In this document: positions 1 through 64,000 of the stretch, one piece after another
Layout: each line of letters begins with the position of its first letter
Numbering within the stretch: position 1 is the first letter of the stretch
Assembly: GCA_027076405.1 (NCBI GenBank)
Contig: JALTJN010000143.1
Span: 1 to 64,000 of the forward strand
Length of the DNA: 64,000 nt
Source: Chromatiales bacterium
Lineage (GTDB): Bacteria > Pseudomonadota > Gammaproteobacteria > UBA6429
Direction of reading: 5' to 3'
The notes under the pieces: generated by a model
What the model was told of the DNA's origin: nothing
Database searches by the model: none
The model's input: only the letters and a program-made list of their open reading frames with translations
Made by a program: the position numbers and the translations under genes

Positions 1-2
1 GA

Positions 3-44
3 CGAAGCAGCGAAGAAGTAAAAGATCTTATAGAGGTTGCTTAA
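3..44 (+). CDS. 3' end of an unidentified gene (partial)
   Basis: Thirteen codons and a TAA run from the window edge, ending seven bases before a strong hairpin terminator. The predicted tail is RSSEEVKDLIEVA. A shorter frame ending at 21 (DEAAKK) is also possible, so the frame is not certain. Too little remains to name a product. The terminator directly behind it is the main reason to believe a plus-strand gene ends here. Confidence 0.35.
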   Translation, partial: RSSEEVKDLIEVA

Positions 45-51
45 ATAAAAA

Positions 52-80
52 GGCCGATGATTTCTCATCGGCCTTTTTTT
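52..80 (+). terminator. Rho-independent terminator
   Basis: A perfect 9-bp stem (GGCCGATGA / TCATCGGCC) with a TTTC loop is followed by seven T. An A-rich stretch on the other side lets it work in both directions, so it could also end the minus-strand gene at 114-359. Confidence 0.9.
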
Positions 81-113
81 ATCCTGTTTTATGTTCTAGA
101 AGAAAAATAAAAC

Positions 114-359
114 CTAGTGATAAGAATCAATACTATCGGGTATAAAATTATCCACAGTACGATTTTCTGCATGCATGGCTAAATAGCCTTCAAACCAGTC
201 TTCGGTTTGATGCTTGCTCGAAAATGGCCCCATTAAATGCTGATCGCCAATGAGTTTGTGCTTGGAGCCTGTTAAAAATTTATCATCAGACTCTCTCATA
301 ACAATATACCAACCGTCTTGATCATTAAATATTCTGGAAGTATTAAATGTGGACTGCAT
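114..359 (-). CDS. Small conserved-looking protein of unknown function
   Basis: An 81-residue protein with no signal peptide or membrane segment. It has an aromatic, charged core (DGWYIVMRES, then GPFSSKHQTEDWF). Short gammaproteobacterial proteins with a GWY...RE...GPF pattern (DUF6316-like) look similar, but I cannot confirm that family from sequence alone. It is a single gene, convergent with whatever ends at position 44, with an AT-rich 150-bp leader to the divergent DHH gene. GGAGATGAGCC lies just before its ATG on the minus strand and can serve as a ribosome site. Function unknown. Confidence 0.65.
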   Translation of the reverse strand: MQSTFNTSRIFNDQDGWYIVMRESDDKFLTGSKHKLIGDQHLMGPFSSKHQTEDWFEGYLAMHAENRTVDNFIPDSIDSYH

Positions 360-512
360 GGCTCATCTCCAACCAAATTTATGATTTAATCTAAATATAG
401 TTAATATATGTCACAAAAACAGGGTATTTAACATTAGTTAACAATGTAGGCATACTTAGAAATTAAAAAACGCGTACAAATGATTACCCGGCTAATTTTA
501 TAATTTTAATTT

Positions 513-1490
513 GTGAGTACAAATATGAAAAATATTGATGTTTTTAATGGTGATGCAGATGGTATCTGTGCACTACATCAGTTGCGTTTAGCCAATCCAG
601 TTGAAAGCTCTTTAGTTACTGGTGTTAAACGGGATATTAATTTATTAAAAAAAGTGCAGGCAAATCAAAATGATAATGTCACGGTGCTGGATATTTCTCT
701 GGATAAAAATCGAGAAGGTTTGTTAGCCTGTTTAAAAGCCGGCGCAAAAGTGATTTATTTTGATCACCATTTTGCCGGTGAAATTCCTGATAATAAAAAC
801 CTGCAAACTTTTATTAATACCGATGCCAATGTGTGCACCAGTTTATTAGTCAATGAGTATCTAAGTAGTCAATATCTTGGCTGGGCAGTTACAGCAGCCT
901 ATGGTGATAATCTTTTTGACGCCGCTGAAGAAGCTGCAACCCCCTTAAATCTTTCGAGCGAAGAACTTGAACAATTAAAATTACTAGGAATATGCATCAA
1001 CTATAATGGTTATGGTAGTTCGTTAGATGATTTGATTTTTTCACCGGAAGAATTGTATGAAAAAATAAAACCCTATGCTGATCCCTTTGATTTTATTAAT
1101 AATGAACCCGCATATAAAAAATTAGTTAATGGTTATACAGCCGATTTGGTAAAGGCAGAATCAATACAGCCAGAGTTTAATAGTGATAGTCATGCACTTT
1201 ATATTCTGGAAAATGAAAAATGGGCGAGACGTGTTAGTGGTGTCTTTGCTAATCAACTTACACAACAAAATCCCGATAGGGCGCATGCCATGTTAACTAA
1301 AAATGATCATGCCGGATATGTGGTTAGTGTACGTGCTCCGTTGAATAATAAAACAGGAGCAGATGATTTATGTCGGCAATTTGAAACCGGGGGAGGCAGA
1401 AAAGCTGCCGCCGGTATTAATGATTTGCCTGCTTCTGACTATGATAAGTTTCTGACTGCTTTTAAAGAAGCCTTTACTGTTAACTATTAG
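513..1490 (+). CDS. DHH family phosphoesterase
   Basis: A 325-residue cytoplasmic protein of the DHH superfamily, manganese-dependent phosphoesterases that include RecJ and NrnA. The motifs are clear: NGDADG at residues 12-17 (metal-binding aspartates), LDISLD at 59-64, the signature DHH at 84-86, a later aspartate in YGDN, and a C-terminal glycine-rich GGGRKAAAG at 293-301 typical of the DHHA1 substrate-binding domain. At 325 residues it is close to NrnA-type nano-RNase/pAp phosphatase size, but the substrate cannot be told. The chosen start is a GTG at 513; an ATG at 525, just before the conserved KNIDVFNGDADG, is equally plausible. It is monocistronic, and its 3' end overlaps the convergent lipoprotein gene by 11 bp. 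Confidence 0.85.
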   Translation: MSTNMKNIDVFNGDADGICALHQLRLANPVESSLVTGVKRDINLLKKVQANQNDNVTVLDISLDKNREGLLACLKAGAKVIYFDHHFAGEIPDNKNLQTFINTDANVCTSLLVNEYLSSQYLGWAVTAAYGDNLFDAAEEAATPLNLSSEELEQLKLLGICINYNGYGSSLDDLIFSPEELYEKIKPYADPFDFINNEPAYKKLVNGYTADLVKAESIQPEFNSDSHALYILENEKWARRVSGVFANQLTQQNPDRAHAMLTKNDHAGYVVSVRAPLNNKTGADDLCRQFETGGGRKAAAGINDLPASDYDKFLTAFKEAFTVNY

Positions 1491-1755
1491 GTTTTAAACA
1501 TTCATAATTTATTGTTGCCATATCCGGAGTAAAATCTTCTGTTTTCTCCTGTGTAACGACAGTGAGTATCCGGGGTACTTTGGCATATTTTGCACAATAA
1601 CTTTCAGCCTTCATATATGCTTTTGAATGTTCATTTTTTAATACGTTATTAATTGAAACTCCGCGAGGTGTTTTGTTCGTCAACTGCATAGTAATATTTG
1701 CGGATGAACAGGACACAATAGTAATAGCTGCAATACTTAATATTAATGTTTTCAT
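1480..1755 (-). CDS. Small putative lipoprotein
   Basis: A 91-residue protein starting with a lysine and a hydrophobic stretch that ends in a lipobox-like IVSC, giving Cys16 as the predicted lipidated residue. The mature part of about 75 residues has two more cysteines (SYCAKYAK and NYECLKP), which could form a disulphide. I do not recognise a family. The product is probably an outer-membrane or periplasmic lipoprotein. The stop codon lies inside the end of the DHH gene on the other strand. Confidence 0.7.
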   Translation of the reverse strand: MKTLILSIAAITIVSCSSANITMQLTNKTPRGVSINNVLKNEHSKAYMKAESYCAKYAKVPRILTVVTQEKTEDFTPDMATINYECLKPNS

Positions 1756-1889
1756 AGTGTTAGGGTATTTATATCTTAAGTAAATATCAAGATAATATTT
1801 CTCATATTTTAGTTATTTTTAAAATCAAATCATCATTTTTGAACTAATGACTTAATTTGTACTCTTTGTATATTAATAATACGCTATCC

Positions 1890-1918
1890 GTGATTCTTTT
1901 GTGACAAATAAATGCTAG
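1890..1918 (+). promoter_or_regulatory. Candidate OmpR/PhoB-type direct repeats before the response regulator
   Basis: GTGATTC (1890-1896), four T, GTGACAA (1901-1907), four bases, then a weaker ATGCTAG (1912-1918). The 7-bp repeats recur every 11 bp, the spacing of PhoB/OmpR-family sites. The same GTGAyAA pattern stands before the spondin gene (4130-4169), suggesting autoregulation plus a target. Confidence 0.5.
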
Positions 1919-1927
1919 GTTGACAGG

Positions 1928-2644
1928 ATGTCTGGAAAAAAAATACTCATCATTGAAGATCATACTGATTTGGCAAACATCTTAAGCCTGAATTTATCCG
2001 ATCTTAATTATAGCGTTGAGCATGCTGCGGATGGGCTGAAAGGTCTCAATTATCTGGAAAATAAAACCTTTGATATGGTAATTCTGGATTTGATGTTACC
2101 CGGGATGGACGGCATTGAAATTTGTCGGCGTATTCGAAACCAGAGTAATTATACTCCGGTATTAATGCTGACCTCGAAGTCCTCTGAGCTGGATCGGGTG
2201 TTGGGGCTTGAAATAGGTGCAGATGATTATGTCACCAAACCCTTTAGTGTAAGAGAACTCATGGCGCGTATTAAAGCTTTATTTCGTCGGGTAGAAGCTT
2301 TTTCAAAAAATAAAAAGAGTGACATTAAAGAAAACAATATTGTTTGTGGAAATCTGGAAGTTAATATTGATACCCATCAGGTTTACGTTGCTGGCCGTAG
2401 TGTTGATTTAACAGCAAGAGAATTTGACTTACTCCATCACTTTATGAGGCGGCCTGGTCGAGTTTATTCCAGAACACAATTGCTCGATATTGTTTGGGGC
2501 TATGGGCATGAAGGTTATGAACATACGGTTAATTCACATATCAATCGTTTAAGAGCAAAAATTGAAAATGATCCTGCAAATCCGGAATATATATTAACTA
2601 TCTGGGGCGTAGGTTATAAATTTAATGATGGCCTGAGACCGTAG
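1928..2644 (+). CDS. OmpR/PhoB-family response regulator
   Basis: A 238-residue DNA-binding response regulator. The receiver domain (about 1-120) has the acidic pair E10-D11, phospho-acceptor D54 in VILDLMLPGMDG, and K104 in YVTKPF. The C-terminal winged helix (about 135-235) has the LTAREFDLLHHFMRRPGRVYSR pattern and a terminal ILTIWGVGYKF hairpin, all standard for the OmpR/PhoB class. The sensor kinase starts four bases after its stop, so the two form an operon. Candidate binding repeats sit directly upstream and again before the spondin gene at 4219. It is not obviously PhoB itself: no pst or pho genes are present, so the stimulus is unknown. Confidence 0.93.
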   Translation: MSGKKILIIEDHTDLANILSLNLSDLNYSVEHAADGLKGLNYLENKTFDMVILDLMLPGMDGIEICRRIRNQSNYTPVLMLTSKSSELDRVLGLEIGADDYVTKPFSVRELMARIKALFRRVEAFSKNKKSDIKENNIVCGNLEVNIDTHQVYVAGRSVDLTAREFDLLHHFMRRPGRVYSRTQLLDIVWGYGHEGYEHTVNSHINRLRAKIENDPANPEYILTIWGVGYKFNDGLRP

Positions 2645-2648
2645 CAGT

Positions 2649-4121
2649 ATGTTTAACCGAATATCAAATCGTTTATTTATCACATTGCTTTTTTTGCTAT
2701 TAATTCTTTCAGCTATCTTTATTGGTATGGTAGTAAAAACTGCGCCGCTTTTTTTACAAGAACTTAACCAGCGTCTTAATCATGATCTGGCAGATAATAT
2801 TGTTAAAGAAAAAAAATTAATTTTAAATAAAAAAATAAATCAACAGGCAATGAAAACCGTGCTTGATGGTATGATGCTGGTCAATCCGAGCATCGAAATA
2901 TATGTTACTGATCCAAACGGTAACATTATGGCTTATTCGGCACCAAAAGGTGCGGTAAAAAGAAAGAAAATCTCCCTGCGTCCTATTAAAGAATACCTGC
3001 AAGTAAATACATCCTTACCTATCATGGGAGATGACCCGCGTTCAAATGAAAGGAATAAAGTTTTTTCTGTCGCTCCGATTAAAAATGGAAACGGACTGGA
3101 TGGTTATTTGTATATCGTATTGGGTGGAGAAACATATGATTCAATATTCAAATTATTAAAATCAAGTTATTTATTACGCAGCTGGTTTATTGCTATTTTA
3201 ATCAGTATTTTTCTTGCTTCCATTATTGGCTATATTCTATTTAGATACATTACCCGTCGGGTCGACATTTTATCCGGCTCGATGGAAAAATTTAAAAAAA
3301 CAGATTTTACACACCCCGTAGTGTTACCGACACGTTTTGATGGAAGGAAAGGTGATGAGATAGATCGCCTTGGTACAACATTTTCCCAGATGTCAGATCG
3401 TATTATTCAACAGGTTAAATTGCTAAAACACAATGATGCCTCCCGTCGCGAATTAATCGCTAATGTATCTCATGATTTAAGGACACCACTGGCGTCAATG
3501 CAGGGCTACCTTGAAACATTATTATTAAAAAATGACAGTTTATCTGACAAGGAGAAGCTGGAATATCTGGAAACGGCATTTGAGAACAGCCAGCGTTTAC
3601 AGAAACTGATTACAGAGTTATTTGAACTTGCTCAGTTGGAAAACAATGATACAACTCTTCATTTTGAATCTTTTTCCATGAGTGAACTTGCGCAGGATGT
3701 GTCGCAGAAGTTTAAATTAAATGCTAAAAATAAAAATATTATTTTAAAAACAAAAATCCCTCAGGTTCCTGCTTTTGTATCGGCAGATATCGGATTAATA
3801 CAGCGCGTATTAGAAAACCTGCTGGATAATGCTATTAAATATACCCCGCCGGGTGGTGAAGTTGAAATCATTTTGCAGGTAGGCGAAAAAAGTATCGCAA
3901 CAGCAATAAAAGATTCCGGACAGGGGATTTCGGAACAGGAAGCACAACATATATTTGAACGTTTTTATCGTATTGAAAAGCACCGTGATCAGGATGGTTC
4001 CGGATTGGGGCTGGCAATTGTTAAACGTATTATTCAGTTACATAATAGTGTTATATCTGTTTCTGCAGAAAAAAATAATGGCACAGAATTTTCATTTGAT
4101 TTACCTCATGTAAAAATATAA
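2649..4121 (+). CDS. Membrane sensor histidine kinase
   Basis: A 490-residue transmembrane kinase. TM1 is at about 8-29, followed by a periplasmic sensor of about 145 residues and TM2 at about 176-199. A HAMP linker (about 200-252) leads to a HisKA domain with phospho-acceptor H275 in NVSHDLRTPL and an HATPase domain with the N box (ENLLDNAIKYTPPGG), G1 (DSGQGIS) and G2 (GSGLGLAIV). The periplasmic region has the VTDPNGNIMAYS element of a PAS/CACHE-like sensor, so it probably reads a small molecule or envelope state. It is co-transcribed with the regulator at 1928 and presumably phosphorylates it. Confidence 0.93.
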   Translation: MFNRISNRLFITLLFLLLILSAIFIGMVVKTAPLFLQELNQRLNHDLADNIVKEKKLILNKKINQQAMKTVLDGMMLVNPSIEIYVTDPNGNIMAYSAPKGAVKRKKISLRPIKEYLQVNTSLPIMGDDPRSNERNKVFSVAPIKNGNGLDGYLYIVLGGETYDSIFKLLKSSYLLRSWFIAILISIFLASIIGYILFRYITRRVDILSGSMEKFKKTDFTHPVVLPTRFDGRKGDEIDRLGTTFSQMSDRIIQQVKLLKHNDASRRELIANVSHDLRTPLASMQGYLETLLLKNDSLSDKEKLEYLETAFENSQRLQKLITELFELAQLENNDTTLHFESFSMSELAQDVSQKFKLNAKNKNIILKTKIPQVPAFVSADIGLIQRVLENLLDNAIKYTPPGGEVEIILQVGEKSIATAIKDSGQGISEQEAQHIFERFYRIEKHRDQDGSGLGLAIVKRIIQLHNSVISVSAEKNNGTEFSFDLPHVKI

Positions 4122-4129
4122 ACGGATTT

Positions 4130-4169
4130 GTGATAAAAAAGTGATAATTTAGTGACATCAATGACATAA
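4130..4169 (+). promoter_or_regulatory. Four 11-bp-spaced direct repeats before the spondin gene
   Basis: GTGATAA (4130), AAAA, GTGATAA (4141), TTTA, GTGACAT (4152), CAAT, GACATAA (4163). These are 7-bp half sites with 4-bp gaps, the arrangement bound by tandem dimers of OmpR/PhoB-type regulators. They follow the kinase stop and precede the spondin gene by about 50 bp, making that gene the likely target of the adjacent regulator. Confidence 0.6.
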
Positions 4170-4218
4170 CTTATCTCCATGCTGCAGGCTCATCAATAAA
4201 ATACCATGGAGGTATAAA

Positions 4219-4878
4219 ATGAAAAAAATAGCTGGAACAGCATTATTAGTATTGGGCGTATTCGCAGCATCGCAAGCGGTTGCGAGTGACTGGCATAATT
4301 ATCGCGTTACTATCACAAATGCAACATCTCACCATGTTATTACTCCACCACTGATAATTGTACATAACCGCAACTTTAAATTATTTAACGTTACTTCTGC
4401 TGCAAGTGAAGGACTAGCGACTCAGGCCGAGACCGGGAATAATTCAGTGCTTTATAATGAAGTTTATGGGGAAAAAGGCGTATACAATGTGGTTGCGGCG
4501 AGTGGTCCAGTTGTTTATGGCAACACGGCTTCCTATGAGCTTCGTGCACCAAAAAAAGCAAAAATAACGGTGACCGGTATGCTTGCAACATCAAATGATG
4601 CTTTTGCTGCCATATCAGGTAAAGCATTACCGAGGAAAAGTGTCACCTACATGGCGACAACTTATGATGCCGGTTCTGAAGCAAATAATGAAAGTTGTGC
4701 TTATATTCCTGGGCCTCCATGTTCCCCCGAGTCTGGTAATGCTCGTGCCATTGAAGGTGCAGAAGGTTTTATCACGATTCATGCTGGTATTAGAGGAGGG
4801 AGTGATCTTAATCCTGCTCATCTTGACTGGCGCGGAGCGACAGCCATTGTAACAATCGAACGGATTGATAATGAATAA
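4219..4878 (+). CDS. Secreted spondin-domain protein
   Basis: A 219-residue exported protein with a clear signal peptide cleaved after AVA (residue 22). The mature protein reads as one spondin_N domain: YRVTITNATSHHVITPP at the start, then the LATQAETGN and GSDLNPAHLDWRG elements found in bacterial members. Two cysteines (SCAYIPGPPC) could form a disulphide. Its role is unknown in bacteria; the fold is a C2-like beta sandwich known from F-spondin, which suggests an envelope or extracellular binding role. A strong GGAGG lies before the ATG. Placed behind the two-component operon with candidate regulator repeats in its promoter, and followed by a strong terminator, it is probably a regulated single-gene output. 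Confidence 0.85.
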   Translation: MKKIAGTALLVLGVFAASQAVASDWHNYRVTITNATSHHVITPPLIIVHNRNFKLFNVTSAASEGLATQAETGNNSVLYNEVYGEKGVYNVVAASGPVVYGNTASYELRAPKKAKITVTGMLATSNDAFAAISGKALPRKSVTYMATTYDAGSEANNESCAYIPGPPCSPESGNARAIEGAEGFITIHAGIRGGSDLNPAHLDWRGATAIVTIERIDNE

Positions 4879-4895
4879 GTAATCATAAACAGGTT

Positions 4896-4930
4896 AAAAA
4901 CATCAGGTAAATTTTTTATCTGGTGTTTTT
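4896..4930 (+). terminator. Rho-independent terminator after the spondin gene
   Basis: A long stem pairs AAAAACATCAGGTAAA with TTTATCTGGTGTTTTT (two G-T pairs) around a short T loop, and further T-rich sequence follows. The A-rich left arm would also allow termination on the other strand. Confidence 0.8.
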
Positions 4931-4941
4931 ATTTTAATGAC

Positions 4942-5691
4942 ATGAAGATAATATCAATATTTATAAAATCGTTAATTATTTATGTTTTATCTAGCCGCTC
5001 TCTTTTAGCCCAATCATTAGTCTTAGAAAGTTCTGAAAAACAAGCAACATTAATCGAACTCTATACTTCAGAGGGATGCAGTAGTTGTCCACCGGCAGAA
5101 AATTATCTTAATCAATTAAAAAATAATAAGAACCTTTGGAAAAAATGGGTGCCAGTTGCCTTTCATGTGAACTACTGGGATTACATCGGCTGGCGAGATC
5201 GTTATGCAAGGAGTGAATATGGCCTACGTCAATCACGTTATGCTAAATTGGAACATGCAACAACTGTTTACACCCCTGCCTTTATGGTAAATGGTTCAAG
5301 TTGGCGGCGAGGTATATTCTCCCGCTCTTTACCTGAGGCGACAGCTTCAACAGGTAAATTACATGTCGTAATTTCAAATAAAAATATCAAGGCAACATAT
5401 CAACCTTTAATTGAAATTAAAAATTCATTAGTACTGAATATTGCAATATTAGGTATGAATTTAACGAGTTATATTGAGAAAGGAGAAAATAAAGGTCGAA
5501 CCGCAAAACATGAGTTCGTTGTTATTGGTTATCGTTCGGTTGCTAGTGATAATCTGAACTGGGTAACGGAGTTACCGGAGCTGTATTATTTTCAAGCAAG
5601 GAAATATGCATTGGCTGTTTGGGTCAGCGAAAAAGGAAATCCGACACCGCTGCAGGTTGTTGGTAGTTTTATGCCGGAATATAAAAAATAG
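4942..5691 (+). CDS. DUF1223 thioredoxin-like secreted protein
   Basis: A 249-residue protein with an N-terminal signal sequence (hydrophobic 5-23, LLAQ). It carries the DUF1223 hallmarks: LIELYTSEGCSSCPPAE with the CxxC pair C46/C49, then FHVNYWDYIGWRDRYA and TVYTPAFMVNG. The family has a thioredoxin-like fold and is exported; its substrate is not known. It starts just behind the spondin terminator with no obvious SD sequence, and its stop sits three bases from the convergent sixA stop. One of several thiol-disulphide proteins in this window. Confidence 0.88.
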   Translation: MKIISIFIKSLIIYVLSSRSLLAQSLVLESSEKQATLIELYTSEGCSSCPPAENYLNQLKNNKNLWKKWVPVAFHVNYWDYIGWRDRYARSEYGLRQSRYAKLEHATTVYTPAFMVNGSSWRRGIFSRSLPEATASTGKLHVVISNKNIKATYQPLIEIKNSLVLNIAILGMNLTSYIEKGENKGRTAKHEFVVIGYRSVASDNLNWVTELPELYYFQARKYALAVWVSEKGNPTPLQVVGSFMPEYKK

Positions 5692-5693
5692 AT

Positions 5694-6164
5694 TTAGCCG
5701 GCAGAAATTTCTGAAGGTGATGAAGACCATTTTATCGCCCATGTTTCGTTATCATGTTTTTCAAGGCAGACAATAGTGCCTGTTTCAAAACTTATATTTG
5801 TTAAATAGGCATCCTGTCCGGTCAACAAGGTCATTAAGTTAGGTACAAATGGAAGGTGACTGGTAATTAATGTATCTTTATCCCAGCTATTTATTTCTGT
5901 CAAAATAAATTCAGGATCATCATTGGGAGTAATATGTGAATGTAGTTCCGGTTTTATATCGGGTGAAATTATACATGCCATAATTTCTGCGGTTTCACGT
6001 GCCCGTTTTTTCGTGCTATGAATTATTCTTTTAAAAACAACATTATTTTTCTTCAAGTGGTGAGCAACCTGTTCTATCTTCTTCTTGCCATTTTCGGTTA
6101 GCCCGCGCTCAGGATCAACCTGAGGGGATAAGGCTTCACCATGACGCATAAGATAAAGTTTCAT
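5694..6164 (-). CDS. sixA: Phosphohistidine phosphatase SixA-like
   Basis: A 156-residue histidine phosphatase-superfamily protein. The N-terminal LMRHGEA contains the catalytic RHG (H8), followed by GLTENGKKKIEQVA, the second conserved arginine in STKKRARETAEIM, and ITSHLPFVPNL with the second catalytic histidine. Length and motif spacing match SixA, which removes phosphate from histidine phosphotransfer domains. It is last in a four-gene minus-strand run (7223 to 5694): unknown protein, glutaredoxin, PpnP, SixA. The gap to ppnP is only nine bases. Confidence 0.85.
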   Translation of the reverse strand: MKLYLMRHGEALSPQVDPERGLTENGKKKIEQVAHHLKKNNVVFKRIIHSTKKRARETAEIMACIISPDIKPELHSHITPNDDPEFILTEINSWDKDTLITSHLPFVPNLMTLLTGQDAYLTNISFETGTIVCLEKHDNETWAIKWSSSPSEISAG

Positions 6165-6173
6165 CGCTTAAAG

Positions 6174-6455
6174 TTAACCGTAGGTACAAAGATAAGCGGT
6201 AGCGACATCTACTTTTAGCTGAAATTTTTCATTGGCCGCTACAATAAAGTGCTCGCCTTGATTAAATGTTTGCCACCCACTCGCAGTGGGTAACATAACG
6301 GTTAATGCGCCAGAGACAACCGTCATGGTTTCTTTTTCTGATGTGCCAAATTCATATTCTCCAATGTCCATCACGCCAACAGTTGCAGGGAGTGTAGAGG
6401 TCTTAAATCCGATTGATTTTACTTTTCCATCGAAATATTCATTTGTTTCTAGCAT
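6174..6455 (-). CDS. ppnP: Pyrimidine/purine nucleoside phosphorylase PpnP
   Basis: A 93-residue single-cupin protein matching PpnP/YaiE (formerly DUF1255) over its full length, including [31 protein letters not shown], and [17 protein letters not shown]. The E. coli homologue phosphorolyses many purine and pyrimidine nucleosides. It is cytoplasmic. It lies between glutaredoxin and SixA genes on the minus strand with small gaps, suggesting co-transcription, though the three functions are not linked biochemically. Confidence 0.93.
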
Positions 6456-6482
6456 TTTAATTCCTGTAATTAAATTTGATTA

Positions 6483-6740
6483 TTAATTTTGCATAAGGAC
6501 ATCTAATTCACCTTCCATATGCATTTCTGTGAGTTCAGTAAAACCACCAATCCATTTTCCGTCAATGCTGAGCTGTGGTACGTTACGTGCGTGATTGGTT
6601 AATTCCAGCATTTCTTTTAATGCAGTCCTGTCCAGGTCTACGCGTGCTTCATCGTAACCAATATTCCATTTTGTTAATAATGTTTTTGTTTTGTCGCAAA
6701 TCGGGCAGACACCCGTACTGTATATTTTTACTCGATTCAT
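6483..6740 (-). CDS. Glutaredoxin-family protein
   Basis: An 85-residue glutaredoxin. The active site CPIC (C12, C15) lies in STGVCPICDKTK, followed by RNVPQLSIDGKWIGGFTEL, with the cis-proline (NVP) and GG glutathione-binding motifs. The CPIC site differs from the classical CPYC but keeps both cysteines, so dithiol chemistry is expected. Cytoplasmic. Second gene of the four-gene run, 27 bp before ppnP. Confidence 0.88.
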   Translation of the reverse strand: MNRVKIYSTGVCPICDKTKTLLTKWNIGYDEARVDLDRTALKEMLELTNHARNVPQLSIDGKWIGGFTELTEMHMEGELDVLMQN

Positions 6741-6782
6741 TTTATTTAAACTAGGCTGATAAAAGTGAGTTGAATTATACCG

Positions 6783-7223
6783 TTAAAATGAAAAGTCACC
6801 AGTCCATTCACCATTTTTATAGTCAATTTTAAAGCTTGAAGGACGCATGGATAGAGCTGCTTTTGATTTTAATTCTTTTTTTACCGGATGTGATTCAGCA
6901 AACTCAACTGGATCGCAGGCATTAGACTGAACAGTATGATATGCAATAGCCAGATTTGAAGAGGTTGGAATGGTATCTAGCGAAGTTGTATCATGAAACA
7001 TGACACGTTTTTGTACGACACAGGTGAAATAGAGTTGCAGCTCAGCAATTAATATACTGTTGCGCTGTAGCAGAGCTTTTTTTGCCCGTTTTGAATATAA
7101 AATCGCCATATTTTTTCCACGAAGATCAATATTTTCTTCGTGATGAAAGGGATTCAACCAGCGATCAAATATTTCCAGGGGATTTTTAATCGAAAAATAA
7201 CCGGCTTTTAACTGTAGGTTCAT
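6783..7223 (-). CDS. Unknown protein, paralogue of the protein at 12852-13211
   Basis: A 146-residue soluble protein. Its middle (SKRAKKALLQRNSILIAEL, then YFTCVVQKRVMF) and its end (FKIDYKNGEWTGDFSF) match the 119-residue protein at 12852 (SKAAEKALATRDKKLIAEM, YFSCLIRKQVRF, LKIDFKNNEWSGEFGF) in the same order. It has an extra N-terminal part of about 35 residues (SIKNPLEIFDRWLNPFHHEEN) and lacks the DYEGDEPP insertion. A single cysteine in YF(T/S)C is conserved between the two. I know no function for this family. It is first in the run leading to glutaredoxin, PpnP and SixA. Confidence 0.75.
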   Translation of the reverse strand: MNLQLKAGYFSIKNPLEIFDRWLNPFHHEENIDLRGKNMAILYSKRAKKALLQRNSILIAELQLYFTCVVQKRVMFHDTTSLDTIPTSSNLAIAYHTVQSNACDPVEFAESHPVKKELKSKAALSMRPSSFKIDYKNGEWTGDFSF

Positions 7224-7306
7224 ATTAGAATACCTTTATTTAAGTTTAAGTTATTATTATTTTAAATTATCATCATTGTCAGTAACTTTGAGCACAAAAA
7301 AACGCT

Positions 7307-7933
7307 ATGAATCCGACACTTTATTATATTCATGATCCTATGTGTAGCTGGTGCTGGGGTTTTAGCAATACACTCGAAGAGCTTCTCGGCAGTTTACCGA
7401 AACATATAAAAGTAAAACGTCTGCTTGGAGGTTTAGCTGCTGACTCTGATGTGCCAATGCCAGTTTCTATGCAGCAACAAATTAAAAGTAACTGGCAGCG
7501 TATAGAAGACACGATTCCGGGCGTTAAGTTCAATTTTGATTTTTGGGAAAAGGCTATTCCTCGAAGGTCAACTTATCCTGCCTGTCGAGCCGTTATTGCT
7601 GCTCGACAACAAGGTGATAAATATGATCTTTTTATGACAAAAGCAATACAGCGCGCTTATTATCAGGAAGCAAGAAATCCATCAAATAACTCAACGCTAA
7701 TTACGTTATCTCAAGAACTGAGATTATCAGTTGCTCGGTTTGAAAAAGATTTTTTTTCTGAACAGGTTGAGAATGAATTAATAAAAGAGATAGCTAAGGC
7801 ACGTGAATTGTATGCGGAGAGTTTTCCAAATTTAGTTCTAGAGTTTAATAATAAAACATTTACTATTCATTTGAATTACACAGATAGTCAATCAATGTTG
7901 AATGAAATTAACTACCGACTTCAGTCTAAATAG
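7307..7933 (+). CDS. DsbA-family (FrnE-like) oxidoreductase
   Basis: A 208-residue protein beginning YYIHDPMCSWCWGF, with a CSWC active site at C13/C16, followed by a helical insertion (RRSTYPACRAVIAARQQG, FMTKAIQRAYYQEARN) typical of the cytoplasmic DsbA/FrnE-like branch. It has no signal peptide, so it probably acts in the cytosol; the substrate is unknown. DsbA proteins of this subgroup occur in many gammaproteobacteria as single genes. It converges with the acyltransferase gene, and the coding ends overlap by 13 bp. Confidence 0.87.
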   Translation: MNPTLYYIHDPMCSWCWGFSNTLEELLGSLPKHIKVKRLLGGLAADSDVPMPVSMQQQIKSNWQRIEDTIPGVKFNFDFWEKAIPRRSTYPACRAVIAARQQGDKYDLFMTKAIQRAYYQEARNPSNNSTLITLSQELRLSVARFEKDFFSEQVENELIKEIAKARELYAESFPNLVLEFNNKTFTIHLNYTDSQSMLNEINYRLQSK

Positions 7934-8670
7934 CGTTTTTGCCAGTCTAAAAATTTATTAAGAACATAATCGGAATATTCTTTTTTATCTTTAAAGTTTT
8001 CCGGTTCAATCGCATCATAAACATAGTAGTTAGCTTTATTGTTCTGGCTGGTCATAAAATGCCAGAATTTATCAATTAATATCTGCGGGTCGCGCCATTC
8101 AAAAGTATCTTGTGCTTCATAATGTAAAAATACCGGCAGTATCGGTACGCCGGTTCGCAGAGAGATATCAAAAGCACCATATTGAAATTTTTCAAAGATA
8201 CGTCGTCCTTTGCAGCCTCCCTCGGGAAATATAACAACATTTTCACCACTGTTAAGTTTATCAATAATAGTGTCAACAACGGCGTGGCGCGATTCTTTAT
8301 TGTCACGCTTTACAAACATTGTGCCGGCTGCTTCACTTATTTTACCAAGCAGGAACCATTTTTTTACGCCCATTTTGGCCAGCGGGTGAACGTCAAATAA
8401 AGCCGGTACACCAATATCTTCAAATGCAGAAGGATGATTGGCAACCAGAATATATTGTTTCGGTAATGGATTAATGTTTTTTTGATGTAAGCGTAAATTT
8501 ACACCAAGAGCTCGGGTAAAGGTACGACACCAGATATAAAATAATTTTGAATAAAAAAGCTTTGTTATCGCTCGAGGTAACCATGCTAAAACATAAAGAA
8601 AAAGAGTAAACAGACTAAGTTCTATCCAGCACCATAATAGCCATAAACTTCGTGCAATAAAATGTAACAT
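7921..8670 (-). CDS. PlsC-like lysophospholipid acyltransferase
   Basis: A 249-residue membrane acyltransferase. A hydrophobic N-terminus (about 5-35) is followed by the PlsC domain. Block I is NHPSAFEDIG, where H79 is followed four residues later by E84 rather than the usual D (D85 is next). Block III is present as VIFPEGG, with GVPILPVFLHY behind it. Members transfer fatty acyl groups to lysophosphatidate or related glycerol lipids at the inner membrane. The exact acceptor is unknown. The H-x4-E form of the catalytic motif is unusual but a carboxylate is retained. Single gene. Confidence 0.85.
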   Translation of the reverse strand: MLHFIARSLWLLWCWIELSLFTLFLYVLAWLPRAITKLFYSKLFYIWCRTFTRALGVNLRLHQKNINPLPKQYILVANHPSAFEDIGVPALFDVHPLAKMGVKKWFLLGKISEAAGTMFVKRDNKESRHAVVDTIIDKLNSGENVVIFPEGGCKGRRIFEKFQYGAFDISLRTGVPILPVFLHYEAQDTFEWRDPQILIDKFWHFMTSQNNKANYYVYDAIEPENFKDKKEYSDYVLNKFLDWQKRYLD

Positions 8671-8750
8671 AATTGTCGATCATCCTTATTCGATTAACTC
8701 TAGGAGCTTTAATTAAGTATAGCGGACAAAATGCAACAGTCTTAAATTTT

Positions 8751-9815
8751 TTATAAGCCCAAAGGGTTTTTAGGATTTACCCCGTCTTGAAAGGCTTTCT
8801 TTCTATCAATATTTGTAAGCTGGTAAACCTTGCCAATCCAGTTATTTAAAATAGCTTCGGCTGTATCATGCCAAGTGTTATCGAGTTTTTCAGAAATTAA
8901 TTTTTCGGGAAATTCGGGACTTTCCTGATTAGCCGTTTTAGCGTGAACAACTCGCGCTTTATACTCATTTAAAGAGGCTTGAGCCTGTAAGGTAAAATAA
9001 TTTTCCGGGAAAGGAGGGTAATCATTTCTTTCATCATAAATAAAACGATTAACTTCGCGTTTGTATTCCTTTAATAAACTAATAATATCGTATTCCGGAT
9101 GCCCCTGAAAAAACACCAGTCGAAATTGATCTTCGCTAACGGCCAGATGAACATCGGCTTCTTTGCTTTCGGCCAGAATGTGTAAGCCAGCCTCTTCAAA
9201 TTGAGAATGATCGATTTGGTTAAAACGAGAGTGTGGTACATCGAACCGAGTATTCACCCCTGTTACCAGAGGATGCTGGCGATTTGTGACATGGTGTGAA
9301 TAAACTCCCCAGCGTTTAAAACCCAGTGGTCTTCTTTTTTGCTGATAGCGAAATTCGAGAACAGCATGAGTGGCTAAACATGAACATAATGTGGATGTGA
9401 CATTTTCATAGGCCCAGTCAATCACCTCGATCAAAGGCTGCCAGAACGGTTCCCGTGAAAGTTCATGACCGGTAACATTTGCGCCGGTGATTATTAGTGC
9501 ATCGAGCCCTTGTTCTTTAATTTGGTCAAAGGACTCATAATATTTTTCAACATGTGCTTTACCCTTTTCACCGCGTGGTAATTCATTCAGGGTAAACGGA
9601 TGCATATAAAACTGGGCAATAGAGTTGCTTTCGCCAACTAAACGAAAAAACTGGCGCTCGGTTGCAGACAATGCTGCATCCGGCATCATGTTCAATAAAC
9701 CAATATGAAGCTCACGAATATCCTGCTTTACCGCATTATCACGATTTAAAACCGTTTCACCTTCAAGTTGCAGGCGTTTGAAAGTTGGTAATGTTGAGTT
9801 GGCAACTAAAGGCAT
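8751..9815 (-). CDS. metA: Homoserine O-succinyl/acetyltransferase, MetA family
   Basis: A 354-residue enzyme that acylates homoserine, the first committed step of methionine synthesis. Family motifs are LHIGLLNMMPDAALSATERQF at the start, ALIITGANVTGHEL, the nucleophile in CSCLATHA (the second Cys aligns with E. coli C142), and FFQGHPEYD with the catalytic His and Glu. At the site where glycine gives succinyl and glutamate gives acetyl preference, this protein appears to have threonine (TGANVT), so the acyl donor cannot be assigned. The C-terminal extension after EYKARVV makes it longer than the E. coli enzyme. No SAM riboswitch is visible upstream. Single gene. Confidence 0.92.
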   Translation of the reverse strand: MPLVANSTLPTFKRLQLEGETVLNRDNAVKQDIRELHIGLLNMMPDAALSATERQFFRLVGESNSIAQFYMHPFTLNELPRGEKGKAHVEKYYESFDQIKEQGLDALIITGANVTGHELSREPFWQPLIEVIDWAYENVTSTLCSCLATHAVLEFRYQQKRRPLGFKRWGVYSHHVTNRQHPLVTGVNTRFDVPHSRFNQIDHSQFEEAGLHILAESKEADVHLAVSEDQFRLVFFQGHPEYDIISLLKEYKREVNRFIYDERNDYPPFPENYFTLQAQASLNEYKARVVHAKTANQESPEFPEKLISEKLDNTWHDTAEAILNNWIGKVYQLTNIDRKKAFQDGVNPKNPLGL

Positions 9816-9866
9816 AATTTAGTCCGTGTTTTTATCATTAGTTATTAAAAGCATTTCACTACATTG

Positions 9867-9893
9867 CTCATGGAGGCGCACAGAGAAACAAAT
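9867..9893 (-). repeat. Degenerate copy of a dispersed intergenic repeat
   Basis: CATGGAGGCGCACAGAGAAA resembles the better copies at 13322 and 35072 (GG(C)GGTTCACAGAG...AAA on this strand) but is short. Low confidence on its own; listed because it lies between genes like the others. Confidence 0.3.
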
Positions 9894-9911
9894 AAAATAT
9901 ATGGTTTAAAA

Positions 9912-10763
9912 TTAACTTTGTCTTTGGATGGCTTTTTCAATTAACGTCATCAACTCGTCTTTGCTGGTGACTTGTGCTAGTTCATCTGTTGTAATGGTAT
10001 AACCATATTTTTCTGCAATCGCATCATAGCGCGGAATACGAGCGTAGAATAATTTTGGAAATATCCAGCGAACAAATTCATCCGGGTCAATCATTGCAAC
10101 ATATTCTAATTTATTTTCTTTCATGTAAATATCAAGTTGCTCATCAAGAAAGGTTTCCCTGTAATACAAAGGCTTGGGATCAGACGCCGCTCGCTCAATA
10201 AGAGACTTTTCATTTTTTTCAGTCGCCTTGATATATAAAATCAAAGTATGTTGCGCAAGAACCTCTAGTGTTTCTTCATCATCAAGCTCACAAACACTGC
10301 CACCGGCATCGTTTATGAAATGTTTATAGTCATAAAGTTCCTGTGCTTTTTTAATAAAGGCAGGAACATCCCGCATAGTGGCAATTTCTGCCTGTCGGTG
10401 CAGTTCCTGACGATATTTAAACTCATCCAGAGGTAGTCCATCTTTTTCAGGGTTACCTAATTTACCGAGAAAGCTGGCAACAGGCTGTAGATTATTAACA
10501 CTAATATTATTTTGAATATAGATAGAATCTGAGCGCAGTAAATCCCGCAAAAAAGGCACTTGCATGGCTTGTTTTTTAATATTATCCAAAATGGGTTCAT
10601 CAAGATAATGAGTACCAATTCGATAATCACCTGAAAAATGAAACCATTCATCAGTTGGCAGCATATTCGAGAGACGAGTTTTACCTACACCCGACATTCC
10701 CAAAAGGGTGATGCTTTTATGTTGCCAATTTTTAAATTTTTCTACACTGAGTTTCACTACCAT
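9912..10763 (-). CDS. P-loop ATPase-like protein of unknown role
   Basis: About 283 residues. The N-terminus has a Walker A motif, LLGMSGVGKTRLS, and the chain is otherwise soluble. Further segments are FHFSGDYRIGTHYLD, FINDAGGSVCELDDE (a possible Walker B-like or acidic patch) and HTLILYIKATEKNEKSLIERA, as in small-molecule or nucleotide kinases of the shikimate/adenylylsulphate kinase type. I cannot name the substrate. The start chosen is ATG at 10763 rather than the upstream TTG at 10772; GGGGAAG precedes it, and a GTG at 10757 has better spacing. It is divergent from purT, about 165 bp apart. Confidence 0.75.
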   Translation of the reverse strand: MVVKLSVEKFKNWQHKSITLLGMSGVGKTRLSNMLPTDEWFHFSGDYRIGTHYLDEPILDNIKKQAMQVPFLRDLLRSDSIYIQNNISVNNLQPVASFLGKLGNPEKDGLPLDEFKYRQELHRQAEIATMRDVPAFIKKAQELYDYKHFINDAGGSVCELDDEETLEVLAQHTLILYIKATEKNEKSLIERAASDPKPLYYRETFLDEQLDIYMKENKLEYVAMIDPDEFVRWIFPKLFYARIPRYDAIAEKYGYTITTDELAQVTSKDELMTLIEKAIQRQS

Positions 10764-10839
10764 CTTCCCCAATAATTCTTAATTCTGAGCTTATTGTAAG
10801 GGAGTTTTAGTGTTTTGTCCGTACCTAAACAATAAACTT

Positions 10840-10866
10840 TAACCTCCGAGTCCTCTGTGGTGAATT
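10840..10866 (+). repeat. Dispersed intergenic repeat, second family
   Basis: TAACCTCCGAGTCCTCTGTG followed by GTGAATT matches the copy at 13322-13358 (GAACCTCCGTGTCCTCTGTG, then GTTCA). It lies in the purT leader. Not palindromic. No coding sense is visible. Confidence 0.6.
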
Positions 10867-10929
10867 GTTTTTCTGGACTCAACCAATACATCAATTTATT
10901 ATGGTTATCTTTAATTTTAGAGAATTCAC

Positions 10930-12129
10930 ATGAAAATAGGCACGCCACTTTCAGCAACAGCAACACGTGTTATGTTGTTAGGTTCAGGTGAACTGGGTAA
11001 AGAAGTCATTATTGCATTGCAGCGTTTAGGTGTAGAAGTTATTGCGGTAGACAGGTATGAAAATGCTCCGGGACATCAGGTTGCTCATCGTTCATATACC
11101 ATCAATATGGCAGACGGTGAGGCTTTGCTTGATTTGGTGAAAAAAGAAAAGCCTGACTTAATTGTTCCGGAAATAGAAGCGCTCGATACCGATATGCTGG
11201 CGCAAGTCGAACATCAAGGTTTAGCAGAAGTTATTCCTAAAGCACGTGCAACACAACTGACCATGAACCGGGAAGGTATACGCACATTGGCGGCTGAAGA
11301 GCTTGGCTTACCTACTTCTAAATATGCCTTTGCTGAAAGTGAAGCTGAAATAAAACTGGCTATTGATAATGGTGTTGGTTATCCCTGTATTATTAAACCG
11401 GTGATGTCGTCGTCCGGCAAAGGCCAATCGACCATAAAAACAGAAGCTGATATCAGTACCGCATGGGATTACGCTAAAAGTGGAGGTCGAGTTGATCGCG
11501 GTCGCGTCATTGTTGAGCAGATGATTAATTTTGATTATGAAATTACCTTATTAACGGTTCGTGCTTTAAATGAAGCGGGTGAAACAGAAACGTATTTTTG
11601 TGAGCCGATAGGCCATGTACAGGTTGATGGTGATTATGTTGAAAGCTGGCAACCACAAGGGATGAGTGAAAAAGCAAAGCAAAGATCGCAAGAGATTGCT
11701 AAAGCTGTCACAAGTAATTTAGGTGGTCGTGGTTTATTTGGCGTTGAGTTATTTATTAAAGGTGATGATGTCTGGTTCAGTGAAGTCAGCCCGCGTCCGC
11801 ATGATACTGGTATGGTGACCATGGCAACACAGTATCAAAATGAATTTGAATTACATGCGCGTGCAATTTTAGGCTTACCCGTTTCTACAGTACTTCGTGA
11901 ACCCGGTGCAAGCGCTGTTATTTATGGCCAAATGAATGAAAAGGGCATTGCATTTGAAGGAGTTGAAAAGGCTTTAGCAGTACCACAAACAGACTTGCGC
12001 TTATTTGGTAAACCGGAAGCATTTTCTAAACGCCGTATGGGTGTGGCTTTAGCATATGGGAATAATATTGATGATGCACGTACAAGAGCAAAAGAAGCGG
12101 TAAGTCGGATTACACCGATTAAAAATTAA
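10930..12129 (+). CDS. purT: Formate-dependent GAR transformylase PurT
   Basis: A 399-residue ATP-grasp enzyme that makes formyl-GAR from GAR, formate and ATP in purine synthesis. The N-terminus [20 protein letters not shown] matches PurT, as do the ATP-grasp segments ([35 protein letters not shown]), the metal site [23 protein letters not shown], and the C-terminal [10 protein letters not shown]. Length is normal (E. coli 392). Cytoplasmic, monocistronic. A hairpin follows the stop. Confidence 0.97.
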
Positions 12130-12149
12130 ATAATATTTAAAACGGGATG

Positions 12150-12196
12150 ACTGCTATGTTATTTGCATATCTTGATTATAAAATATGCATAGCAGT
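12150..12196. terminator. Hairpin between convergent purT and gcvR-like genes
   Basis: ACTGCTATG (12150-12158) pairs with CATAGCAGT (12188-12196) around a 29-base AT-rich loop. No strong T-run follows on either strand, so intrinsic termination is only likely, not certain. Confidence 0.5.
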
Positions 12197-12214
12197 AAAA
12201 TAAACATGAATAAT

Positions 12215-12742
12215 TTAACGTTTACTTTCCAAACTTGCATCCAGATTTAAGTCATCACAAAAAGTAACAAACTCATCGCGTAAAGATTTAATAGAACTGT
12301 CTGTTGGTACACTGATTGTCATTTCCAGTGAAAACATCGGTGTTCCGGTGTGTGCAGCCGGATAGGTTTTTGTTTCGATTTCTTCAATGTTTAAATGACG
12401 ACTAGATAGAAAATCTGAAATATTATGGACAATACCGGGATGATCCATAGAAACAACTGAAACCTGATAAGGAAGGCGTTTTTGATTTTTTTCCTGAGTC
12501 CGGGTTTCTTTTGCGATTAATGTCAGGTTTAATTTTGCGCCGGTTGCTTCAAGTTTGGATATGATGTTATCAATACATTCCTGACTACCACTTACCAGTA
12601 GCATCATTGCAAATTCACCGCCTAACACGGTCATACGGCTTTCGGAAATATTGCCACCCTGATCCAGAACCGCTTTTGATAATTCATTGACGATACCGGG
12701 CTTATCATTACCCAAAGCAGAAATCACAAGATTTTTCATCAT
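12215..12742 (-). CDS. GcvR-like double ACT-domain protein
   Basis: A 175-residue protein with two ACT domains. The first starts LVISALGNDKPGIVNELSKAV; the second is YQVSVVSMDHPGIVHNISDFL. This is the GcvR/glycine-cleavage-repressor-like layout. In E. coli GcvR binds GcvA and glycine to repress the gcv operon, but many family members in other gammaproteobacteria are of unknown role. Here there is no gcv gene nearby. Cytoplasmic, single gene, convergent with purT. Confidence 0.88.
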   Translation of the reverse strand: MMKNLVISALGNDKPGIVNELSKAVLDQGGNISESRMTVLGGEFAMMLLVSGSQECIDNIISKLEATGAKLNLTLIAKETRTQEKNQKRLPYQVSVVSMDHPGIVHNISDFLSSRHLNIEEIETKTYPAAHTGTPMFSLEMTISVPTDSSIKSLRDEFVTFCDDLNLDASLESKR

Positions 12743-12851
12743 TTTATGGCCTATATTAAGCTGAACTATGTCTATAATAGATAAGAATGAGTCTTGATGC
12801 TATTAGTTTGATCGGTTGCATATGAAATAAAGATAAAATTAAGGTGAAATA

Positions 12852-13211
12852 ATGGAAAAAAAAATTGAAATACAGGGTAAAGCGGTTGCGGTTAGCTTAA
12901 GTAAAGCTGCTGAAAAGGCATTAGCAACAAGGGATAAAAAACTCATAGCAGAAATGGAATTATATTTTAGTTGTTTAATTCGCAAACAGGTTCGTTTTAA
13001 AGAAAGTGCCGAGGGTAATCTGGTTGATGTGACAGAACAACTGGCCGTCCGCTTTCGCCCAGTTATGACCAAATCTTGTGGTATTGATTATGAAGGAGAT
13101 GAACCACCCTTAACTGATTTTCCTATTCAAAAACCGGAAGCCTTTGTTCCGCACTGGTTAAAAATTGATTTTAAAAATAATGAATGGAGCGGGGAATTTG
13201 GCTTTAATTGA
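12852..13211 (+). CDS. Unknown protein, paralogue of the protein at 6783-7223
   Basis: A 119-residue soluble protein sharing three blocks in the same order with the 146-residue product at 6783-7223: an alpha-helical S-K-x-A-x-K-A-L...LIAE block, YFSCLIRKQVRF with the single shared cysteine, and a C-terminal KIDFKNNEWSGEFGF. It has an extra segment, CGIDYEGDEPPLTDFPIQ, with a second cysteine. Function unknown. AAGGTGAAATA precedes the ATG. Single gene before the repeat at 13322. Confidence 0.75.
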   Translation: MEKKIEIQGKAVAVSLSKAAEKALATRDKKLIAEMELYFSCLIRKQVRFKESAEGNLVDVTEQLAVRFRPVMTKSCGIDYEGDEPPLTDFPIQKPEAFVPHWLKIDFKNNEWSGEFGFN

Positions 13212-13321
13212 TCATTCCTGAGATTGCCGCGGTCATCTTTTCCCTCGTAATGATGTTCTTATCTTTATAATTTGTTGGCTCCGCGGTGCTTGAGCCAAGC
13301 AAGCTACAGGTAAACAATATG

Positions 13322-13358
13322 TTTTTCTCTGTGAACCTCCGTGTCCTCTGTGGTTCAT
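13322..13358 (+). repeat. Dispersed intergenic repeat, best copy of second family
   Basis: TTTTTCTCTGTGAACCTCCG followed by TGTCCTCTGTGGTTCAT. The reverse complement recurs at 35072-35110 and shorter versions at 10840 and 53861-53968. It lies in the 189-bp gap between the unknown protein and the ABC-F gene. Confidence 0.75.
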
Positions 13359-13400
13359 TATTATAATAAAATTCAGCCTGAATTCTGGTAAACTTAGCCT

Positions 13401-15296
13401 ATGCTAAAGTTTACAAATTTATCTTTACGTCGCGGTCCTCGCGAACTACTGCAAGATGTTGATTTAACAATATACCATGGCCAGAAAGTGGGTATTACCG
13501 GCAGTAACGGGGTAGGAAAATCCAGTTTATTTGCTTTAATTCTCGGCTCTTTGCATGCAGATACGGGTGATGTTTTTTTACCTAAAAACCTTGTTATTGC
13601 ACACGTGGCACAGGAAACACCGGCGCTGGATAGTACTGCAATTGAATATGTACTCGATGGTGATGTTCAGTTACGTCAACTCGAACATAATATTAAGAAA
13701 GCTGAAAATAGTAATGATGGTGAAGCCTTGGCGCACCTTTATTCTGATATGGAAGCGATTGACGGTTATAGCGCAAATAGCCGTGCAGCGACATTGCTCC
13801 ATGGTTTGGGGTTTACGACTGCTCAGGAGTCAGCTGAAGTAAAACAGTTTTCCGGCGGCTGGCGTATGCGTCTTAACCTTGCTCAGGCACTCATGTGTCG
13901 CTCCGATATTTTATTACTTGATGAGCCAACTAATCACCTTGATTTGGATGCCGTGATTTGGCTTGAAACCTGGTTAAAAAATTATAAAGGCACATTATTA
14001 CTTATATCTCATGATCGGGATTTTTTAGATAACGTCGCTGACAATATCGCCCATATTGAAAACCAGGGTATTACTTTATACAGCGGTAATTATTCTGCTT
14101 TTGAATTACGTCGAGCCGAGTATCTGGCAACACAACAATCCGCCTATGAAAAGCAGCAACGTGAAGTGCAGCACATGCAAAAATTTGTCGAGCGTTTTAA
14201 GGCAAAAGCAACAAAAGCTAAACAGGCACAAAGTCGGGTTAAGGCTCTGGAACGAATGGAGTTAATTGCCCCTGCACATGTTGATTCGCCTTTTAACTTT
14301 CATTTTCGTCAGGCTGAAAAAATGCCAAACCCGCTTATTACTTTAAATGAAGTTGCGATTGGTTATTCAGAAACACCGCTTTTAGAAAAAGTAAAACTCA
14401 CCATACATCCGGGGGATCGCATTGGTTTACTCGGACACAATGGCGCGGGTAAGTCGACTTTAATTAAATTGTTGTCCGGCGAATTGACTGCCTTGCAGGG
14501 AGAAGTCACGACAGCTAAAGAGTTAAATATTGGTTATTTTGCTCAACATCAATTGGAACAGCTTGATTTTGAAGCCAGTCCTTTATTACATTTACAGCGT
14601 ATTGATGCAAAAGCAACAGAAAGTGATTTGCGTAAATATTTAGGTGGTTTTGCTTTTAATAATGACATGGCTATTGAACCGGTTGCACCGTTATCAGGTG
14701 GTGAAAAAGCACGACTGGTTTTAGCGTTACTTGTTTATCAAAAGCCCAATTTACTTCTTTTGGATGAACCGACTAACCATCTGGATCTGGAAATGCGTCA
14801 TGCTTTAACGATTGCCATGCAGGAGTTTGAAGGTGCAATGATCATTGTCTCGCATGACCGGCATTTATTACGTACAGTAACTGATAACTTGCTTTTAGTC
14901 GCTAATGGTCGGGTTGTTGAGTTTGATGGTAGTCTGGAAGATTATAGAGACTGGTTAAGCCAGCAAAATAAAAATAATATTCCTGAAAAAAAGAGTGATG
15001 TCATTGCTCATGACGGGCAAAATAAAAAGCAACTCCGGCAAAATGCAGCAGAGAAACGAAAATTACTGAAACCATTACAAAACAAATTGAAAAAACTTGA
15101 AAAACAAATGGAAGCGTTAACAGTAAATAAGGAATTATTAGAAGCACAACTGGCAGATAATGATATTTATAATGAAAGTAATAAAGAGAATTTAAAGAAA
15201 TTGTTAGAAGAACAGGGCCAGGTTGATAATAATTTACAACAAGTTGAAATGGACTGGTTAGAAGCGAGTGAAGAGCTTGAGCTGGCGAATGTTTAA
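13401..15296 (+). CDS. yheS: ABC-F ATPase, YheS type
   Basis: A 631-residue cytoplasmic protein with two ABC ATPase domains and no membrane part. Walker A motifs are GSNGVGKSS (residues about 34-42) and GHNGAGKST; signatures are FSGGWRMRL and LSGGEKARL; both Walker B/LDEPTNHLDL motifs and switch histidines (SHDRDF, SHDRHLL) are intact. The interdomain linker is long and charged, and the C-terminus has a lysine-rich coiled coil. The start LSLRRGPRELL and VAQETPAL...EYVLDGD resemble E. coli YheS more than Uup or EttA. ABC-F proteins act on the ribosome. Single gene, 33 bp before nnrS. Confidence 0.92.
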   Translation: MLKFTNLSLRRGPRELLQDVDLTIYHGQKVGITGSNGVGKSSLFALILGSLHADTGDVFLPKNLVIAHVAQETPALDSTAIEYVLDGDVQLRQLEHNIKKAENSNDGEALAHLYSDMEAIDGYSANSRAATLLHGLGFTTAQESAEVKQFSGGWRMRLNLAQALMCRSDILLLDEPTNHLDLDAVIWLETWLKNYKGTLLLISHDRDFLDNVADNIAHIENQGITLYSGNYSAFELRRAEYLATQQSAYEKQQREVQHMQKFVERFKAKATKAKQAQSRVKALERMELIAPAHVDSPFNFHFRQAEKMPNPLITLNEVAIGYSETPLLEKVKLTIHPGDRIGLLGHNGAGKSTLIKLLSGELTALQGEVTTAKELNIGYFAQHQLEQLDFEASPLLHLQRIDAKATESDLRKYLGGFAFNNDMAIEPVAPLSGGEKARLVLALLVYQKPNLLLLDEPTNHLDLEMRHALTIAMQEFEGAMIIVSHDRHLLRTVTDNLLLVANGRVVEFDGSLEDYRDWLSQQNKNNIPEKKSDVIAHDGQNKKQLRQNAAEKRKLLKPLQNKLKKLEKQMEALTVNKELLEAQLADNDIYNESNKENLKKLLEEQGQVDNNLQQVEMDWLEASEELELANV

Positions 15297-15329
15297 AAAT
15301 ATCGAATAAAGAACCAAGAGGAAATAGTT

Positions 15330-16523
15330 ATGGCAATACAAATTGATGATCCGGATAATAAAAACTCAAAGGGTTTTGCTCTTTTTGCTTTAGGTTTTCG
15401 TCCTTTTTTTCTTTTAGCAGCTTTTTCTGCACCTGCACTTATCTTTTTATGGCTAATGCAGCTTTCAGGTAAAATTTCTGTACCGGCTTATTATTCTTCA
15501 GTTGGCTGGCATGCTCATGAAATGCTATTTGGTTATGCTGTTGCGGTGATTGCCGGTTTTTTACTGACCGCAGCAGGGAACTGGACGGGAAAAAAAATGA
15601 TTAATGGTAGTCAGCTATTTATCCTGTCGCTTGTGTTTTTATCGGCGCGTTTTGCTCCCTTTTTATCTGACATTCCAAATGGTTTAATTGCCTTTCTTGA
15701 TTTAAGTTTTATTCCGTTAGTGGCCTTTCTTCTCGCTGTTCCTGTTATTCGAGCCAAGCAGTGGTCTAATTTTATTTTTGTTCCTTTACTGCTGACAATG
15801 GCAGCTGCAAATTTAATGGTTCATTTGAGTGCATTGGGTTTAATAAATAGCTCGATTGTGACAGGTAGCCGAATGATGCTTTATCTGGTTGTTTTGTTAA
15901 TTGTGATTATGGGTGGACGGGTTATTCCTTTTTTTACAGAACGAGGTGTAAATGGTGTTATAACAAAAAAATGGAAATGGATAGAAATTTTATCACCTGC
16001 GAGTGTTGTTGCCGTTGTGGCGGCTGATATTATTTTAAGTAATAAAATCATTATTGGATATCTGGCTCTGTTTACAGCAGTGGTTCATTTAATTCGTCTT
16101 GCCGGCTGGTATTCAAATAAAATTTGGTCAGTGCCATTAGTATGGATATTACAGATAGCATATTTCTGGTTTGTCATTGGCTTTATGCTTAAAAGTCTGG
16201 TTATATTTGATTTAGCGCAAAGTATTTTTTCTTACCATGCATTTACTGTGGGTGGCATCGGAATTATGACGTTAGGGATGATGGCCAGAGTCAGTCTTGG
16301 CCATACAGGGCGGGAAATGAAACTTCATCGATGGATGGTCTTATCATTCATTCTCATTAATATCGCTGCCATTGTTAGGGTGATACTTCCTATATTTATA
16401 ACAACGTCATACATGCAGCTAATTAATATTGCCGGCTGGTTATGGATCACTTCTTTTGTCATTTACATTGTTATTTATACACCGATGTGGATCCAGCCGC
16501 GTGTTGATGGCAGAGATGGCTAG
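15330..16523 (+). CDS. nnrS: NnrS family membrane protein
   Basis: A 397-residue inner-membrane protein with about 12 hydrophobic segments. The N-terminal FALFALGFRPFFLLAAFSA, the GWHAHEMLFGYAVAVIAGFLLTA block with histidines, GGRVIPFFTERG, YHAFTVGGIGIMTLGMMARVSLGHTGR are all NnrS signatures. NnrS is a haem- and copper-containing protein that protects against nitrosative stress in Rhodobacter and Vibrio. AAGAGGAAATAG gives a good ribosome site. No nir/nor genes are in the window. The stop abuts the convergent peroxiredoxin stop. Confidence 0.93.
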   Translation: MAIQIDDPDNKNSKGFALFALGFRPFFLLAAFSAPALIFLWLMQLSGKISVPAYYSSVGWHAHEMLFGYAVAVIAGFLLTAAGNWTGKKMINGSQLFILSLVFLSARFAPFLSDIPNGLIAFLDLSFIPLVAFLLAVPVIRAKQWSNFIFVPLLLTMAAANLMVHLSALGLINSSIVTGSRMMLYLVVLLIVIMGGRVIPFFTERGVNGVITKKWKWIEILSPASVVAVVAADIILSNKIIIGYLALFTAVVHLIRLAGWYSNKIWSVPLVWILQIAYFWFVIGFMLKSLVIFDLAQSIFSYHAFTVGGIGIMTLGMMARVSLGHTGREMKLHRWMVLSFILINIAAIVRVILPIFITTSYMQLINIAGWLWITSFVIYIVIYTPMWIQPRVDGRDG

Positions 16524-17057
16524 TTATGATTTTGAAAAGGCCTTGACCTGTTCAAAATCCAGGTGGTCACCTTCATCTTTACCGTAGTAAGCGGTTGTCA
16601 CCTTTCCTTCTCGATTAATAAGAAAATCAGCAGGCATGGTAATTAAGCTACCTTTAATAATTAAAGGTAGATAGCCTTTTAGCATTCCCTTTAATAAGGT
16701 TGGTAGTCGAAAAATCATACCTTTTAACATGCCGGCAAAAGAATGTTCGATGCCGTATTGTCTGTAATATTGATTACTTTCATCCGCCAGGATTGGAAAA
16801 GGGGCACGATGATCTTTTGTATGCCGGGTCAGGTTATCCAGAGGTGAGTCAAAAATTGCAACAATGGTAAAATCATCACCAAACTCATCAAATCGTTTCA
16901 CAAGTTCATTAACTCGTAAATTACAAAATGGACAACTGGCAAAGCGAAAAAAAGATATCATGAAAGGCTTTCCCTCAAGACTTTGAGTATTAAAGACAGA
17001 GCCGTTAATATCAGGAAGCTGGATGTTTATTATATTAGAACCCGGTGCAAGACTCAT
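16524..17057 (-). CDS. Peroxiredoxin-like (AhpC/TSA) protein
   Basis: A 177-residue thioredoxin-fold protein of the AhpC/TSA redoxin group. It has FFRFASCPFCNLRV with C42 and C45 (CPFC) at the peroxidatic position and FPILADESNQYYRQYGIEHSF, the usual PRX-like element; LINREGKVTTAYYGKDEGDH follows. The PVSxxFxRGxWCPYC-like pattern is shifted to a bacterioferritin-comigratory/PRX-like2 type. Its peroxide or thiol substrate is unknown. No signal peptide. It lies upstream of the HTTM operon on the same strand with a 78-bp gap downstream of that operon's last gene. Confidence 0.85.
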   Translation of the reverse strand: MSLAPGSNIINIQLPDINGSVFNTQSLEGKPFMISFFRFASCPFCNLRVNELVKRFDEFGDDFTIVAIFDSPLDNLTRHTKDHRAPFPILADESNQYYRQYGIEHSFAGMLKGMIFRLPTLLKGMLKGYLPLIIKGSLITMPADFLINREGKVTTAYYGKDEGDHLDFEQVKAFSKS

Positions 17058-17135
17058 AAAATCACCTTAAATGTTTTTTGAATATAAAGTTAGTACGTTT
17101 AAGATGAAGTTAGTTCCCGTCATAAAAGTATCACC

Positions 17136-17828
17136 TTAATAGAGAGAATGGAAAATACGACTTTGAAACCAGAGTAAAGAGGGATAAGCGGCTATCCATA
17201 TCCAGAAAAACCGGTTTAACCCGAAGAAACAGGCATTTAAGAAATGAAACGCGGCTGTAATAACAAGCATGGCAATTAAACTATGATTAGAAAATAATGA
17301 TAAGGGGAAAAGCAGTTCAAAGAGCATAACAATCCAGGAGGCAATAAATAATGTACGCGGCGAGTTTGCCCTGCGTCGTAAAGATTCACTAACAGGGTAA
17401 GCGGAAAATTGAAATACATCGCGTAGGGCGCGGCCGTTACGCCAGTCAGGGTTTACTATTTTGACCAGACCAGAAATAAAATAAGACAATATGAGTTGCA
17501 ACGCAAGGTAGCCAAAAGCCAGTTCTTGCCAGCGTAGAGAAGGGGCGAGATGTGCCAGAGTGAGACAGAATAAAATGAGCAAACTCATACGATCTGCGCC
17601 ACCGTTATATGGACCTTGAAAACGCTGTAAAATTGCCAGACTTAACAGTAATAACAAAACACTGACCGCTGTTGTCTGATATCCAAGAATAAGGAACAGC
17701 GAGAGCAGCAACCGAATTAAAAATAAACGTCTTTCATAAGTAAACGAGATAACATGTTCAATACTTTGTTGTACGAAGGCAAAGCCCATTAATATTTCTG
17801 TTAATCGAATCGCACTATCAAGAGTCAT
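17136..17828 (-). CDS. HTTM-like multi-pass membrane protein
   Basis: A 230-residue protein with about six membrane segments. The order and the motif FQGPYNGGADRMSLLILFCLTLAHL, then YFISGLVKIVNPDWRNGRALRD, match the HTTM (horizontally transferred transmembrane) family related to vitamin K-dependent gamma-carboxylase. The large soluble part of true carboxylases is absent, so the activity is unknown. Its start overlaps the stop of the preceding gene by four bases (ATGA), so both are translationally coupled in a DUF393 - unknown - HTTM operon. Confidence 0.8.
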   Translation of the reverse strand: MTLDSAIRLTEILMGFAFVQQSIEHVISFTYERRLFLIRLLLSLFLILGYQTTAVSVLLLLLSLAILQRFQGPYNGGADRMSLLILFCLTLAHLAPSLRWQELAFGYLALQLILSYFISGLVKIVNPDWRNGRALRDVFQFSAYPVSESLRRRANSPRTLFIASWIVMLFELLFPLSLFSNHSLIAMLVITAAFHFLNACFFGLNRFFWIWIAAYPSLLWFQSRIFHSLY

Positions 17829-18280
17829 GTTATTTCGCCTGATGAAAGAGGATGAATGCGAGAAATAAACATGACTTCTTCATGTAGATGCAATCCATTT
17901 CGCCGGATAATTAGCAGGCGAAATTGCAGGCGGGTTGCCATTTTTAGTGAGTTGTTTTCGGGATGAGTAGCGAGATCTTTTTTAACTCTCTGCAATATTT
18001 CATTTTCACTATGTTCTGTATAGTGTTGCAGGATACGTTCAGCACAACTTACCAAAAACAATGATTCATTCCACGTTGGATTCCAAAGCATTCGTTTAAG
18101 CATTTTTATAAACGGAAGCTTTGCAGGACGGGGACGAAACTCAAGCCATTCTTGTACCTGTTTTGTATCTGGATTTAATAAAGAGTACTGAATACGCGGG
18201 GATGGCGCTATGCTATCAAAAAAATTCCACGAAGGAATTAAGGCGGGCAGTAGCAGTTTTAATGGTTGTAATAGATTCAT
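17825..18280 (-). CDS. Unknown protein in the DUF393-HTTM operon
   Basis: A 151-residue protein, mostly soluble, with a proline-rich N-terminal half (FRPRPAKLPFIKML) and charged C-terminus (FRLLIIRRNGLHLHEE). WNPTWNESLFLVSCAERIL resembles no family I know. It is sandwiched between DUF393 (5-bp gap) and HTTM (4-bp overlap), so it is probably part of the same functional unit, perhaps a membrane-associated partner of the HTTM protein. Confidence 0.65.
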   Translation of the reverse strand: MNLLQPLKLLLPALIPSWNFFDSIAPSPRIQYSLLNPDTKQVQEWLEFRPRPAKLPFIKMLKRMLWNPTWNESLFLVSCAERILQHYTEHSENEILQRVKKDLATHPENNSLKMATRLQFRLLIIRRNGLHLHEEVMFISRIHPLSSGEIT

Positions 18281-18285
18281 TATTA

Positions 18286-18678
18286 TTAATTTTTATTGTC
18301 TATGGATGGTATTTGACATTTGTTATATTTCCCCAACCATTGATAGCGGTTTTTTGCTATTTTCGAATAAATATAATCCCGAAGAAATTTTGGGACATAT
18401 TTCAGAAGAGCGAATATTTTTACCGGATAAGACAGTTGCTGTAGTATTTTTAGGATCTCGGTACTTTTTTCATATACGATATTGTTCTCGATAACTATAA
18501 TGCTGTTAAAGTTTTTTGTTGGTAAGTTCAAATCAACAAGTATATATTGTCCTTTTTTTGATTGCATGGATATTAGTTCAAAGTTTGAATTATTGTCATA
18601 ACGAATAACTAAGCGACACCATGCATTGCAGAGTTTGCAGATGCCATCAAATAATATTATTTTTTTATCTGTTTTCAA
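18286..18678 (-). CDS. DUF393 (DCC family) thiol-disulphide oxidoreductase-like
   Basis: A 130-residue small protein opening FDGICKLCNAWCRLVI, the DCC signature DGxCxxC with C14, C17 and a third cysteine C21. The later STEILKILQQL and RDYIYSKIAKNRYQWLG match the family. DCC proteins are thioredoxin-like and often precede HTTM genes, as here. It is the first gene of the DUF393 - unknown - HTTM operon; its promoter must lie in the 35 bp before a hairpin at 18713 or read through it. Confidence 0.87.
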   Translation of the reverse strand: MKTDKKIILFDGICKLCNAWCRLVIRYDNNSNFELISMQSKKGQYILVDLNLPTKNFNSIIVIENNIVYEKSTEILKILQQLSYPVKIFALLKYVPKFLRDYIYSKIAKNRYQWLGKYNKCQIPSIDNKN

Positions 18679-18704
18679 AATCAGAGATAATATTTATCGC
18701 TATA

Positions 18705-18757
18705 ACAAAAAATGCCAAAGCTAACTTTTTCATTAATTAAAAAAATTAGCTTTGGCA
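18705..18757 (-). terminator. Terminator of the DUF2799 gene
   Basis: A perfect 12-bp inverted repeat, TGCCAAAGCTAA (18713-18724) / TTAGCTTTGGCA (18746-18757), with a 21-base loop. On the minus strand it is followed by TTTTTTG, making an intrinsic terminator for the DUF2799 gene. Confidence 0.8.
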
Positions 18758-18781
18758 AGCAGGTCTTTAACTATATTTTAA

Positions 18782-18791
18782 GGGGGGGGGG
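18782..18791. repeat. Ten-G homopolymer
   Basis: Ten G on the plus strand, four bases beyond the DUF2799 stop. Followed by AATCTTA, the same tail seen after the seven-G ribosome site at 57616. Lies outside any coding region, so frame-switching is unlikely. Confidence 0.9.
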
Positions 18792-18795
18792 AATC

Positions 18796-19443
18796 TTAAC
18801 GATAGTTTCCCTGATGTTTCAAATCAGAAATTTCATTCTCCTGATCAATAATATCTTCACGTATATTGTTTAAATCCCTTTTTGCTTTCCCTAATTCTTC
18901 AGCTATCTCTTTTGTTTCATTTAAAAGCATTAATGCTTTTACTTTGGAAAGTCTTCCACTAACAATTTGTTCTTCGTTGAAATGAAGTTCATCTTCCAGC
19001 TTGGTAATATACCGGCGTTGATTATCATATTTACTCTTTAAAGAGCTTAATCTTCTATTTGCCTTGTATATGACTAAACCATAATTTAAAGCATCAACAA
19101 ATTCCCGTTCACGTTTCCCTCTGCATACACCATTGTATGTATAGCCGGAAAGTCCTTTTCGGTAACCTGTTGAAGGTATACAGTATTGAGTAAGTCCTTT
19201 CTCCCTGCCTTTAGTGTATGCATTTAAATCGGGTGTAACGCCATGCTCTGCACAAGCCGAGCGATGCTGGCTTATTCTTGAAGCCTTATAACCTTTAGTG
19301 CCATCACCATAACCAATCGTTTCCCAGTTTGCAGTTAAGCATTCACTTTTACTCAGAGTAGAGCACGCAGAAAGAACTGCAACGGCAATACTTAATAAAA
19401 TAATATTTCTTATTTGAGTATACATACGAGTTCCCTTTTTCAT
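18796..19443 (-). CDS. DUF2799 lipoprotein
   Basis: A 215-residue lipoprotein. The hydrophobic stretch ends in the lipobox LSAC (C27 from the M at 19443, or a later Met start six residues in). The mature N-half has the DUF2799 pattern NWETIGYGDGTKGYKASRIS, YTKGREKGLTQYCIPSTGYRKGLSG and GVCRGKRE. The last 90 residues form a coiled coil (YDNQRRYITKLEDELHFNEEQ). Such lipoproteins are envelope-located with unknown role. Single gene with a strong terminator behind it. Confidence 0.87.
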   Translation of the reverse strand: MKKGTRMYTQIRNIILLSIAVAVLSACSTLSKSECLTANWETIGYGDGTKGYKASRISQHRSACAEHGVTPDLNAYTKGREKGLTQYCIPSTGYRKGLSGYTYNGVCRGKREREFVDALNYGLVIYKANRRLSSLKSKYDNQRRYITKLEDELHFNEEQIVSGRLSKVKALMLLNETKEIAEELGKAKRDLNNIREDIIDQENEISDLKHQGNYR

Positions 19444-19526
19444 ATTAAAACTTGGTTAAATCAGTTTAGCGTAATAGTGTATTAAAAAATACGGTTAAAA
19501 AAGTTTTGTTAGTCAGATTTCGCTGT

Positions 19527-20795
19527 TTACATCAGGGATGTGATTTGATTTATTACATCATCTTTATCCCACTCAATAGCTGCATTTACACCGTACTTAA
19601 TATTTCCTCTGGTATCAATGACAAAGGTAGAAGGATAGGCAATAACATTCCACTTTTTTGCAAATGAGCCATTAGGATCGAGCAATACTGGGAAATTAAC
19701 TTTCACTTTTTTCATAAATTCAAGAATAGTTTTCCGGTCTTCTGCATAATTAATTGAAATCAACTCAAAGGGTTGGTCCTTCATTTTTTTATTTAAGCGG
19801 TTTAATGACGGGATCTCTTTAACACACGGCGGGCACCACGTAGCCCAGAAATTTATCACGGTAACTTTTCCTTTGAAATTATTTTTAATCACCTTTTGCC
19901 CGTACGCATTTGTAAGATTAATAGCCTTTGGTGTAATGCTGCCTTTATAGGCTTTTAAATAAATATCTATACCATTATTGTTGTTTTTGTTTTCACTCTT
20001 CAATGTAACAGGCTTTTTAGGTACCTGTTCTTTTCCCAATATTGAAATCATCATCTTGATATTTTTTGCCAGCAGATGAAATTGCCTGCGTGATTTTTTA
20101 TCCGGTTTATTTTCATAAAATCGAATGCTTGTTTTCGCAACAATTCGGCTGTAAACAGAATTGCCATGTTGTTGTAATTTTTTTATCAGGTTTTTAAATT
20201 GCCCCATATTGCCATGTCCTTTTGCCTGATAAATCATTAAGGGGATATTGGTGGCAGACACAATTGGCATGTATTGCGGTAATTGTCCAAGAGGCGGAAT
20301 TGACTGGTAAGTATTGGGAGAAAATAAAATTGCGCCAATTAAATAGCTATCGGATTGTTTTCTTTGTTGCCATTGATGTGCGCCTTTAAGTGCATTGATG
20401 CTGGCATAAGAATCAGCGGCAATAATGATCTTTTTTCCGCTTATTTTATGTGCGTGTTCTATTAAGTCTGCAACCCGTTCGCCATTGAGATTTTTAATCG
20501 CGTTTGTGCTTAAGGGCAAAAACAGGGACTCTAGAATGTCGGCTTGCCAAACTTCAATATTTTGACTTTGCATTGCCTGAGCCATAGTCCGATGAGCACC
20601 ACGAAATCCATATTCCGGTGCGAGCCACAAAATTAAAGACTTTCCTGTTGCCGGGAAGCGTTCTACGGATATTTCATCACCTGTTGATACGGGGATACTG
20701 AGTAAGTTTTCGGCAAAAGACAATTTAGTGAAATATATACTGGCAAGGATTACGCCAATGCAGGCTGAAATTTGTATTGAATAGTGCTTTTTCAT
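19527..20795 (-). CDS. Fusion of an alpha/beta-hydrolase-like domain and a TlpA thioredoxin
   Basis: A 422-residue exported protein (N-terminal hydrophobic segment 5-24). Residues about 35-235 look like an alpha/beta-hydrolase-type fold: LILWLAPEYGFRGAH, KIIIAADSYASINALKGA (nucleophile elbow replaced by D-S-Y), IPLMIYQAKGHG. Residues about 285-422 are a TlpA/ResA-like thioredoxin with KGKVTVINFWATWCPPC, active-site cysteines C321 and C324, and a cis-proline in AYPSTFVID. The linker is basic and polar. TlpA proteins reduce disulphides in the periplasm, for instance in cytochrome maturation. I have not seen this pairing described. The role of the front domain is unknown. Confidence 0.8.
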   Translation of the reverse strand: MKKHYSIQISACIGVILASIYFTKLSFAENLLSIPVSTGDEISVERFPATGKSLILWLAPEYGFRGAHRTMAQAMQSQNIEVWQADILESLFLPLSTNAIKNLNGERVADLIEHAHKISGKKIIIAADSYASINALKGAHQWQQRKQSDSYLIGAILFSPNTYQSIPPLGQLPQYMPIVSATNIPLMIYQAKGHGNMGQFKNLIKKLQQHGNSVYSRIVAKTSIRFYENKPDKKSRRQFHLLAKNIKMMISILGKEQVPKKPVTLKSENKNNNNGIDIYLKAYKGSITPKAINLTNAYGQKVIKNNFKGKVTVINFWATWCPPCVKEIPSLNRLNKKMKDQPFELISINYAEDRKTILEFMKKVKVNFPVLLDPNGSFAKKWNVIAYPSTFVIDTRGNIKYGVNAAIEWDKDDVINQITSLM

Positions 20796-20882
20796 AGTGA
20801 GGAATCTTTTTAATATATTATTAGCCGGTTTTTATATTATGGGATAAAATAGCGCTAATTCACACATAATATGGAATAAGTA

Positions 20883-21347
20883 ATGGCTTTTAATCTAAAA
20901 TCGATTTTTGGTGGTGGTCAAAATAACAGCACGGATAGGCGGAGTGATGAGCGGGTAAAATTGCCCAATGATGCAACGATACTGATTGTTGATGACTCAA
21001 GAACAGCCATTGCTGTTTTGAAAAAAACACTGGCACCGACGGGCTACAGTATTATTAGTGCTGCAAATGGTGAAGAAGGTATCGAAATTGCCAAGCAACA
21101 CCAGCCGGATTTAATCTTAATGGATGTCATTATGCCGGGGTTAAACGGTTTTCAGGCAACGCGTATCTTGCGCAAAGAGCCAAAAACACAAGATATTCCG
21201 ATTGTTATTATTAGCGGTAATGAGCAGGCAACAGAGAAGTTTTGGGGGCTTCGGGTTGGCGCAAATGGCTTTTTACCCAAACCTGTTGATCGTGGAGAGC
21301 TGTTTCATTTATTACGTGAACATTTGAATAAGGCAGAAGTTATTTAA
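20883..21347 (+). CDS. Single-domain response regulator, PilH-like
   Basis: A 154-residue protein: a 30-residue N-terminal extension (RSDERVKLPNDAT) and one receiver domain. D38 and D39 in LIVDDSRTA, phospho-acceptor D81 in LILMDVIMPGLNGF, and K near the end (LPKPVDRGELF). The sequence resembles PilG/PilH of twitching-motility chemosensory systems. No pilus genes are nearby, so the assignment stays at family level. Followed 55 bp later by a GGDEF/EAL gene on the same strand. Confidence 0.85.
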   Translation: MAFNLKSIFGGGQNNSTDRRSDERVKLPNDATILIVDDSRTAIAVLKKTLAPTGYSIISAANGEEGIEIAKQHQPDLILMDVIMPGLNGFQATRILRKEPKTQDIPIVIISGNEQATEKFWGLRVGANGFLPKPVDRGELFHLLREHLNKAEVI

Positions 21348-21401
21348 TAACTGCATTATCAATAAGTTAGCCTATCCCCTCGTTATTGTGAAAATGCTAA
21401 T

Positions 21402-23027
21402 TTGTCGCGGATTTTACTGAAAGAAATTAAAGAATTTTCTTCAAATCCCGATACAGGATGCATGCTAGTAAAATTAACTGAACTCAAACCAGAACAATTA
21501 TCGCACGCGCTTTTTCTGTTTTTGTTTTGCTCTCTTTTGCTATTACTGTTAAGTATTATGCAAATAAGCGGGTTCATCTCAATTTCGTCCGGATTTTATC
21601 TTTTCTCTTTTATTGTATTAACTGCTCTGTCATTTTTGCTATTTATTTCTTATCGTTCACATAATGAGAACGCTGATGCCACAACAGCATCGGAACTTCA
21701 TGATGCATTAACTCGATTACCCAATCTGCCTTTATTTTTTGAGCATCTGGAACTTGCTCTTTCAATGGCTAAAAGGCATGAAAAATCACTCGCTGTTATA
21801 AAATTAGATATTGATAAGTTAACTGATATTAATCAAAGTTATGGCTATAAAAAAGGTAGTTCTCTTATTGCTGATATTGCAGCAAGATTAAAAGAGCTGG
21901 TTAGAGATAGTGATACCGTTGCTCGTTTGGGAGGTAGTGGTTTCGGATTAATTCTTAATCTTGTTGAGCATGATGATGAGGTTGACCGGGCCATGCAAAG
22001 AATTTTACTTGGTATGCAAGAGCCATTTATTATAAATGGAGATAATATCATTTTGAAAGTCAGCTACGGTATTTGTGTTTATCCTACTGATGAAGGCAAT
22101 GCCGATGAGCTCAGTCAGTATGCAACATTGGCTTTAACTGATGCCAAACAAGCCGGTGGTAACGAGTACCGTTATTACAATACCAGCATGAACACAGACA
22201 ACACCAGACGTTTGAGTGAAGAGTATGATTTACGTAAAGCGCTTGAAGACGGTGAATTCTGTTTATATTTCCAGCCTAAAGTTGATGCCGCGACAGGTAA
22301 TATAAAGGGAATGGAAGCTTTAATTCGCTGGCTTCATCCTGAAAGAGGTCTTGTTTCACCGGTTGAGTTTATTCCATTACTTGAAGAAAGCGGCTTGATT
22401 GTTGAAGTGGGAGACTGGGTTTTACGCGAGTCATGCCGGATTAATAAACAATGGCAAGAACAGGGGCTGGAGCCTTTACGTGTCTCAGTTAATGTTTCAA
22501 GTGTACAGTTTGCTCAAGGTGATTTTATTGAACGTATTGATCTTGCGTTAAAAGATAGCGAACTTTCTTCTGATTACCTTGAAGTTGAATTGACCGAAAG
22601 TTGTTTAATGGATGATGTCACCAAAAATATTGATGTCCTGCATGAAATTAAGAAAATGGGGGTTGCTATATCAATTGATGATTTTGGTACAGGGTATTCA
22701 TCATTAAGTTATCTTAAAAAATTCCCGATTGATACTTTGAAGATAGATCGTTCGTTCATTACTAATGTTCAGGATAAGCGTGGTGGTGATAATGCGGCAA
22801 TAGTCACAGCGATTATGGCTTTATCACATAGCTTGCGTCTGGATGTGGTTGCAGAAGGCGTTGAAACTGCACAGGAACTGGCTTACCTGCATGCTCTGGG
22901 TTGTAAAACAATACAGGGGTTTCTTTTTAGTAAGCCATTATCGGTTGATGAATTCACAAAGATTCAACAAGATTCTTTACATATGAAAAATATTTTAGAA
23001 AAGGTTCGTGAGGAGTTGGCAAATTAA
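21402..23027 (+). CDS. Membrane GGDEF/EAL protein, probable c-di-GMP phosphodiesterase
   Basis: A 541-residue protein: two membrane helices (about 36-55 and 60-83), a GGDEF domain and an EAL domain. The cyclase signature is GGSGF (177-181) rather than GGDEF, so cyclase activity is unlikely; it may still bind nucleotides. The EAL domain is intact: MEALIRW, NVSSVQF, ELTESC, DDFGTGYSSL, LKIDRSF, AEGVET, QGFLFSKP. Hence it probably hydrolyses c-di-GMP. The start used is TTG at 21402; an internal ATG at 21462 would remove 20 residues before the membrane part. It follows the PilH-like gene. Confidence 0.88.
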   Translation: MSRILLKEIKEFSSNPDTGCMLVKLTELKPEQLSHALFLFLFCSLLLLLLSIMQISGFISISSGFYLFSFIVLTALSFLLFISYRSHNENADATTASELHDALTRLPNLPLFFEHLELALSMAKRHEKSLAVIKLDIDKLTDINQSYGYKKGSSLIADIAARLKELVRDSDTVARLGGSGFGLILNLVEHDDEVDRAMQRILLGMQEPFIINGDNIILKVSYGICVYPTDEGNADELSQYATLALTDAKQAGGNEYRYYNTSMNTDNTRRLSEEYDLRKALEDGEFCLYFQPKVDAATGNIKGMEALIRWLHPERGLVSPVEFIPLLEESGLIVEVGDWVLRESCRINKQWQEQGLEPLRVSVNVSSVQFAQGDFIERIDLALKDSELSSDYLEVELTESCLMDDVTKNIDVLHEIKKMGVAISIDDFGTGYSSLSYLKKFPIDTLKIDRSFITNVQDKRGGDNAAIVTAIMALSHSLRLDVVAEGVETAQELAYLHALGCKTIQGFLFSKPLSVDEFTKIQQDSLHMKNILEKVREELAN

Positions 23028-23065
23028 ATTTGAGTTGTTAAGTCATAAGGCTTTATTTCTTATTT

Positions 23066-23962
23066 TTACCCAACACTTTTTACCGTATTTTTAATAATGG
23101 TTGCAAGCTCTCGGGTAGCAGGCCCGATATTTCCCGGGTGCCCAAAACTTATCCCCAGAAAGCCTTTGTAAGTTGCTCCCTGTTCAAGAGGAAGAAGCTT
23201 GAGGTGCCCGTCTCCGAGTGCTTCGACTAATCGATTACTTGGTAGCCAGCCATAGCCCAGACCATATTCAATTGCACTGAGTGCACTATCAATACTGCTG
23301 ACGGTCCAGCGATCTTGTGAACTTAACCAGCCGACATCAATTTTTTCATGTTGTCCTGAATCTTGTATAACAACATGAGTATGTTTTGCCAGATCAGCTG
23401 TGGTAATTTTTCGGTTGAGTTTGAAGAGGGGATGATCATGTCGGGCTACCGCGATAAATTCAATATCAATGAGCGGGTCTGCGAGAAACTTTGTAGGCAT
23501 TTCAACCCCAATGACAAGTTCAGCATCATCGTTTAGCAGCGCTTCGCCTGCACCGGAGAGAATGACTTCTCTTAGCTGTACTCGAGTGCCTTGGCTTTGG
23601 CTGGCAAATTGAGCTAGTGAATCCATTAGTAACTCATTAGGGAAAGCGGCGTCTACCACTAGTTTTATTTCCGCTTCTCGGCCCTTAGCAATATGTCGGG
23701 CAAAATTTTCAATTTCACTGGCTTCATCAATTAATTTTCGCGAGCGTTCTAGTAAAAACTCCCCATGCTCGGTTAACACTGCTTTGCGTCCGCTAATTTC
23801 TAGCAGAGAAATACCTAATTGTTCCTGTAGTCGGGACATGGAATAACTAACGGCAGACTGACTGCGGTTGAGGTATTTAGCTGCTTGCGCATAGCCGCCT
23901 TTATCAACAATCGTCTGAAAGACTCGCCATTGTTCAAGATTTATCCGTGGATATGTTTTCAT
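23066..23962 (-). CDS. LysR-family regulator (YhaJ-like context)
   Basis: A 298-residue LysR-type regulator: N-terminal winged helix (LEQWRVFQTIVDKGGYAQAAKYLNRSQSAVSYSMSRLQEQLG) and a C-terminal co-inducer domain. It is divergent from a DoxX - YqjG - pirin operon. In E. coli the LysR protein YhaJ controls yqjF (DoxX) and the yhaK pirin gene, responding to quinone-like aromatics; the gene set matches here, suggesting an equivalent job. An inverted repeat ATATCAG...CTGATAT lies between them. Effector unproven. Confidence 0.9.
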   Translation of the reverse strand: MKTYPRINLEQWRVFQTIVDKGGYAQAAKYLNRSQSAVSYSMSRLQEQLGISLLEISGRKAVLTEHGEFLLERSRKLIDEASEIENFARHIAKGREAEIKLVVDAAFPNELLMDSLAQFASQSQGTRVQLREVILSGAGEALLNDDAELVIGVEMPTKFLADPLIDIEFIAVARHDHPLFKLNRKITTADLAKHTHVVIQDSGQHEKIDVGWLSSQDRWTVSSIDSALSAIEYGLGYGWLPSNRLVEALGDGHLKLLPLEQGATYKGFLGISFGHPGNIGPATRELATIIKNTVKSVG

Positions 23963-23971
23963 AAAACAAAT

Positions 23972-24004
23972 ATATCAGTATTTTAGATGTATTTCAGCTG
24001 ATAT
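23972..24004. promoter_or_regulatory. Candidate LysR operator
   Basis: ATATCAG (23972-23978) and CTGATAT (23998-24004), a perfect 7-bp inverted repeat with a 19-bp spacer, in the divergent gap between the LysR gene and the DoxX operon. Position and dyad fit a LysR-type binding site. Confidence 0.5.
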
Positions 24005-24075
24005 TTATACTTTTATATCTAAATATTTACTTTATGATGATTTTAATCATGAGTAAAACAACAAGGAGAATTAAA

Positions 24076-24450
24076 ATGAGTAAATACAGCAGTGTTATCG
24101 CACGAATATTATTGGCACAAATTTTTGTTTTAGCCGGAATGTCGAAAATTACCGCTTATGCAGGTACGCAGGGCTATATGGAAATGATGGGGGTTCCCGG
24201 AATGTTATTGCCGCTAGTCATTATTCTGGAACTTGGTGGTGGTCTGGCAATTGTCGTTGGTTGGCAAACACGTTGGATAGCGTATGCGTTGGCAGGATTT
24301 TCGGTGATTTCGGCCATTATTTTTCATAGTAATCTGGCAGATCAAACACAAATGATTATGTTTATGAAAAATTTTGCCATTGCCGGTGGTTTTATTTTAT
24401 TGGCAGAACATGGTGCCGGTGCATTTAGTTTAGATAATAAAAATAAATAG
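24076..24450 (+). CDS. DoxX-family membrane protein (YqjF-like)
   Basis: About 124 residues with four membrane helices: ARILLAQIFVLAGMSKITAYAG, MLLPLVIILELGGGLAIVVGWQTR, IAYALAGFSVISAIIFH, MFMKNFAIAGGFILLA. These are DoxX family motifs. The start at 24076 follows AAGGAGAATTAAA; an ATG at 24034 would add an unlikely basic leader. In E. coli the DoxX protein YqjF works beside YqjG in quinone or electrophile response. First gene of the operon with YqjG and pirin. Confidence 0.85.
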   Translation: MSKYSSVIARILLAQIFVLAGMSKITAYAGTQGYMEMMGVPGMLLPLVIILELGGGLAIVVGWQTRWIAYALAGFSVISAIIFHSNLADQTQMIMFMKNFAIAGGFILLAEHGAGAFSLDNKNK

Positions 24451-24460
24451 GGAGAAGACG

Positions 24461-25423
24461 GTGAGCTTATTAGTAAAAGGAAAGTATAAAAAAGACTGGT
24501 TCGACAAAGTCAGTGAAGATGGTGAGTATGTGAGAAAAGATTCTCAGTTCAGAAAGACGATTTCTGCTGCAGATGCTGAAAAAGATCGATACCATCTTTA
24601 TGTGTCGTATGCCTGTCCATGGGCTCACCGTACTTTAATTTTTAGAAAGCTAAAAAAGCTGGAAGATATTATTAGTTTCTCTGTTGTACATCCTTATATG
24701 GATAATGAAGGTTGGGATTTTAAAGAGAATTTTCCTGCCGCAACAGGGGATACACTATATAACTCGGCACGAATACATGAAATTTATACCAGAGCGGAAC
24801 CCGAGTATAGCGGCATAGTGACCGTGCCTGTTTTATGGGATAAAAAAACTCAAACAATCGTTAATAATGAATCATCAGAAATTATTCGTATATTTAATAC
24901 TGCATTTAATCATTTGATTGAAGATGATGAAGCAAGAAAACTAGATTTATATCCGCAAGATAAACGTAGTGAAATAGATCTTGTTAACAAGAAGGTCTAT
25001 GACAATATCAATAATGGTGTTTATCGAACAGGTTTTGCAACAACACAGGCAGCATACGAAAAAGCTTATAATAAATTATTTAATGCGCTTGATGAAATGG
25101 AACAGATTTTAAGTCAGCAACGTTATTTAACCGGCAATCAAATTACCGAAGCGGATTGGCGTTTATTTGTTACGCTTATTCGTTTTGATGTGGTTTACGT
25201 TGGTCATTTTAAATGTAATAAAAAACGTATTTTTGATTATCCAAATTTATATAATTTTATGTTGGAGCTCTATCAATGGCAGGGAGTGGCAGATACGACA
25301 TTTTTTGATCATATAAAATATCACTACTACTATAGTCATGACATGGTTAATCCGACACGAATTGTTCCATTGGGACCGGAACAGGACCTTTACCAAAAAC
25401 ATAATCGGGAGAAAATAACATGA
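24461..25423 (+). CDS. yqjG: Glutathionyl-hydroquinone reductase, YqjG type
   Basis: A 320-residue omega/Xi-class glutathione transferase. The catalytic C52 sits in YVSYACPWAHRTLI, followed by VVHPYMDNEGWDF and an IVNNESSEIIRIFN glutathione-binding loop; the C-terminal helical domain has ITEADWRLFVTLIRFDVVYVGHFKCN. Such enzymes reduce glutathionyl-hydroquinones. GTG start at 24461 with GGAGAA upstream. Its stop overlaps the pirin start by four bases, so translation is coupled. Same quinone-stress operon as DoxX and pirin. Confidence 0.93.
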   Translation: MSLLVKGKYKKDWFDKVSEDGEYVRKDSQFRKTISAADAEKDRYHLYVSYACPWAHRTLIFRKLKKLEDIISFSVVHPYMDNEGWDFKENFPAATGDTLYNSARIHEIYTRAEPEYSGIVTVPVLWDKKTQTIVNNESSEIIRIFNTAFNHLIEDDEARKLDLYPQDKRSEIDLVNKKVYDNINNGVYRTGFATTQAAYEKAYNKLFNALDEMEQILSQQRYLTGNQITEADWRLFVTLIRFDVVYVGHFKCNKKRIFDYPNLYNFMLELYQWQGVADTTFFDHIKYHYYYSHDMVNPTRIVPLGPEQDLYQKHNREKIT

Positions 25424-26157
25424 GTACTAACACTTTTATTAAACCCGCTATAGAAATGAGTGAAGGTGATGGTGTTGATGTACATCGTCTATTTCCTGTT
25501 AGTAGTAAAATGATGAATTATGATCCTTTTGTCTTATGGGATAATTTTAATCTTGGTCCAGAGCGCGGTTTTCCTACACACCCTCATCGGGGGTTTGAAG
25601 CGATAACCTATATGTTTAGTGGAAGTATTGAGCATAAAGATAATCTGGGTAATCACTCAACGGTGACTGCCGGTGGTGCACAACGCTTTACTGCCGGACG
25701 CGGAATGGAACATTCCGAAATGCCGGACTCAAAAGTGAATAGTAATGGCATTCAATTATGGATTAATCTGGCGAAAAGCAAGAAGTCTATGGCTCCGGAT
25801 TATCAGCAAGTTGATAAAGAAAACATTCCGGAGATTAAGATTGATGGTGGCAATATTAAAGTCATTGCTGGAGATGAGTCGCCGCTAAAATTACAAACCA
25901 GAGTTCGCTATCTCAGTGTTAATCTTGATGCTGCTGCAAAAATGAATGAAAAAATACCGCAAGATTTCAGAGGTTTTGTTTATCTGCTTTCCGGAGAGCT
26001 TAAGGTGAACTCGGAAAAAGTCAGTCAGCGAGAAGCTTATTTTTTTCAGGATATTACTGAGCTGAATATTGATGCATTAATTAAAAGTCATTTTATGCTT
26101 TGTATGGGGCAACCGCATGGTGAACCTATTCGCCAGTACGGGCCTTATGTTGATTAG
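25420..26157 (+). CDS. Pirin-family protein
   Basis: A 245-residue bicupin protein. The metal-binding set of pirin is present: HPHRGFEAITYMFSG (two His), then RGMEHSEMP (His and Glu), with a C-terminal cupin around GFVYLLSGEL. Pirins in bacteria include quercetin dioxygenases and YhaK-type redox-sensitive proteins. Third gene of the DoxX - YqjG - pirin operon. The 180-bp gap after it contains AT-rich hairpins but no convincing terminator. Confidence 0.9.
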   Translation: MSTNTFIKPAIEMSEGDGVDVHRLFPVSSKMMNYDPFVLWDNFNLGPERGFPTHPHRGFEAITYMFSGSIEHKDNLGNHSTVTAGGAQRFTAGRGMEHSEMPDSKVNSNGIQLWINLAKSKKSMAPDYQQVDKENIPEIKIDGGNIKVIAGDESPLKLQTRVRYLSVNLDAAAKMNEKIPQDFRGFVYLLSGELKVNSEKVSQREAYFFQDITELNIDALIKSHFMLCMGQPHGEPIRQYGPYVD

Positions 26158-26340
26158 CGGATGAATAAACAAATAGCGAACATAATGATAAGTTCCCACA
26201 GGCTGATTTAGATAAAGGTTTTAGCCTCCTGATCCGATATATTACAAAATATCTTTATTTATCCGGTTATTGTTTGATTATGGAACGATAACGAGTAAAT
26301 CCGGTCTATTAATTATCCTTGAATATATGCGGAGAGTGTT

Positions 26341-28305
26341 TTGTTTCGATCATTAAAAGTACAAATTGGGACAGCACTAGCGATACAGTTTATTGTGCTG
26401 GTTGCTATTGTATCAACAACACTTTATTTGCTGGATTTAAGAAAACATGATTACTTAATCTTGAATCTTTCAGGTCAACTCAGGGTGATTAGCCAGCTGA
26501 TAGTTAATCAAAGTGTAACCTATGCGGATAATGCGCCAAGAAACTACACCAGCTATCGTCGTGATCTTGCGTTGTATCATAAACAACTACAGATGTTGAT
26601 TACACGGTACGACAAGATTATTAACTCCTTTAAAGCCCGCCGTCTCGCTCCTGAACTTTTCAGTAATGACTTCTTATCTCTTAGTAAAAAGAAAAAGAGC
26701 ATTCCTAAAATTGCACAGCAATACGATCCTATTTATTGCACCTGGAATAAAACAGCACGTAATGAACTGGTTGAGGCATCAAAGTCATGGGATGAATTTA
26801 AGGGTGGATTATATAAAGAGTTAGGTAGCAATCCTAAAGAACCACGACTCGAAGCTGCCGCACAATATGTTTTGTACAATGAAGATGATCTAATGCAGGC
26901 GGCAACAGATTTAACCGCTTCATTTCGTAATATGATGGAACAAAAACTTAATCAGATTACATGGTTGAACAGGGTTTCTATTATTTTATCCTTTCTTATT
27001 GCGCTAACGATTTTCTTTGTTGTCTACAAGAAAGTATTTAAACCGATGACATTAACGATTAATGCTTTTGACCGTGTCGCCCAGGGTGAGTTAACCCATC
27101 AAATAGAAGTTAGTGATAGTAAAGAGCTGGGACAATTAACCAAAAGTTTTAATCAATTAACCGGCAGACTGAATTCTCTTTTTGGTCTGACCGATCGAAT
27201 TTATCAGGCGACAAATTTAGATGAAATAATTAAATTTATCTATGAAGAATTTAATGGTTTGTTACCCATTGACTGGGTTGCTATGCTGAGAATGGATGTG
27301 TCAAAACAACAAATGGTTATCGGGCATATATATTCAAAAGCGGAACAGGCACTAAGAGAGGGTGATGTTATTTCACTTTCTCATCCTGTCATACAACGTA
27401 TCTTTGACAAGAAAAAAGTTATCAGCTTTAGTAACCTTAAAGAAGAATTAAAAAAATATGAGGTTAGCGATGATTTTTTTTCAAACCTGGTTGCTATGGA
27501 AATGAAGTCTCTTATTGTTTTTCCCTTGTGTATTAGCGGGGAGGAACGTGCCTTACTGGTTTTTGCCACAGCAGAAGAAGATGCTTACCGTACTTCACAC
27601 CGCGAGCTGCTGACTAATATCACCTCGCAAGTCAGTCACGCTTTTGATCGTTCGATTGGAATGGAAAGTCTGGTTGTCTCGGCAGTAGAAGGTTTGGCAA
27701 AGTTAGCAGAAAGTCGAGATCCTGAAACGGGAGATCATCTGATTCGTATGAGTTTATATTCATATATTCTGGCTCAGGAACTATATGATGAAGGTATTTA
27801 TCAGGGTGAATATAAAAGTAGCTATCCACGGCATGTTTATCATTTTGCACCAATGCATGATATTGGTAAAGTCGGGGTGGAAGACAGCATATTATTAAAA
27901 CCGGGAAAATTAACCGATGATGAATGGGTTGAAATGAAAAAGCATCCTTCTATCGGAGCAGATGTTTTACGTCGCTGTGAAAGTCAGGTTAATCAGGCAG
28001 GTTATTCAATGTTTAAAATCGGAATTGAAATAGCAGAAGGGCATCATGAAAAATATGATGGCAGTGGTTATCCTCATCAGAAAAAAGGCGATGCGATTCC
28101 GCTATCTGCACGTATTGTGGCGCTGGCAGATGTGTTTGATGCGCTCACATCCCGTCGCCCGTATAAAGAAGCCTGGACGGTTGAAAAAGCATTGAAGTTG
28201 ATAGATGATGAGTCGGGAAAACATTTTGATCCTGATGTGGTTAAAGCCTTTAAGCGTGCTTTGCCGAAAATCATGGATGTCTATCATCAACATAAACATG
28301 TCTGA
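26341..28305 (+). CDS. Membrane HD-GYP c-di-GMP phosphodiesterase with GAF domain
   Basis: A 654-residue sensor. TM1 at about 11-31 is followed by a periplasmic region opening LSGQLRVISQLIVNQS, like the type IV pili/nitrate sensor (PilJ-type) domain. TM2 is at about 216-236, then HAMP, a GAF-like region, and an HD-GYP domain. Catalytic motifs are complete: HDIGK (from residue 506) and HHEKYDGSGYP (near 575). HD-GYP proteins degrade c-di-GMP to GMP. TTG start at 26341 behind GGAGAG. The aldehyde dehydrogenase begins four bases after its stop. Confidence 0.9.
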   Translation: MFRSLKVQIGTALAIQFIVLVAIVSTTLYLLDLRKHDYLILNLSGQLRVISQLIVNQSVTYADNAPRNYTSYRRDLALYHKQLQMLITRYDKIINSFKARRLAPELFSNDFLSLSKKKKSIPKIAQQYDPIYCTWNKTARNELVEASKSWDEFKGGLYKELGSNPKEPRLEAAAQYVLYNEDDLMQAATDLTASFRNMMEQKLNQITWLNRVSIILSFLIALTIFFVVYKKVFKPMTLTINAFDRVAQGELTHQIEVSDSKELGQLTKSFNQLTGRLNSLFGLTDRIYQATNLDEIIKFIYEEFNGLLPIDWVAMLRMDVSKQQMVIGHIYSKAEQALREGDVISLSHPVIQRIFDKKKVISFSNLKEELKKYEVSDDFFSNLVAMEMKSLIVFPLCISGEERALLVFATAEEDAYRTSHRELLTNITSQVSHAFDRSIGMESLVVSAVEGLAKLAESRDPETGDHLIRMSLYSYILAQELYDEGIYQGEYKSSYPRHVYHFAPMHDIGKVGVEDSILLKPGKLTDDEWVEMKKHPSIGADVLRRCESQVNQAGYSMFKIGIEIAEGHHEKYDGSGYPHQKKGDAIPLSARIVALADVFDALTSRRPYKEAWTVEKALKLIDDESGKHFDPDVVKAFKRALPKIMDVYHQHKHV

Positions 28306-28308
28306 ATA

Positions 28309-29697
28309 ATGAAAAACAAACAAGAGATACCTGATGCTGTTAAAAAACAGCATGATTATTTTAATTCGTCGGCAACGATGTCTTATGATTTTCGAATTAA
28401 ACAGTTACAAAATTTAAAGAAAGTGATAAAGAAATTTGAGCCAAGAATAACAAAGGCGTTAAACGATGATTTGGGGAAGCCGGCGTTTGAAACATATCTT
28501 TCAGAAGTTGGTTTTGTTCTACTTGATTTAAGCCACAGTATAAAAGACTTAAAAAAATGGATGAAGCCTAAAAGAATTAAAACCCCATTAATTCTTCAAC
28601 CTGCTTCGAGTAAAATATATTATTCTCCTTTAGGTGTTAATTTAATTATCGCCCCCTTTAATTATCCTTTTCAACTGGCAATATCACCATTAATTGCTGC
28701 AATTGCAGCAGGTAATACGGCAATAATCAAAACCTCAGAGTTAACACCTTGTGTTAGCGAGGTTGTTCATGAGCTGATTGATGAAGCCTTTGAGTCTGAG
28801 TACGTTGCTCATATTGAAGGAGCGGTTCCTGAAACGACATTATTACTGCAACAACAATTTAATCATATCTTTTTTACCGGTAGTCCCCGTGTCGGTTCAA
28901 TAGTAATGTCGGCAGCAGCAAAACATTTAACTCCGGTGACACTGGAGTTAGGCGGAAAGAGCCCTTGTGTTGTTGAGCACGATGCCAATATTGATATTGC
29001 AGTAAAGCGAATTGTATACGGCAAGTTTCTGAATGCCGGTCAAACCTGTGTTGCTCCTGATTATGTGATGGTACATAAAGATATTAAGGAAGAATTCATT
29101 AAGGCGTTGTCAGCCAGAGTGAGTAAAACATTTGGTGAAGATGCTGCAACATCAAAAGATTATGGAAGGATTATAAATCAGCATCATCTTAAACGACTTG
29201 TTGCTCTTATTGATAATAGTAAAGTTGTTGTTGGCGGTCAGTATAACGAAGAAGATAAATTTTTAGCGCCAACCGTCATGCAAAATGTCAGTTTGCATGA
29301 CAAGGTCATGCAGGAAGAAATTTTCGGACCGATTTTACCTGTGTTGGAATATAACAAGCTTGACGATGTTTTTGATGTGGTGAAACAGCTTTCTCAATAT
29401 CCACTTTCAGCATATATCTTTAGTGAGGATACGAAACAACAAGAAGAGTTTATTAATGGAATACAGTTTGGCGGCGGTTGCATCAATCACTGCTTGCAAC
29501 ATTTGGTTAATTTTAATTTACCTTTTGGTGGTGTCGGTAATAGTGGAATGGGCAGTTACCATGGCTTTAGTGGTTTTGAACAGTTTTCGCATAAAAAGAG
29601 TATTTTAAAAGGCGTAACCTGGTTCGACTTATTCTCTATATTGTATCCGCCTTATAATAAAATAAAGCTCTCAATGATTCGGAAAGTGTTTAAGTAA
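28309..29697 (+). CDS. Aldehyde dehydrogenase (coniferyl-aldehyde/class 3 type)
   Basis: A 462-residue NAD(P)-dependent aldehyde dehydrogenase. The catalytic cysteine is in NAGQTCVAPDYV, the general-base glutamate in TLELGGKSPCVV, and the cofactor loop in FFTGSPRVG. Size and the C-terminal FSHKKSILK tail resemble class 3/coniferyl-aldehyde enzymes, often with a hydrophobic C-terminus (TWFDLFSILYPP) for membrane attachment. The aldehyde is unknown. Probably co-transcribed with the HD-GYP gene. Convergent with the DUF2058 gene. Confidence 0.92.
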   Translation: MKNKQEIPDAVKKQHDYFNSSATMSYDFRIKQLQNLKKVIKKFEPRITKALNDDLGKPAFETYLSEVGFVLLDLSHSIKDLKKWMKPKRIKTPLILQPASSKIYYSPLGVNLIIAPFNYPFQLAISPLIAAIAAGNTAIIKTSELTPCVSEVVHELIDEAFESEYVAHIEGAVPETTLLLQQQFNHIFFTGSPRVGSIVMSAAAKHLTPVTLELGGKSPCVVEHDANIDIAVKRIVYGKFLNAGQTCVAPDYVMVHKDIKEEFIKALSARVSKTFGEDAATSKDYGRIINQHHLKRLVALIDNSKVVVGGQYNEEDKFLAPTVMQNVSLHDKVMQEEIFGPILPVLEYNKLDDVFDVVKQLSQYPLSAYIFSEDTKQQEEFINGIQFGGGCINHCLQHLVNFNLPFGGVGNSGMGSYHGFSGFEQFSHKKSILKGVTWFDLFSILYPPYNKIKLSMIRKVFK

Positions 29698-29699
29698 AA

Positions 29700-30242
29700 T
29701 TACCACATTAAATCATCAGGCACCTGAAATTCGGCATAAGGATCGTTTTCATCAATTTCCGTTTCAGTGTATTCGAACAGGATGACACGTTTATCATTGC
29801 GTTGTTGAATTTTTTCCGCAATAAGTTTTGGAATAAGTTCATAACGGCCTTCAATACGTGCTATGCCTAATTTTCCGTCAATGATTTGCTGTTTCATCTC
29901 GGCATTAACATAAATGCGATTAACTTTTTTTCGATGTTCAAAGTTATAGATGATTTCACATTCATCATTGCGTTTGATGAGGTTTGTTTTGATAAGCTGA
30001 TCTATCTCGGAAGAAATTGCTTTTTGTTTTGCCTGTTCTTCTTTACGAAGATTTAAAGCCTTATCTCGCTCGGCTTTTTCTTTTGCCGCTTGTTGAATTT
30101 TTAACTTGTTTTCATCAACCACAATATTCTTTTTAGAACGCTGTTCTTTTTTCTTCTTTTTTGAAGCCGACTGTGCTTTTTTAACCTGCTGTTTCGTTAC
30201 CACGCCGGCTTTAAGAAATTGATCCTGAAATGCATTTCCCAT
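29700..30242 (-). CDS. DUF2058 protein (YaiL-like)
   Basis: A 180-residue soluble protein with an N-terminal MGNAFQDQFLKAGVV and a highly charged lysine-rich helix (KKKKKEQRSKKN), then AKEKAERDKALNLRKEEQA. These define DUF2058 (YaiL), reported as a nucleoid/polynucleotide-associated protein. The C-terminal half (INYNFEHRKKVNRIYV-like block) is the conserved domain. Function unclear; nucleic acid binding is inferred from charge and annotation of the family. Confidence 0.85.
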   Translation of the reverse strand: MGNAFQDQFLKAGVVTKQQVKKAQSASKKKKKEQRSKKNIVVDENKLKIQQAAKEKAERDKALNLRKEEQAKQKAISSEIDQLIKTNLIKRNDECEIIYNFEHRKKVNRIYVNAEMKQQIIDGKLGIARIEGRYELIPKLIAEKIQQRNDKRVILFEYTETEIDENDPYAEFQVPDDLMW

Positions 30243-30297
30243 GTTGTTTATCTCAAATTTTCTGGAGTCTATAAAATCTTTTCATAAAGAATGAGTT

Positions 30298-30990
30298 TTA
30301 GTTAACGGGCAGGCGTGCGCGTAGTTCATCACGATCAAACCACCAGTTGTCTTCAACAATAGAATTAACAACCAGTGACAAGCGTGGAAGAAAGACTTCA
30401 GGATCTTTAAGTTCCAGTTTAAACATCCATGCATCCATTTCTTTTTGTGTTTGTACATTACTATGGCGTTTAGCAACATTACCTAAAATTGTTTTTGCTA
30501 AAAAGGTCATACTTTCATGCTCTTCGTCAGAGGAGCGAATATCTGCAATATAATATCCGGCCATGGCTGCTACCGCTGCACCGTCAGATGTCGCTGGGGT
30601 TTCATCTACAATATGGTTTAGCATGGCAATCGATGTATCGGCAGAAATAGGATACGTTACCGCTAACCAGACGCCATGTCCCAGAGCAACAATTGAAGCT
30701 GGCTGTTCGGTTTGATACATGACGTTGCAGGCTTCAACAGCATGCTGCCACTCTTCATTTTCAACAAATACCGAAAAGACAGAGCGGGCTTCATTCCATG
30801 CGTGTTCTTTTTGATCCAGAGCCAATAGTAATTCGGAGATATCTAATTGAAGGAGTGCACGCTCAAGTTCAGGGGTTTCAGCAGGCAAGGCTTTTAGTTT
30901 GTCTTGATACGCATTTAATTTATCCGCTAGTTCCTGACGCTCATCACCGGATAGCGCTGCACTGATATCGTTTTCTTTGGATTCACTCAT
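30298..30990 (-). CDS. Unknown helical protein
   Basis: A 230-residue, acidic, mainly alpha-helical soluble protein: LDISELLLALDQKEHAWNEARSVF, WQHAVEACNVMYQTE, a glycine-rich LGHGVWLAVTYPI and a tryptophan-rich end (DNWWFDRDELRARLP). The repeating helices resemble tetratricopeptide-type repeats but no clear consensus is present. I do not recognise the family. A TATAAT lies before its ATG on the minus strand. Confidence 0.72.
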   Translation of the reverse strand: MSESKENDISAALSGDERQELADKLNAYQDKLKALPAETPELERALLQLDISELLLALDQKEHAWNEARSVFSVFVENEEWQHAVEACNVMYQTEQPASIVALGHGVWLAVTYPISADTSIAMLNHIVDETPATSDGAAVAAMAGYYIADIRSSDEEHESMTFLAKTILGNVAKRHSNVQTQKEMDAWMFKLELKDPEVFLPRLSLVVNSIVEDNWWFDRDELRARLPVN

Positions 30991-31029
30991 TTAAAACTCC
31001 TGCTTTCGAACCTGATATTTTGGCCGGCT

Positions 31030-31035
31030 ATTATA
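31030..31035 (-). promoter_or_regulatory. Sigma-70 -10 box (TATAAT) with a GC-rich discriminator
   Basis: On the minus strand TATAATAGCCGGCCA, upstream of the gene at 30298-30990. The -35 is weak. Similar TAGAATAGCCGGCC (36460) and TATAATAGGCAGCC (49190) precede ppa and thiD, suggesting a recurring promoter type in this genome. Confidence 0.55.
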
Positions 31036-31127
31036 ACGAAAAAACATCAGGGTTTGCTTATATAATTCACTTTGTGTTCCTATTATTTGGCAAAAAACCT
31101 TGTTTTGCCAAGGACTCTCTGGTGATT

Positions 31128-31940
31128 TTATAACGGTTTTAATGCGCTTGAAAATAATGTCTGCACGTCCATCCATAACCCGTCTTCTGTTATGAGTTTT
31201 TCAATCTCATGACGATGTTTTTCTTTAAAGTCTCCCCGATGTTCCTGCGGCAGCTGTTCATATAGGCCACGGTAGCCGGCACTTTGTATGACATCCCACC
31301 AGTGATTAAATTCATCCAGGTGATAGCCCAGCTGTGCTTTAGTAACCTGTGCAGATTCAAAGCCATTTTTATCAAGTAGTTGTTTACATAAGTCTTCTTC
31401 AGCGAGTTGTAACCAGCGGGGTGTAGGTGGAACGATATCGTACTCAGCCAGATTCTTTATAAAAATTTCAGTCAGGGGCTGAAAAGCAGCGGGTGCAAAA
31501 CTGGTAAAAACAAGTTTTCCTCCCGGCTTTAAAACACGTAACCAGCTTTTTAATGCTGCCGACATGTCCGGTATAAAAAATAAACCATATGAGCAGGTAA
31601 TGACGTCAAAGGAATTACTTTCAAAAGCCAGGTTTTCTGCATCCATAAAATGAAAATCAACATTATCAATCCCTGCATTTTTTAGTTTTGTTTGTGCTTG
31701 CTGAAGCATGTTTTTAGATAAATCAATCGCCTGAATATGGCCTTCATCACCTAAACATTGTGCCGCAGCCATGGCAACAACACCGGTACCGGTAGCAATA
31801 TCCAGGACTTTACTGTCCGGTTTTATTTGTGCATATTCAACCAGTTTATCTGCGCAAGAAGGAAAAAAGCGTAAAGAGGGGTTGTCGTATTTTGTTGCAA
31901 CTAAATTAAAGACGCTCGTAATGGCTTGTTTCTCGTCCAT
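31128..31940 (-). CDS. Class I SAM methyltransferase
   Basis: A 270-residue methyltransferase. Motif I is VLDIATGTGVVAMAAAQCLG, motif II ends in IDLSKNM, and the motif IV region reads FDVITCSYGLFFIPDM. The layout is UbiE/Coq5-like (VLKPGGKLVFTSFAP) but it lacks enough features to say it methylates ubiquinone precursors. Single gene with 39 bp to mutH upstream on the same strand. Confidence 0.87.
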   Translation of the reverse strand: MDEKQAITSVFNLVATKYDNPSLRFFPSCADKLVEYAQIKPDSKVLDIATGTGVVAMAAAQCLGDEGHIQAIDLSKNMLQQAQTKLKNAGIDNVDFHFMDAENLAFESNSFDVITCSYGLFFIPDMSAALKSWLRVLKPGGKLVFTSFAPAAFQPLTEIFIKNLAEYDIVPPTPRWLQLAEEDLCKQLLDKNGFESAQVTKAQLGYHLDEFNHWWDVIQSAGYRGLYEQLPQEHRGDFKEKHRHEIEKLITEDGLWMDVQTLFSSALKPL

Positions 31941-31979
31941 GTTTTCATCCTGAAATATTTTGTATTAAAGTGCAGTTAT

Positions 31980-32657
31980 TTAAGCATAGTTTGACTGAAT
32001 AATCTGTTGCGTAAATTCCGGACGTAAATAAAAACCACGGGGTAATGTTTGAATGATGTTTCCTTCCTCATCAAGTGTGGTGGTTAATGATTTAGCATTA
32101 GCACCTTTTGGTCGTATTTGTAAATATTTACCCATGTGAGAAGTGATTTGATCCAGTTTACCCAGACATACCAGTTCCATTAATTCTTCCCAGTCCTGTT
32201 GCAGTTGTGATGCTTCTTCATTACTCGGGCTCCACAAAATAGCATTGCCAATATGTCGGTCAGCAAAGGGGATTCGTTTATCTGCTTCTAATGGTAACCA
32301 TAAAACGCGCTGCAGTTTTCTTTTTAGCCAGCATGTATTCCATTTTTGCTCATGCAAATTTGTTAAAGGTACCGTACAAACGTAGGTCGATTCTTTTGGT
32401 TTACCCGCCGGGGTGAGTGGTAATGTTTTTAGCTCTACATTAATTAGCTGAAAATCGGGTTCTGCTTTCGATGTTGCCGTTGCGCCTAAACTGGTTTCAA
32501 GTAATTGTCCCATCCAGCCTTTTGCATGTCTTGCTTCGGCAGGGAGAGGTTGTTCATATTTAATTGCCAGCTCCTCAAGCCTTAAGCCGGCTAATTTTCT
32601 GACGCGCTGCAGTAATTCATATTCACTTTGTGGCGGGGGAGGAGGTGATGCTGTCAT
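31980..32657 (-). CDS. mutH: Mismatch repair endonuclease MutH
   Basis: A 225-residue MutH. The catalytic triad appears as D68, E75, K77 in PDFQLINVELKTL, matching E. coli D70-E77-K79. Other matches are GWMGQLLETSLGA, RKLQRVLWLPLEADKRIP and HMGKYLQIRPKGANAKS. MutH nicks the unmethylated strand at hemi-methylated GATC and so implies Dam methylation in this organism; it is essentially confined to gammaproteobacteria. A run of prolines near the N-terminus is an oddity. Confidence 0.96.
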   Translation of the reverse strand: MTASPPPPPQSEYELLQRVRKLAGLRLEELAIKYEQPLPAEARHAKGWMGQLLETSLGATATSKAEPDFQLINVELKTLPLTPAGKPKESTYVCTVPLTNLHEQKWNTCWLKRKLQRVLWLPLEADKRIPFADRHIGNAILWSPSNEEASQLQQDWEELMELVCLGKLDQITSHMGKYLQIRPKGANAKSLTTTLDEEGNIIQTLPRGFYLRPEFTQQIIQSNYA

Positions 32658-32694
32658 AGCTCTATTGTATGACAGCCATATAAATTTAAAAAGT

Positions 32695-33687
32695 TTAGCG
32701 ACTAATTAAATCAAAAGTAGAACCACCTTTGGTACAGGAAATAATTTTACTATTTTTATTTTGGCAGGTGAGTTTTCGTTGTTTACTCTGCTTACCTTTT
32801 TTTATTCTTGATGGTACTTGTTCGATGAGATTACCATCACCATCTTCTACTGCCAGCGGGGTAACATTCAGGACATTGTTCGCATAAGTTATAGTGATTG
32901 AGTTGTTGCCATTTATTTTAATATTACTTTCGGTATTGTAAGTAATAATTTCCGAGCCGGTGCTGCGTTCCTGAGAAGTCGAGATACAATGTAAAGAGTT
33001 ATAAGCATTGTTTACACAGTTGGTAATATTTGAAGGTAGATAGGCAATGGCTTTTTTACGTTTAAACCATAAACCATTCGTAATGATTTTTATTAGTGAT
33101 GACGGCTTACGATTTTTATTGGCGGAAGCCTGTGTTGAAGTCGTACGGTTTATTGTACCGCCATTTCGTAGTAAAGTTTTTAAGCGGGCTAATTTACCTT
33201 CAGCAAGATAGTAGCCATTTTTTTCTGCCTGGGTATACCAGTGAATGGCTTTTTGTAAATTTTGTGCAACACCAGTGCCGAGCTCGTACATGCTGGCCAG
33301 TTGGTGTTGAGCGCTGGGGATGTTTTTTTTCACTGCCGCATTTAATAACTGTAGTGATTTTTTATAATTTTGTTCAACTCCGCGCCCCTCAAAATACATG
33401 ATTCCAAGACGAGATTTTGCAAAAGCATCTCCGGCATCCGCCGCTTTTTGATACCACTTTGCTGCACTTGTCAGGTTAATGTCTGTGCCGCGGCCACGCT
33501 CGTAAAGTTTGCCAACATCATACATGGCAGAAATTTTACCTTCTTTGGCAGCTTTGAGTTTTAAATTAAATCGCTCCACTAATGCCCAGTCACTTGTATC
33601 GGCAAAACTAGAGTTAGCGAAAACGAAGAGAGTGACAACTAAAAACTGTATGAGTAACTGGCGTATAGATATCATGTAACAGCTCAT
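32695..33687 (-). CDS. Secreted Sel1-repeat protein
   Basis: A 330-residue exported protein: signal peptide (hydrophobic 9-25, then SFA), four Sel1/TPR-like repeats (SAMYDVGKLYERGRGTDINLT; AFAKSRLGIMYFEGRGVEQNY; SAQHQLASMYELGTGVAQNL; YYLAEGKLARLK), then an unrelated C-terminal part with paired cysteines (CVNNAYNSLHC; CQNKNSKIISC). Sel1 proteins often scaffold envelope complexes. The ATG at 33687 has GGAG with 8-bp spacing, so it is preferred over the internal ATG. Confidence 0.87.
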   Translation of the reverse strand: MSCYMISIRQLLIQFLVVTLFVFANSSFADTSDWALVERFNLKLKAAKEGKISAMYDVGKLYERGRGTDINLTSAAKWYQKAADAGDAFAKSRLGIMYFEGRGVEQNYKKSLQLLNAAVKKNIPSAQHQLASMYELGTGVAQNLQKAIHWYTQAEKNGYYLAEGKLARLKTLLRNGGTINRTTSTQASANKNRKPSSLIKIITNGLWFKRKKAIAYLPSNITNCVNNAYNSLHCISTSQERSTGSEIITYNTESNIKINGNNSITITYANNVLNVTPLAVEDGDGNLIEQVPSRIKKGKQSKQRKLTCQNKNSKIISCTKGGSTFDLISR

Positions 33688-33787
33688 GACGGGGGCTCCT
33701 AAACTGATTTTTTATTTATTATTATTTAATACAGTAATTATAGGTCTAATTTAGAGTAACTCTAGAAGATTTGGATTATTTTAGTCA

Positions 33788-34273
33788 TTATTTGCTATCT
33801 TTTAACTGCCAATGACCGGATTTACCACCTTTTTTCTCAATTAGACGAATATTATCCATGGTCATCCCCCTATCCACAGCTTTACACATATCATATATGG
33901 TCAACAGTGCCACTTGTACAGCGGTGAGGGCTTCCATTTCAACTCCGGTTTGGCCTCGAGTTTCGACCTGACACGAGCAATGGATCGTGTTGTTATCTGA
34001 GTTAGGTGTAAATTGAAGATCAACATGGGTTAGCATGAGAGGGTGGCACAAAGGAATAAGATCGGCTGTTCTTTTAGAGGCCATAATACCGGCAATACGG
34101 GCAATACCCAGCACATCACCTTTTTTATGATTACCTGACAGAATCTTATTTAATGTGTTTGCTTCCATGGAGATAGTGCCTTCACAAATTGCCAGTCGGT
34201 GAGTTTGATTTTTCTCGCCGACATCGACCATGTGAGCTTCACCCTGCTCATTAAAATGCGTTAAATCTGACAT
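33788..34273 (-). CDS. moaC: Cyclic pyranopterin monophosphate synthase MoaC
   Basis: A 161-residue MoaC, forming cyclic pyranopterin phosphate in molybdenum cofactor synthesis with MoaA. Motifs: [77 protein letters not shown], and a C-terminal KKGGKSGHW. Length is normal. moaD and moaE are divergent about 100 bp away; moaA is not in the window. Confidence 0.97.
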
Positions 34274-34378
34274 GCTAGTCCTTATATATCAATAGGTTAG
34301 GATTGTTATCATTGGTTCAATGGTTAAAACATGATAGGCTTGCAAACCTGAATACGCAATCGAGAGACGCTTTTTTTT

Positions 34379-34630
34379 ATGACAAATCCAGTGATAACCG
34401 TGAAATTTTTTGCCAGCTTGCGCGAGGTTGTTGGCAAAGGCGAGGCTGAGCTAGTACAAGCTGATGCTCAGCTAGAGCAAACAGTGATTGATGTCTGGAA
34501 TAGTGCGACTAACAATATGGAGCAGCCAGACAACACGCTCATGGCTGTTAATATGGAATATGTAGATGCTTCTTATCCGGTAAAAGCGGGTGATGAAGTG
34601 GCCTTTTTCCCTCCTGTTACCGGAGGTTAA
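34379..34630 (+). CDS. moaD: Molybdopterin synthase small subunit MoaD
   Basis: An 83-residue ubiquitin-fold sulphur carrier ending in the diagnostic Gly-Gly (FFPPVTGG). It carries the thiocarboxylate used by MoaE to sulphurate precursor Z. FFASLREVVGKGEAEL is typical of the front. It lies two bases before moaE; the pair are co-translated. Confidence 0.96.
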   Translation: MTNPVITVKFFASLREVVGKGEAELVQADAQLEQTVIDVWNSATNNMEQPDNTLMAVNMEYVDASYPVKAGDEVAFFPPVTGG

Positions 34631-34632
34631 TA

Positions 34633-35061
34633 ATGTTAATCGAGATAAAAGAAACTGCATTTGAGCCTTATCAACGGTTATTAGAATACCAGTCAGCAGC
34701 CGATTTTAGTGGAAAATATGGGGCGACAGCGGTATTTGTGGGCAGTATGCGTGAGTTTAATCAGGGGGATGATGTCGATGCAATGCAACTGGAACATTAT
34801 CCCGGTATGACCGAAAAATATCTGGAAAAAATCAGTCAGGAAGCTGCGCAGAAGTGGGATATTTTGGATTCATTGATTGTTCATCGCGTGGGTGAAATGC
34901 GACCTAATGATCCGATTGTTTTAGTTGCTGTTTGGTCTGCACACCGGGCTGCTGCATTTGATGCCAGTCGCTATTTAATGGAAGAGCTAAAATCACGAGC
35001 GCCGTTCTGGAAAAAAGAAAGCCTGAGTCACGAATCGCGCTGGGTCGAGAAAAATACTTGA
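34633..35061 (+). CDS. moaE: Molybdopterin synthase large subunit MoaE
   Basis: A 142-residue MoaE. FVGSMREFNQGDDVDAMQLEHYPGM, VHRVGEMRPNDPIVLVAVWSAHR and LMEELKSRAPFWKKE contain the active-site arginine/lysines. Pairs with MoaD to convert precursor Z to molybdopterin. Terminates just before a repeat-rich gap (35062-35268). Confidence 0.97.
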   Translation: MLIEIKETAFEPYQRLLEYQSAADFSGKYGATAVFVGSMREFNQGDDVDAMQLEHYPGMTEKYLEKISQEAAQKWDILDSLIVHRVGEMRPNDPIVLVAVWSAHRAAAFDASRYLMEELKSRAPFWKKESLSHESRWVEKNT

Positions 35062-35071
35062 TATAAAAATT

Positions 35072-35110
35072 TTGAACCACTGAGGACACGGCGGTTCACA
35101 GAGGAAAAAA
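35072..35110 (-). repeat. Dispersed intergenic repeat, second family, inverted copy
   Basis: On the plus strand GAACCACTGAGGACACGGCG then GTTCACAGAGGAAAAAA; reverse complement of the copy at 13322-13358 with few changes. It follows moaE directly. Confidence 0.75.
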
Positions 35111-35133
35111 GGTTATTGTGGGCAGGTTCTAAA

Positions 35134-35242
35134 TGTAGGTTGGCCTTCAGGCCAACGCAGTGTCTAAAAGATAATCTATATTTTTAATAATGAGTTAAAC
35201 GCATTTGCTACACCGTAGTGTCGGCCTGAAGGCCGACCTACA
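35134..35242. repeat. Inverted pair of REP-like palindromes
   Basis: Left copy TGTAGGTTGGCCTTCAGGCC (35135 on) with stem GTTGGCC/GGCCAAC; right copy with stem GTCGGCC/GGCCGAC (35220-35237) ending CCTACA, facing the other way. Both continue outward-to-inward with a C-rich GTGT tail (GCAGTGTC and ACACCGTAGTG). A third single copy lies at 53788-53816. The pair fills much of the 207-bp gap after moaE. Confidence 0.8.
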
Positions 35243-35268
35243 ATTATATGGAATTCTGTTTAGAAAGG

Positions 35269-35826
35269 TTAATTGTGTTTTGAGACAGATACTTTGTTGT
35301 AGGCGAGTTTTTCATCCACCGGCACATCAATAATTTCAAATTCCATGGTCGCAAGGTCGCCCATCACATAGGTTGGCGCTGCACCAATACCACCAACAGT
35401 ACCGGGATTAATGTAGAGCGTGGTACTGCCTTTAATATTTTTAATGTCACGAATGCTGGCTTTATGGTCATGTCCACAGCAGACAATATCCCAGTCACCG
35501 GTTGTTGCCATGGCAACAGCATAATGCGGGTAATGCACCATAAAGATTTTCTTTCCGGCCAGTTCAATACCTGCATCCTGCCCGTAATACTTTACGACGC
35601 TTTCATCGTTATGGTGTAAGCGGGAAAGGCTATACATGTCCCCGGTGTTATTGCCATGAATTACATGCACCGGTAAACCGATAGGATTCAAAATCCTTAG
35701 GGTTGTGGGCGCAACTACGTCACCACAGTGGAGCACTGCTTCCGCGCCACGTGCTTTACCATCTTTAACCGCCGCTTCAAGCAAAAAACGGTTATCGTGG
35801 CTATCGGAAACAATACAAACTTTCAT
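35269..35826 (-). CDS. YfcE/MJ0936-type metallophosphoesterase
   Basis: About 185 residues from ATG at 35826; earlier in-frame starts would add a 37-residue nonsense leader overlapping ppa. Metal motifs are VSDSHDNR, LHCGDVV, IHGNNTGD, CGHDHKA and NPGTVG, the calcineurin-like phosphoesterase pattern. YfcE and MJ0936 hydrolyse phosphodiesters; the substrate here is unknown. It ends 20 bp after ppa on the same strand (ppa first), probably one transcript. Confidence 0.9.
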   Translation of the reverse strand: MKVCIVSDSHDNRFLLEAAVKDGKARGAEAVLHCGDVVAPTTLRILNPIGLPVHVIHGNNTGDMYSLSRLHHNDESVVKYYGQDAGIELAGKKIFMVHYPHYAVAMATTGDWDIVCCGHDHKASIRDIKNIKGSTTLYINPGTVGGIGAAPTYVMGDLATMEFEIIDVPVDEKLAYNKVSVSKHN

Positions 35827-35845
35827 AGTTATGGGCTTTTTATTG

Positions 35846-36394
35846 CTAGAAACAAGGTTTCTCAGGTGCATCCTGATAGCGTTTAATGGCAGAAGTGATT
35901 TCATCTTTTGCAGCATCAGCATTGAGCCAGCCGTCAACTTTTACCCATTTACCTTCTTCAAGGTCTTTGTAGTGCTCAAAAAAGTGTTTAATTTGATCGA
36001 GCAGTAATTTAGGTGCATCTTCAGGAGCATGCATATCTTTGTATGTTTTACATAGCTTATTAATTGGGACAGCAAGCAGTTTTGCGTCTGGACCTGCTTC
36101 ATCCGTCATGCTTAACATACCTATGACACGGCATTGAATGACTGAACCACTGATTAAAGGAATGGGGGTAATCACCAGTACATCAACCGGATCGCCATCT
36201 TCAGATAAAGTATGAGGAATATAGCCGTAGTTGCAAGGATAGTGCATTGCGGTATTCATGAAACGGTCAACAAACATGGCGCCTGTTTCTTTGTCTACTT
36301 CGTACTTTACCGGATCACTATGAGATGGGATTTCAATAATGACGTTAATTTCGTCCGGGACATTTTTACCAGTGCTTACTCTATCCAGATTCAT
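35846..36394 (-). CDS. ppa: Inorganic pyrophosphatase
   Basis: A 182-residue family I soluble pyrophosphatase. [46 protein letters not shown] hold the metal-binding aspartates, and [19 protein letters not shown] the conserved end. Hydrolyses PPi to phosphate, pulling biosynthetic reactions. Promoter TAGAAT at 36460 (minus strand) with the GC-rich discriminator. Divergent from adk, 358 bp away. Confidence 0.96.
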
Positions 36395-36459
36395 GTATTT
36401 GATCCTCGTGAAAATTCAATATGACCTGCTTGCCAGTGAGAGGTCGAAAAAGGCCGGCT

Positions 36460-36465
36460 ATTCTA
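36460..36465 (-). promoter_or_regulatory. Likely ppa -10 box
   Basis: TAGAAT on the minus strand, followed by AGCCGGCC, 65 bp before the ppa ATG. A possible TTATGT sits 18 bp upstream as a weak -35. Confidence 0.45.
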
Positions 36466-36752
36466 ACAGTAAGTGAGAAAAACACATAATTATCATGATT
36501 TTTTGCAAATTTATGTGTGTAGGCGGAGGTTTTCAGGGGGGCGTATTGCCAGGCAGTGTCGCAATCAAAAAAATTCAGATAAAAATTAACAAAAGGACGT
36601 CAAAATTCACGGTTAATAGCATTGACTTAGCTGGGTACAGCGATTAGTTTTAATGTTTATCGCATATTATTAAGTGGATTGTGTTGAGATTATTAAAATC
36701 CAGACGCGAACATAACGCAGTTTTAAACCCGAATTAATGGAGTATAAGAATA
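36466..36752. other. Divergent ppa-adk intergenic region
   Basis: Apart from the ppa promoter, I see AT-rich sequence, one six-G run near 36535, and no gene, repeat or clear hairpin. It should hold the adk promoter and leader, possibly with TTGACT near 36623, but no convincing -10 fits. GGAG precedes the adk ATG. Confidence 0.4.
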
Positions 36753-38039
36753 ATGAGAATCGTATTAATAGGTGCACCAGGCGGCGGCAAGGGCACACAG
36801 GCCAAATTACTAGTTGATAAATATGGCATACCGCAAATTTCAACAGGCGACTTATTACGGGCAGCGGTAAAAGCTGGCTCACCATTAGGTATGAAAGCCA
36901 AGCAAGCCATGGATGCCGGCCAACTGGTTTCGGATGAAATTGTACTTGGCATGATTAAAGAGCGTCTTGCAGAGAGTGATGCACAAAATGGCTTTATTCT
37001 TGATGGGTTTCCAAGAAATATTCCCCAGGCTGAAGCATTGGACAGCCTGCTAGATGATGTTGATAAGCCATTACAGGCAGCTTTACTTATCGATGTTGAA
37101 TTCAATATCTTAATGCAACGCTTAACCGGTCGTCGTACCTGTGGTTCATGCGGTCAGATGTTTAATATCCATACTTCACCACCTCGTATCGAAGGTCGTT
37201 GCGATAAATGCGGTGGTAGTTTAGAACATCGGGCAGATGATAATGAAGAAACGATCGGTAATCGATTAAAAGTATATGAAGCAGAAACAGCACCATTAGT
37301 TGATTATTTCCGAAAGCAAGGTAAATTACGCACTGTTCGGGGTGTTGGTGAAGTGGATTCAATTTTTGCAGCTATTCAGCGTGTGCTTGAAAGTTTACCA
37401 AGTGGGCAGGCTGCGACTACTGCATCAGCCAGTGAAGAAAAAGAGGAAGAAAAACCGGTTGAAGCAGCGGCAGAGAAAAAAGTTGTGAAGAAGAAAAAAG
37501 CCAGCAAGAAAAAAACGGCGGCGAAGAAAAAAACAAGTAAGAAGAAGACAGCTAAGAAAAAAGCAACCAAGAAAAAAGCAACCAAGAAAAAGACCAGCAA
37601 GAAGAAAGCTGCGAAGAAAAAAGTAGCAAAAAAGAAAGTTGCCAAGAAAAAAATAGCCAAGAAGAAAGCGAAGAAAAAGATCGTCAAGAAGAAAATAGCT
37701 AAGAAAAAGAAAGTTACCAAGAAGAAGGCGAAGAAAAAAGCCAAGAAAAAGGTAGCGAAGAAAAAGGCCAAGAAAAAGGTAGCGAAGAAAAAGGCCAAGA
37801 AAAAAGTAGCGAAGAAAAAGGCCAAGAAAAAAGTAGCGAAGAAAAAGGCCAAGAAAAAGGTAGCGAAGAAAAAGGCCAAGAAAAAGGTAGCGAAGAAAAA
37901 GGCCAAGAAAAAGGCCAAGAAAAAGGTAGCGAAGAAAAAGGCCAAGAAAAAAGTAGCGAAGAAAAAAGCCAAGAAAAAGGTAGCCAAAAAGAAGACAAAG
38001 AAAAAAGCAAAAAAGAAAAGTTCTCGTAAAAAAAGTTAA
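36753..38039 (+). CDS. adk: Adenylate kinase with a zinc-type LID and a lysine-rich histone-like tail
   Basis: A 428-residue protein, double the usual length. Residues 1-214 are a complete adenylate kinase: GAPGGGKGTQ P-loop (7-16), STGDLLR, LDGFPRN (83-89), RRTCGSCGQ. The LID has four cysteines, C130, C133, C150, C153 (C-x2-C-x16-C-x2-C), a zinc-binding form common in Gram-positive bacteria and less usual in gammaproteobacteria. An acidic linker (225-241) leads to a tail (242-428) of about 190 residues, nearly all K, A and V with some T and S, built on (V/A)AKKKAKKK units. Such tails resemble histone H1-like bacterial proteins and should bind nucleic acid or polyphosphate. The reading frame is unbroken and followed by a terminator. 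Confidence 0.93.
   Translation: MRIVLIGAPGGGKGTQAKLLVDKYGIPQISTGDLLRAAVKAGSPLGMKAKQAMDAGQLVSDEIVLGMIKERLAESDAQNGFILDGFPRNIPQAEALDSLLDDVDKPLQAALLIDVEFNILMQRLTGRRTCGSCGQMFNIHTSPPRIEGRCDKCGGSLEHRADDNEETIGNRLKVYEAETAPLVDYFRKQGKLRTVRGVGEVDSIFAAIQRVLESLPSGQAATTASASEEKEEEKPVEAAAEKKVVKKKKASKKKTAAKKKTSKKKTAKKKATKKKATKKKTSKKKAAKKKVAKKKVAKKKIAKKKAKKKIVKKKIAKKKKVTKKKAKKKAKKKVAKKKAKKKVAKKKAKKKVAKKKAKKKVAKKKAKKKVAKKKAKKKVAKKKAKKKAKKKVAKKKAKKKVAKKKAKKKVAKKKTKKKAKKKSSRKKS
37752..38006 (+). repeat. 27-bp coding tandem repeat in the adk tail
   Basis: Nine units encoding VAKKKAKKK start at 37752, 37779, 37806, 37833, 37860, 37887 (with an extra 12 bp), 37926, 37953 and 37980. Units differ mainly by AAG/AAA and GCC/AGC changes. 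All changes are in multiples of three, so copy number can vary without frame loss. Confidence 0.9.
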
Positions 38040-38066
38040 TTTTTAATCTTATTGCTATTAATGGAG

Positions 38067-38100
38067 ATGCGGGCATATGGCTCGCATTTTCATTTTTACT
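38067..38100 (+). terminator. Terminator after adk
   Basis: ATGCGGGC pairs with GGCTCGCAT (one G-T pair) around ATAT, followed by TTTTCATTTTTA. Placed 28 bp after the adk stop. Confidence 0.7.
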
Positions 38101-38267
38101 TTTAATTATACTGAAAAACAATCAATTTCATCTTAGTAAAAACCCTATTTAAATAGTGCAAATACAAAAGCTATGCTAATAATCAGAAAAAAGGCTAAGA
38201 TTTTTTTTAATTATGCCGATAGAAACACTGATAAACGGCAATTATTTGGCATAACAGAAGACAAAAA

Positions 38268-39335
38268 ATGCTTGAAGAAAAAAACATAAAAGAAGCTAAA
38301 ATTTTAATTGTTGATGATCAGCCGGCAAACGTCACGCTGATTGAAAAAATGCTTGATATTGACGGTTACATTAATGTGCTTTCCACCACTGATCCCACTC
38401 AAGTTGAATCAATTTATCTAGAACAGAATAGTGATCTTGTTTTACTTGATTTAAATATGCCTGTTATGGACGGTTATCAGGTTTTGGCAAAAATACGTGA
38501 AGTTGACCCGGATTATCCCCCTATTATTGTTTTAACCGCACAAAGCGATCGTGAATCGAGAATTAAAGCACTGGATTTAGGGGCGCGTGATTTTTTAGCC
38601 AAACCCTTTGATCGGGTCGAGCTCATGACCCGTATTCGCAATATGCTTGAAGTAAGAATAATGGCAAAGGCCATGAAGAATCAGAATAAGATTCTTGATG
38701 GCATGGTTAAGGTGCGTACCAAGGAATTAAACGATACCCGACTTGAAGTGATTCGTCGTTTAGGACGAGCAGCAGAATATCGGGATGATATGACAGGTAA
38801 TCACATTATTCGCATGAGTCGCTATTCGCAATTACTGGCGAGAGCCGCAGGCATGGATGAAAAAGAGTCTGAGATCCTGTTGAACGCCAGCCCGATGCAT
38901 GACATCGGTAAAATTGGTATTCCTGATAGTGTATTACTCAAACCGGGAAAGTTAGATCCGGATGAATGGAGCATAATGAAAACCCATGTTGATATTGGCG
39001 TGGAAATATTGTCAGGCTCTGATTCAGCATTAATGAATATGGCTGCTGAAGTTGCCCAAAATCATCATGAAAAATGGGATGGTTCAGGTTATCCCTGTGG
39101 CTTGGCAGAAGAAGATATTCCTTTTACCGGACGAGTTGTTGCTGTTGCCGATGTTTTTGATGCCCTGACAACCGAACGGCCTTACAAAAATGCATGGACA
39201 GTTGAAGACGCGGTTGATTTCTTAAAAGAGCAAAGTGGTAAACATTTTGAGCCCCGCTTAGTTGAAATATTTTTACAGATCCTGCCAGATATTCTTGATA
39301 TACGTAAACAATATTCAGATACTTCTGAAAGTTAA
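38268..39335 (+). CDS. Response regulator with HD-GYP output
   Basis: A 355-residue cytoplasmic regulator. Receiver: D16/D17 in LIVDDQPA, phospho-acceptor D61 in LVLLDLNMPVMDG, K in LAKPFDRVEL. Output: HD-GYP domain with MHDIGKIGIPD and HHEKWDGSGYP, predicted c-di-GMP phosphodiesterase (RpfG-like architecture). Its stop lies 14 bp before the next response regulator, so the two are probably co-transcribed. No kinase is adjacent. Confidence 0.92.
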   Translation: MLEEKNIKEAKILIVDDQPANVTLIEKMLDIDGYINVLSTTDPTQVESIYLEQNSDLVLLDLNMPVMDGYQVLAKIREVDPDYPPIIVLTAQSDRESRIKALDLGARDFLAKPFDRVELMTRIRNMLEVRIMAKAMKNQNKILDGMVKVRTKELNDTRLEVIRRLGRAAEYRDDMTGNHIIRMSRYSQLLARAAGMDEKESEILLNASPMHDIGKIGIPDSVLLKPGKLDPDEWSIMKTHVDIGVEILSGSDSALMNMAAEVAQNHHEKWDGSGYPCGLAEEDIPFTGRVVAVADVFDALTTERPYKNAWTVEDAVDFLKEQSGKHFEPRLVEIFLQILPDILDIRKQYSDTSES

Positions 39336-39349
39336 AAACTGAGACTTTT

Positions 39350-40519
39350 ATGGGCAAGGAAGAATCCAAAATAAAAATTTTAGCTGTTGACGATAATATT
39401 GTTAATATTAAAGTGCTGAGTCAGTATTTATTAAAACAAAATTATGACGTTATCACTGCAGAGTCCGGTGAAGAAGCGATAGAGAAATATAAATCTGAAA
39501 CGCCGGATATCATCTTAATGGATATTATGATGGGCGGTATGAATGGACTGGAAGCCACTGCAAAAATTAAAGCGCTGTCCGGTGACGTCTGGATTCCTGT
39601 TATCTTTATGAGTGCCCTTGCCTCGGAAGAAGATAAAATTAAAGGACTAGATGTTGGTGGTGATGACTACATTACTAAACCTATCGAGTTCAATATTCTC
39701 GGGGCTAAATTAAAAGCCGTTCAACGTATTTCTGATATGCAGAATAAACTTTCTGCAACTATGCTCGAACTGCAACAATACAAGAAAGCTGAAGAGAACG
39801 AGCAATCCATGGCTTATGACTTAATGGAAAGTTTATTTGATACCGGTCATCTTGAAGGTAAGGCATTTCACGTCTGGCACATTCCGGCAACACGTTTTAG
39901 CGGCGATTTAATTGTTGCAGAAAAACATTCAGAAGATCGCTTTTATTTGTTACATGCCGATTCAACCGGACATGGTTTAACCGCTGCACTTCCCTTACTA
40001 CCGGTATCACAAACATTTAATCATATGGCAGAGAAAGGATATTCAATCGGCCAGATTGCACGGCGTATGAATCAACAGCTCAAAGCTATCATGCCCATTA
40101 ATCGTTTTGTTGCGGTAACTCTTTTGTTAGTTGATTACCACAATAATATGATTGAAATCTGGAATGGTGGCAATCCTTCTGTTTTCGTAGTGAATGAAAA
40201 TAAAGAGGTGGTTAAAACATTTGAATCAACACACCTTGCTTTGGGTATTTTACCGGATGAATCTTTTGATCCGAAAACGGAATTTGTTAGTTGTGAAGGT
40301 AATAATTCTATCGTGTTATATTCTGATGGTTTAATAGAAGCTGAAAATGCCGAGGGTGAGCCTTTCGATGAAATCATGTTAAAAGAGATTTTAAAAACTG
40401 ATTCAAATGCACCTGTTTTACGTAATAATATTGTTGAAGCGGTTAGTCAGCATCTTAATGGCGAAAAAGCACATGATGATATGTCTTTAATAGTATTAAA
40501 TACTCAACTGGAAGATTAG
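39350..40519 (+). CDS. Response regulator with PP2C/SpoIIE phosphatase output
   Basis: A 389-residue protein. Receiver: D14/D15 in LAVDDNIVN, D58 in IILMDIMMGGMNG, K in ITKPIEF. A linker helix leads to a PP2C-type domain with FSGDLIVAEKH, LLHADSTGHGLTAALPLLPVS, and VLYSDGLIEAEN, the SpoIIE/RsbU metal-binding pattern. It should dephosphorylate a serine/threonine, typically on an anti-sigma antagonist (STAS) protein, though no such partner gene is near. Follows the HD-GYP regulator. Confidence 0.92.
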   Translation: MGKEESKIKILAVDDNIVNIKVLSQYLLKQNYDVITAESGEEAIEKYKSETPDIILMDIMMGGMNGLEATAKIKALSGDVWIPVIFMSALASEEDKIKGLDVGGDDYITKPIEFNILGAKLKAVQRISDMQNKLSATMLELQQYKKAEENEQSMAYDLMESLFDTGHLEGKAFHVWHIPATRFSGDLIVAEKHSEDRFYLLHADSTGHGLTAALPLLPVSQTFNHMAEKGYSIGQIARRMNQQLKAIMPINRFVAVTLLLVDYHNNMIEIWNGGNPSVFVVNENKEVVKTFESTHLALGILPDESFDPKTEFVSCEGNNSIVLYSDGLIEAENAEGEPFDEIMLKEILKTDSNAPVLRNNIVEAVSQHLNGEKAHDDMSLIVLNTQLED

Positions 40520-40600
40520 GCTAGGTTAAACTTTCATCTATTATCTGATTTTCGCCTTATCAGGATAAAATCATTCTAACACCTGAAAATTCTGCAGAAC

Positions 40601-41746
40601 CTAACGTTTAAATTTTTGGCTGATCACGCCAAGTAAGTATATTGCCAGTCCTGAAATCCATTCTTTAAGTTTTAGTGAAAGAGAACGTGTAGTCCATTGA
40701 TTTAAAATTATTAAATGACTTCTGGTAAAATCATGCAGAAATAATTTAAATATTTTTTTATGACTATCAGGATCATAAACCTCTATGTTTGCATCAAGGT
40801 TTAAAAACTGATTCCAGCGATCAAGGTTGCTTGAACCAATAGTATACCAGTTATCACATAGGATAATTTTAGCGTGGGTAAAACGGGGCTGAAATTCATA
40901 AATAGCAATATTTGCTTTTAATAAGCGTTGATAATAGCGTTGCATTCCATAAGTGACCCATTTGTGATCACTATGCGGACCAGGAAATATGAGGCGAACA
41001 TCAACCCCTTTTCTGGCTGCATGACGTAATGCGCGCCTTATTTTCCAGCTGCTAATAAAATAAGGTGATGTTAGCCAGACCTGATGTTTACTGGAACGAA
41101 TACGGGTAATAATAGCGCGAATAATTTCATTTTTTTCAGCGCCTGCAGCTACCAGTACCCGGGATTTTTTTATCGAGCTGGATGATTGACCTGTTTCGTG
41201 TTTTTCATAATGAAGCAGAGAATGTTTTTGTTTTTTCCAGATGCGATTAAATGAATCATTTAGATCAGTAACAACATTCCCTGTCACTTTCAGCATAACA
41301 TCATGCCAGTAGTCAGTACTGGTTTCAGGATTAAACTGATCCGTAATGCCGGCGCCACCGATAAAGGCAGTTTTTTTATCTATGCTTAATAATTTTCGAT
41401 GATCCCGTTTTAAACTTTTTCCAAAATTGAAAAGGCTGGCAGGATTATAAAGTAGTATTTCGATACCGGAGTTTAACAGCCTGTTTTTATCGTCACGACT
41501 TAATCCTTTGGAACCATATTCATCTAATATAATAAAAACATCCACACCTCGTGCTTTTGCATCACATAATTTGTTAATGAAAAGATCTGCTGTTTTGCCT
41601 GACTCGAATAGGTAGGTCTCAAGTAAAATACATACCCCGGCTTTTTCTATCTCGGCAAGCATGGACGAGAAATAACTATTGCCATCAACTAATACTTCAA
41701 AGGTATTATTGTGACGCCAAGGATAATGATATGCTTTTTTTCTCAT
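40601..41746 (-). CDS. Phospholipase D-like (cardiolipin synthase family) protein
   Basis: A 381-residue protein with two HKD motifs: HRKLLSIDKKTAFIGG and HAKIILCDNWYTIGSSNLD, both H-x-K-x4-D. The layout and FNRIWKKQK, YYQRLLKANIAIYEFQPRFTHAK are of the ClsB-type cardiolipin synthase group, which transfers phosphatidyl groups. A hydrophobic C-terminus (ISGLAIYLLGVISQ) may attach it to the membrane. It lies 12 bp downstream of rnd on the same strand. Confidence 0.87.
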   Translation of the reverse strand: MRKKAYHYPWRHNNTFEVLVDGNSYFSSMLAEIEKAGVCILLETYLFESGKTADLFINKLCDAKARGVDVFIILDEYGSKGLSRDDKNRLLNSGIEILLYNPASLFNFGKSLKRDHRKLLSIDKKTAFIGGAGITDQFNPETSTDYWHDVMLKVTGNVVTDLNDSFNRIWKKQKHSLLHYEKHETGQSSSSIKKSRVLVAAGAEKNEIIRAIITRIRSSKHQVWLTSPYFISSWKIRRALRHAARKGVDVRLIFPGPHSDHKWVTYGMQRYYQRLLKANIAIYEFQPRFTHAKIILCDNWYTIGSSNLDRWNQFLNLDANIEVYDPDSHKKIFKLFLHDFTRSHLIILNQWTTRSLSLKLKEWISGLAIYLLGVISQKFKR

Positions 41747-41758
41747 ATCAAATTGTAT

Positions 41759-42937
41759 TTATTTAGCTGACTTTATCGGGATTATTTTATTGTTTTCAAT
41801 TGCCAAACTAAATTTTCCGGCGAGTAATTCCTGTATTGTTTTACCTGCAAGCTGATAACGCCACCCCTGTAATAGAGAGATATGAGTTTCTCCCTGAATA
41901 AGTTTCTCGATTTCTTTTCTATTGGCTATATTAGACGGACTGATATTTTGTTCATTGGCAATAATTTTTAATTGAGTCAGCAATAAATCGGCGACTATGT
42001 CCTGATCGGAAGAGAGTCTTTTTGGTTTTTTGCTTGAGGGTAAATCCGCTTCGTTAAGTTGCAGCGCCTTGTTAACACATTCAAGAATTTCTTTGCCTGA
42101 TTTATCGATTATGGCTTTTTTTATATTATTGATTTTTTCTAGCTGTGAAATATCTTTAGGAAGAAGTTGTGCTGCGGCAAGTAAAATATCATCGGCAAGT
42201 ATCCAGCGGCGTGGCAGATCTTTTTTAATGGCCATTTCTTCACGCCATTGAGAAATATTTTTTGCTGCTGCCAGTTGTCGTGGTCTTAAACGGTTTATCC
42301 CTTTTACTTTACTCCAGGCATCTTCAGGATGAGTAATATAGAGTGAGGGTTTACATAATGCTTCAAATTCTGAATTCAGCCAGTTTTCCCTTTTCTGTTC
42401 AGTAAGTTGTTTTATCAATATTGGATAGAGTTGGCGTAAATACACAACATCATCACTGGCATAACGTATTTGTTCTTTACTTAATGGGCGCCTGCTCCAG
42501 TCCGCACGGGTATGTGCTTTATCAAGTTGAACACCTAAACATTTACTGACTAATGCTCCATAGCCGACCTGCTCACCATAACCTAAAAGACTGGCTGCCA
42601 GTTGGGAGTCAAACAGCGGTTGGGGAAGTTCTTTATTCAAGTCATAAAATATTTCGTAATCCTGCCGCGCAGAATGGAGAACTTTTAATTTGTTGTTGTC
42701 ATTAATAATATTCATTAACGGGGAAATATCAGTTAGTGCAATAGGATCAACACAGGCAACAACATCGTCGGTTGCAAGCTGTAGCAGACATAATTTTGCC
42801 CGATAGGTTTTTTCGCGAATAAACTCTGTGTCGAGAATAAGTAATTTGGCATCTTTTATACTCTCACATAGTGTTTTTAGTTTACTTTGCGTATCAACAT
42901 ACAAAATATCATATTCAATTTCATTATTATCAGACAT
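41759..42937 (-). CDS. rnd: Ribonuclease D
   Basis: A 392-residue DEDD exonuclease. LLILDTEFIREKTYRAKLCLLQLA has the first D/E, VLHSARQDYEIFYDL the second D, and YASDDVVYLRQLYPIL the DEDDy tyrosine and aspartate. Two HRDC-like helical regions follow (GINRLRPRQLAAAKNISQWREE and IIANEQNISPSNIANRKEIEKLI). Trims tRNA 3' ends. Forms a two-gene unit with the PLD gene. Confidence 0.94.
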   Translation of the reverse strand: MSDNNEIEYDILYVDTQSKLKTLCESIKDAKLLILDTEFIREKTYRAKLCLLQLATDDVVACVDPIALTDISPLMNIINDNNKLKVLHSARQDYEIFYDLNKELPQPLFDSQLAASLLGYGEQVGYGALVSKCLGVQLDKAHTRADWSRRPLSKEQIRYASDDVVYLRQLYPILIKQLTEQKRENWLNSEFEALCKPSLYITHPEDAWSKVKGINRLRPRQLAAAKNISQWREEMAIKKDLPRRWILADDILLAAAQLLPKDISQLEKINNIKKAIIDKSGKEILECVNKALQLNEADLPSSKKPKRLSSDQDIVADLLLTQLKIIANEQNISPSNIANRKEIEKLIQGETHISLLQGWRYQLAGKTIQELLAGKFSLAIENNKIIPIKSAK

Positions 42938-43050
42938 CTAATAGACCTGTTGGAGGATTTAGTTCGTATAATAACAAAATGCTATTTCTTGTACGAGCTA
43001 TGCAGGGTAAGATAATCATTTAAAAGAATAATAAAGAGTAAAAGCTTGTC

Positions 43051-43569
43051 ATGCTGCAATTAATCAGAATATTTTGGGCCATTTGCCGGTTACAAACCGG
43101 GCCGCAAAATTTACCAAAAGGCCGTAATTTGCTGATTTCAGCAGTATTGGCCGGTATTCTGGTTGATAGCTTCGCCTCGTCGATATTGATTCCCGACTTA
43201 AGCGGATTTCAAATATTTTTAACAGTGACTATGTATAATGTCATGATATTGGTTGCTGTTTATTTACTATTAATGATTATTGGTTATCAGGAACGGGGCA
43301 TACAAACTTTGACGGCGATAGCCGGTTCAGGTTTGTTTATTAGTTTAGTGTTATTGCCGGGATTAATGATGATGAGTCTGGCAGATGAAGATGTGAAATC
43401 ATTTGCTTTATTTATTCTGATTGATAATGTGTGGCGTATCGCGGTTAATGCACATATTTTTCGTCATGCATTATCGGTTAATTTATTAATGGCGATGATT
43501 GTTTCTGTTAGTTATTTGCTTTTCGGTGTGCTCATTGCTGACTTTATTATACCAATACAAAATCATTAA
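43051..43569 (+). CDS. Unknown inner-membrane protein
   Basis: A 172-residue protein with about five membrane helices (LLISAVLAGILVDSFA; FLTVTMYNVMILVAVYLLLMII; IAGSGLFISLVLLPGLMMM; LLMAMIVSVSYLLFGVLIADFII) and a cytosolic basic start (RLQTGPQNLPKG). I do not recognise a family. It lies 20 bp before mpl, so it is probably co-transcribed with it. Confidence 0.72.
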   Translation: MLQLIRIFWAICRLQTGPQNLPKGRNLLISAVLAGILVDSFASSILIPDLSGFQIFLTVTMYNVMILVAVYLLLMIIGYQERGIQTLTAIAGSGLFISLVLLPGLMMMSLADEDVKSFALFILIDNVWRIAVNAHIFRHALSVNLLMAMIVSVSYLLFGVLIADFIIPIQNH

Positions 43570-43589
43570 AGAGTAATTAGGAAAATTTA

Positions 43590-44942
43590 ATGCATATTCA
43601 TATTCTTGGTATCTGTGGCACATTTATGGGCGGGCTTGCATTGATTGCTCGTGAGCTTGGGCATACAGTAAGTGGTTCAGATGCAAATGTGTACCCTCCC
43701 ATGAGTACACAACTCCAAGAACAGGGCATAACCTTAATGCAGGGTTACGAGTCTGCACATTTAGATCCCGAGCCAGATATTGTGGTTATTGGAAATGCTT
43801 TATCTCGTGGCAATCCGGCTGTCGAAGCCGTTTTAGAAAGAGGTTTACGTTATACCTCCGGTGCACAATGGTTATCTGATTATGTTCTGCACGATCGTTG
43901 GGTGCTTGCCGTAGCCGGTACACATGGGAAAACATCAACAGCAAGTTTGTTAGCCTGGCTTCTGGAAGACAATAAATTATCACCGGGTTTTTTAATTGGT
44001 GGTATCCCCGCTAACTTTGGTATTTCAGCGCGTTTAGGCGAAACACCTTTTTTCGTTGTTGAAGCTGATGAGTATGATACGGCATTTTTTGATAAACGCT
44101 CTAAATTCGTTCATTACCACCCACGTACTTTAATTTTAAATAACTTAGAATACGATCATGCGGATATTTTCCCGAATATTGAAGCAATACAAACACAGTT
44201 TCATCATTTATTACGCACTGTCCCTGCAAACGGTTTAGTCATTAGCCATGCTGGTGATCGTTATCTGGATGAAACAATTAAACGAGGTTGCTGGACGACT
44301 GTTGAATATTTTTCCGGTAAACAAACAAAAGGCTGGCAGGCAATACCGGTTACTGCTGATGGTGAAGAGTTTGATGTTCTTTTTGGCGTCGAGAAAGTTG
44401 CGTCAGCAAAATGGTCAATGCTTGGGCAGCATAATATGGATAATGCTCTAGCAGCAATTGCCGCTGCCCGTCATGTTGGTGTACCTGCGGATTTGTCGGT
44501 AGAAAGTTTAGCGGCTTTTAAAGGAATAAAACGACGTATGGAATGTCTTGCCGTTGTAAATGGGGTGACTGTTTATGATGATTTTGCGCACCATCCTACG
44601 GCAATCAAGTTTACTTTAGATGGTTTACGCAAGAAGGTCGGCAATAAAAAGATAATTGCTATTCTCGAACCGCGTTCAAACACCATGAAAATGGGTGTAC
44701 ATAAAGATACACTTGCAGCATCTTTAGCTGAGGCGGATGATGTATATTTGTATCAAGCGGAAAGTTTGGATTGGGATCTGGCCATAGAATTAAATATGGA
44801 TACAAATAATGTATTTTCTTCAACACAAGCTATTATTGACAAAGTGGTTGCAGAAGCAAAAGACAGCGATCATATTGTGATTATGAGTAATGGTGGTTTT
44901 GAAGGGATTCATCAAAAAATAATCGATGGCCTGAAAAATTAA
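43590..44942 (+). CDS. mpl: UDP-MurNAc:L-Ala-gamma-D-Glu-mDAP ligase Mpl
   Basis: A 450-residue Mur ligase homologue that recycles murein tripeptide. N-terminal HILGICGTFMGGLALIARELGH is the Mpl form of the nucleotide fold; VAGTHGKTSTASLLAWLLED is the ATP P-loop; NNLEYDHADIFPN and VYDDFAHHPTAIKFTL are Mur ligase motifs. Length matches Mpl (about 450). Cytoplasmic. ubiX follows 46 bp later, as in other gammaproteobacteria. With anmK at the right edge it marks peptidoglycan recycling. Confidence 0.96.
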   Translation: MHIHILGICGTFMGGLALIARELGHTVSGSDANVYPPMSTQLQEQGITLMQGYESAHLDPEPDIVVIGNALSRGNPAVEAVLERGLRYTSGAQWLSDYVLHDRWVLAVAGTHGKTSTASLLAWLLEDNKLSPGFLIGGIPANFGISARLGETPFFVVEADEYDTAFFDKRSKFVHYHPRTLILNNLEYDHADIFPNIEAIQTQFHHLLRTVPANGLVISHAGDRYLDETIKRGCWTTVEYFSGKQTKGWQAIPVTADGEEFDVLFGVEKVASAKWSMLGQHNMDNALAAIAAARHVGVPADLSVESLAAFKGIKRRMECLAVVNGVTVYDDFAHHPTAIKFTLDGLRKKVGNKKIIAILEPRSNTMKMGVHKDTLAASLAEADDVYLYQAESLDWDLAIELNMDTNNVFSSTQAIIDKVVAEAKDSDHIVIMSNGGFEGIHQKIIDGLKN

Positions 44943-44988
44943 AAACAAAATGGTTTTAATATTTAGAGATAAGAGAGAAACTTAAAGC

Positions 44989-45603
44989 ATGGCAGAAGAA
45001 AAACAAGCTCCGGTTATTTTAGCTTTAACGGGCGCATCAGGTGTGCAGTATGCTTTACGTTTATTAGAATGCTTGCTTGATACCGGTACTCCTGTTTATT
45101 TAATGGTATCAAAGGCTGCGCAGATAGTTTTATCCATGGAGACAGAATTAAAAGTCCCTGCAAAATCAACAGAAATGGCACGCTTCTTTAGTGAGCTTTA
45201 TAATGCGAAAGAGGGGCTGCTGGAAGTATTTAGTCAGGAACAGTGGACTGCACCGATAGCCAGTGGCTCGCACAAAGCAATGTCAATGGTGGTTTGTCCA
45301 TGTACAACCGGTACGCTGGCTGCAATAGCGAATGGCAATAGCGATAATTTACTGGAACGTGCTGCAGATGTGATGCTGAAAGAAAGAAGACAGCTTATTA
45401 TGGTTGTCAGAGAAACACCTTTTTCACATATTCATTTAGAAAATATGCTTCGTCTTTCTCAGGCCGGAGCAACCATTATGCCAGCAAACCCCGGTTTTTA
45501 TCATAAACCAAAAAGTCTGGACGATATTGTTGATTTTATGGTTTCCCGTATTCTTGATCATTTAAAAATCAGCCATAACTTATTACCTCGCTGGGGTGAA
45601 TAA
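44989..45603 (+). CDS. ubiX: Flavin prenyltransferase UbiX
   Basis: A 204-residue UbiX. LALTGASGVQYALRLLECLL is the flavin site; SGSHKAMSMVVCPCTTGTLAAIANGNSDNLLERAADVMLKERRQLIMVVRETPFSHIHLENML are the hallmark blocks. Makes prenylated FMN for UbiD in ubiquinone synthesis. Downstream of mpl on the same strand. Confidence 0.96.
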   Translation: MAEEKQAPVILALTGASGVQYALRLLECLLDTGTPVYLMVSKAAQIVLSMETELKVPAKSTEMARFFSELYNAKEGLLEVFSQEQWTAPIASGSHKAMSMVVCPCTTGTLAAIANGNSDNLLERAADVMLKERRQLIMVVRETPFSHIHLENMLRLSQAGATIMPANPGFYHKPKSLDDIVDFMVSRILDHLKISHNLLPRWGE

Positions 45604-45732
45604 ATCGTGGTGAGTAAATATCGGGCTGGGTAAATTGAGCTGGGATTTTCTTTAAATTGTGCCAGACTGTATAGATACATTAAATACACAGCAAAGCCAC
45701 TTATTATTATTTTAAAGAAGTATTAATAAAGT

Positions 45733-46329
45733 ATGAGCGACGTAGAAAAAATTAAAATACCTTTGTTTCCGTTAAACGCGGTACTGTTTCCGGGTGGAGC
45801 ATTACCTCTTCGTATCTTTGAGCCACGCTATCTGGATATGATTAGCGAAAGTATGAAATCAGAAAGTGGTATTGGCGTTATTTTAATTGAAGAGGGGAGA
45901 GAGGCAGGTAAGGCCGCAAAGGCTCATGACGTAGGTACAATGAGTTTTATTTCTTATTGGCATAAACGTAACGATGGTATGTTGGGAATTACTTTGACCG
46001 GTGAGCAACGTTTTCGTGTTTTAGAGACCGAGATTAAACCCAATCAACTTATTATCGCCGAGGCTGAGTTATTACCGGCATTTAATATTTCTGAAGTAGA
46101 TTATGAAGCAGAGGAATTTGTTAAATTATTAAAACAAATTATTGCGCAGTTAGAACCGCCTTATACCACCATGATTAAGTATTATGATGATATGGATTGG
46201 GTCAGTGCACGACTCATTGAATTATTACCCTTGCAATTAATTGACAAGCAAAAGATGTTGTTAATGAGTGACGTCAATGAAAGAATTCATTATCTTCAGC
46301 CATTATTAAAAAATATGGAAATGCTATAA
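45733..46329 (+). CDS. LON substrate-binding-domain protein
   Basis: A 198-residue protein that is only the N-terminal (substrate-binding) domain of Lon: IPLFPLNAVLFPGGALPLRIFEPRYLDMI, IGVILIEEGREAGKAAKAHDVGTMSFI, then a helical end. There is no ATPase or protease domain. Family members in gammaproteobacteria are of unknown function. Single gene, 130 bp after ubiX. Confidence 0.9.
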   Translation: MSDVEKIKIPLFPLNAVLFPGGALPLRIFEPRYLDMISESMKSESGIGVILIEEGREAGKAAKAHDVGTMSFISYWHKRNDGMLGITLTGEQRFRVLETEIKPNQLIIAEAELLPAFNISEVDYEAEEFVKLLKQIIAQLEPPYTTMIKYYDDMDWVSARLIELLPLQLIDKQKMLLMSDVNERIHYLQPLLKNMEML

Positions 46330-46339
46330 CGGGTTATGT

Positions 46340-46362
46340 GATTCCCGCGTATGCGGGAATCC
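46340..46362. repeat. Short palindromic intergenic repeat
   Basis: GATTCCCGCGTATGCGGGAA then TCC, a hairpin between convergent LON and hemL genes. Related GTCATTCCCGC...GGGAATGAC at 63695. May also terminate transcription. Confidence 0.65.
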
Positions 46363-46375
46363 ATATGAAAACATA

Positions 46376-47656
46376 TTACAGCGTTAAAAATACTTTCTCT
46401 GCCGCATCGAGTGTTTTTTCAATATCTTCATCTGCATGCATACTGGAAACAAAGCCAGTTTCATATGAAGATGGGGCTAGATAAATTCCTTCATTCAGCA
46501 TTCCATGATAAAACCTCTTAAAGCGTTCTGCATCACAGGCGCTAACCTGTTCAAATGTGCTGATATTTTTTTCTTCTGTAAAAAAGAAGCCAAACATTGC
46601 ACCGGCCTGATTTGTAGTTAACGGAATATTGGTTTTTGTAGCACGTTCCTCTAACCCTTTAACCAGTTTTGTTGTTTGTTTGCTTAAGTTTTCAAAAAAA
46701 TCTGTCTGGGAAATAATATCCAACGTTGTTAGTCCTGCCGCCATTGCAACCGGATTACCGGATAATGTACCTGCTTGATAGACAGGCCCCAGAGGAGCGA
46801 TGTGTTCCATAATTTCACGCTTGCCACCAAAGGCACCAACAGGCATACCGCCACCAATGACTTTGCCTAAAGTAGTTAAGTCGGGTTTTATATTATAGAA
46901 ACCTTGTGCACCACCGAGTGAAACCCGGAAGCCTGTCATGACTTCATCAAGAATAAGAACGCTACCATGTTCATCACACACTTCACGTAATCCTTCAAGG
47001 AAGCCGGCAACAGGTGGAATACAATTCATATTACCTGCAACAGGTTCTACAATAATGCAGGCAATTTGATCACCTATTTCTTTAAAAGTCTGTTTAACTT
47101 CTTCAATATTGTTATAGCTTAAAGTTATCGTATGTTCGGCAAGTGAAGCTGGAACTCCGGGAGATGTCGGAACGCCTAGGGTCAAAGCACCGGAACCGGC
47201 TTTAACCAGTAAAGAGTCCGAGTGACCATGGTAGCAACCTTCAAATTTTACGATTTTATCACGGCCGGTATAACCTCGCGCTAAACGTAATGCGCTCATT
47301 GTCGCTTCAGTGCCGGAGCTCACCATTCGTACCATGTCGATCGAGGGGACGAGTTCACAAACTTTATCCGCCATTTGGGTTTCAAGTTCAGTGGGTGCGC
47401 CAAAGCTAAGGCCGTTTTGCATGGTTGCCTGTACACTTTTTAAAACGTCCGGATGGGCGTGTCCGACAATCATTGGTCCCCATGAGCCAACATAATCTAT
47501 ATATTGATTATCATCTTCATCATAAACATAAGGGCCTTTTGCTTTCTTAAAAAAGACCGGATCACCACCAACACCTTTGAATGCCCGCACGGGTGAGTTG
47601 ACACCACCGGGAATGTGTTTTTGAGCTGCAGTAAAAAGTTCGCTTGAACGAGACAT
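46376..47656 (-). CDS. hemL: Glutamate-1-semialdehyde aminomutase
   Basis: A 426-residue PLP enzyme making 5-aminolevulinate in haem synthesis. [86 protein letters not shown] and the PLP lysine in [19 protein letters not shown] match HemL. Cytoplasmic. It follows thiE on the same strand (69 bp), the usual thiD-thiE-hemL order. Confidence 0.97.
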
Positions 47657-47724
47657 AAGGTTTCCTTAATTTATTTTTATAAAATAGTGTTGTTTTATGA
47701 ATAAAATAATATTGGCATTATAAT

Positions 47725-48372
47725 TCAGACTGATGCATCAGGTGAATCGATTATTTTAACAAATTGCCGGGTTGCCGCTAAAATATCTTCTTGTGCAAAT
47801 ACCCCCTGAACCACTGCCAGCATATCTGCGCCGTTTTGTAGTAACGGAAGTGCTGTGTCGTGCGTGATGCCGCCGATTGCGACAAGTGGAATGCTGATAA
47901 TTTTGCGAGCTTCGTTGAGCAAGGCTAATTCGGCTTGCGGCGCATCGGGTTTAGTTAACGAGGTATAAAATCGACCGAAGGCAACATAATCGGCTCCCTG
48001 TTGCTGTGCGGTGACAGCAAAATCAATTTTATTATGACAGGTGACACCAATGATCTTGTTTTCTCCAAGCTGCTTGCGAGCCTGAGTTGTGTCGGTATCT
48101 TTTTGTCCAAGGTGAACTCCGTCGGCATTCACCTTTAAGGCAAGTTCGACATTATCATTAATAATAAAGAGAACATTATTTTCGTGACACATATTGGCAA
48201 GCATCTTTGCCTCGGATTCTTGTTGCTCTAATGGGGCGGTTTTATTCCGGTATTGCAGAATATTAATACCACCCTTAATGGCCAGTTGTGTTTTTTCAAT
48301 AAGCTTATCTTGCATCAATGCTGGGTCGGTAATGGCGTAAAGTCCGTGCAAATTATTTTTATTCATCTGCAT
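47725..48372 (-). CDS. thiE: Thiamine-phosphate synthase
   Basis: A 215-residue TIM-barrel enzyme joining HMP-PP and thiazole phosphate. Motifs: LYAITDPALMQ, INILQYRNKTA, IINDNVELALKVNADGVHLGQKD, VTCHNK, DYVAFGRFYTSLTKPDAP, VAIGGITHD. Starts 14 bp inside the end of thiD (coupled translation). The M at residue 3 is an alternative start. Confidence 0.95.
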   Translation of the reverse strand: MQMNKNNLHGLYAITDPALMQDKLIEKTQLAIKGGINILQYRNKTAPLEQQESEAKMLANMCHENNVLFIINDNVELALKVNADGVHLGQKDTDTTQARKQLGENKIIGVTCHNKIDFAVTAQQQGADYVAFGRFYTSLTKPDAPQAELALLNEARKIISIPLVAIGGITHDTALPLLQNGADMLAVVQGVFAQEDILAATRQFVKIIDSPDASV

Positions 48373-49153
48373 GTTGCCAGTAGAAACGGTGTGGAATGAG
48401 TTGACCTTTATCGCTAATCTTAAATGCGTGTTTCAGAGCATGCCAGCTATAATCTTGCGCTTCGTTAATGGCATTAAATGGATCCAGCCCCTGTGCAATT
48501 AGTGCCGCGATTGCGGAGGCAAGAGTGCAGCCTGAACCATGATACTCATCGGGAAGGCGATCCCAGCTAAAGGTTTCAACATACTGACCTTCATCGAACC
48601 ATAAATTATCTACATGCTGATTATCTTCGTGTGTACCGGTTAAAAGGACAGAATCACAGCCCATTTGCATGAGTTTTTCGCCACAACTTTTTAGCTCTTT
48701 TTCTCCGCTGAGCAGGCGTGCCTCGGGACTATTGGGAGTGAGAATACTGACATGCGGCAGTATGAGTTCCTGAATGGCTGTGATCATGTCAGTTTTTGTC
48801 AATTTGTTGCCACTACCAGCGGCGAGGACAGGATCGTATATGACAGGTAAGCCGGGATTCTTTTTAAGTAACGTACTTATTGACTCAAGTATACTAAGCG
48901 AACCAATCATGCCAATTTTAATGGCTTTTACCGATATATCTTCGAGCAGTTTATTCGCTTGAGCCATGAATAATTCTGCGTCCACCACTTGAAAGTCACT
49001 GACATTTTGAGTGTTTTGTACAGTGAGGGCGGTAATAATCGGGACTGCATGCCCGCCCATACTGGCAATACTTTCAATATCTGCCTGAATGCCTGCGCCG
49101 CCTGAAGGGTCAAAGCCTGATAAGCATAAAATGGTTGGAGGAGTTTGTAACAT
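48359..49153 (-). CDS. thiD: Hydroxymethylpyrimidine (phosphate) kinase
   Basis: A 264-residue ribokinase-fold HMP/HMP-P kinase. LCLSGFDPSGGAGIQADIESI, ALTVQNTQNV, YDPVLAAGSGN, LTPNSPEARLLSG, and the anion-hole DEYHGSGCTLASAIAALIAQG are diagnostic. With ThiE it makes thiamine phosphate. The promoter -10 at 49190 leaves only a short leader, without a TPP riboswitch. Confidence 0.95.
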   Translation of the reverse strand: MLQTPPTILCLSGFDPSGGAGIQADIESIASMGGHAVPIITALTVQNTQNVSDFQVVDAELFMAQANKLLEDISVKAIKIGMIGSLSILESISTLLKKNPGLPVIYDPVLAAGSGNKLTKTDMITAIQELILPHVSILTPNSPEARLLSGEKELKSCGEKLMQMGCDSVLLTGTHEDNQHVDNLWFDEGQYVETFSWDRLPDEYHGSGCTLASAIAALIAQGLDPFNAINEAQDYSWHALKHAFKISDKGQLIPHRFYWQHADE

Positions 49154-49189
49154 AATTAAACATTGTTTACCTGTAAAATATGGCTGCCT

Positions 49190-49195
49190 ATTATA
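49190..49195 (-). promoter_or_regulatory. Likely thiD -10 box
   Basis: TATAAT on the minus strand followed by AGGCAGCC, 37 bp before the thiD ATG. No clear -35. The transcript leader would be about 30 nt. Confidence 0.5.
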
Positions 49196-49242
49196 ATCTA
49201 ATGTAGACTCATAGAGTTACATAAAAATACAGGAATAACGGT

Positions 49243-50439
49243 GTGTCGAGTTCTAATGCTCCCTCCAAAGATTTAGAACAACAGTTGCTTGTTGCGCAGC
49301 AAGAAGTTGATGCACTGCGTTTAAAAAATACCGATCTTGAAGAACAGCTCAAAGCTTATTCCCTAATCAGTACAGGTCAAACCTCTTTAATTAATAAATT
49401 AATCGATAAAGTTCCTTTTGGTGTCATGCTGTTAAATCAGGATAGTATTGTTATTCATGCCAATGCTGCGTCAGGAAAAATATTTGAGACACCCGCCTTA
49501 AAAATGAAGGGGCAGCATTGTAACCAGTTCTTTGAGTGTTATGACGAATGTCATCATTGTCCGGCTACTATATCTAAAAGCAAAGAAATTAGCCTAAGAC
49601 CAATTCAGTGTGTGAATCATGATAAGCATGTGATGCATAGTGCTTTTGTCAGTAATGAGGGAAGTGAAAATATTATTGTTGAAACATTTATTGATATTTC
49701 TGAAATTAAACAGGCGGAAAAAGAATTAATAAAAATCAGTAAGGCAAAAGATGAGTTTCTTGGCATGATTAGTCATGAGTTACGTTCCCCTTTAAATGTT
49801 ATACAGGGATATAGTTCTCTGCTGGAAGAAGAGTTAAGAAATGTAGAGAATATAGACGTTTCTTCTTATGTTGAAAATATTCAGCATTCTGGAGAAATGT
49901 TACTTCAGGTAGTAAACAATCTTCTTGAACTGTCAAATTTAACTGCAGGTAAAGTTCAGGTCGATAATATACCTATTGAAATCCAAATGATTGTAACGCA
50001 GCTTCAATATCGTTTAGAAAAAGTCGTTGAAACAAATCATAATAAATTAATTATTAATACTGAAGATATTGCTCCGTTTGAACAGGATTTAGCATTGTTA
50101 ATGAAAGTGATTTATGAGTTGTTAATGAATGCAAATAAATTTACAGAAAATGGTGAAGTTTCACTATCAATTACTATACTGAAAAAAGATGGTGCAGACT
50201 GGCTCAGCTTTAAAATAACGGATACAGGATGTGGAATGACTGAAAGTACCATGAATCAAATATTCAAAGCATTTCATCAGGCTGACTCATCGTTAACCCG
50301 TTCTTATGAAGGTCTTGGGTTAGGATTGAGTATTGTTGAAAAAATAGTAAAAATTATTAATGGCTATATTGAGGTTGAAAGTGAATTAGGTAAAGGGGCA
50401 TGCTTTGCGGTTTTAGTTCCATATCATAAATTAGTTTAA
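49243..50439 (+). CDS. Soluble PAS histidine kinase with a cysteine cluster
   Basis: A 398-residue cytoplasmic kinase. An N-terminal coiled coil (8-40) precedes a PAS-like domain (about 50-155) with four cysteines, C93, C99, C103, C106 (HC...ECYDECHHCP). The PC..CP pattern is seen in a group of PAS domains and could hold a metal or react with redox signals. HisKA H178 lies in MISHELRSPLNVIQGY; the HATPase has LLMNANKFTENGE, DTGCGM and GLGLGLSIVEKI. No cognate regulator is adjacent. GTG start at 49243. Confidence 0.9.
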   Translation: MSSSNAPSKDLEQQLLVAQQEVDALRLKNTDLEEQLKAYSLISTGQTSLINKLIDKVPFGVMLLNQDSIVIHANAASGKIFETPALKMKGQHCNQFFECYDECHHCPATISKSKEISLRPIQCVNHDKHVMHSAFVSNEGSENIIVETFIDISEIKQAEKELIKISKAKDEFLGMISHELRSPLNVIQGYSSLLEEELRNVENIDVSSYVENIQHSGEMLLQVVNNLLELSNLTAGKVQVDNIPIEIQMIVTQLQYRLEKVVETNHNKLIINTEDIAPFEQDLALLMKVIYELLMNANKFTENGEVSLSITILKKDGADWLSFKITDTGCGMTESTMNQIFKAFHQADSSLTRSYEGLGLGLSIVEKIVKIINGYIEVESELGKGACFAVLVPYHKLV

Positions 50440-50446
50440 ATATTAT

Positions 50447-51229
50447 TTAATTTTTATGCCGTTTATGTTTTTTTTGTTTAATTGCCCGCATCACCCATAA
50501 CCAAACGCCACTTAAGGATAAAAATATAATCAGCAGAGCAATAAAGTCGACAAAATAAATCCCAAAGTCACCGAATAAGCGGCCACTATGTATGTCAAAT
50601 AAAACACGATCAAGTTTAAGGCCTTGTCCGCGGTAAAGTTCAAGTAATGACTGATATAGTTGCTTTGGTAACGTCGTGTTATCAGACCAAACTACAATGG
50701 CTGAAGGTGCTGCTTGCCAGAATAAAAAGTCTTCATTAGTTGTAAATATACCCGTGCTTGAACGAAGTGCGAGTTGATTATTGTCACTTATGCCGATGGC
50801 TTCAATACCCGGTGGAATGCCTTCCGTACCGGTTACCCGTTCGATCAGTTCACCATCCTTCGTGAAAACCAGTAGTACACTTTTTTGACTGACAACAATC
50901 ATGTTACTAAATTTGACGGCGCCGATAACACTAGAACGACTTTTATGAATGAGTTTTGTGTTGAGATAAATTTGTTTATCCCACTGGCTAATCCAGTCAT
51001 TATTTAATGCGAAAACGGGAATCTTTTCAGGTGCAGATATACCGTAATAATTTAATAACCATTCTGCTTTAATATAGGTTTTATCCAGTTTTAAACCGCT
51101 GCCATGGTTAAGCATAAAACCGGTTGCTGAAATAATAATGACAAACAAGGCGGCTATAAGTCCAGTGTATCGATGCCATTGATAAATGGATTTAAGCTGA
51201 ACGAGAGGTTTCTTTTTGTGTCGAGTCAT
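50447..51229 (-). CDS. PepSY-domain membrane protein
   Basis: A 260-residue protein. YQWHRYTGLIAALFVIIISATGFMLNHG is the PepSY-TM N-terminal helix with the W-H motif; the C-terminal end LFDIHSGRLFGDFGIYFVDFIALLIIFLSLSGVWLWVM is the paired helix and DIHSG motif. The periplasmic middle is a beta-rich region. PepSY-TM proteins often partner with flavinylated FMN-binding proteins. Start overlaps the FMN-binding stop by four bases. Likely role: transmembrane electron transfer to the flavoprotein; inferred. Confidence 0.87.
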   Translation of the reverse strand: MTRHKKKPLVQLKSIYQWHRYTGLIAALFVIIISATGFMLNHGSGLKLDKTYIKAEWLLNYYGISAPEKIPVFALNNDWISQWDKQIYLNTKLIHKSRSSVIGAVKFSNMIVVSQKSVLLVFTKDGELIERVTGTEGIPPGIEAIGISDNNQLALRSSTGIFTTNEDFLFWQAAPSAIVVWSDNTTLPKQLYQSLLELYRGQGLKLDRVLFDIHSGRLFGDFGIYFVDFIALLIIFLSLSGVWLWVMRAIKQKKHKRHKN

Positions 51230-51738
51230 AATTTAACGTGCTGAGATAAATAAAGTGCAAGACGTGCAAGTTTAGTTAGTGCACGCACAGATAAAGTTGC
51301 TCCCGATATGCCATCAACAGAACTGGTGAGTTGAAGATGATTAGTTAACGTTGCTTGTGAAAATTGTTTAATAAAAAAGGGGTGTCGGATTTCATCACCA
51401 CGGCTTTCCCTGAAAATAAGTACTTTAACGCGTTCAATCTTTCCATTGTTTATAACGATGCCTGCTGTAATCGGTTGTTCTTTACCAATTTCATTAAGTA
51501 TCCAGACAATGCGGGAATTTTTTTGCCAATATCTGACACGTAACTGGGTTGGTTTATGCTGTAAAATTTTTGTCGCTGCTTTACGTATTTTTCCGGTGAG
51601 CCACATTTTTTTCGCAACAGGTATTTTGTTTTCAAATACTTCATTCAAAAACTCTGCCGGTTCCTGATATGTACCGCGTGCAAAAGCAGAACTTGAAGCC
51701 AGTATGAGTAGTGAAATAAATGTGATTATTTTTTTCAT
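51226..51738 (-). CDS. FMN-binding-domain periplasmic protein
   Basis: A 170-residue exported protein with a signal peptide (AFA at residue 20). C-terminal FMN_bind domain with SVDGISGAT (D142, S145, T148), matching the ApbE flavinylation motif DxxSxxT, so T148 is the likely covalent FMN site. ITAGIVINNGKIERVKVLIFRESRG is the domain front. No apbE is in the window. Co-transcribed with the PepSY gene, 70 bp after the porin gene. Confidence 0.88.
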   Translation of the reverse strand: MKKIITFISLLILASSSAFARGTYQEPAEFLNEVFENKIPVAKKMWLTGKIRKAATKILQHKPTQLRVRYWQKNSRIVWILNEIGKEQPITAGIVINNGKIERVKVLIFRESRGDEIRHPFFIKQFSQATLTNHLQLTSSVDGISGATLSVRALTKLARLALYLSQHVKL

Positions 51739-51808
51739 AATTGATTAACGTAGAAAACTCAGCCACGCATTACCGCGGCCGAGTATCATACTACAAGTGG
51801 GGGGTAAC

Positions 51809-53002
51809 TTAGAATTGATAACCGATGCCCATATTCAAGCCATTCTGGTTTTTACCGTCAGCATTGTCTTGAGTTTGATAATGTAGCTTGAGAACCACAT
51901 CTTCATGCGGCCAGTAGTTCATTCCCACATCAATCTGTTTTTTTGCCGAGTTAGTTGTACCATTGCCTGCCTGATTATCCCAGTGATTGTATCGGGTAAA
52001 TACACCAATCTTTGGAGTCACCTTGTAAGATGGTTCGATATAAAAACCATTTTGCTTGTCTGCACCAATAGCGGCTGGTGCGCTGCCATCAATATTCCAG
52101 GCGGCATAGGCTGCGCGCAACTGGAAGTTTGACTTTTGCCAACTCAGAGCGGTGGAGAAGAGTTTAGAGCCTGAAACATTTGCAACAACTCCTTGTCCTG
52201 CATCACTTTGCATTAAATAGCTGGCAGAAACTTGTAAACCGGGTACACCATTCCAGGTAATTCGACCTGAATAGGCTAGATTTTTAGCCGGTGCTTTTGA
52301 AACACCTTTTCTGCCACTGCGTACTGCATAATTTTTTGCCGGGTCTAATTTTAATCCTGTCGTCACGAATACGTCATAACTCACACTATCAGAAAGCTTA
52401 CCGGCAACAGCAACACCACCTTCACGCCATGTAGAAGGAATAATGTTTGATGCAACGGGGCTGCGATCTACACCATAAAAAGTGGTTGGTTCATGTGTTT
52501 CATTAAGAATTCCAAATGGCATTAGAATAACACCGGTCGCAACTTGTGTATTTTCGCCCAGATCAAATTCAAGAAAAGCCTGTTCAAGCTCCATAGTGAA
52601 AGCATGTTCTAAATCCCATTCCATAAAAAATCGGGTTTTTTCATCAAATTCATGCCCAACAAATAAAACGGCACGATGAAAATCGATTTCCTGAAGATCT
52701 GAACCACCGCCACTTCCCTTCAAATTGTTGTAATGCATTTCTCCGTAACCACCAACAGTTGTTTTACCTGCGCTGCCATGGTGTGTTGAGCGCTTATTTG
52801 CGGACTTTTTATTGCCATGTGCTGCATTAGTATTGTTTGTTTCCATCATTTCTGCAGTGGCATTTAAACGCTCCATAATTTGCTGGTTTTGTTTTTTTAA
52901 TGCGTTAATTTCGTCTTGCACACTGTCAGCCATAGCTGTCTGAGTTAGTATCGGGCTGGTAATGAGTGCTGCAAGCAGAGCAGAAGTTGTAAATGTGTTC
53001 AT
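51809..53002 (-). CDS. Outer-membrane porin with coiled-coil front
   Basis: A 397-residue outer-membrane protein: signal peptide (TAMA, about residue 25), a coiled-coil stretch (DEINALKKQNQQIMERLNATAEMM), a polar His/Lys linker, and a beta-barrel of alternating segments ending in GIGYQF, the terminal phenylalanine recognised by the BAM complex. The barrel resembles OprP-like porins. GAGGAAAC precedes the ATG. A strong promoter with an overlapping Fur-like box suggests iron regulation and a role in iron or ferric chelate entry. Followed by FMN-binding and PepSY genes. Confidence 0.85.
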   Translation of the reverse strand: MNTFTTSALLAALITSPILTQTAMADSVQDEINALKKQNQQIMERLNATAEMMETNNTNAAHGNKKSANKRSTHHGSAGKTTVGGYGEMHYNNLKGSGGGSDLQEIDFHRAVLFVGHEFDEKTRFFMEWDLEHAFTMELEQAFLEFDLGENTQVATGVILMPFGILNETHEPTTFYGVDRSPVASNIIPSTWREGGVAVAGKLSDSVSYDVFVTTGLKLDPAKNYAVRSGRKGVSKAPAKNLAYSGRITWNGVPGLQVSASYLMQSDAGQGVVANVSGSKLFSTALSWQKSNFQLRAAYAAWNIDGSAPAAIGADKQNGFYIEPSYKVTPKIGVFTRYNHWDNQAGNGTTNSAKKQIDVGMNYWPHEDVVLKLHYQTQDNADGKNQNGLNMGIGYQF

Positions 53003-53042
53003 TTTGTTTCCTCAAGTTTTTGTTGTGTTCTGATGGAAAAGG

Positions 53043-53080
53043 AATATACACAGATTAAAATCTAAATGCAAATCATTCTC
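53043..53080 (-). promoter_or_regulatory. Near-consensus promoter with overlapping Fur-like box
   Basis: Minus strand: -35 TTGCAT (53066-53071), 17-bp spacer, -10 TATATT (53043-53048). A Fur-like 19-mer, GAGAATGATTTGCATTTAG on the minus strand (53062-53080), overlaps the -35 and matches the consensus at about 13 of 19 bases. It drives the porin, 40 bp ahead of its ATG, so iron repression is expected. Confidence 0.65.
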
Positions 53081-53340
53081 ATTAAGATGTGATGATTAAA
53101 AGAAATAGTGAATATCATAAAATACATAGGTGATGTAACTTATTGAATTTACTTGAGTTTGTTTGTGGTTAGGTAAGTTTATTATCGCTTTTCTCTTTCA
53201 GGTCAGCTTTGTTAATCTGAGGGGGATGCCAGAAATTCAGGTTATTCCTGCAGGGACTGGCGAGAGAATCATAAGGCTTTAAAGGTTAGATGGCAGCAAA
53301 GCACGCCGAAAGAACGGGTAATATTTGGTTAATAGAGGCA
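53081..53340. other. Gap between the porin promoter and hemJ
   Basis: AT-rich next to the promoter, with a more GC-rich patch at about 53200-53310 containing GAGGGGGATGCC and CCTGCAGGG. Small frames exist but are under 40 codons with no convincing start. I cannot name any RNA or repeat here. Confidence 0.4.
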
Positions 53341-53763
53341 CTAAAAAGGTTTTACTGTTGCCAAAATGATAATGGCAACCAAAATTAAAACGGGTGCTTC
53401 GTTAAACCAGCGATAAAAAACATGGGAGTGCTTATTTCGGTCATTTTTAAAATCTGCAACATATTTCCCACAGATTAAGTGGTAAATGACCAGGAGAATA
53501 ATTAAGGCTAATTTGATATGTAGCCATAGATCCTGCCCGAAGCTCGCCCATGCGTAGTCAACTAACATGGCAATACCAAAACCTATGGTAAAAATAGCAC
53601 CGGGGGTCATAATGCCGTAAAAAAGTTTTCGCTCCATAATTTTAAAGCGGTCGTGGCTGATTTTATCATCAGACATGGCGTGGTAAACAAAAAGGCGCGG
53701 TAAATAAAATAAACCGGCAAACCATGTCACCATAAAAATTAAATGTAATGCTTTTAACCACAT
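53341..53763 (-). CDS. hemJ: Protoporphyrinogen oxidase HemJ-like membrane protein
   Basis: A 140-residue four-helix membrane protein of the HemJ/UPF0093 family: WLKALHLIFMVTWFAGLFYLPRLFVYH with the functional His in the first helix, FYGIMTPGAIFTIGFGIAML, WLHIKLALIILLVIYHLICGKY and RWFNEAPVLILVAIIILATVKPF. HemJ oxidises protoporphyrinogen IX in bacteria lacking HemG/HemY. Minus strand, single gene, upstream of the porin region. Confidence 0.9.
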   Translation of the reverse strand: MWLKALHLIFMVTWFAGLFYLPRLFVYHAMSDDKISHDRFKIMERKLFYGIMTPGAIFTIGFGIAMLVDYAWASFGQDLWLHIKLALIILLVIYHLICGKYVADFKNDRNKHSHVFYRWFNEAPVLILVAIIILATVKPF

Positions 53764-53787
53764 AGAAGTAGCCTGTATCTATTATTT

Positions 53788-53816
53788 GTAGGTCGGGCTT
53801 CAGCCCGACGCGGTGT
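53788..53816 (+). repeat. REP-like palindrome, single copy
   Basis: TGTAGGTCGGGCTTCAGCCC followed by GACGCGGTG, stem GTCGGGC/GCCCGAC. Same plan as the pair at 35134-35242. Immediately upstream of hemJ. Confidence 0.8.
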
Positions 53817-53857
53817 ATGTTAAGTCAGCTAATATATGTTATAGCAATCACTTTGTT

Positions 53858-53968
53858 TTGCCGCGGAGGACACTAAGAACACGAAGGGGATATTTTTAAA
53901 ATACTTAAATTTCCAGCTTATCTATGTGTCCAGCGGTTTAACTGTTTTTCTTTGTGTCCTTCGTGACT
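53858..53968. repeat. Second-family repeat, diverged inverted pair
   Basis: GCCGCGGAGGACACTAAGAA then CACGAAGGGG (53860-53889) and, facing the other way, TTTTTCTTTGTGTCCTTCGT then GACTAAA (53945-53971). Between them AT-rich sequence with GTCCAGCGG. Similar in plan to the 13322 family. Confidence 0.55.
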
Positions 53969-53977
53969 AAATTTCTT

Positions 53978-54487
53978 TTATGAATTTTGTTCAAGTATGG
54001 AAATAATTCTTTTTTTCCAAACAGTCATATTCATTTCACCAATTTTCTTTTTGATAATTTTTCCTTTGTCATCAATAAGAAAGGTGGTTGGTGTCAGGCT
54101 GACTTTTCCAAATGCCTGAACAGCTTCACCTTTTAAATCAAATGCAATTCGGTAAGGGACTTTTTTTTGTTTTACCATTTCCATAACATAATCCGGGCGA
54201 TCATAAGGCATAGCAATACCAATTATTTCTAAACCTTTTGGGTGTAACTCGTGATAAAGCTCAATTAAATGAGGTATTTCTTTAATGCAGCCCGGACAGG
54301 ACGTTGCCCAAAAGGTAATTAAAACAGGTTTTCCTTTCAGGCTGGAGAGTGATAATTTTTTTCTATCAAGCATCTGCAAAGTAATATTGGGTGCTTGTTG
54401 TGCTCCCGAGGGCGCAATCCACAAATAAGCAATGCTACTAATAATAAGAATAGCGAAGAGACCAATGAGTATTTCTTTGATTTTCAT
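53978..54487 (-). CDS. TlpA-family thioredoxin
   Basis: A 169-residue exported or membrane-anchored thioredoxin: N-terminal helix 8-25, then LSSLKGKPVLITFWATSCPGCIKEIPHL with C64 and C67 (CPGC), the TlpA insertion (IIGIAMPYDRPDYVMEM), and SLTPTTFLIDDKGKI with the cis-proline. Periplasmic reductant role, possibly for cytochromes; partner unknown. Lies one base after clcA's stop on the same strand. Confidence 0.9.
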   Translation of the reverse strand: MKIKEILIGLFAILIISSIAYLWIAPSGAQQAPNITLQMLDRKKLSLSSLKGKPVLITFWATSCPGCIKEIPHLIELYHELHPKGLEIIGIAMPYDRPDYVMEMVKQKKVPYRIAFDLKGEAVQAFGKVSLTPTTFLIDDKGKIIKKKIGEMNMTVWKKRIISILEQNS

Positions 54488-54488
54488 A

Positions 54489-55802
54489 TTAATTTGTTTT
54501 TTCTTCGTTTGAGTGAGTCGTTTTTGCCAAGTATGCTTCAGCTAATGCTTGATAAATAGGGGTTGGACAAACCAGATGAGAGACTGCCTTTGCAATAAGT
54601 GCGGTTGTCATCAAAGGCATTAACATGGATGAGCTGTCTGTCATTTCCATCACAATGACAAAAGCGGTAATTGGGGTTTGTACCACGCCGGTAAAGTAAC
54701 CAACCATGCCCAGCATGACGACGGCAGCAAAAGGAATGCCTGGCATAAACTGCGCAAGATCTGCTCCCAGACCGGCGCCAACAGAAAGTGATGGGGCAAA
54801 AATACCGCCAGGTATACCACTTAGGTATGATGCAACCGTAGCCAGTAATTTATAAAAAGGAAAAGCAACCGAAACCTCACCACCATCAACCAGATTTTTT
54901 GCTTCCAGATAACCGGTACCAAATGTTTGTCCGTTAGATAAAAAGCCGAGTAGACTTAAAATGAGTCCACAGAAAAAAGCAATGCGAACGGGATAAGCAC
55001 TGAGGTAAGTGGCAATCTGGCGTGTACCAAAAATTAAGCTGGTGCTGAATAAACCACCGAGTAGTCCACCGGTAATACCGCAGGCAATAACTGCAATCCA
55101 TGAGGAAGAAAGTGCAATGCTTTCTGTTGTATGACCAAAATATGTATATTCACCTAATACTGACAGAGCGGTCACGCCCGCAAGTACAACAGCAATGAGT
55201 AATGTCCCACTTTTACGTTCTTCAAAAGATCGGCTCATTTCTTCAATTGCAAAAATAATTCCCGCTAGTGGCGTATTAAATGCGGCAGAAATGCCTGCGG
55301 CACCACCAGCAAGAATCAGGACGCGAGTCATATCCCGGCTGCGCATATTCGGCATAAATTTACGTAAGGAATATAAAATAGATGCACCAACATGAACTGT
55401 TGGCCCTTCACGTCCGATGGATGCCCCGCTGAGCAAGCCCAGACTGGTGAGAAAAATTTTCGCCAGTGCGACTTTTAAAGAAAGCACTTTTGAGCGTAAG
55501 GAGTGGCTAGTCATTGATAATGCAGCGATGGCTTGTGGAATACCGCTACCTTCACTGCCTTGAAAGTAACGTCGGGTAAGCCATGCGATTAGAGTTAAGC
55601 CAATAGGAGGTAAAATATAAGCAACGAAAGGCTGGTTTTGATAAAGCTGATGATACAAGCCGTCTGCATGGTGACTGGCTAAAGCAAAAAATGCTGCTGT
55701 CAGGCCAAGTAATATGGCGCTGCCCCATAAAACAAAGCGAACCTTCCATTTATTGACGGAAAGCAAACGTCTTTTAGTGCGGTGATAGTGTCGCTTATAC
55801 AT
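54489..55802 (-). CDS. clcA: Chloride channel/antiporter, ClcA type
   Basis: A 437-residue CLC family protein with about 11 hydrophobic segments. Selectivity motifs are GSEGSGIPQ, GASIGREGPTVHVGAS with the gating glutamate, FAIEEMSRSF with the proton glutamate, and PGGIFAPSLSVGAGLGA. Retaining both glutamates predicts a 2Cl-/H+ antiporter. Inner membrane. Followed by tlpA. Confidence 0.92.
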   Translation of the reverse strand: MYKRHYHRTKRRLLSVNKWKVRFVLWGSAILLGLTAAFFALASHHADGLYHQLYQNQPFVAYILPPIGLTLIAWLTRRYFQGSEGSGIPQAIAALSMTSHSLRSKVLSLKVALAKIFLTSLGLLSGASIGREGPTVHVGASILYSLRKFMPNMRSRDMTRVLILAGGAAGISAAFNTPLAGIIFAIEEMSRSFEERKSGTLLIAVVLAGVTALSVLGEYTYFGHTTESIALSSSWIAVIACGITGGLLGGLFSTSLIFGTRQIATYLSAYPVRIAFFCGLILSLLGFLSNGQTFGTGYLEAKNLVDGGEVSVAFPFYKLLATVASYLSGIPGGIFAPSLSVGAGLGADLAQFMPGIPFAAVVMLGMVGYFTGVVQTPITAFVIVMEMTDSSSMLMPLMTTALIAKAVSHLVCPTPIYQALAEAYLAKTTHSNEEKTN

Positions 55803-55904
55803 AATACAGGGGATCTTAACATAATTTGTCAGACTGATACCCTCCAGCTGATTTTAAGAGGGGCACGACGAGTCTGACCTTCTAATAAGATCCATTTTGA
55901 CATT

Positions 55905-55952
55905 GTAGGTCGGTTCTTTACCTGCATGGACGCAGGTAAAGAACCGGCCTAC
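55905..55952. repeat. Long near-perfect palindrome
   Basis: GTAGGTCGGTTCTTTACCTG with its C pairs to GCAGGTAAAGAACCGGCCTA with its C, 21-bp arms and a 6-base loop. The outer GTAGGTCGG matches the REP-like family. It lies between clcA and the anti-sigma gene and may terminate the anti-sigma operon. Confidence 0.8.
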
Positions 55953-55967
55953 GGGATAGTGATCAAT

Positions 55968-56702
55968 TTAAATTCGAATATAAGACCAGCCGTTTTTCTG
56001 GCGTTTAACAATTTGGTTAATTGCTGAGGTAACAACTTTTGCTTCAGGTATTAACTTGAGTTTTTTACCTTGTTCACGTTGAACTCTTTTTAATGCCTGA
56101 CCACAGACCATAACAGCCAGATTGTCATACTTGTGTTGCAGTTTTTGTAGCCGTTTATTGTAATCTTTACCGCTATCGGTGACTAAAGCTAAACCATCAC
56201 TGTGGGTTAAAATTTCAAGCTCCAGTTTACGGGAAGACTTTGAATATTCTTCAAGCAAGGCTTCAGCTTCATTCAGAACAACATTTAATCGTTTTGGATT
56301 CGATGTTGTCACATTTAGCATTAGCTTCCAGTTTTCTTTATTATTTGTTGCTCCGGTACTATGTGAAACCTGAGCAATATCTATAATATCTGTTGGACGC
56401 ATTGCTTGATGAGATACCCAGCCAGCAATAGAGCCAATCATAATAAATAGTGAAGCAGCTGCAAACCATTTAAATTTTATTGAGTTGTCTGGCTTGTTTG
56501 TGCCTTTATGTTGTTCCGGCACTTCAACGCTTTGGTAAGACAACTGCACCAGATTATGTAATTTTTGTAACTTACAAACACGCTGACTCAATTCTGTATT
56601 ATGACGGACAGAATCAAGAATTTCTGCCTGTTCAGCTGCTTCAAGCTGCCCGTCTATAAAGGCGTTTAAATGTTCGTCAGAAAATTGTTTTGTTTTACTC
56701 AT
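55968..56702 (-). CDS. Anti-sigma factor with a DsrE-like periplasmic domain
   Basis: A 244-residue single-pass protein. The N-terminal cytosolic part (1-75) is zinc-less anti-sigma-like (FSDEHLNAFIDGQLEAAEQAEIL), TM at about 78-96, and a periplasmic domain (125-244). Its last 44 residues after C200 (VMVCGQALKRVQ...) align without gaps to the 44 after C104 of the secreted DsrE-like protein at 57629, sharing V-V, I, K, G and aromatic positions; the upstream LMLNV...RLNVVLNEAEALL...LEIL...GLALV block matches as well. So the sensor part is a DsrE-fold domain. ATG follows the sigma stop directly (no gap). Confidence 0.85.
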   Translation of the reverse strand: MSKTKQFSDEHLNAFIDGQLEAAEQAEILDSVRHNTELSQRVCKLQKLHNLVQLSYQSVEVPEQHKGTNKPDNSIKFKWFAAASLFIMIGSIAGWVSHQAMRPTDIIDIAQVSHSTGATNNKENWKLMLNVTTSNPKRLNVVLNEAEALLEEYSKSSRKLELEILTHSDGLALVTDSGKDYNKRLQKLQHKYDNLAVMVCGQALKRVQREQGKKLKLIPEAKVVTSAINQIVKRQKNGWSYIRI

Positions 56703-57257
56703 TTATTTCACTACTCTTATAAAAGTACCCTGTGTGAGTACATTCTGTTCTTTTAGTTCCAATAATTGTTCTGCTAAAGCTTTTCGTGCCCGGTTTAACC
56801 GGCTCATCACTGTGCCGCTTGGGATATCTAAAATTTCAGCCACTTCAGCATAAGAAAAACCTTCCAGATCAACCAATGATAAAACCTGCCGTTGTCCTTG
56901 AGGTAAAGCTGCAACGGCTTGTTGTACTATATCGGTAATGTTTTGTCTTTCTTGAACTAATTCTGGTGTGTCATCGTTAGTAAAAACACACTCATCAATA
57001 TCATCCGTCGGCTTTTGCTGTCTTAAATAATCTCGCCAGCAGTTGGATAAAATAGTAAACAACCAACTATTCATCTTTTTCATATCGCGTAATGAATTTG
57101 CATTACGTATGGCTTTTATTACCGTGTCCTGAACTAAGTCATCTGCAACATCAGCCGCATGACACCATGAATACGCCACCTTATATAAACGGGGACGCAT
57201 TTCTTCCAACTGCTTCTTAAATGTTGGCGTACGACATATAAAATTTAAAGGATTCAT
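56703..57257 (-). CDS. ECF RNA polymerase sigma factor
   Basis: A 184-residue sigma-70-family ECF factor with region 2 (DVADDLVQDTVIKAIRNANSLRDMKKMNSWLFTILSNCWRDYLRQ) and region 4 (LPQGQRQVLSLVDLEGFSYAEVAEILDIPSGTVMSRLNRARKALAEQL). It is followed without gap by its anti-sigma. The upstream region has GGAATA-N16-CGTCTG, the same as before the divergent DsrE-like gene, so it probably transcribes both its own operon and the divergent one. Confidence 0.93.
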   Translation of the reverse strand: MNPLNFICRTPTFKKQLEEMRPRLYKVAYSWCHAADVADDLVQDTVIKAIRNANSLRDMKKMNSWLFTILSNCWRDYLRQQKPTDDIDECVFTNDDTPELVQERQNITDIVQQAVAALPQGQRQVLSLVDLEGFSYAEVAEILDIPSGTVMSRLNRARKALAEQLLELKEQNVLTQGTFIRVVK

Positions 57258-57297
57258 TTATTACAACTTTTATCAAAAAATGAGTTCCTCACTATAG

Positions 57298-57325
57298 CAG
57301 ACGCAACCATATTAAAAAATATTCC
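57298..57325 (-). promoter_or_regulatory. Candidate ECF promoter, sigma operon
   Basis: Minus strand GGAATA (57320-57325), 16-bp spacer, CGTCTG (57298-57303). The -10 lies 40 bp ahead of the sigma ATG. Same boxes and identical spacing as the promoter at 57503-57530. Confidence 0.7.
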
Positions 57326-57502
57326 ATTTTCAGATCACAAAAACAAAATAATTTAAAATTATTACGTTGAAATGATTCTTTTATAAAATAAATCTTTGAT
57401 AGGCAAGGTTGTTTTAAAAATTAGCATCATCTAATAAAGAATATAACTATATTCTTATATTGTGGTGTTAAATGAAATAATTCATTTTATTTAAATTTTC
57501 GT

Positions 57503-57530
57503 GGAATAAATTTGTAACATGCTTCGTCTT
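57503..57530 (+). promoter_or_regulatory. Candidate ECF promoter, DsrE-like/porin unit
   Basis: GGAATA (57503-57508), 16-bp spacer, CGTCTT (57525-57530). About 98 bp before the DsrE-like ATG. The GGAAT/CGTC pattern is typical of ECF sigma promoters and matches that of the sigma operon. Confidence 0.7.
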
Positions 57531-57615
57531 ACTTTAAAGACAAATTCATATACTAAAAAAATGGAATTAGTCTAAATAAAAAAGCGAGATAACTCGTTAC
57601 TGAAATTATCCTCGA

Positions 57616-57628
57616 GGGGGGGAATCTT
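57616..57628 (+). promoter_or_regulatory. Unusual all-G ribosome binding site
   Basis: Seven G followed by AATCTT and the ATG at 57629. The G-run can pair with the anti-SD but is not a standard AGGAGG; the ten-G run at 18782 shares the GGGGGGGAATCTTA string. Confidence 0.5.
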
Positions 57629-58075
57629 ATGAAGTCAAAACTTATAAAAGCGGTTGCGCTTTTAGCATTATTGGCATCGCCGTTTATCGGTAGTCAGGCG
57701 GTTGCTGCGGATAAATCTTTTGTTGATGCGAAAGTGGTATTACAAATCAGTGATCCAAATCCGTTTAAACAAACATTAGTTCTTAATGTTGCAAGTAATA
57801 TCATCAAACACTATGGGCAAGATTCAGTGAAAGTTGAAATCGTTGCTTTTGGCCCGGGTTTACGTTTGTTGTTTGCTGAAAATGCTAATAAAGGCCGTAT
57901 TGCCGCGTTATCAGGTGCGGGTGTAACTTTTAGTGCATGTGCAAATACAACACGTAATATGGGTAAAAAATTAGGTTACCCACCTGTGCTTAACTCGAAA
58001 GCTGTTGTTGTTTCAGCGGGTGTTGTACGTATTATCGATTTGGTTAAAAAAGGTTATACCTTAGTTAAGCCTTAA
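57629..58075 (+). CDS. Secreted DsrE-like protein
   Basis: A 148-residue exported protein (signal peptide to AVA, residue 26). The mature chain is a DsrE/DsrF-like fold: VVLQISDPNPFKQTLVLNVASNII, VKVEIVAFGPGLRLLF, GVTFSACANTTRNMGKKLG, VVVSAGVVRIIDLVKKGY. One cysteine, C104, corresponds to C200 of the anti-sigma domain. DsrE-fold proteins bind or relay sulphur, but exported ones have no known role. It is behind a candidate ECF promoter and precedes a porin gene by 90 bp. Confidence 0.87.
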   Translation: MKSKLIKAVALLALLASPFIGSQAVAADKSFVDAKVVLQISDPNPFKQTLVLNVASNIIKHYGQDSVKVEIVAFGPGLRLLFAENANKGRIAALSGAGVTFSACANTTRNMGKKLGYPPVLNSKAVVVSAGVVRIIDLVKKGYTLVKP

Positions 58076-58165
58076 AAGTTAATTCATAAAGTTCTTAAGT
58101 TAAATCAACCTATTGGTTAAACCTTAATAAAAAAACTAAAGACGTTATTTAGGGGAATTATAAAA

Positions 58166-59596
58166 ATGAAAAAATTTAAAAAAGTTGCACTTGCTGCAGC
58201 GTGTACAGCCATGCTGGGTGGTGTAACTGGTGTAGTTACAACTGCTAATGCTGCTAACTGGTTAATGTTACAAGGTACAGAAAAGCCGGGTGCTGCACCA
58301 CGTGCTAAAGTTTGGGGTTTTCTACAGCCAGGTTTTTTATCGACAAAACCTACAAAATTACCTACAACAGGCGCTGCTCCGGCAGATAAGTTTGCTGGGC
58401 AAAATTCACAGTTTAATGTTCATCAACCAAATCTTGCTAGTAGTACGACATTTCAAATTATGCGTGCACGTATCGGTGTTCGTGGTACTGCTATGCCTTT
58501 AGATAGTAATGTGAATTATTTTATCTTGGCTGAATATGGTAATAATGGTATCACCGCAGTTGGTGGTGGTGGTGGTAGTGTGAAACTAAGTGATGCGACA
58601 GTCACTTTAAATCATATTAAAGGTATGCGAGTTCGAGTTGGTCAAATGAAAATCCCGATGTCTGAAGAAATCTATCAGGGCATTATGACTTTTAACTATG
58701 TCAATATGACTAACATGGCGAATCAACAGTTAATTGAACGCCCATTCTGGACTGATGGTAATACCGCATGTAAGCCGGGTTCTTCAGATGCAAATTATTT
58801 GAGATTCTGTAATGGTAATGCTGATACTCAATTCCGCGGTAGTGCCGTTGCAGTGCGTGATACGGGTATTCAACTCTTTGATACATTCAAATCAGGTTCT
58901 TGGGAGCACAGTTATGCAGTTTTATATGGCAATGGTGGCGTAGGTAAAGATAACCGTGACAATGGTTTTGATACTACTGCATATTGGTCATCTGAAAAGG
59001 TTTATAGTGGTAAAGGTCCATGGCGTGATCATTTAAAAATGTTTGCCTGGAGTACAAGTGGAAAAAGAACCCTATATGATTCAGCCATCTTGAATGCAGG
59101 TGGTTCACTAACAAATGCTGAGAAAGTGTACGATCGTAAAGTATCCGGTTTAGGTCTAACTTACCAAAGAAACAAAATTCGCTTTTGGGCTGAACTTACA
59201 TCTGCAACCGGTATGATCTTTACTGGTTCAACAGGTGGTGCTGTTCCAGGTGCTGTGTCAAATGATGGGACAACTGTCGCTCAATTTACTCTTTCTCCTA
59301 CCGGTCAGTCTTCAGGTGGTTATGTTGATTTTGGGTATAAGATAACTCCTAAAGTTGAGTTAGATGTACGTTATGACTGGTATGATCGCGTAACAAATTT
59401 AGCAAGTACTGCACGACGTGACTATAAAACAACCACGTTAGGGTTACAGTATCGTTTTAACAAGAAAACTAAAATGATAGTTAACTATGAAATGCGTGAA
59501 TTTAATGCTCCTGGATATACTGGTACACAGCCACCTAACAAGGTTGCTGCAACAATGGAAGACAAAATTTCTGCGCAGGTATTTGTTCTGTTCTAA
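58166..59596 (+). CDS. Outer-membrane porin
   Basis: A 476-residue outer-membrane protein: signal peptide cut after ANA (residue 29), then beta-rich sequence with alternating aromatic residues (AKVWGFLQPGFLS; MRARIGVRGTAM; VRVGQMKIPMSEE; LDVRYDWYDRV), ending in SAQVFVLF with the terminal Phe. It resembles OprO/OprP-like porins. Possibly co-transcribed with the DsrE-like gene and so controlled by the ECF factor. A strong terminator follows. Confidence 0.85.
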   Translation: MKKFKKVALAAACTAMLGGVTGVVTTANAANWLMLQGTEKPGAAPRAKVWGFLQPGFLSTKPTKLPTTGAAPADKFAGQNSQFNVHQPNLASSTTFQIMRARIGVRGTAMPLDSNVNYFILAEYGNNGITAVGGGGGSVKLSDATVTLNHIKGMRVRVGQMKIPMSEEIYQGIMTFNYVNMTNMANQQLIERPFWTDGNTACKPGSSDANYLRFCNGNADTQFRGSAVAVRDTGIQLFDTFKSGSWEHSYAVLYGNGGVGKDNRDNGFDTTAYWSSEKVYSGKGPWRDHLKMFAWSTSGKRTLYDSAILNAGGSLTNAEKVYDRKVSGLGLTYQRNKIRFWAELTSATGMIFTGSTGGAVPGAVSNDGTTVAQFTLSPTGQSSGGYVDFGYKITPKVELDVRYDWYDRVTNLASTARRDYKTTTLGLQYRFNKKTKMIVNYEMREFNAPGYTGTQPPNKVAATMEDKISAQVFVLF

Positions 59597-59625
59597 AATT
59601 TAAGTTTAGTTAGGTAAAAAAGTTA

Positions 59626-59659
59626 AGCCTCGGCCCTTTGGGTCGGGGCTTTTTCTTTT
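59626..59659 (+). terminator. Terminator after the porin
   Basis: AGCCTCGGCCC pairs with GGGTCGGGGCT (two G-T pairs) around TTT, followed by TTTTTCTTTT. Strong intrinsic terminator 30 bp after the porin stop. Confidence 0.9.
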
Positions 59660-59724
59660 GTATTAAGCCTTAATCCTTTATCATTACGTCTTTATTATAA
59701 AATCGATTAAGTAAGGCTTGGATT

Positions 59725-60762
59725 ATGATTAAGGTCGGCATTGTAGGAGGAACAGGATATACAGGCGTGGAATTACTGCGTTTATTGATTGCACATCCTG
59801 AAGTTGAGATTCAGGCAATTACTTCGCGTTCTGAAAAAGGCATGCCGGTTGCTGACATGTATCCTAATTTACGTGGCCATCTTGATATTGCTTTTTCCGA
59901 GCCGGATATGGCCGTTCTTACAAGATGTGATATGGTCTTTTTTGCGACACCAAATGGTATTGCTATGACCATGGCAAGAGAGCTGGTAGATGCTGGCGTG
60001 AAAGTGATTGATTTGGCAGCCGATTTTAGAATTAAAGATATTGATGAATGGTCGAAATGGTACGGCATGGATCACGCTTGTCCTGATTTGGTCGAAAAAG
60101 CGGTATATGGCTTACCAGAAGTAAATCGGGCAGAAATTAAAAAAGCACAGCTGATAGCGAATCCAGGATGTTATCCAACCGCCGTACAGCTCGGTCTTTT
60201 ACCTTTAATTGAAAATGGCTTAATTGAGACAGACAACTTGATTGCTGATGCAAAATCGGGTGTCAGCGGTGCGGGCAGGGGCGCGGCCGTTGCCACGCTT
60301 CAGGCAGAAAGTAGTGAAAATTTTAAAGCCTATGGTGTTGCAGGGCATCGGCATTTACCTGAAATTAAACAGGGCTTGGCACAAGCTCATAAAGCCGATG
60401 TGGGTCTGACTTTTGTCCCTCATTTAGTGCCGATGATTCGGGGCATTCATGCGACTTGTTATGCCAAGCTTAAAGATAAAAATATGGCCAGCCAATTACA
60501 GGCAATATATGAAAAACACTATGCTGATGAAATTTTTGTGGACGTAATGCCGGCCGGCAGTTTCCCTGAAACGCGCAGTGTAAAAGGTGCAAATAACTGT
60601 CGGATTGCGATTCATGTACCTCAAGAAGGCGATACCGTGGTAATTCTTTCTGTAATTGATAACTTGGTCAAAGGTGCGGCAGGGCAAGCTGTGCAAAATA
60701 TGAATATAATGTTTGGTTTAAATGAAGATGCCGGTTTGGCGGCAATTGCGTTGGTACCTTAA
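59725..60762 (+). CDS. argC: N-acetyl-gamma-glutamyl-phosphate reductase
   Basis: A 345-residue ArgC for arginine synthesis. [20 protein letters not shown] is the NADPH fold; the catalytic cysteine is in [32 protein letters not shown] and [17 protein letters not shown] are family motifs. Length is normal. The next gene starts on its last base (TAATG). Confidence 0.97.
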
Positions 60763-61472
60763 TGAATTTAGTTGTAAAAGCACACCGTCCCTGGAAGAGT
60801 AAATTTATCTGGGGCATTGTTATCCTTGTATTATTGATTAGTGGTTGGACATTGTTTGATTACGGTCGTTATCTTGCGGGTTATGATAGCCGGGAGAGTG
60901 AAAACGAAATTAGTGAATTATTAGATATTCAAAAACATCTGGAAAAAAGAATTGAAACTTTGCGCGAAGAAAAGGCGGTACTTGAGCGTGCAGCACAAAT
61001 TGAACGCAAAGCTTATAATGAGTTGGATACTACTTTAAAGGTTTTACAGGCAGAAATATTAGAGCATAAAGAAGAACTGGCTTTCTATCGGGGGATTGTT
61101 TCACCAAAGGATTCAAGCTCGGGCTTATATTTGCAAAACTTTTATTTGTCTCAGAATGGGGAGACGCGAAGCTACCGTTATAAAGTGGTGCTGACACAGG
61201 TATTGAAAAATAACCGTTTAGTGAACGGTAAGGTAAAATTACAGTTTGATGGCTTGTTAAATGGTGAGTCAAAAATACTGAAGTTGAGAGATGTTACCGC
61301 AAAAAAGATTAAAGATTTAAATTATCGTTTTAAATACTTTCAAAATATTGAGGGTGTTGTGGAGTTTCCGGAAGGATTTTCACTATTACGGGTAAATGTT
61401 CAAATTTTGCCGCGAGGACGACAGCGCGACATGATTGAAAAAACCATTGAATGGTCAATTGAGGAGAAATAA
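60762..61472 (+). CDS. DUF6776-family coiled-coil membrane protein
   Basis: A 236-residue protein with one N-terminal membrane helix (about 17-34), a coiled coil (about 45-105, SELLDIQKHLEKRIETLREEKAVLE), and a C-terminal periplasmic beta domain (GLYLQNFYLSQ...VKLQFDGLLNGE). In gammaproteobacteria it sits between argC and a bactofilin gene; function unknown, presumably envelope-linked. Overlaps argC by one base. Confidence 0.83.
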   Translation: MNLVVKAHRPWKSKFIWGIVILVLLISGWTLFDYGRYLAGYDSRESENEISELLDIQKHLEKRIETLREEKAVLERAAQIERKAYNELDTTLKVLQAEILEHKEELAFYRGIVSPKDSSSGLYLQNFYLSQNGETRSYRYKVVLTQVLKNNRLVNGKVKLQFDGLLNGESKILKLRDVTAKKIKDLNYRFKYFQNIEGVVEFPEGFSLLRVNVQILPRGRQRDMIEKTIEWSIEEK

Positions 61473-61476
61473 ACCC

Positions 61477-61893
61477 ATGTGGGGACAGAATAAAAAACCA
61501 AAACAAACTGCACATATTGATTCCCTGATTGGGCAAAATACCGAAATTCACGGTGATGTGATTTTTAGTGGTGGTTTACATGTCGATGGTACAATAAAAG
61601 GCAGCGTTGTTGCCGAAAAGGGAGAAGACTCCGTGTTGACCCTGAGTGAGCGAGGCATTATTGAAGGTGAAGTAAAAGTGCCGAATGTGGTGGTAAATGG
61701 TTCGGTTATCGGCGATGTGCATGCAACAGGGCATGTTGAGCTTGCAGCATTGGCGCGAGTTCATGGTAACGTCTATTATAGTTTAATCGAAATGGCGATG
61801 GGTGCCGAAGTCAATGGTAAGCTAATGCATCAGGCAGAAGTTGATAATAATCCTGATAATGAAGAAAATGCAGGCAATACAGAAGAGAGTTAA
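61477..61893 (+). CDS. Bactofilin
   Basis: About 138 residues. IDSLIGQNTEIHGDVIFSGGLHVDGTIKGSVVAEKG, then repeated GEVKVPNVVVNGSVIGDVHATGHVELAALARVHGNVYYSLIEM, the parallel beta-helix of polymer-forming bactofilins. ATG at 61477 has GAGGAG upstream; the earlier in-frame start overlaps the DUF6776 gene. It probably forms membrane-associated filaments with DUF6776. Confidence 0.93.
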   Translation: MWGQNKKPKQTAHIDSLIGQNTEIHGDVIFSGGLHVDGTIKGSVVAEKGEDSVLTLSERGIIEGEVKVPNVVVNGSVIGDVHATGHVELAALARVHGNVYYSLIEMAMGAEVNGKLMHQAEVDNNPDNEENAGNTEES

Positions 61894-61967
61894 TCGCTAA
61901 TCTTGATTATTTTACTGGGTTATTAGATAATTAAGCGTTCATTCATATTTAAACTGGAGTAATGGCC

Positions 61968-62321
61968 ATGGGCAGTGTAGTAGCAGAATCAGATAACGGC
62001 ATGGTTTTTACCGATAGTGCAGCAAAAAAGGTAAAACAACTTATCGCCGAAGAAGGTAACCCTAATCTTAAATTACGTGTTTTCGTAACCGGAGGCGGGT
62101 GTTCGGGTTTTCAATACGGTTTCACTTTCGATGAAGAAATTCAGGAAGGCGACACCTCGGTAGAAAATGACGGTGTTACGGTGGTGGTTGATCCCATGAG
62201 CTATCAATATCTGGAAGGTGCTGAAGTTGATTTCAAAGATAGTCTTGAGGGCTCGATGTTTGTTATCAATAACCCGAATGCCACAACAACCTGTGGTTGC
62301 GGTTCTTCCTTTTCTATATAA
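61968..62321 (+). CDS. erpA: Iron-sulphur insertion protein ErpA
   Basis: About 117 residues, an A-type Fe-S carrier. The three cluster cysteines are in [13 protein letters not shown] and [41 protein letters not shown] is the ErpA/IscA block. Required for isoprenoid enzyme maturation in E. coli. The ATG at 61968 has better SD spacing than that at 61962. Position after a bactofilin matches the Pseudomonas order. Confidence 0.95.
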
Positions 62322-62337
62322 CAATCTTCTATCGTGA

Positions 62338-62378
62338 TAAAAGGGGTGTTTAGCGCGAGTTAGACTACCCCTTTTTTT
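62338..62378 (+). terminator. Terminator after erpA
   Basis: AAGGGGT (62341-62347) pairs with ACCCCTT (62367-62373), with a loop of about 19 bases, then six or seven T. A-rich on the left. Confidence 0.7.
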
Positions 62379-62474
62379 ATTGTTGTTATTAAAATTAAAA
62401 ATTTAGTGAACTTGTATGTGATAATTAGTTCATGAGTTTTGCTATATCGTCAATGTTGTTTAATGGAGTCAGCA

Positions 62475-63632
62475 ATGAGTGAATATCTTCCCGGTTTAGC
62501 CGGTGTACCTGCAACCAAATCTAATATTTCTGCCATTGATGGTGAGAAAGGGATTCTTGCCTATCGAGGCTACCCGATTGAACAGCTTGCTGCAGAAAGT
62601 AGTTTTGAAGAAACCTCGTTATTACTTTTAGATGGCCGTTTACCTACCGCAGCTGAATTATCGGATTTTGAGCAACAGCTAAAAGATAACCGCCACGTTA
62701 AATACCATATTCGTGATTTAATGAAGACACTACCTGAAAGCGGTCACCCGATGGACATGTTACAAACGGCGGTCGCCAGTTTGGGGATGTTTTATTCAGG
62801 TAATGAATGTTTAACTGGTAGTGATGCATGTAACGATTTGAATTATATTCATAATATGACGGTGAAAATGCTCTCGCGTATGGCGACGCTTGTGGCTATG
62901 TGGCAACACGTTCGAAATGGCTATGATCCGGTTGAGCCGCGTGACGATTTATCTTACGCAGAAAATTTTCTTTATATGCTAACCCGCAAAGAGCCGGATC
63001 CCATGCTGGCGCGGATTATGGATGTTTGTTTAATATTGCATGCAGAACACACCATTAATGCTTCTACCTTTTCGGTTTTAGTGAACGCTTCAACATTAGC
63101 AAGCCCCTTTAATGTTATTGCTGCAGCAATCGGTGCATTGTCTGGTCCATTACACGGTGGCGCCAATCAAAAAGTATTAGAAATGCTAGAAGAGATCGGC
63201 ACGCCAGATAAAGCAGAAGCTTATATCGATGAAAAATTAAAAAATAAAGAAGTTATTTGGGGCATGGGGCATCGTGAATACAAAACAAAAGACCCCCGAG
63301 CCACTATTTTAGAAAAACTGGTTGATGAATTTATCGAAGCTCGTGGTGGTGATATTAACCCGATGTTTGAAACCGCCAAAGCCGTTGAAAAAATTTGTGA
63401 AGATCGTTTATCTGAAAAAGGTGTTTATCCCAACGTAGATTTTTATTCGGGCATTCTTTATCAGGAAATGGGAATTCCGGCCGATCAGTTCACTGCAATT
63501 TTTGCAATCTCACGTACGGCGGGTTGGCTAGCACACTGGCGTGAACAGCTTGGTGATAATCGTATCTTCCGTCCGACTCAGGTTTATACGGGGGAGCCGG
63601 TACGTAAATATGTGCCGATTAAAGAAAGGTAA
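62475..63632 (+). CDS. gltA: Citrate synthase
   Basis: About 385 residues. LAGVPATKSNISAIDGEKGILAYRGYPIEQLA, CLILHAEHTINASTF and GPLHGGANQKVLEMLEEI, MGHREYKTKDPRA carry the catalytic histidines and acetyl-CoA/oxaloacetate residues. Size and start are like the short Bacillus-type or methylcitrate-synthase enzymes, so a 2-methylcitrate synthase cannot be excluded. ATG at 62475 follows GGAGTCAGCA; an upstream TTG is less likely. It sits between erpA and anmK, where other gammaproteobacteria have none. Confidence 0.92.
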   Translation: MSEYLPGLAGVPATKSNISAIDGEKGILAYRGYPIEQLAAESSFEETSLLLLDGRLPTAAELSDFEQQLKDNRHVKYHIRDLMKTLPESGHPMDMLQTAVASLGMFYSGNECLTGSDACNDLNYIHNMTVKMLSRMATLVAMWQHVRNGYDPVEPRDDLSYAENFLYMLTRKEPDPMLARIMDVCLILHAEHTINASTFSVLVNASTLASPFNVIAAAIGALSGPLHGGANQKVLEMLEEIGTPDKAEAYIDEKLKNKEVIWGMGHREYKTKDPRATILEKLVDEFIEARGGDINPMFETAKAVEKICEDRLSEKGVYPNVDFYSGILYQEMGIPADQFTAIFAISRTAGWLAHWREQLGDNRIFRPTQVYTGEPVRKYVPIKER

Positions 63633-63694
63633 TTAATTATATGCTCTTTTCATACTTATTTTATAAGTCGAATCTTTAGAGCTGTATCTAGTTA

Positions 63695-63720
63695 GTCATT
63701 CCCGCTCAGGTGGGAATGAC
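63695..63720. repeat. Palindromic repeat between citrate synthase and anmK
   Basis: GTCATTCCCGCTCAGGTGGG then AATGAC, a 9-bp stem (plus mismatch), related to the repeat at 46340. It may terminate the convergent genes on both strands. Confidence 0.65.
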
Positions 63721-63721
63721 A

Positions 63722-64000
63722 TTACGAATAATAAACTCCTCCCAAAATAACGGCTTGTGTCGCGCCTGTTACCTCAGGTAAATTTCCAACTTTATGTTCT
63801 ATCGTTTGTTTCGCCAGCCAGGCAAATGCTGTTGCTTCAATATAATCAGGATCGAGTCCATAGTTTGCTGAGCTATTTATTTCTATTACTGGTAATGCCT
63901 TTTTAAGTTGTTGTAATAAAAACTCATTATGTACACCGCCACCACATACAATTATTTCATCAGCTTCTTTAGCATATTGATTAATGGCATCTTTTATTGT
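63722..64000 (-). CDS. anmK: Anhydro-N-acetylmuramic acid kinase (C-terminal part)
   Basis: The last 92 codons of AnmK run into the window's right edge; the start lies outside. CGGGVHNEFLLQQL, then NYGLDPDYIEATAFAWLAKQ and the end GATQAVILGGVYYS are the family's C-terminal motifs. It phosphorylates anhydroMurNAc in murein recycling, alongside mpl in this window. Convergent with citrate synthase. Confidence 0.93.
   Translation of the reverse strand, partial: TIKDAINQYAKEADEIIVCGGGVHNEFLLQQLKKALPVIEINSSANYGLDPDYIEATAFAWLAKQTIEHKVGNLPEVTGATQAVILGGVYYS

Follow-up and report, generated by a model that had tools for sequence, protein, structure and literature searches.

The closest described regulatory systems are the ECF26 sulfite systems, such as RpoE4-SorT of S. 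meliloti and SigE-SorAB of Starkeya novella, in which a sigma factor and an anti-sigma factor gene act in a sulfur context on few, strongly matching promoters and drive sulfite-oxidising enzymes (PMC3511301, PMC6527743). The ECF26 promoter consensus is GGAAT/CGTC, and sulfite and tetrathionate are among the signals (PMC6527743). The available excerpts of these two papers make no mention of a DsrE sensor domain. In the characterised DsrE proteins, a conserved cysteine carries sulfur or thiosulfonate (PMC3397948, PMC4175335). DsrE-Cys78 is persulfurated, and neither thiosulfate nor glutathione persulfide donated sulfane sulfur to DsrEFH (PMC3397948), while the cysteines of DsrE3A react with tetrathionate and the protein does not react with sulfite, thiosulfate or polysulfide (PMC4175335). 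As far as the excerpts go, these reactivities of the relatives point to neither sulfite nor sulfane sulfur as what the cysteine takes up. Among anti-sigma factors, about 65% of Class I (ASDI) possess a transmembrane (TM) helix and many also lack the Hx3Cx2C zinc motif, according to the excerpt of PMC7406223.

We analysed a 64-kb stretch of DNA from a Chromatiales bacterium (hereafter the window), of which 8 proteins were scanned with Pfam. On the minus strand, an ECF sigma factor with regions 2 and 4 (56703..57257; Sigma70_r2 E=4.7e-14, Sigma70_r4_2 E=7.7e-19) is followed immediately 3' by a membrane anti-sigma factor of 244 aa (55968..56702), with a TM helix predicted at residues 78-96 (56415..56471, a hydrophobic stretch by sequence reading). 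Residues 124-244 of the anti-sigma (55971..56333) form a periplasmic DsrE-fold sensor domain (PF02635 E=6.6e-7; 30.0 bits for a gathering score of 22.7), with cysteine C200 encoded at 56103..56105. Divergently, the plus strand encodes a secreted DsrE-like protein (57629..58075; signal peptide at about residues 1-26, by eye; C104 codon at 57938-57940) and a Porin_O_P-like outer-membrane porin (58166..59596; PF07396 E=1.7e-7), which adjoins dsrE in relatives too. Among the 8 scanned proteins, only the anti-sigma and the secreted protein matched DsrE-type families, and none matched a sulfite-oxidase family. The window switch faces a dsrE-porin pair, whereas the ECF26 sulfite systems drive sulfite-oxidising enzymes. 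A HemJ-like window protein gave a CopD match of 31.1 bits, just under the cut-off of 32.1.

The periplasmic half of the anti-sigma is homologous to the divergent secreted protein, both being DsrE-fold domains. They align with E=2e-9 in BLASTP, and C200 and C104 align with each other and with the cysteine of MTH1491 (PDB 1L1S), the best match of both domains by sequence and by fold. Chance resemblance was rejected because no shuffled sequence reached the alignment score and because each protein matches 1L1S independently. The secreted window protein alone scores 19.2 bits against PF02635 (gathering score 22.7). Two related DsrE proteins encoded downstream were scored as well, with 36.5 bits for one and no match for the other. 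An earlier note, made from the letters of this DNA, had proposed an ECF sigma/anti-sigma pair whose DsrE-fold sensor, in its C-terminal part, resembles the divergent secreted protein; Pfam, BLASTP and fold agree with this proposal, which came through both the shuffle check and the fold check that the note had suggested. MTH1491 and ST0148 (2PD2), the nearest solved relatives of both domains, with the cysteine aligned, are stand-alone archaeal proteins of unknown function, unlike the sensor fused to an anti-sigma. The DsrE fold and conserved cysteine are also common to DsrEFH/TusBCD and DsrE3A, as described in the excerpts of PMC3397948 and PMC4175335. However, DsrEFH is cytoplasmic (PMC3397948), whereas the two copies at this locus are the periplasmic half of an anti-sigma and a protein predicted to be secreted. 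The TM helix and secretion signal, both found by sequence reading, set this pair apart from a cytoplasmic heterohexamer with DsrF/DsrH.

Both cysteines are highly conserved. C200 is kept in 100/100 aligned anti-sigmas (window included), as is W239; among the 21 first-aligned anti-sigmas, C200 is present even where identity to the window protein falls to about 27%. Of the 49 divergent secreted homologues, 48 have C104; in the remaining one the position falls in a gap, its ORF being truncated where the sequence ends. Among 14 downstream DsrE homologues, 13 have it. We infer that C200 and C104 are equivalent to Cys78 of A. vinosum DsrE. With C200 invariant, sulfur chemistry at the sensor cysteine, such as persulfide formation, is plausible. 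Three N-terminal helices are predicted in the anti-sigma, which matches zf-HC2 at only E=0.26. A zinc-type anti-sigma was rejected, as the Hx3Cx2C motif occurs in 0/100 anti-sigmas. The protein is like ASDI, as the excerpt of PMC7406223 describes them, in its predicted cytoplasmic N-terminal helices, its TM helix and its gene placed after an ECF sigma gene, but differs in its periplasmic DsrE sensor and in having no Hx3Cx2C motif.

We then considered the neighbourhood of this anti-sigma in relatives. Of 100 distinct DsrE-sensor anti-sigma genes, 97 come after the gene for an ECF sigma; two of the three others (L006, L084) sit at an edge of the available sequence, and in the third (L040) the sigma match was missed by the gap rule. 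The sigma/DsrE-sensor anti-sigma pair is a conserved module. A divergent DsrE lies beside 51/100 anti-sigmas, so that the co-occurrence in relatives for which the earlier note had called was found, and a porin accompanies 43 of these 51 instances (49 loci, tandem loci L047 and L051 each being counted twice). Among the 94 instances classified (six, including L012, were left unclassified), DsrE adjoins the anti-sigma, divergent or downstream, in 64. The sensor is kept with a divergent porin and no divergent DsrE in 5 instances, and with a SoxB-like gene instead in 3 (101-180 bits, far under the SoxB cut-off of 550). In 35 of the 94, no DsrE, porin or SoxB-like gene lies divergently; DsrE is downstream in 13 of these, and 22 have other arrangements. 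L012, with 1268 bases upstream of sigma devoid of a DsrE or promoter match, is a real exception. We rejected the idea that DsrE and porin are ordinary neighbours irrespective of the switch: 20/20 stand-alone DsrE loci, hand-picked from the listed domain-only matches (6 in switch-bearing genomes), show no match to porin, sigma or anti-sigma within at most four genes on each side, five porins serving as queries and some contigs being short.

Within one class, of which 369 genomes were sampled, at least 65 carry the anti-sigma; a full-length-like match in G061 (positions 29-244) is outside these 65. By raw counts that ignore kinship, dsrB is present in 51/65 anti-sigma genomes vs. 63/304 genomes without the anti-sigma, and dsrB or SoxY in 63/65 vs. 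138/304, neither being found in 2 of the 65. In a sample of 398 genomes of the phylum, 11 match at E<=1e-25, of which 3 are full-length anti-sigmas; the other 8 possess a secreted-looking DsrE with no adjacent anti-sigma or sigma match. No plasmid match to the anti-sigma was found. The switch family is apparently widespread and gammaproteobacterial, and occurs mainly in sulfur-oxidising bacteria.

Predicted ECF promoters (GGAATA-N16-CGTC) point both ways from the spacer of the window locus, toward sigma/anti-sigma (57300..57325, minus strand) and toward dsrE-porin (57503..57528, plus strand), each being the sole match on its strand in the 64 kb. They fit the -35 GGAAT and -10 CGTC of ECF26 (consensus from the excerpt of PMC6527743), whichever ECF group the sigma itself belongs to. 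The motif GGAATA-N15..17-CGTC faces both directions in 15/15 loci (window + 14), with N16 spacing in 27 of the 30 sites. Shuffling five spacers gave the both-way motif in 0/1000 for each and the one-way motif in 0-5/1000. L006, which begins at the anti-sigma, and L012 were omitted from this count, as their contigs carry no divergent DsrE. Across the 51 wider instances with divergent DsrE, the motif is found both ways in 31, one way in 7 and neither way in 13 (5/100 anti-sigmas, whose sigma region was not read, were left out). GGAATA alone, a hexamer count with no shuffle control, occurs both ways in 41/50 and one way in 9/50, the first anti-sigma of L047 being left out. In this comparison, six loci belonging to a single subclade have CATC or TATC in place of CGTC in both directions, and 7 further loci have no clear -10. 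Without divergent DsrE, the motif is found both ways in 7 instances, all with a divergent porin (4) or SoxB-like gene (3).

The strict motif has 16 matches in 8 genomes, 13 of them at the switch locus (reversed control pattern, 9). Because the promoters are paired in 15/15 loci and the strict motif is nearly confined to the locus, the secreted DsrE and the porin are probably targets of the sigma itself; the porin had already been suggested as the output. As in the ECF26 sulfite systems, the regulon seems very small, with a clear promoter. At 24 loci of sigma relatives in the 8 phylum-sample genomes with a secreted-looking DsrE, no promoter of the GGAATA-N16-CGTC type was found, and at 6 of them the downstream ORF matches the anti-sigma profile in its N-terminal half only; counts of a looser motif in these genomes carried no information, with 92-233 matches per strand (reversed control, 2-58). 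No plasmid sigma relative exceeds 60% identity, and the three examined have other neighbours.

Computation shows that the two domains are homologous and share a fold, that the cysteine is invariant, that the genes are linked and that the promoter motifs come in pairs; we infer the ligand, the cysteine chemistry, the mode of sigma release and the porin cargo. Our reading, held with modest confidence and placed just on the probable side, is that a cysteine-based periplasmic sensor of reactive sulfur drives a sulfur-binding protein and a porin via an ECF sigma. The membrane anti-sigma would keep the sigma inactive, and its periplasmic DsrE-fold domain would sense reactive sulfur species by modification of, or binding at, C200, the best guess being an oxidised species (such as tetrathionate or sulfite), or sulfane sulfur. 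Freed sigma would act at the GGAATA-N16-CGTC promoters and transcribe both the operon that encodes it and the divergent dsrE-porin one; the secreted DsrE may bind or carry a sulfur group through C104, and the porin may let the compound pass across the outer membrane. The DsrE fold could also bind something other than sulfur.

A more tentative version, which we find rather doubtful, is that a sulfur-carrier DsrE domain was recruited as the periplasmic cysteine sensor, that the freed sigma makes a secreted copy of the carrier together with the porin, and that this carrier can unload the sensor. As the sensor would be sulfur-loaded like the carrier and the sigma would make a copy of the latter, product and sensor would share one chemistry.

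We consider it unlikely that the secreted DsrE binds the sensor domain as a hetero-oligomer, acting as co-sensor, decoy or negative feedback, with its loading as the signal. Such binding is suggested by the common fold and cysteine, by the retention of DsrE beside the anti-sigma in 64/94 instances and by the complexes that DsrE-type proteins form (PMC4175335, PMC3397948, in excerpt), and sigma-driven expression of the secreted DsrE would yield feedback. However, over the 35 loci with all genes and with sigma distance controlled, sensor and secreted DsrE distances show a partial r of 0.02, vs. 0.52 for secreted DsrE and porin, and the sensor occurs without divergent DsrE in the 5 porin and 3 SoxB-like instances. 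The earlier view, in which the secreted protein modulates the sensor as decoy, ligand or competitor, gains no support from these distances, as the two proteins show no excess co-divergence. The secreted DsrE has the look of an output that is regulated together with the porin and works alongside it; it may also feed back on the sensor.

It is likewise improbable that the signal read by the cysteine is thiol oxidation in general or a thiophilic metal(loid), e.g. arsenite, and not a sulfur compound. One invariant cysteine in the periplasm could act as a thiol sensor, DsrE/F-like genes (identity with the switch genes not known) changed under arsenite in Thioalkalivibrio according to the excerpt of PMC6620896, and the porin of Guyparkeria has a weak match (27.8 bits, cut-off 150) to the model for a porin of a selenite/tellurite operon. 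Against this, dsrB/SoxY are strongly enriched in anti-sigma genomes, the promoter class is common to sulfite/tetrathionate ECF systems (PMC6527743, in excerpt), and no metal-resistance family exceeded its Pfam cut-off among the 8 scanned proteins. Finally, an RseA-like envelope-stress switch, in which the periplasmic domain would monitor porin or envelope and be activated by proteolysis, sulfur being irrelevant, is very unlikely: the membrane anti-sigma does adjoin a porin, but its sensor has a DsrE fold and an invariant cysteine, and the near-restriction of the strict promoter to the switch locus in 8 genomes means that no broad envelope regulon is seen.

To our knowledge, little is known about the way in which sulfur oxidisers detect sulfur compounds that reach the periplasm. 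Among the titles and abstracts found for DsrE with ECF, anti-sigma or sigma factor, none describes a DsrE-fold domain in a sigma-factor switch. As far as these go, this would be the first one assigned to such a switch. As the cysteine is invariant, the regulon seemingly very small and the promoter clear, the ligand, the cysteine and the targets are each directly testable.

The switch, an ECF sigma gene followed by that of a membrane anti-sigma with a periplasmic DsrE-fold sensor domain, was found at 16 loci by scanning contigs of genomes labelled Gammaproteobacteria, Chromatiales, Ectothiorhodospiraceae, Guyparkeria, Halothiobacillus or Halothiobacillaceae. At 14 of these 16 loci, porin and secreted dsrE genes stand divergent to sigma and anti-sigma. 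One of the two others (L006) begins at the anti-sigma. L012 is the sole scanned locus where sigma has ample upstream sequence (1268 bases, 1-1268) but is flanked by no match to DsrE, porin or the promoter. A Guyparkeria porin (L011, 7229-8515) weakly matches the model of ExtI, a porin of a selenite/tellurite operon (27.8 bits vs. a cut-off of 150). After the anti-sigma, the window carries CLC channel, ResA-like thioredoxin and HemJ-like (UPF0093) genes (53341-55802), an order kept in L001, L004, L006, L010 and L016. Elsewhere in the window, the ORF at 36753-38039 encodes 428 amino acids with a very long C-terminal repeat tail rich in lysine and alanine; we presume a resemblance to adenylate kinase.

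In a sample of 369 genomes from the class of the Guyparkeria genome G001, 100 gave a match and at least 65 of these carry a full-length anti-sigma. The pooled loci comprise 100 distinct full-length anti-sigma genes, window gene included, of which 97 have sigma directly upstream; two of the other three lie at a stretch end and the sigma match of the third (L040) was missed by the gap rule. Neighbour classes were assigned after extending the flanks of 20 regions. The search for ECF loci holding both sensor and secreted protein, as advised in the earlier note, found a divergent DsrE beside 51 of the 100 anti-sigma genes (49 loci, two with tandem pairs), 43 of them with a porin. The remaining neighbours are a downstream DsrE (13), a divergent porin only (5), a SoxB-like gene (3), other genes (22) or unclassified (6). 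L047 and L051 hold two sigma/anti-sigma pairs in tandem, one with a downstream DsrE gene, beside a single divergent dsrE-porin. On the midpoint-rooted anti-sigma tree, divergent DsrE occurs in both halves (19/47 and 32/53 rows), with at least 15 changes vs. a shuffled mean of 31.2, so this arrangement is either ancient or has been regained many times, and has also been lost. In the alignment, C200 and W239 are invariant (100/100 anti-sigmas each). At the aligned position C104, cysteine is present in 48 of the 49 secreted homologues encoded divergently (a gap in the other), as well as in 13 of the 14 encoded downstream.

The motif GGAATA-N14..18-CGTC matches once per strand in the 64-kb window, both times between sigma and dsrE. 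It points both ways in all 15 loci compared (the window and 14 others), so a predicted ECF-type promoter faces dsrE-porin in each, in line with the earlier suggestion that the porin is an output. Spacer length over the 30 sites is 16 in 27, 15 in two and 17 in one. When five spacers were shuffled 1000 times each, the motif pair appeared in 0 and a single motif in 0-5. In the wider set, instances with divergent DsrE (n = 51) have both motifs in 31, the sigma side only in 6, the dsrE side only in 1 and neither in 13, vs. 7, 18, 1 (other side) and 18 without it (n = 44). All seven of these both-motif instances have instead a divergent porin (L032, L039, L046, L072) or a SoxB-like gene (L020, L026, L028). 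A gene for a SoxB/UshA-like periplasmic phosphoesterase, below the SoxB cut-off, is divergent to sigma, with paired promoters between, where dsrE-porin otherwise stands, in L114 (1-1362), L115 (7286-9460) and L116 (4494-6626). In L122 (7096-10689), thioredoxin-like, Sel1-repeat, DsrE and porin genes are divergent to sigma, and a promoter match precedes dsrE. GGAATA alone, counted without shuffle control, occurs in both directions in 41 of 50 divergent instances and in one direction in 9. The -10 is CATC or TATC on both sides in L059, L061, L066, L070, L078 and L086, where sigma and promoters look as if they had changed together; in seven other loci of this count it is unclear. In eight whole genomes, 13 of the 16 matches to the strict GGAATAA-N13..15-CGTCT are at the switch locus by coordinates, while the reversed pattern used as a control gives 9 matches. 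The regulon predicted on this basis is essentially confined to the switch locus.

The earlier note had also cast the secreted DsrE as a possible decoy of the sensor. Over 35 loci, beyond sigma distance, the partial correlation is 0.02 between sensor and secreted DsrE distances vs. 0.52 between secreted DsrE and porin distances. This weak test, compatible with sensor contact, makes a partner of the porin more likely than a decoy. Neither porin nor sigma adjoins any of 20 stand-alone DsrE genes examined, 6 of them from genomes that also carry the switch. In large genomes of a phylum sample, DsrE proteins with apparent signal peptides and no sigma neighbours (L105-L113) reach about 96-107 bits against the anti-sigma profile, exceeding the secreted DsrE beside the switch; the sensor domain may have arisen from close relatives of these proteins.

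In raw counts that ignore kinship, dsrB above cut-off is found in 51/65 anti-sigma genomes vs. 63/304 without anti-sigma, SoxY in 57/65 vs. 133/304, and either in 63/65 vs. 138/304. Our motif, derived from sequence before any comparison with the literature, matches the consensus (-35 GGAAT, -10 CGTC) published for the ECF systems that respond to sulfite in S. meliloti and Starkeya novella; tetrathionate activates Starkeya RpoE1 (available text of PMC6527743; PMC3511301). According to the available text of PMC4175335, Metallosphaera DsrE3A forms Cys-S-thiosulfonate with tetrathionate, handed on to TusA, but is unreactive towards polysulfide, thiosulfate and sulfite. That of PMC3397948 describes a persulfide on Allochromatium DsrE-Cys78 after sulfide treatment and no sulfur uptake by DsrEFH from thiosulfate or glutathione persulfide. 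Of the ligands guessed at, tetrathionate thus has the best chemical support, and promoter class speaks most for sulfite.

The ECF sigma, membrane anti-sigma, DsrE fold and GGAAT/CGTC promoters are known parts. Among the papers listed by searches of openly available, published literature, we saw no anti-sigma that combines a DsrE sensor with a secreted DsrE and a porin as targets. We class the switch neither in ECF26 nor in DsrEFH. In the mechanism that we propose, the periplasmic DsrE domain of the anti-sigma would be modified at C200, or bind a sulfur compound there, and the sigma thereby freed would transcribe its own genes and dsrE-porin.
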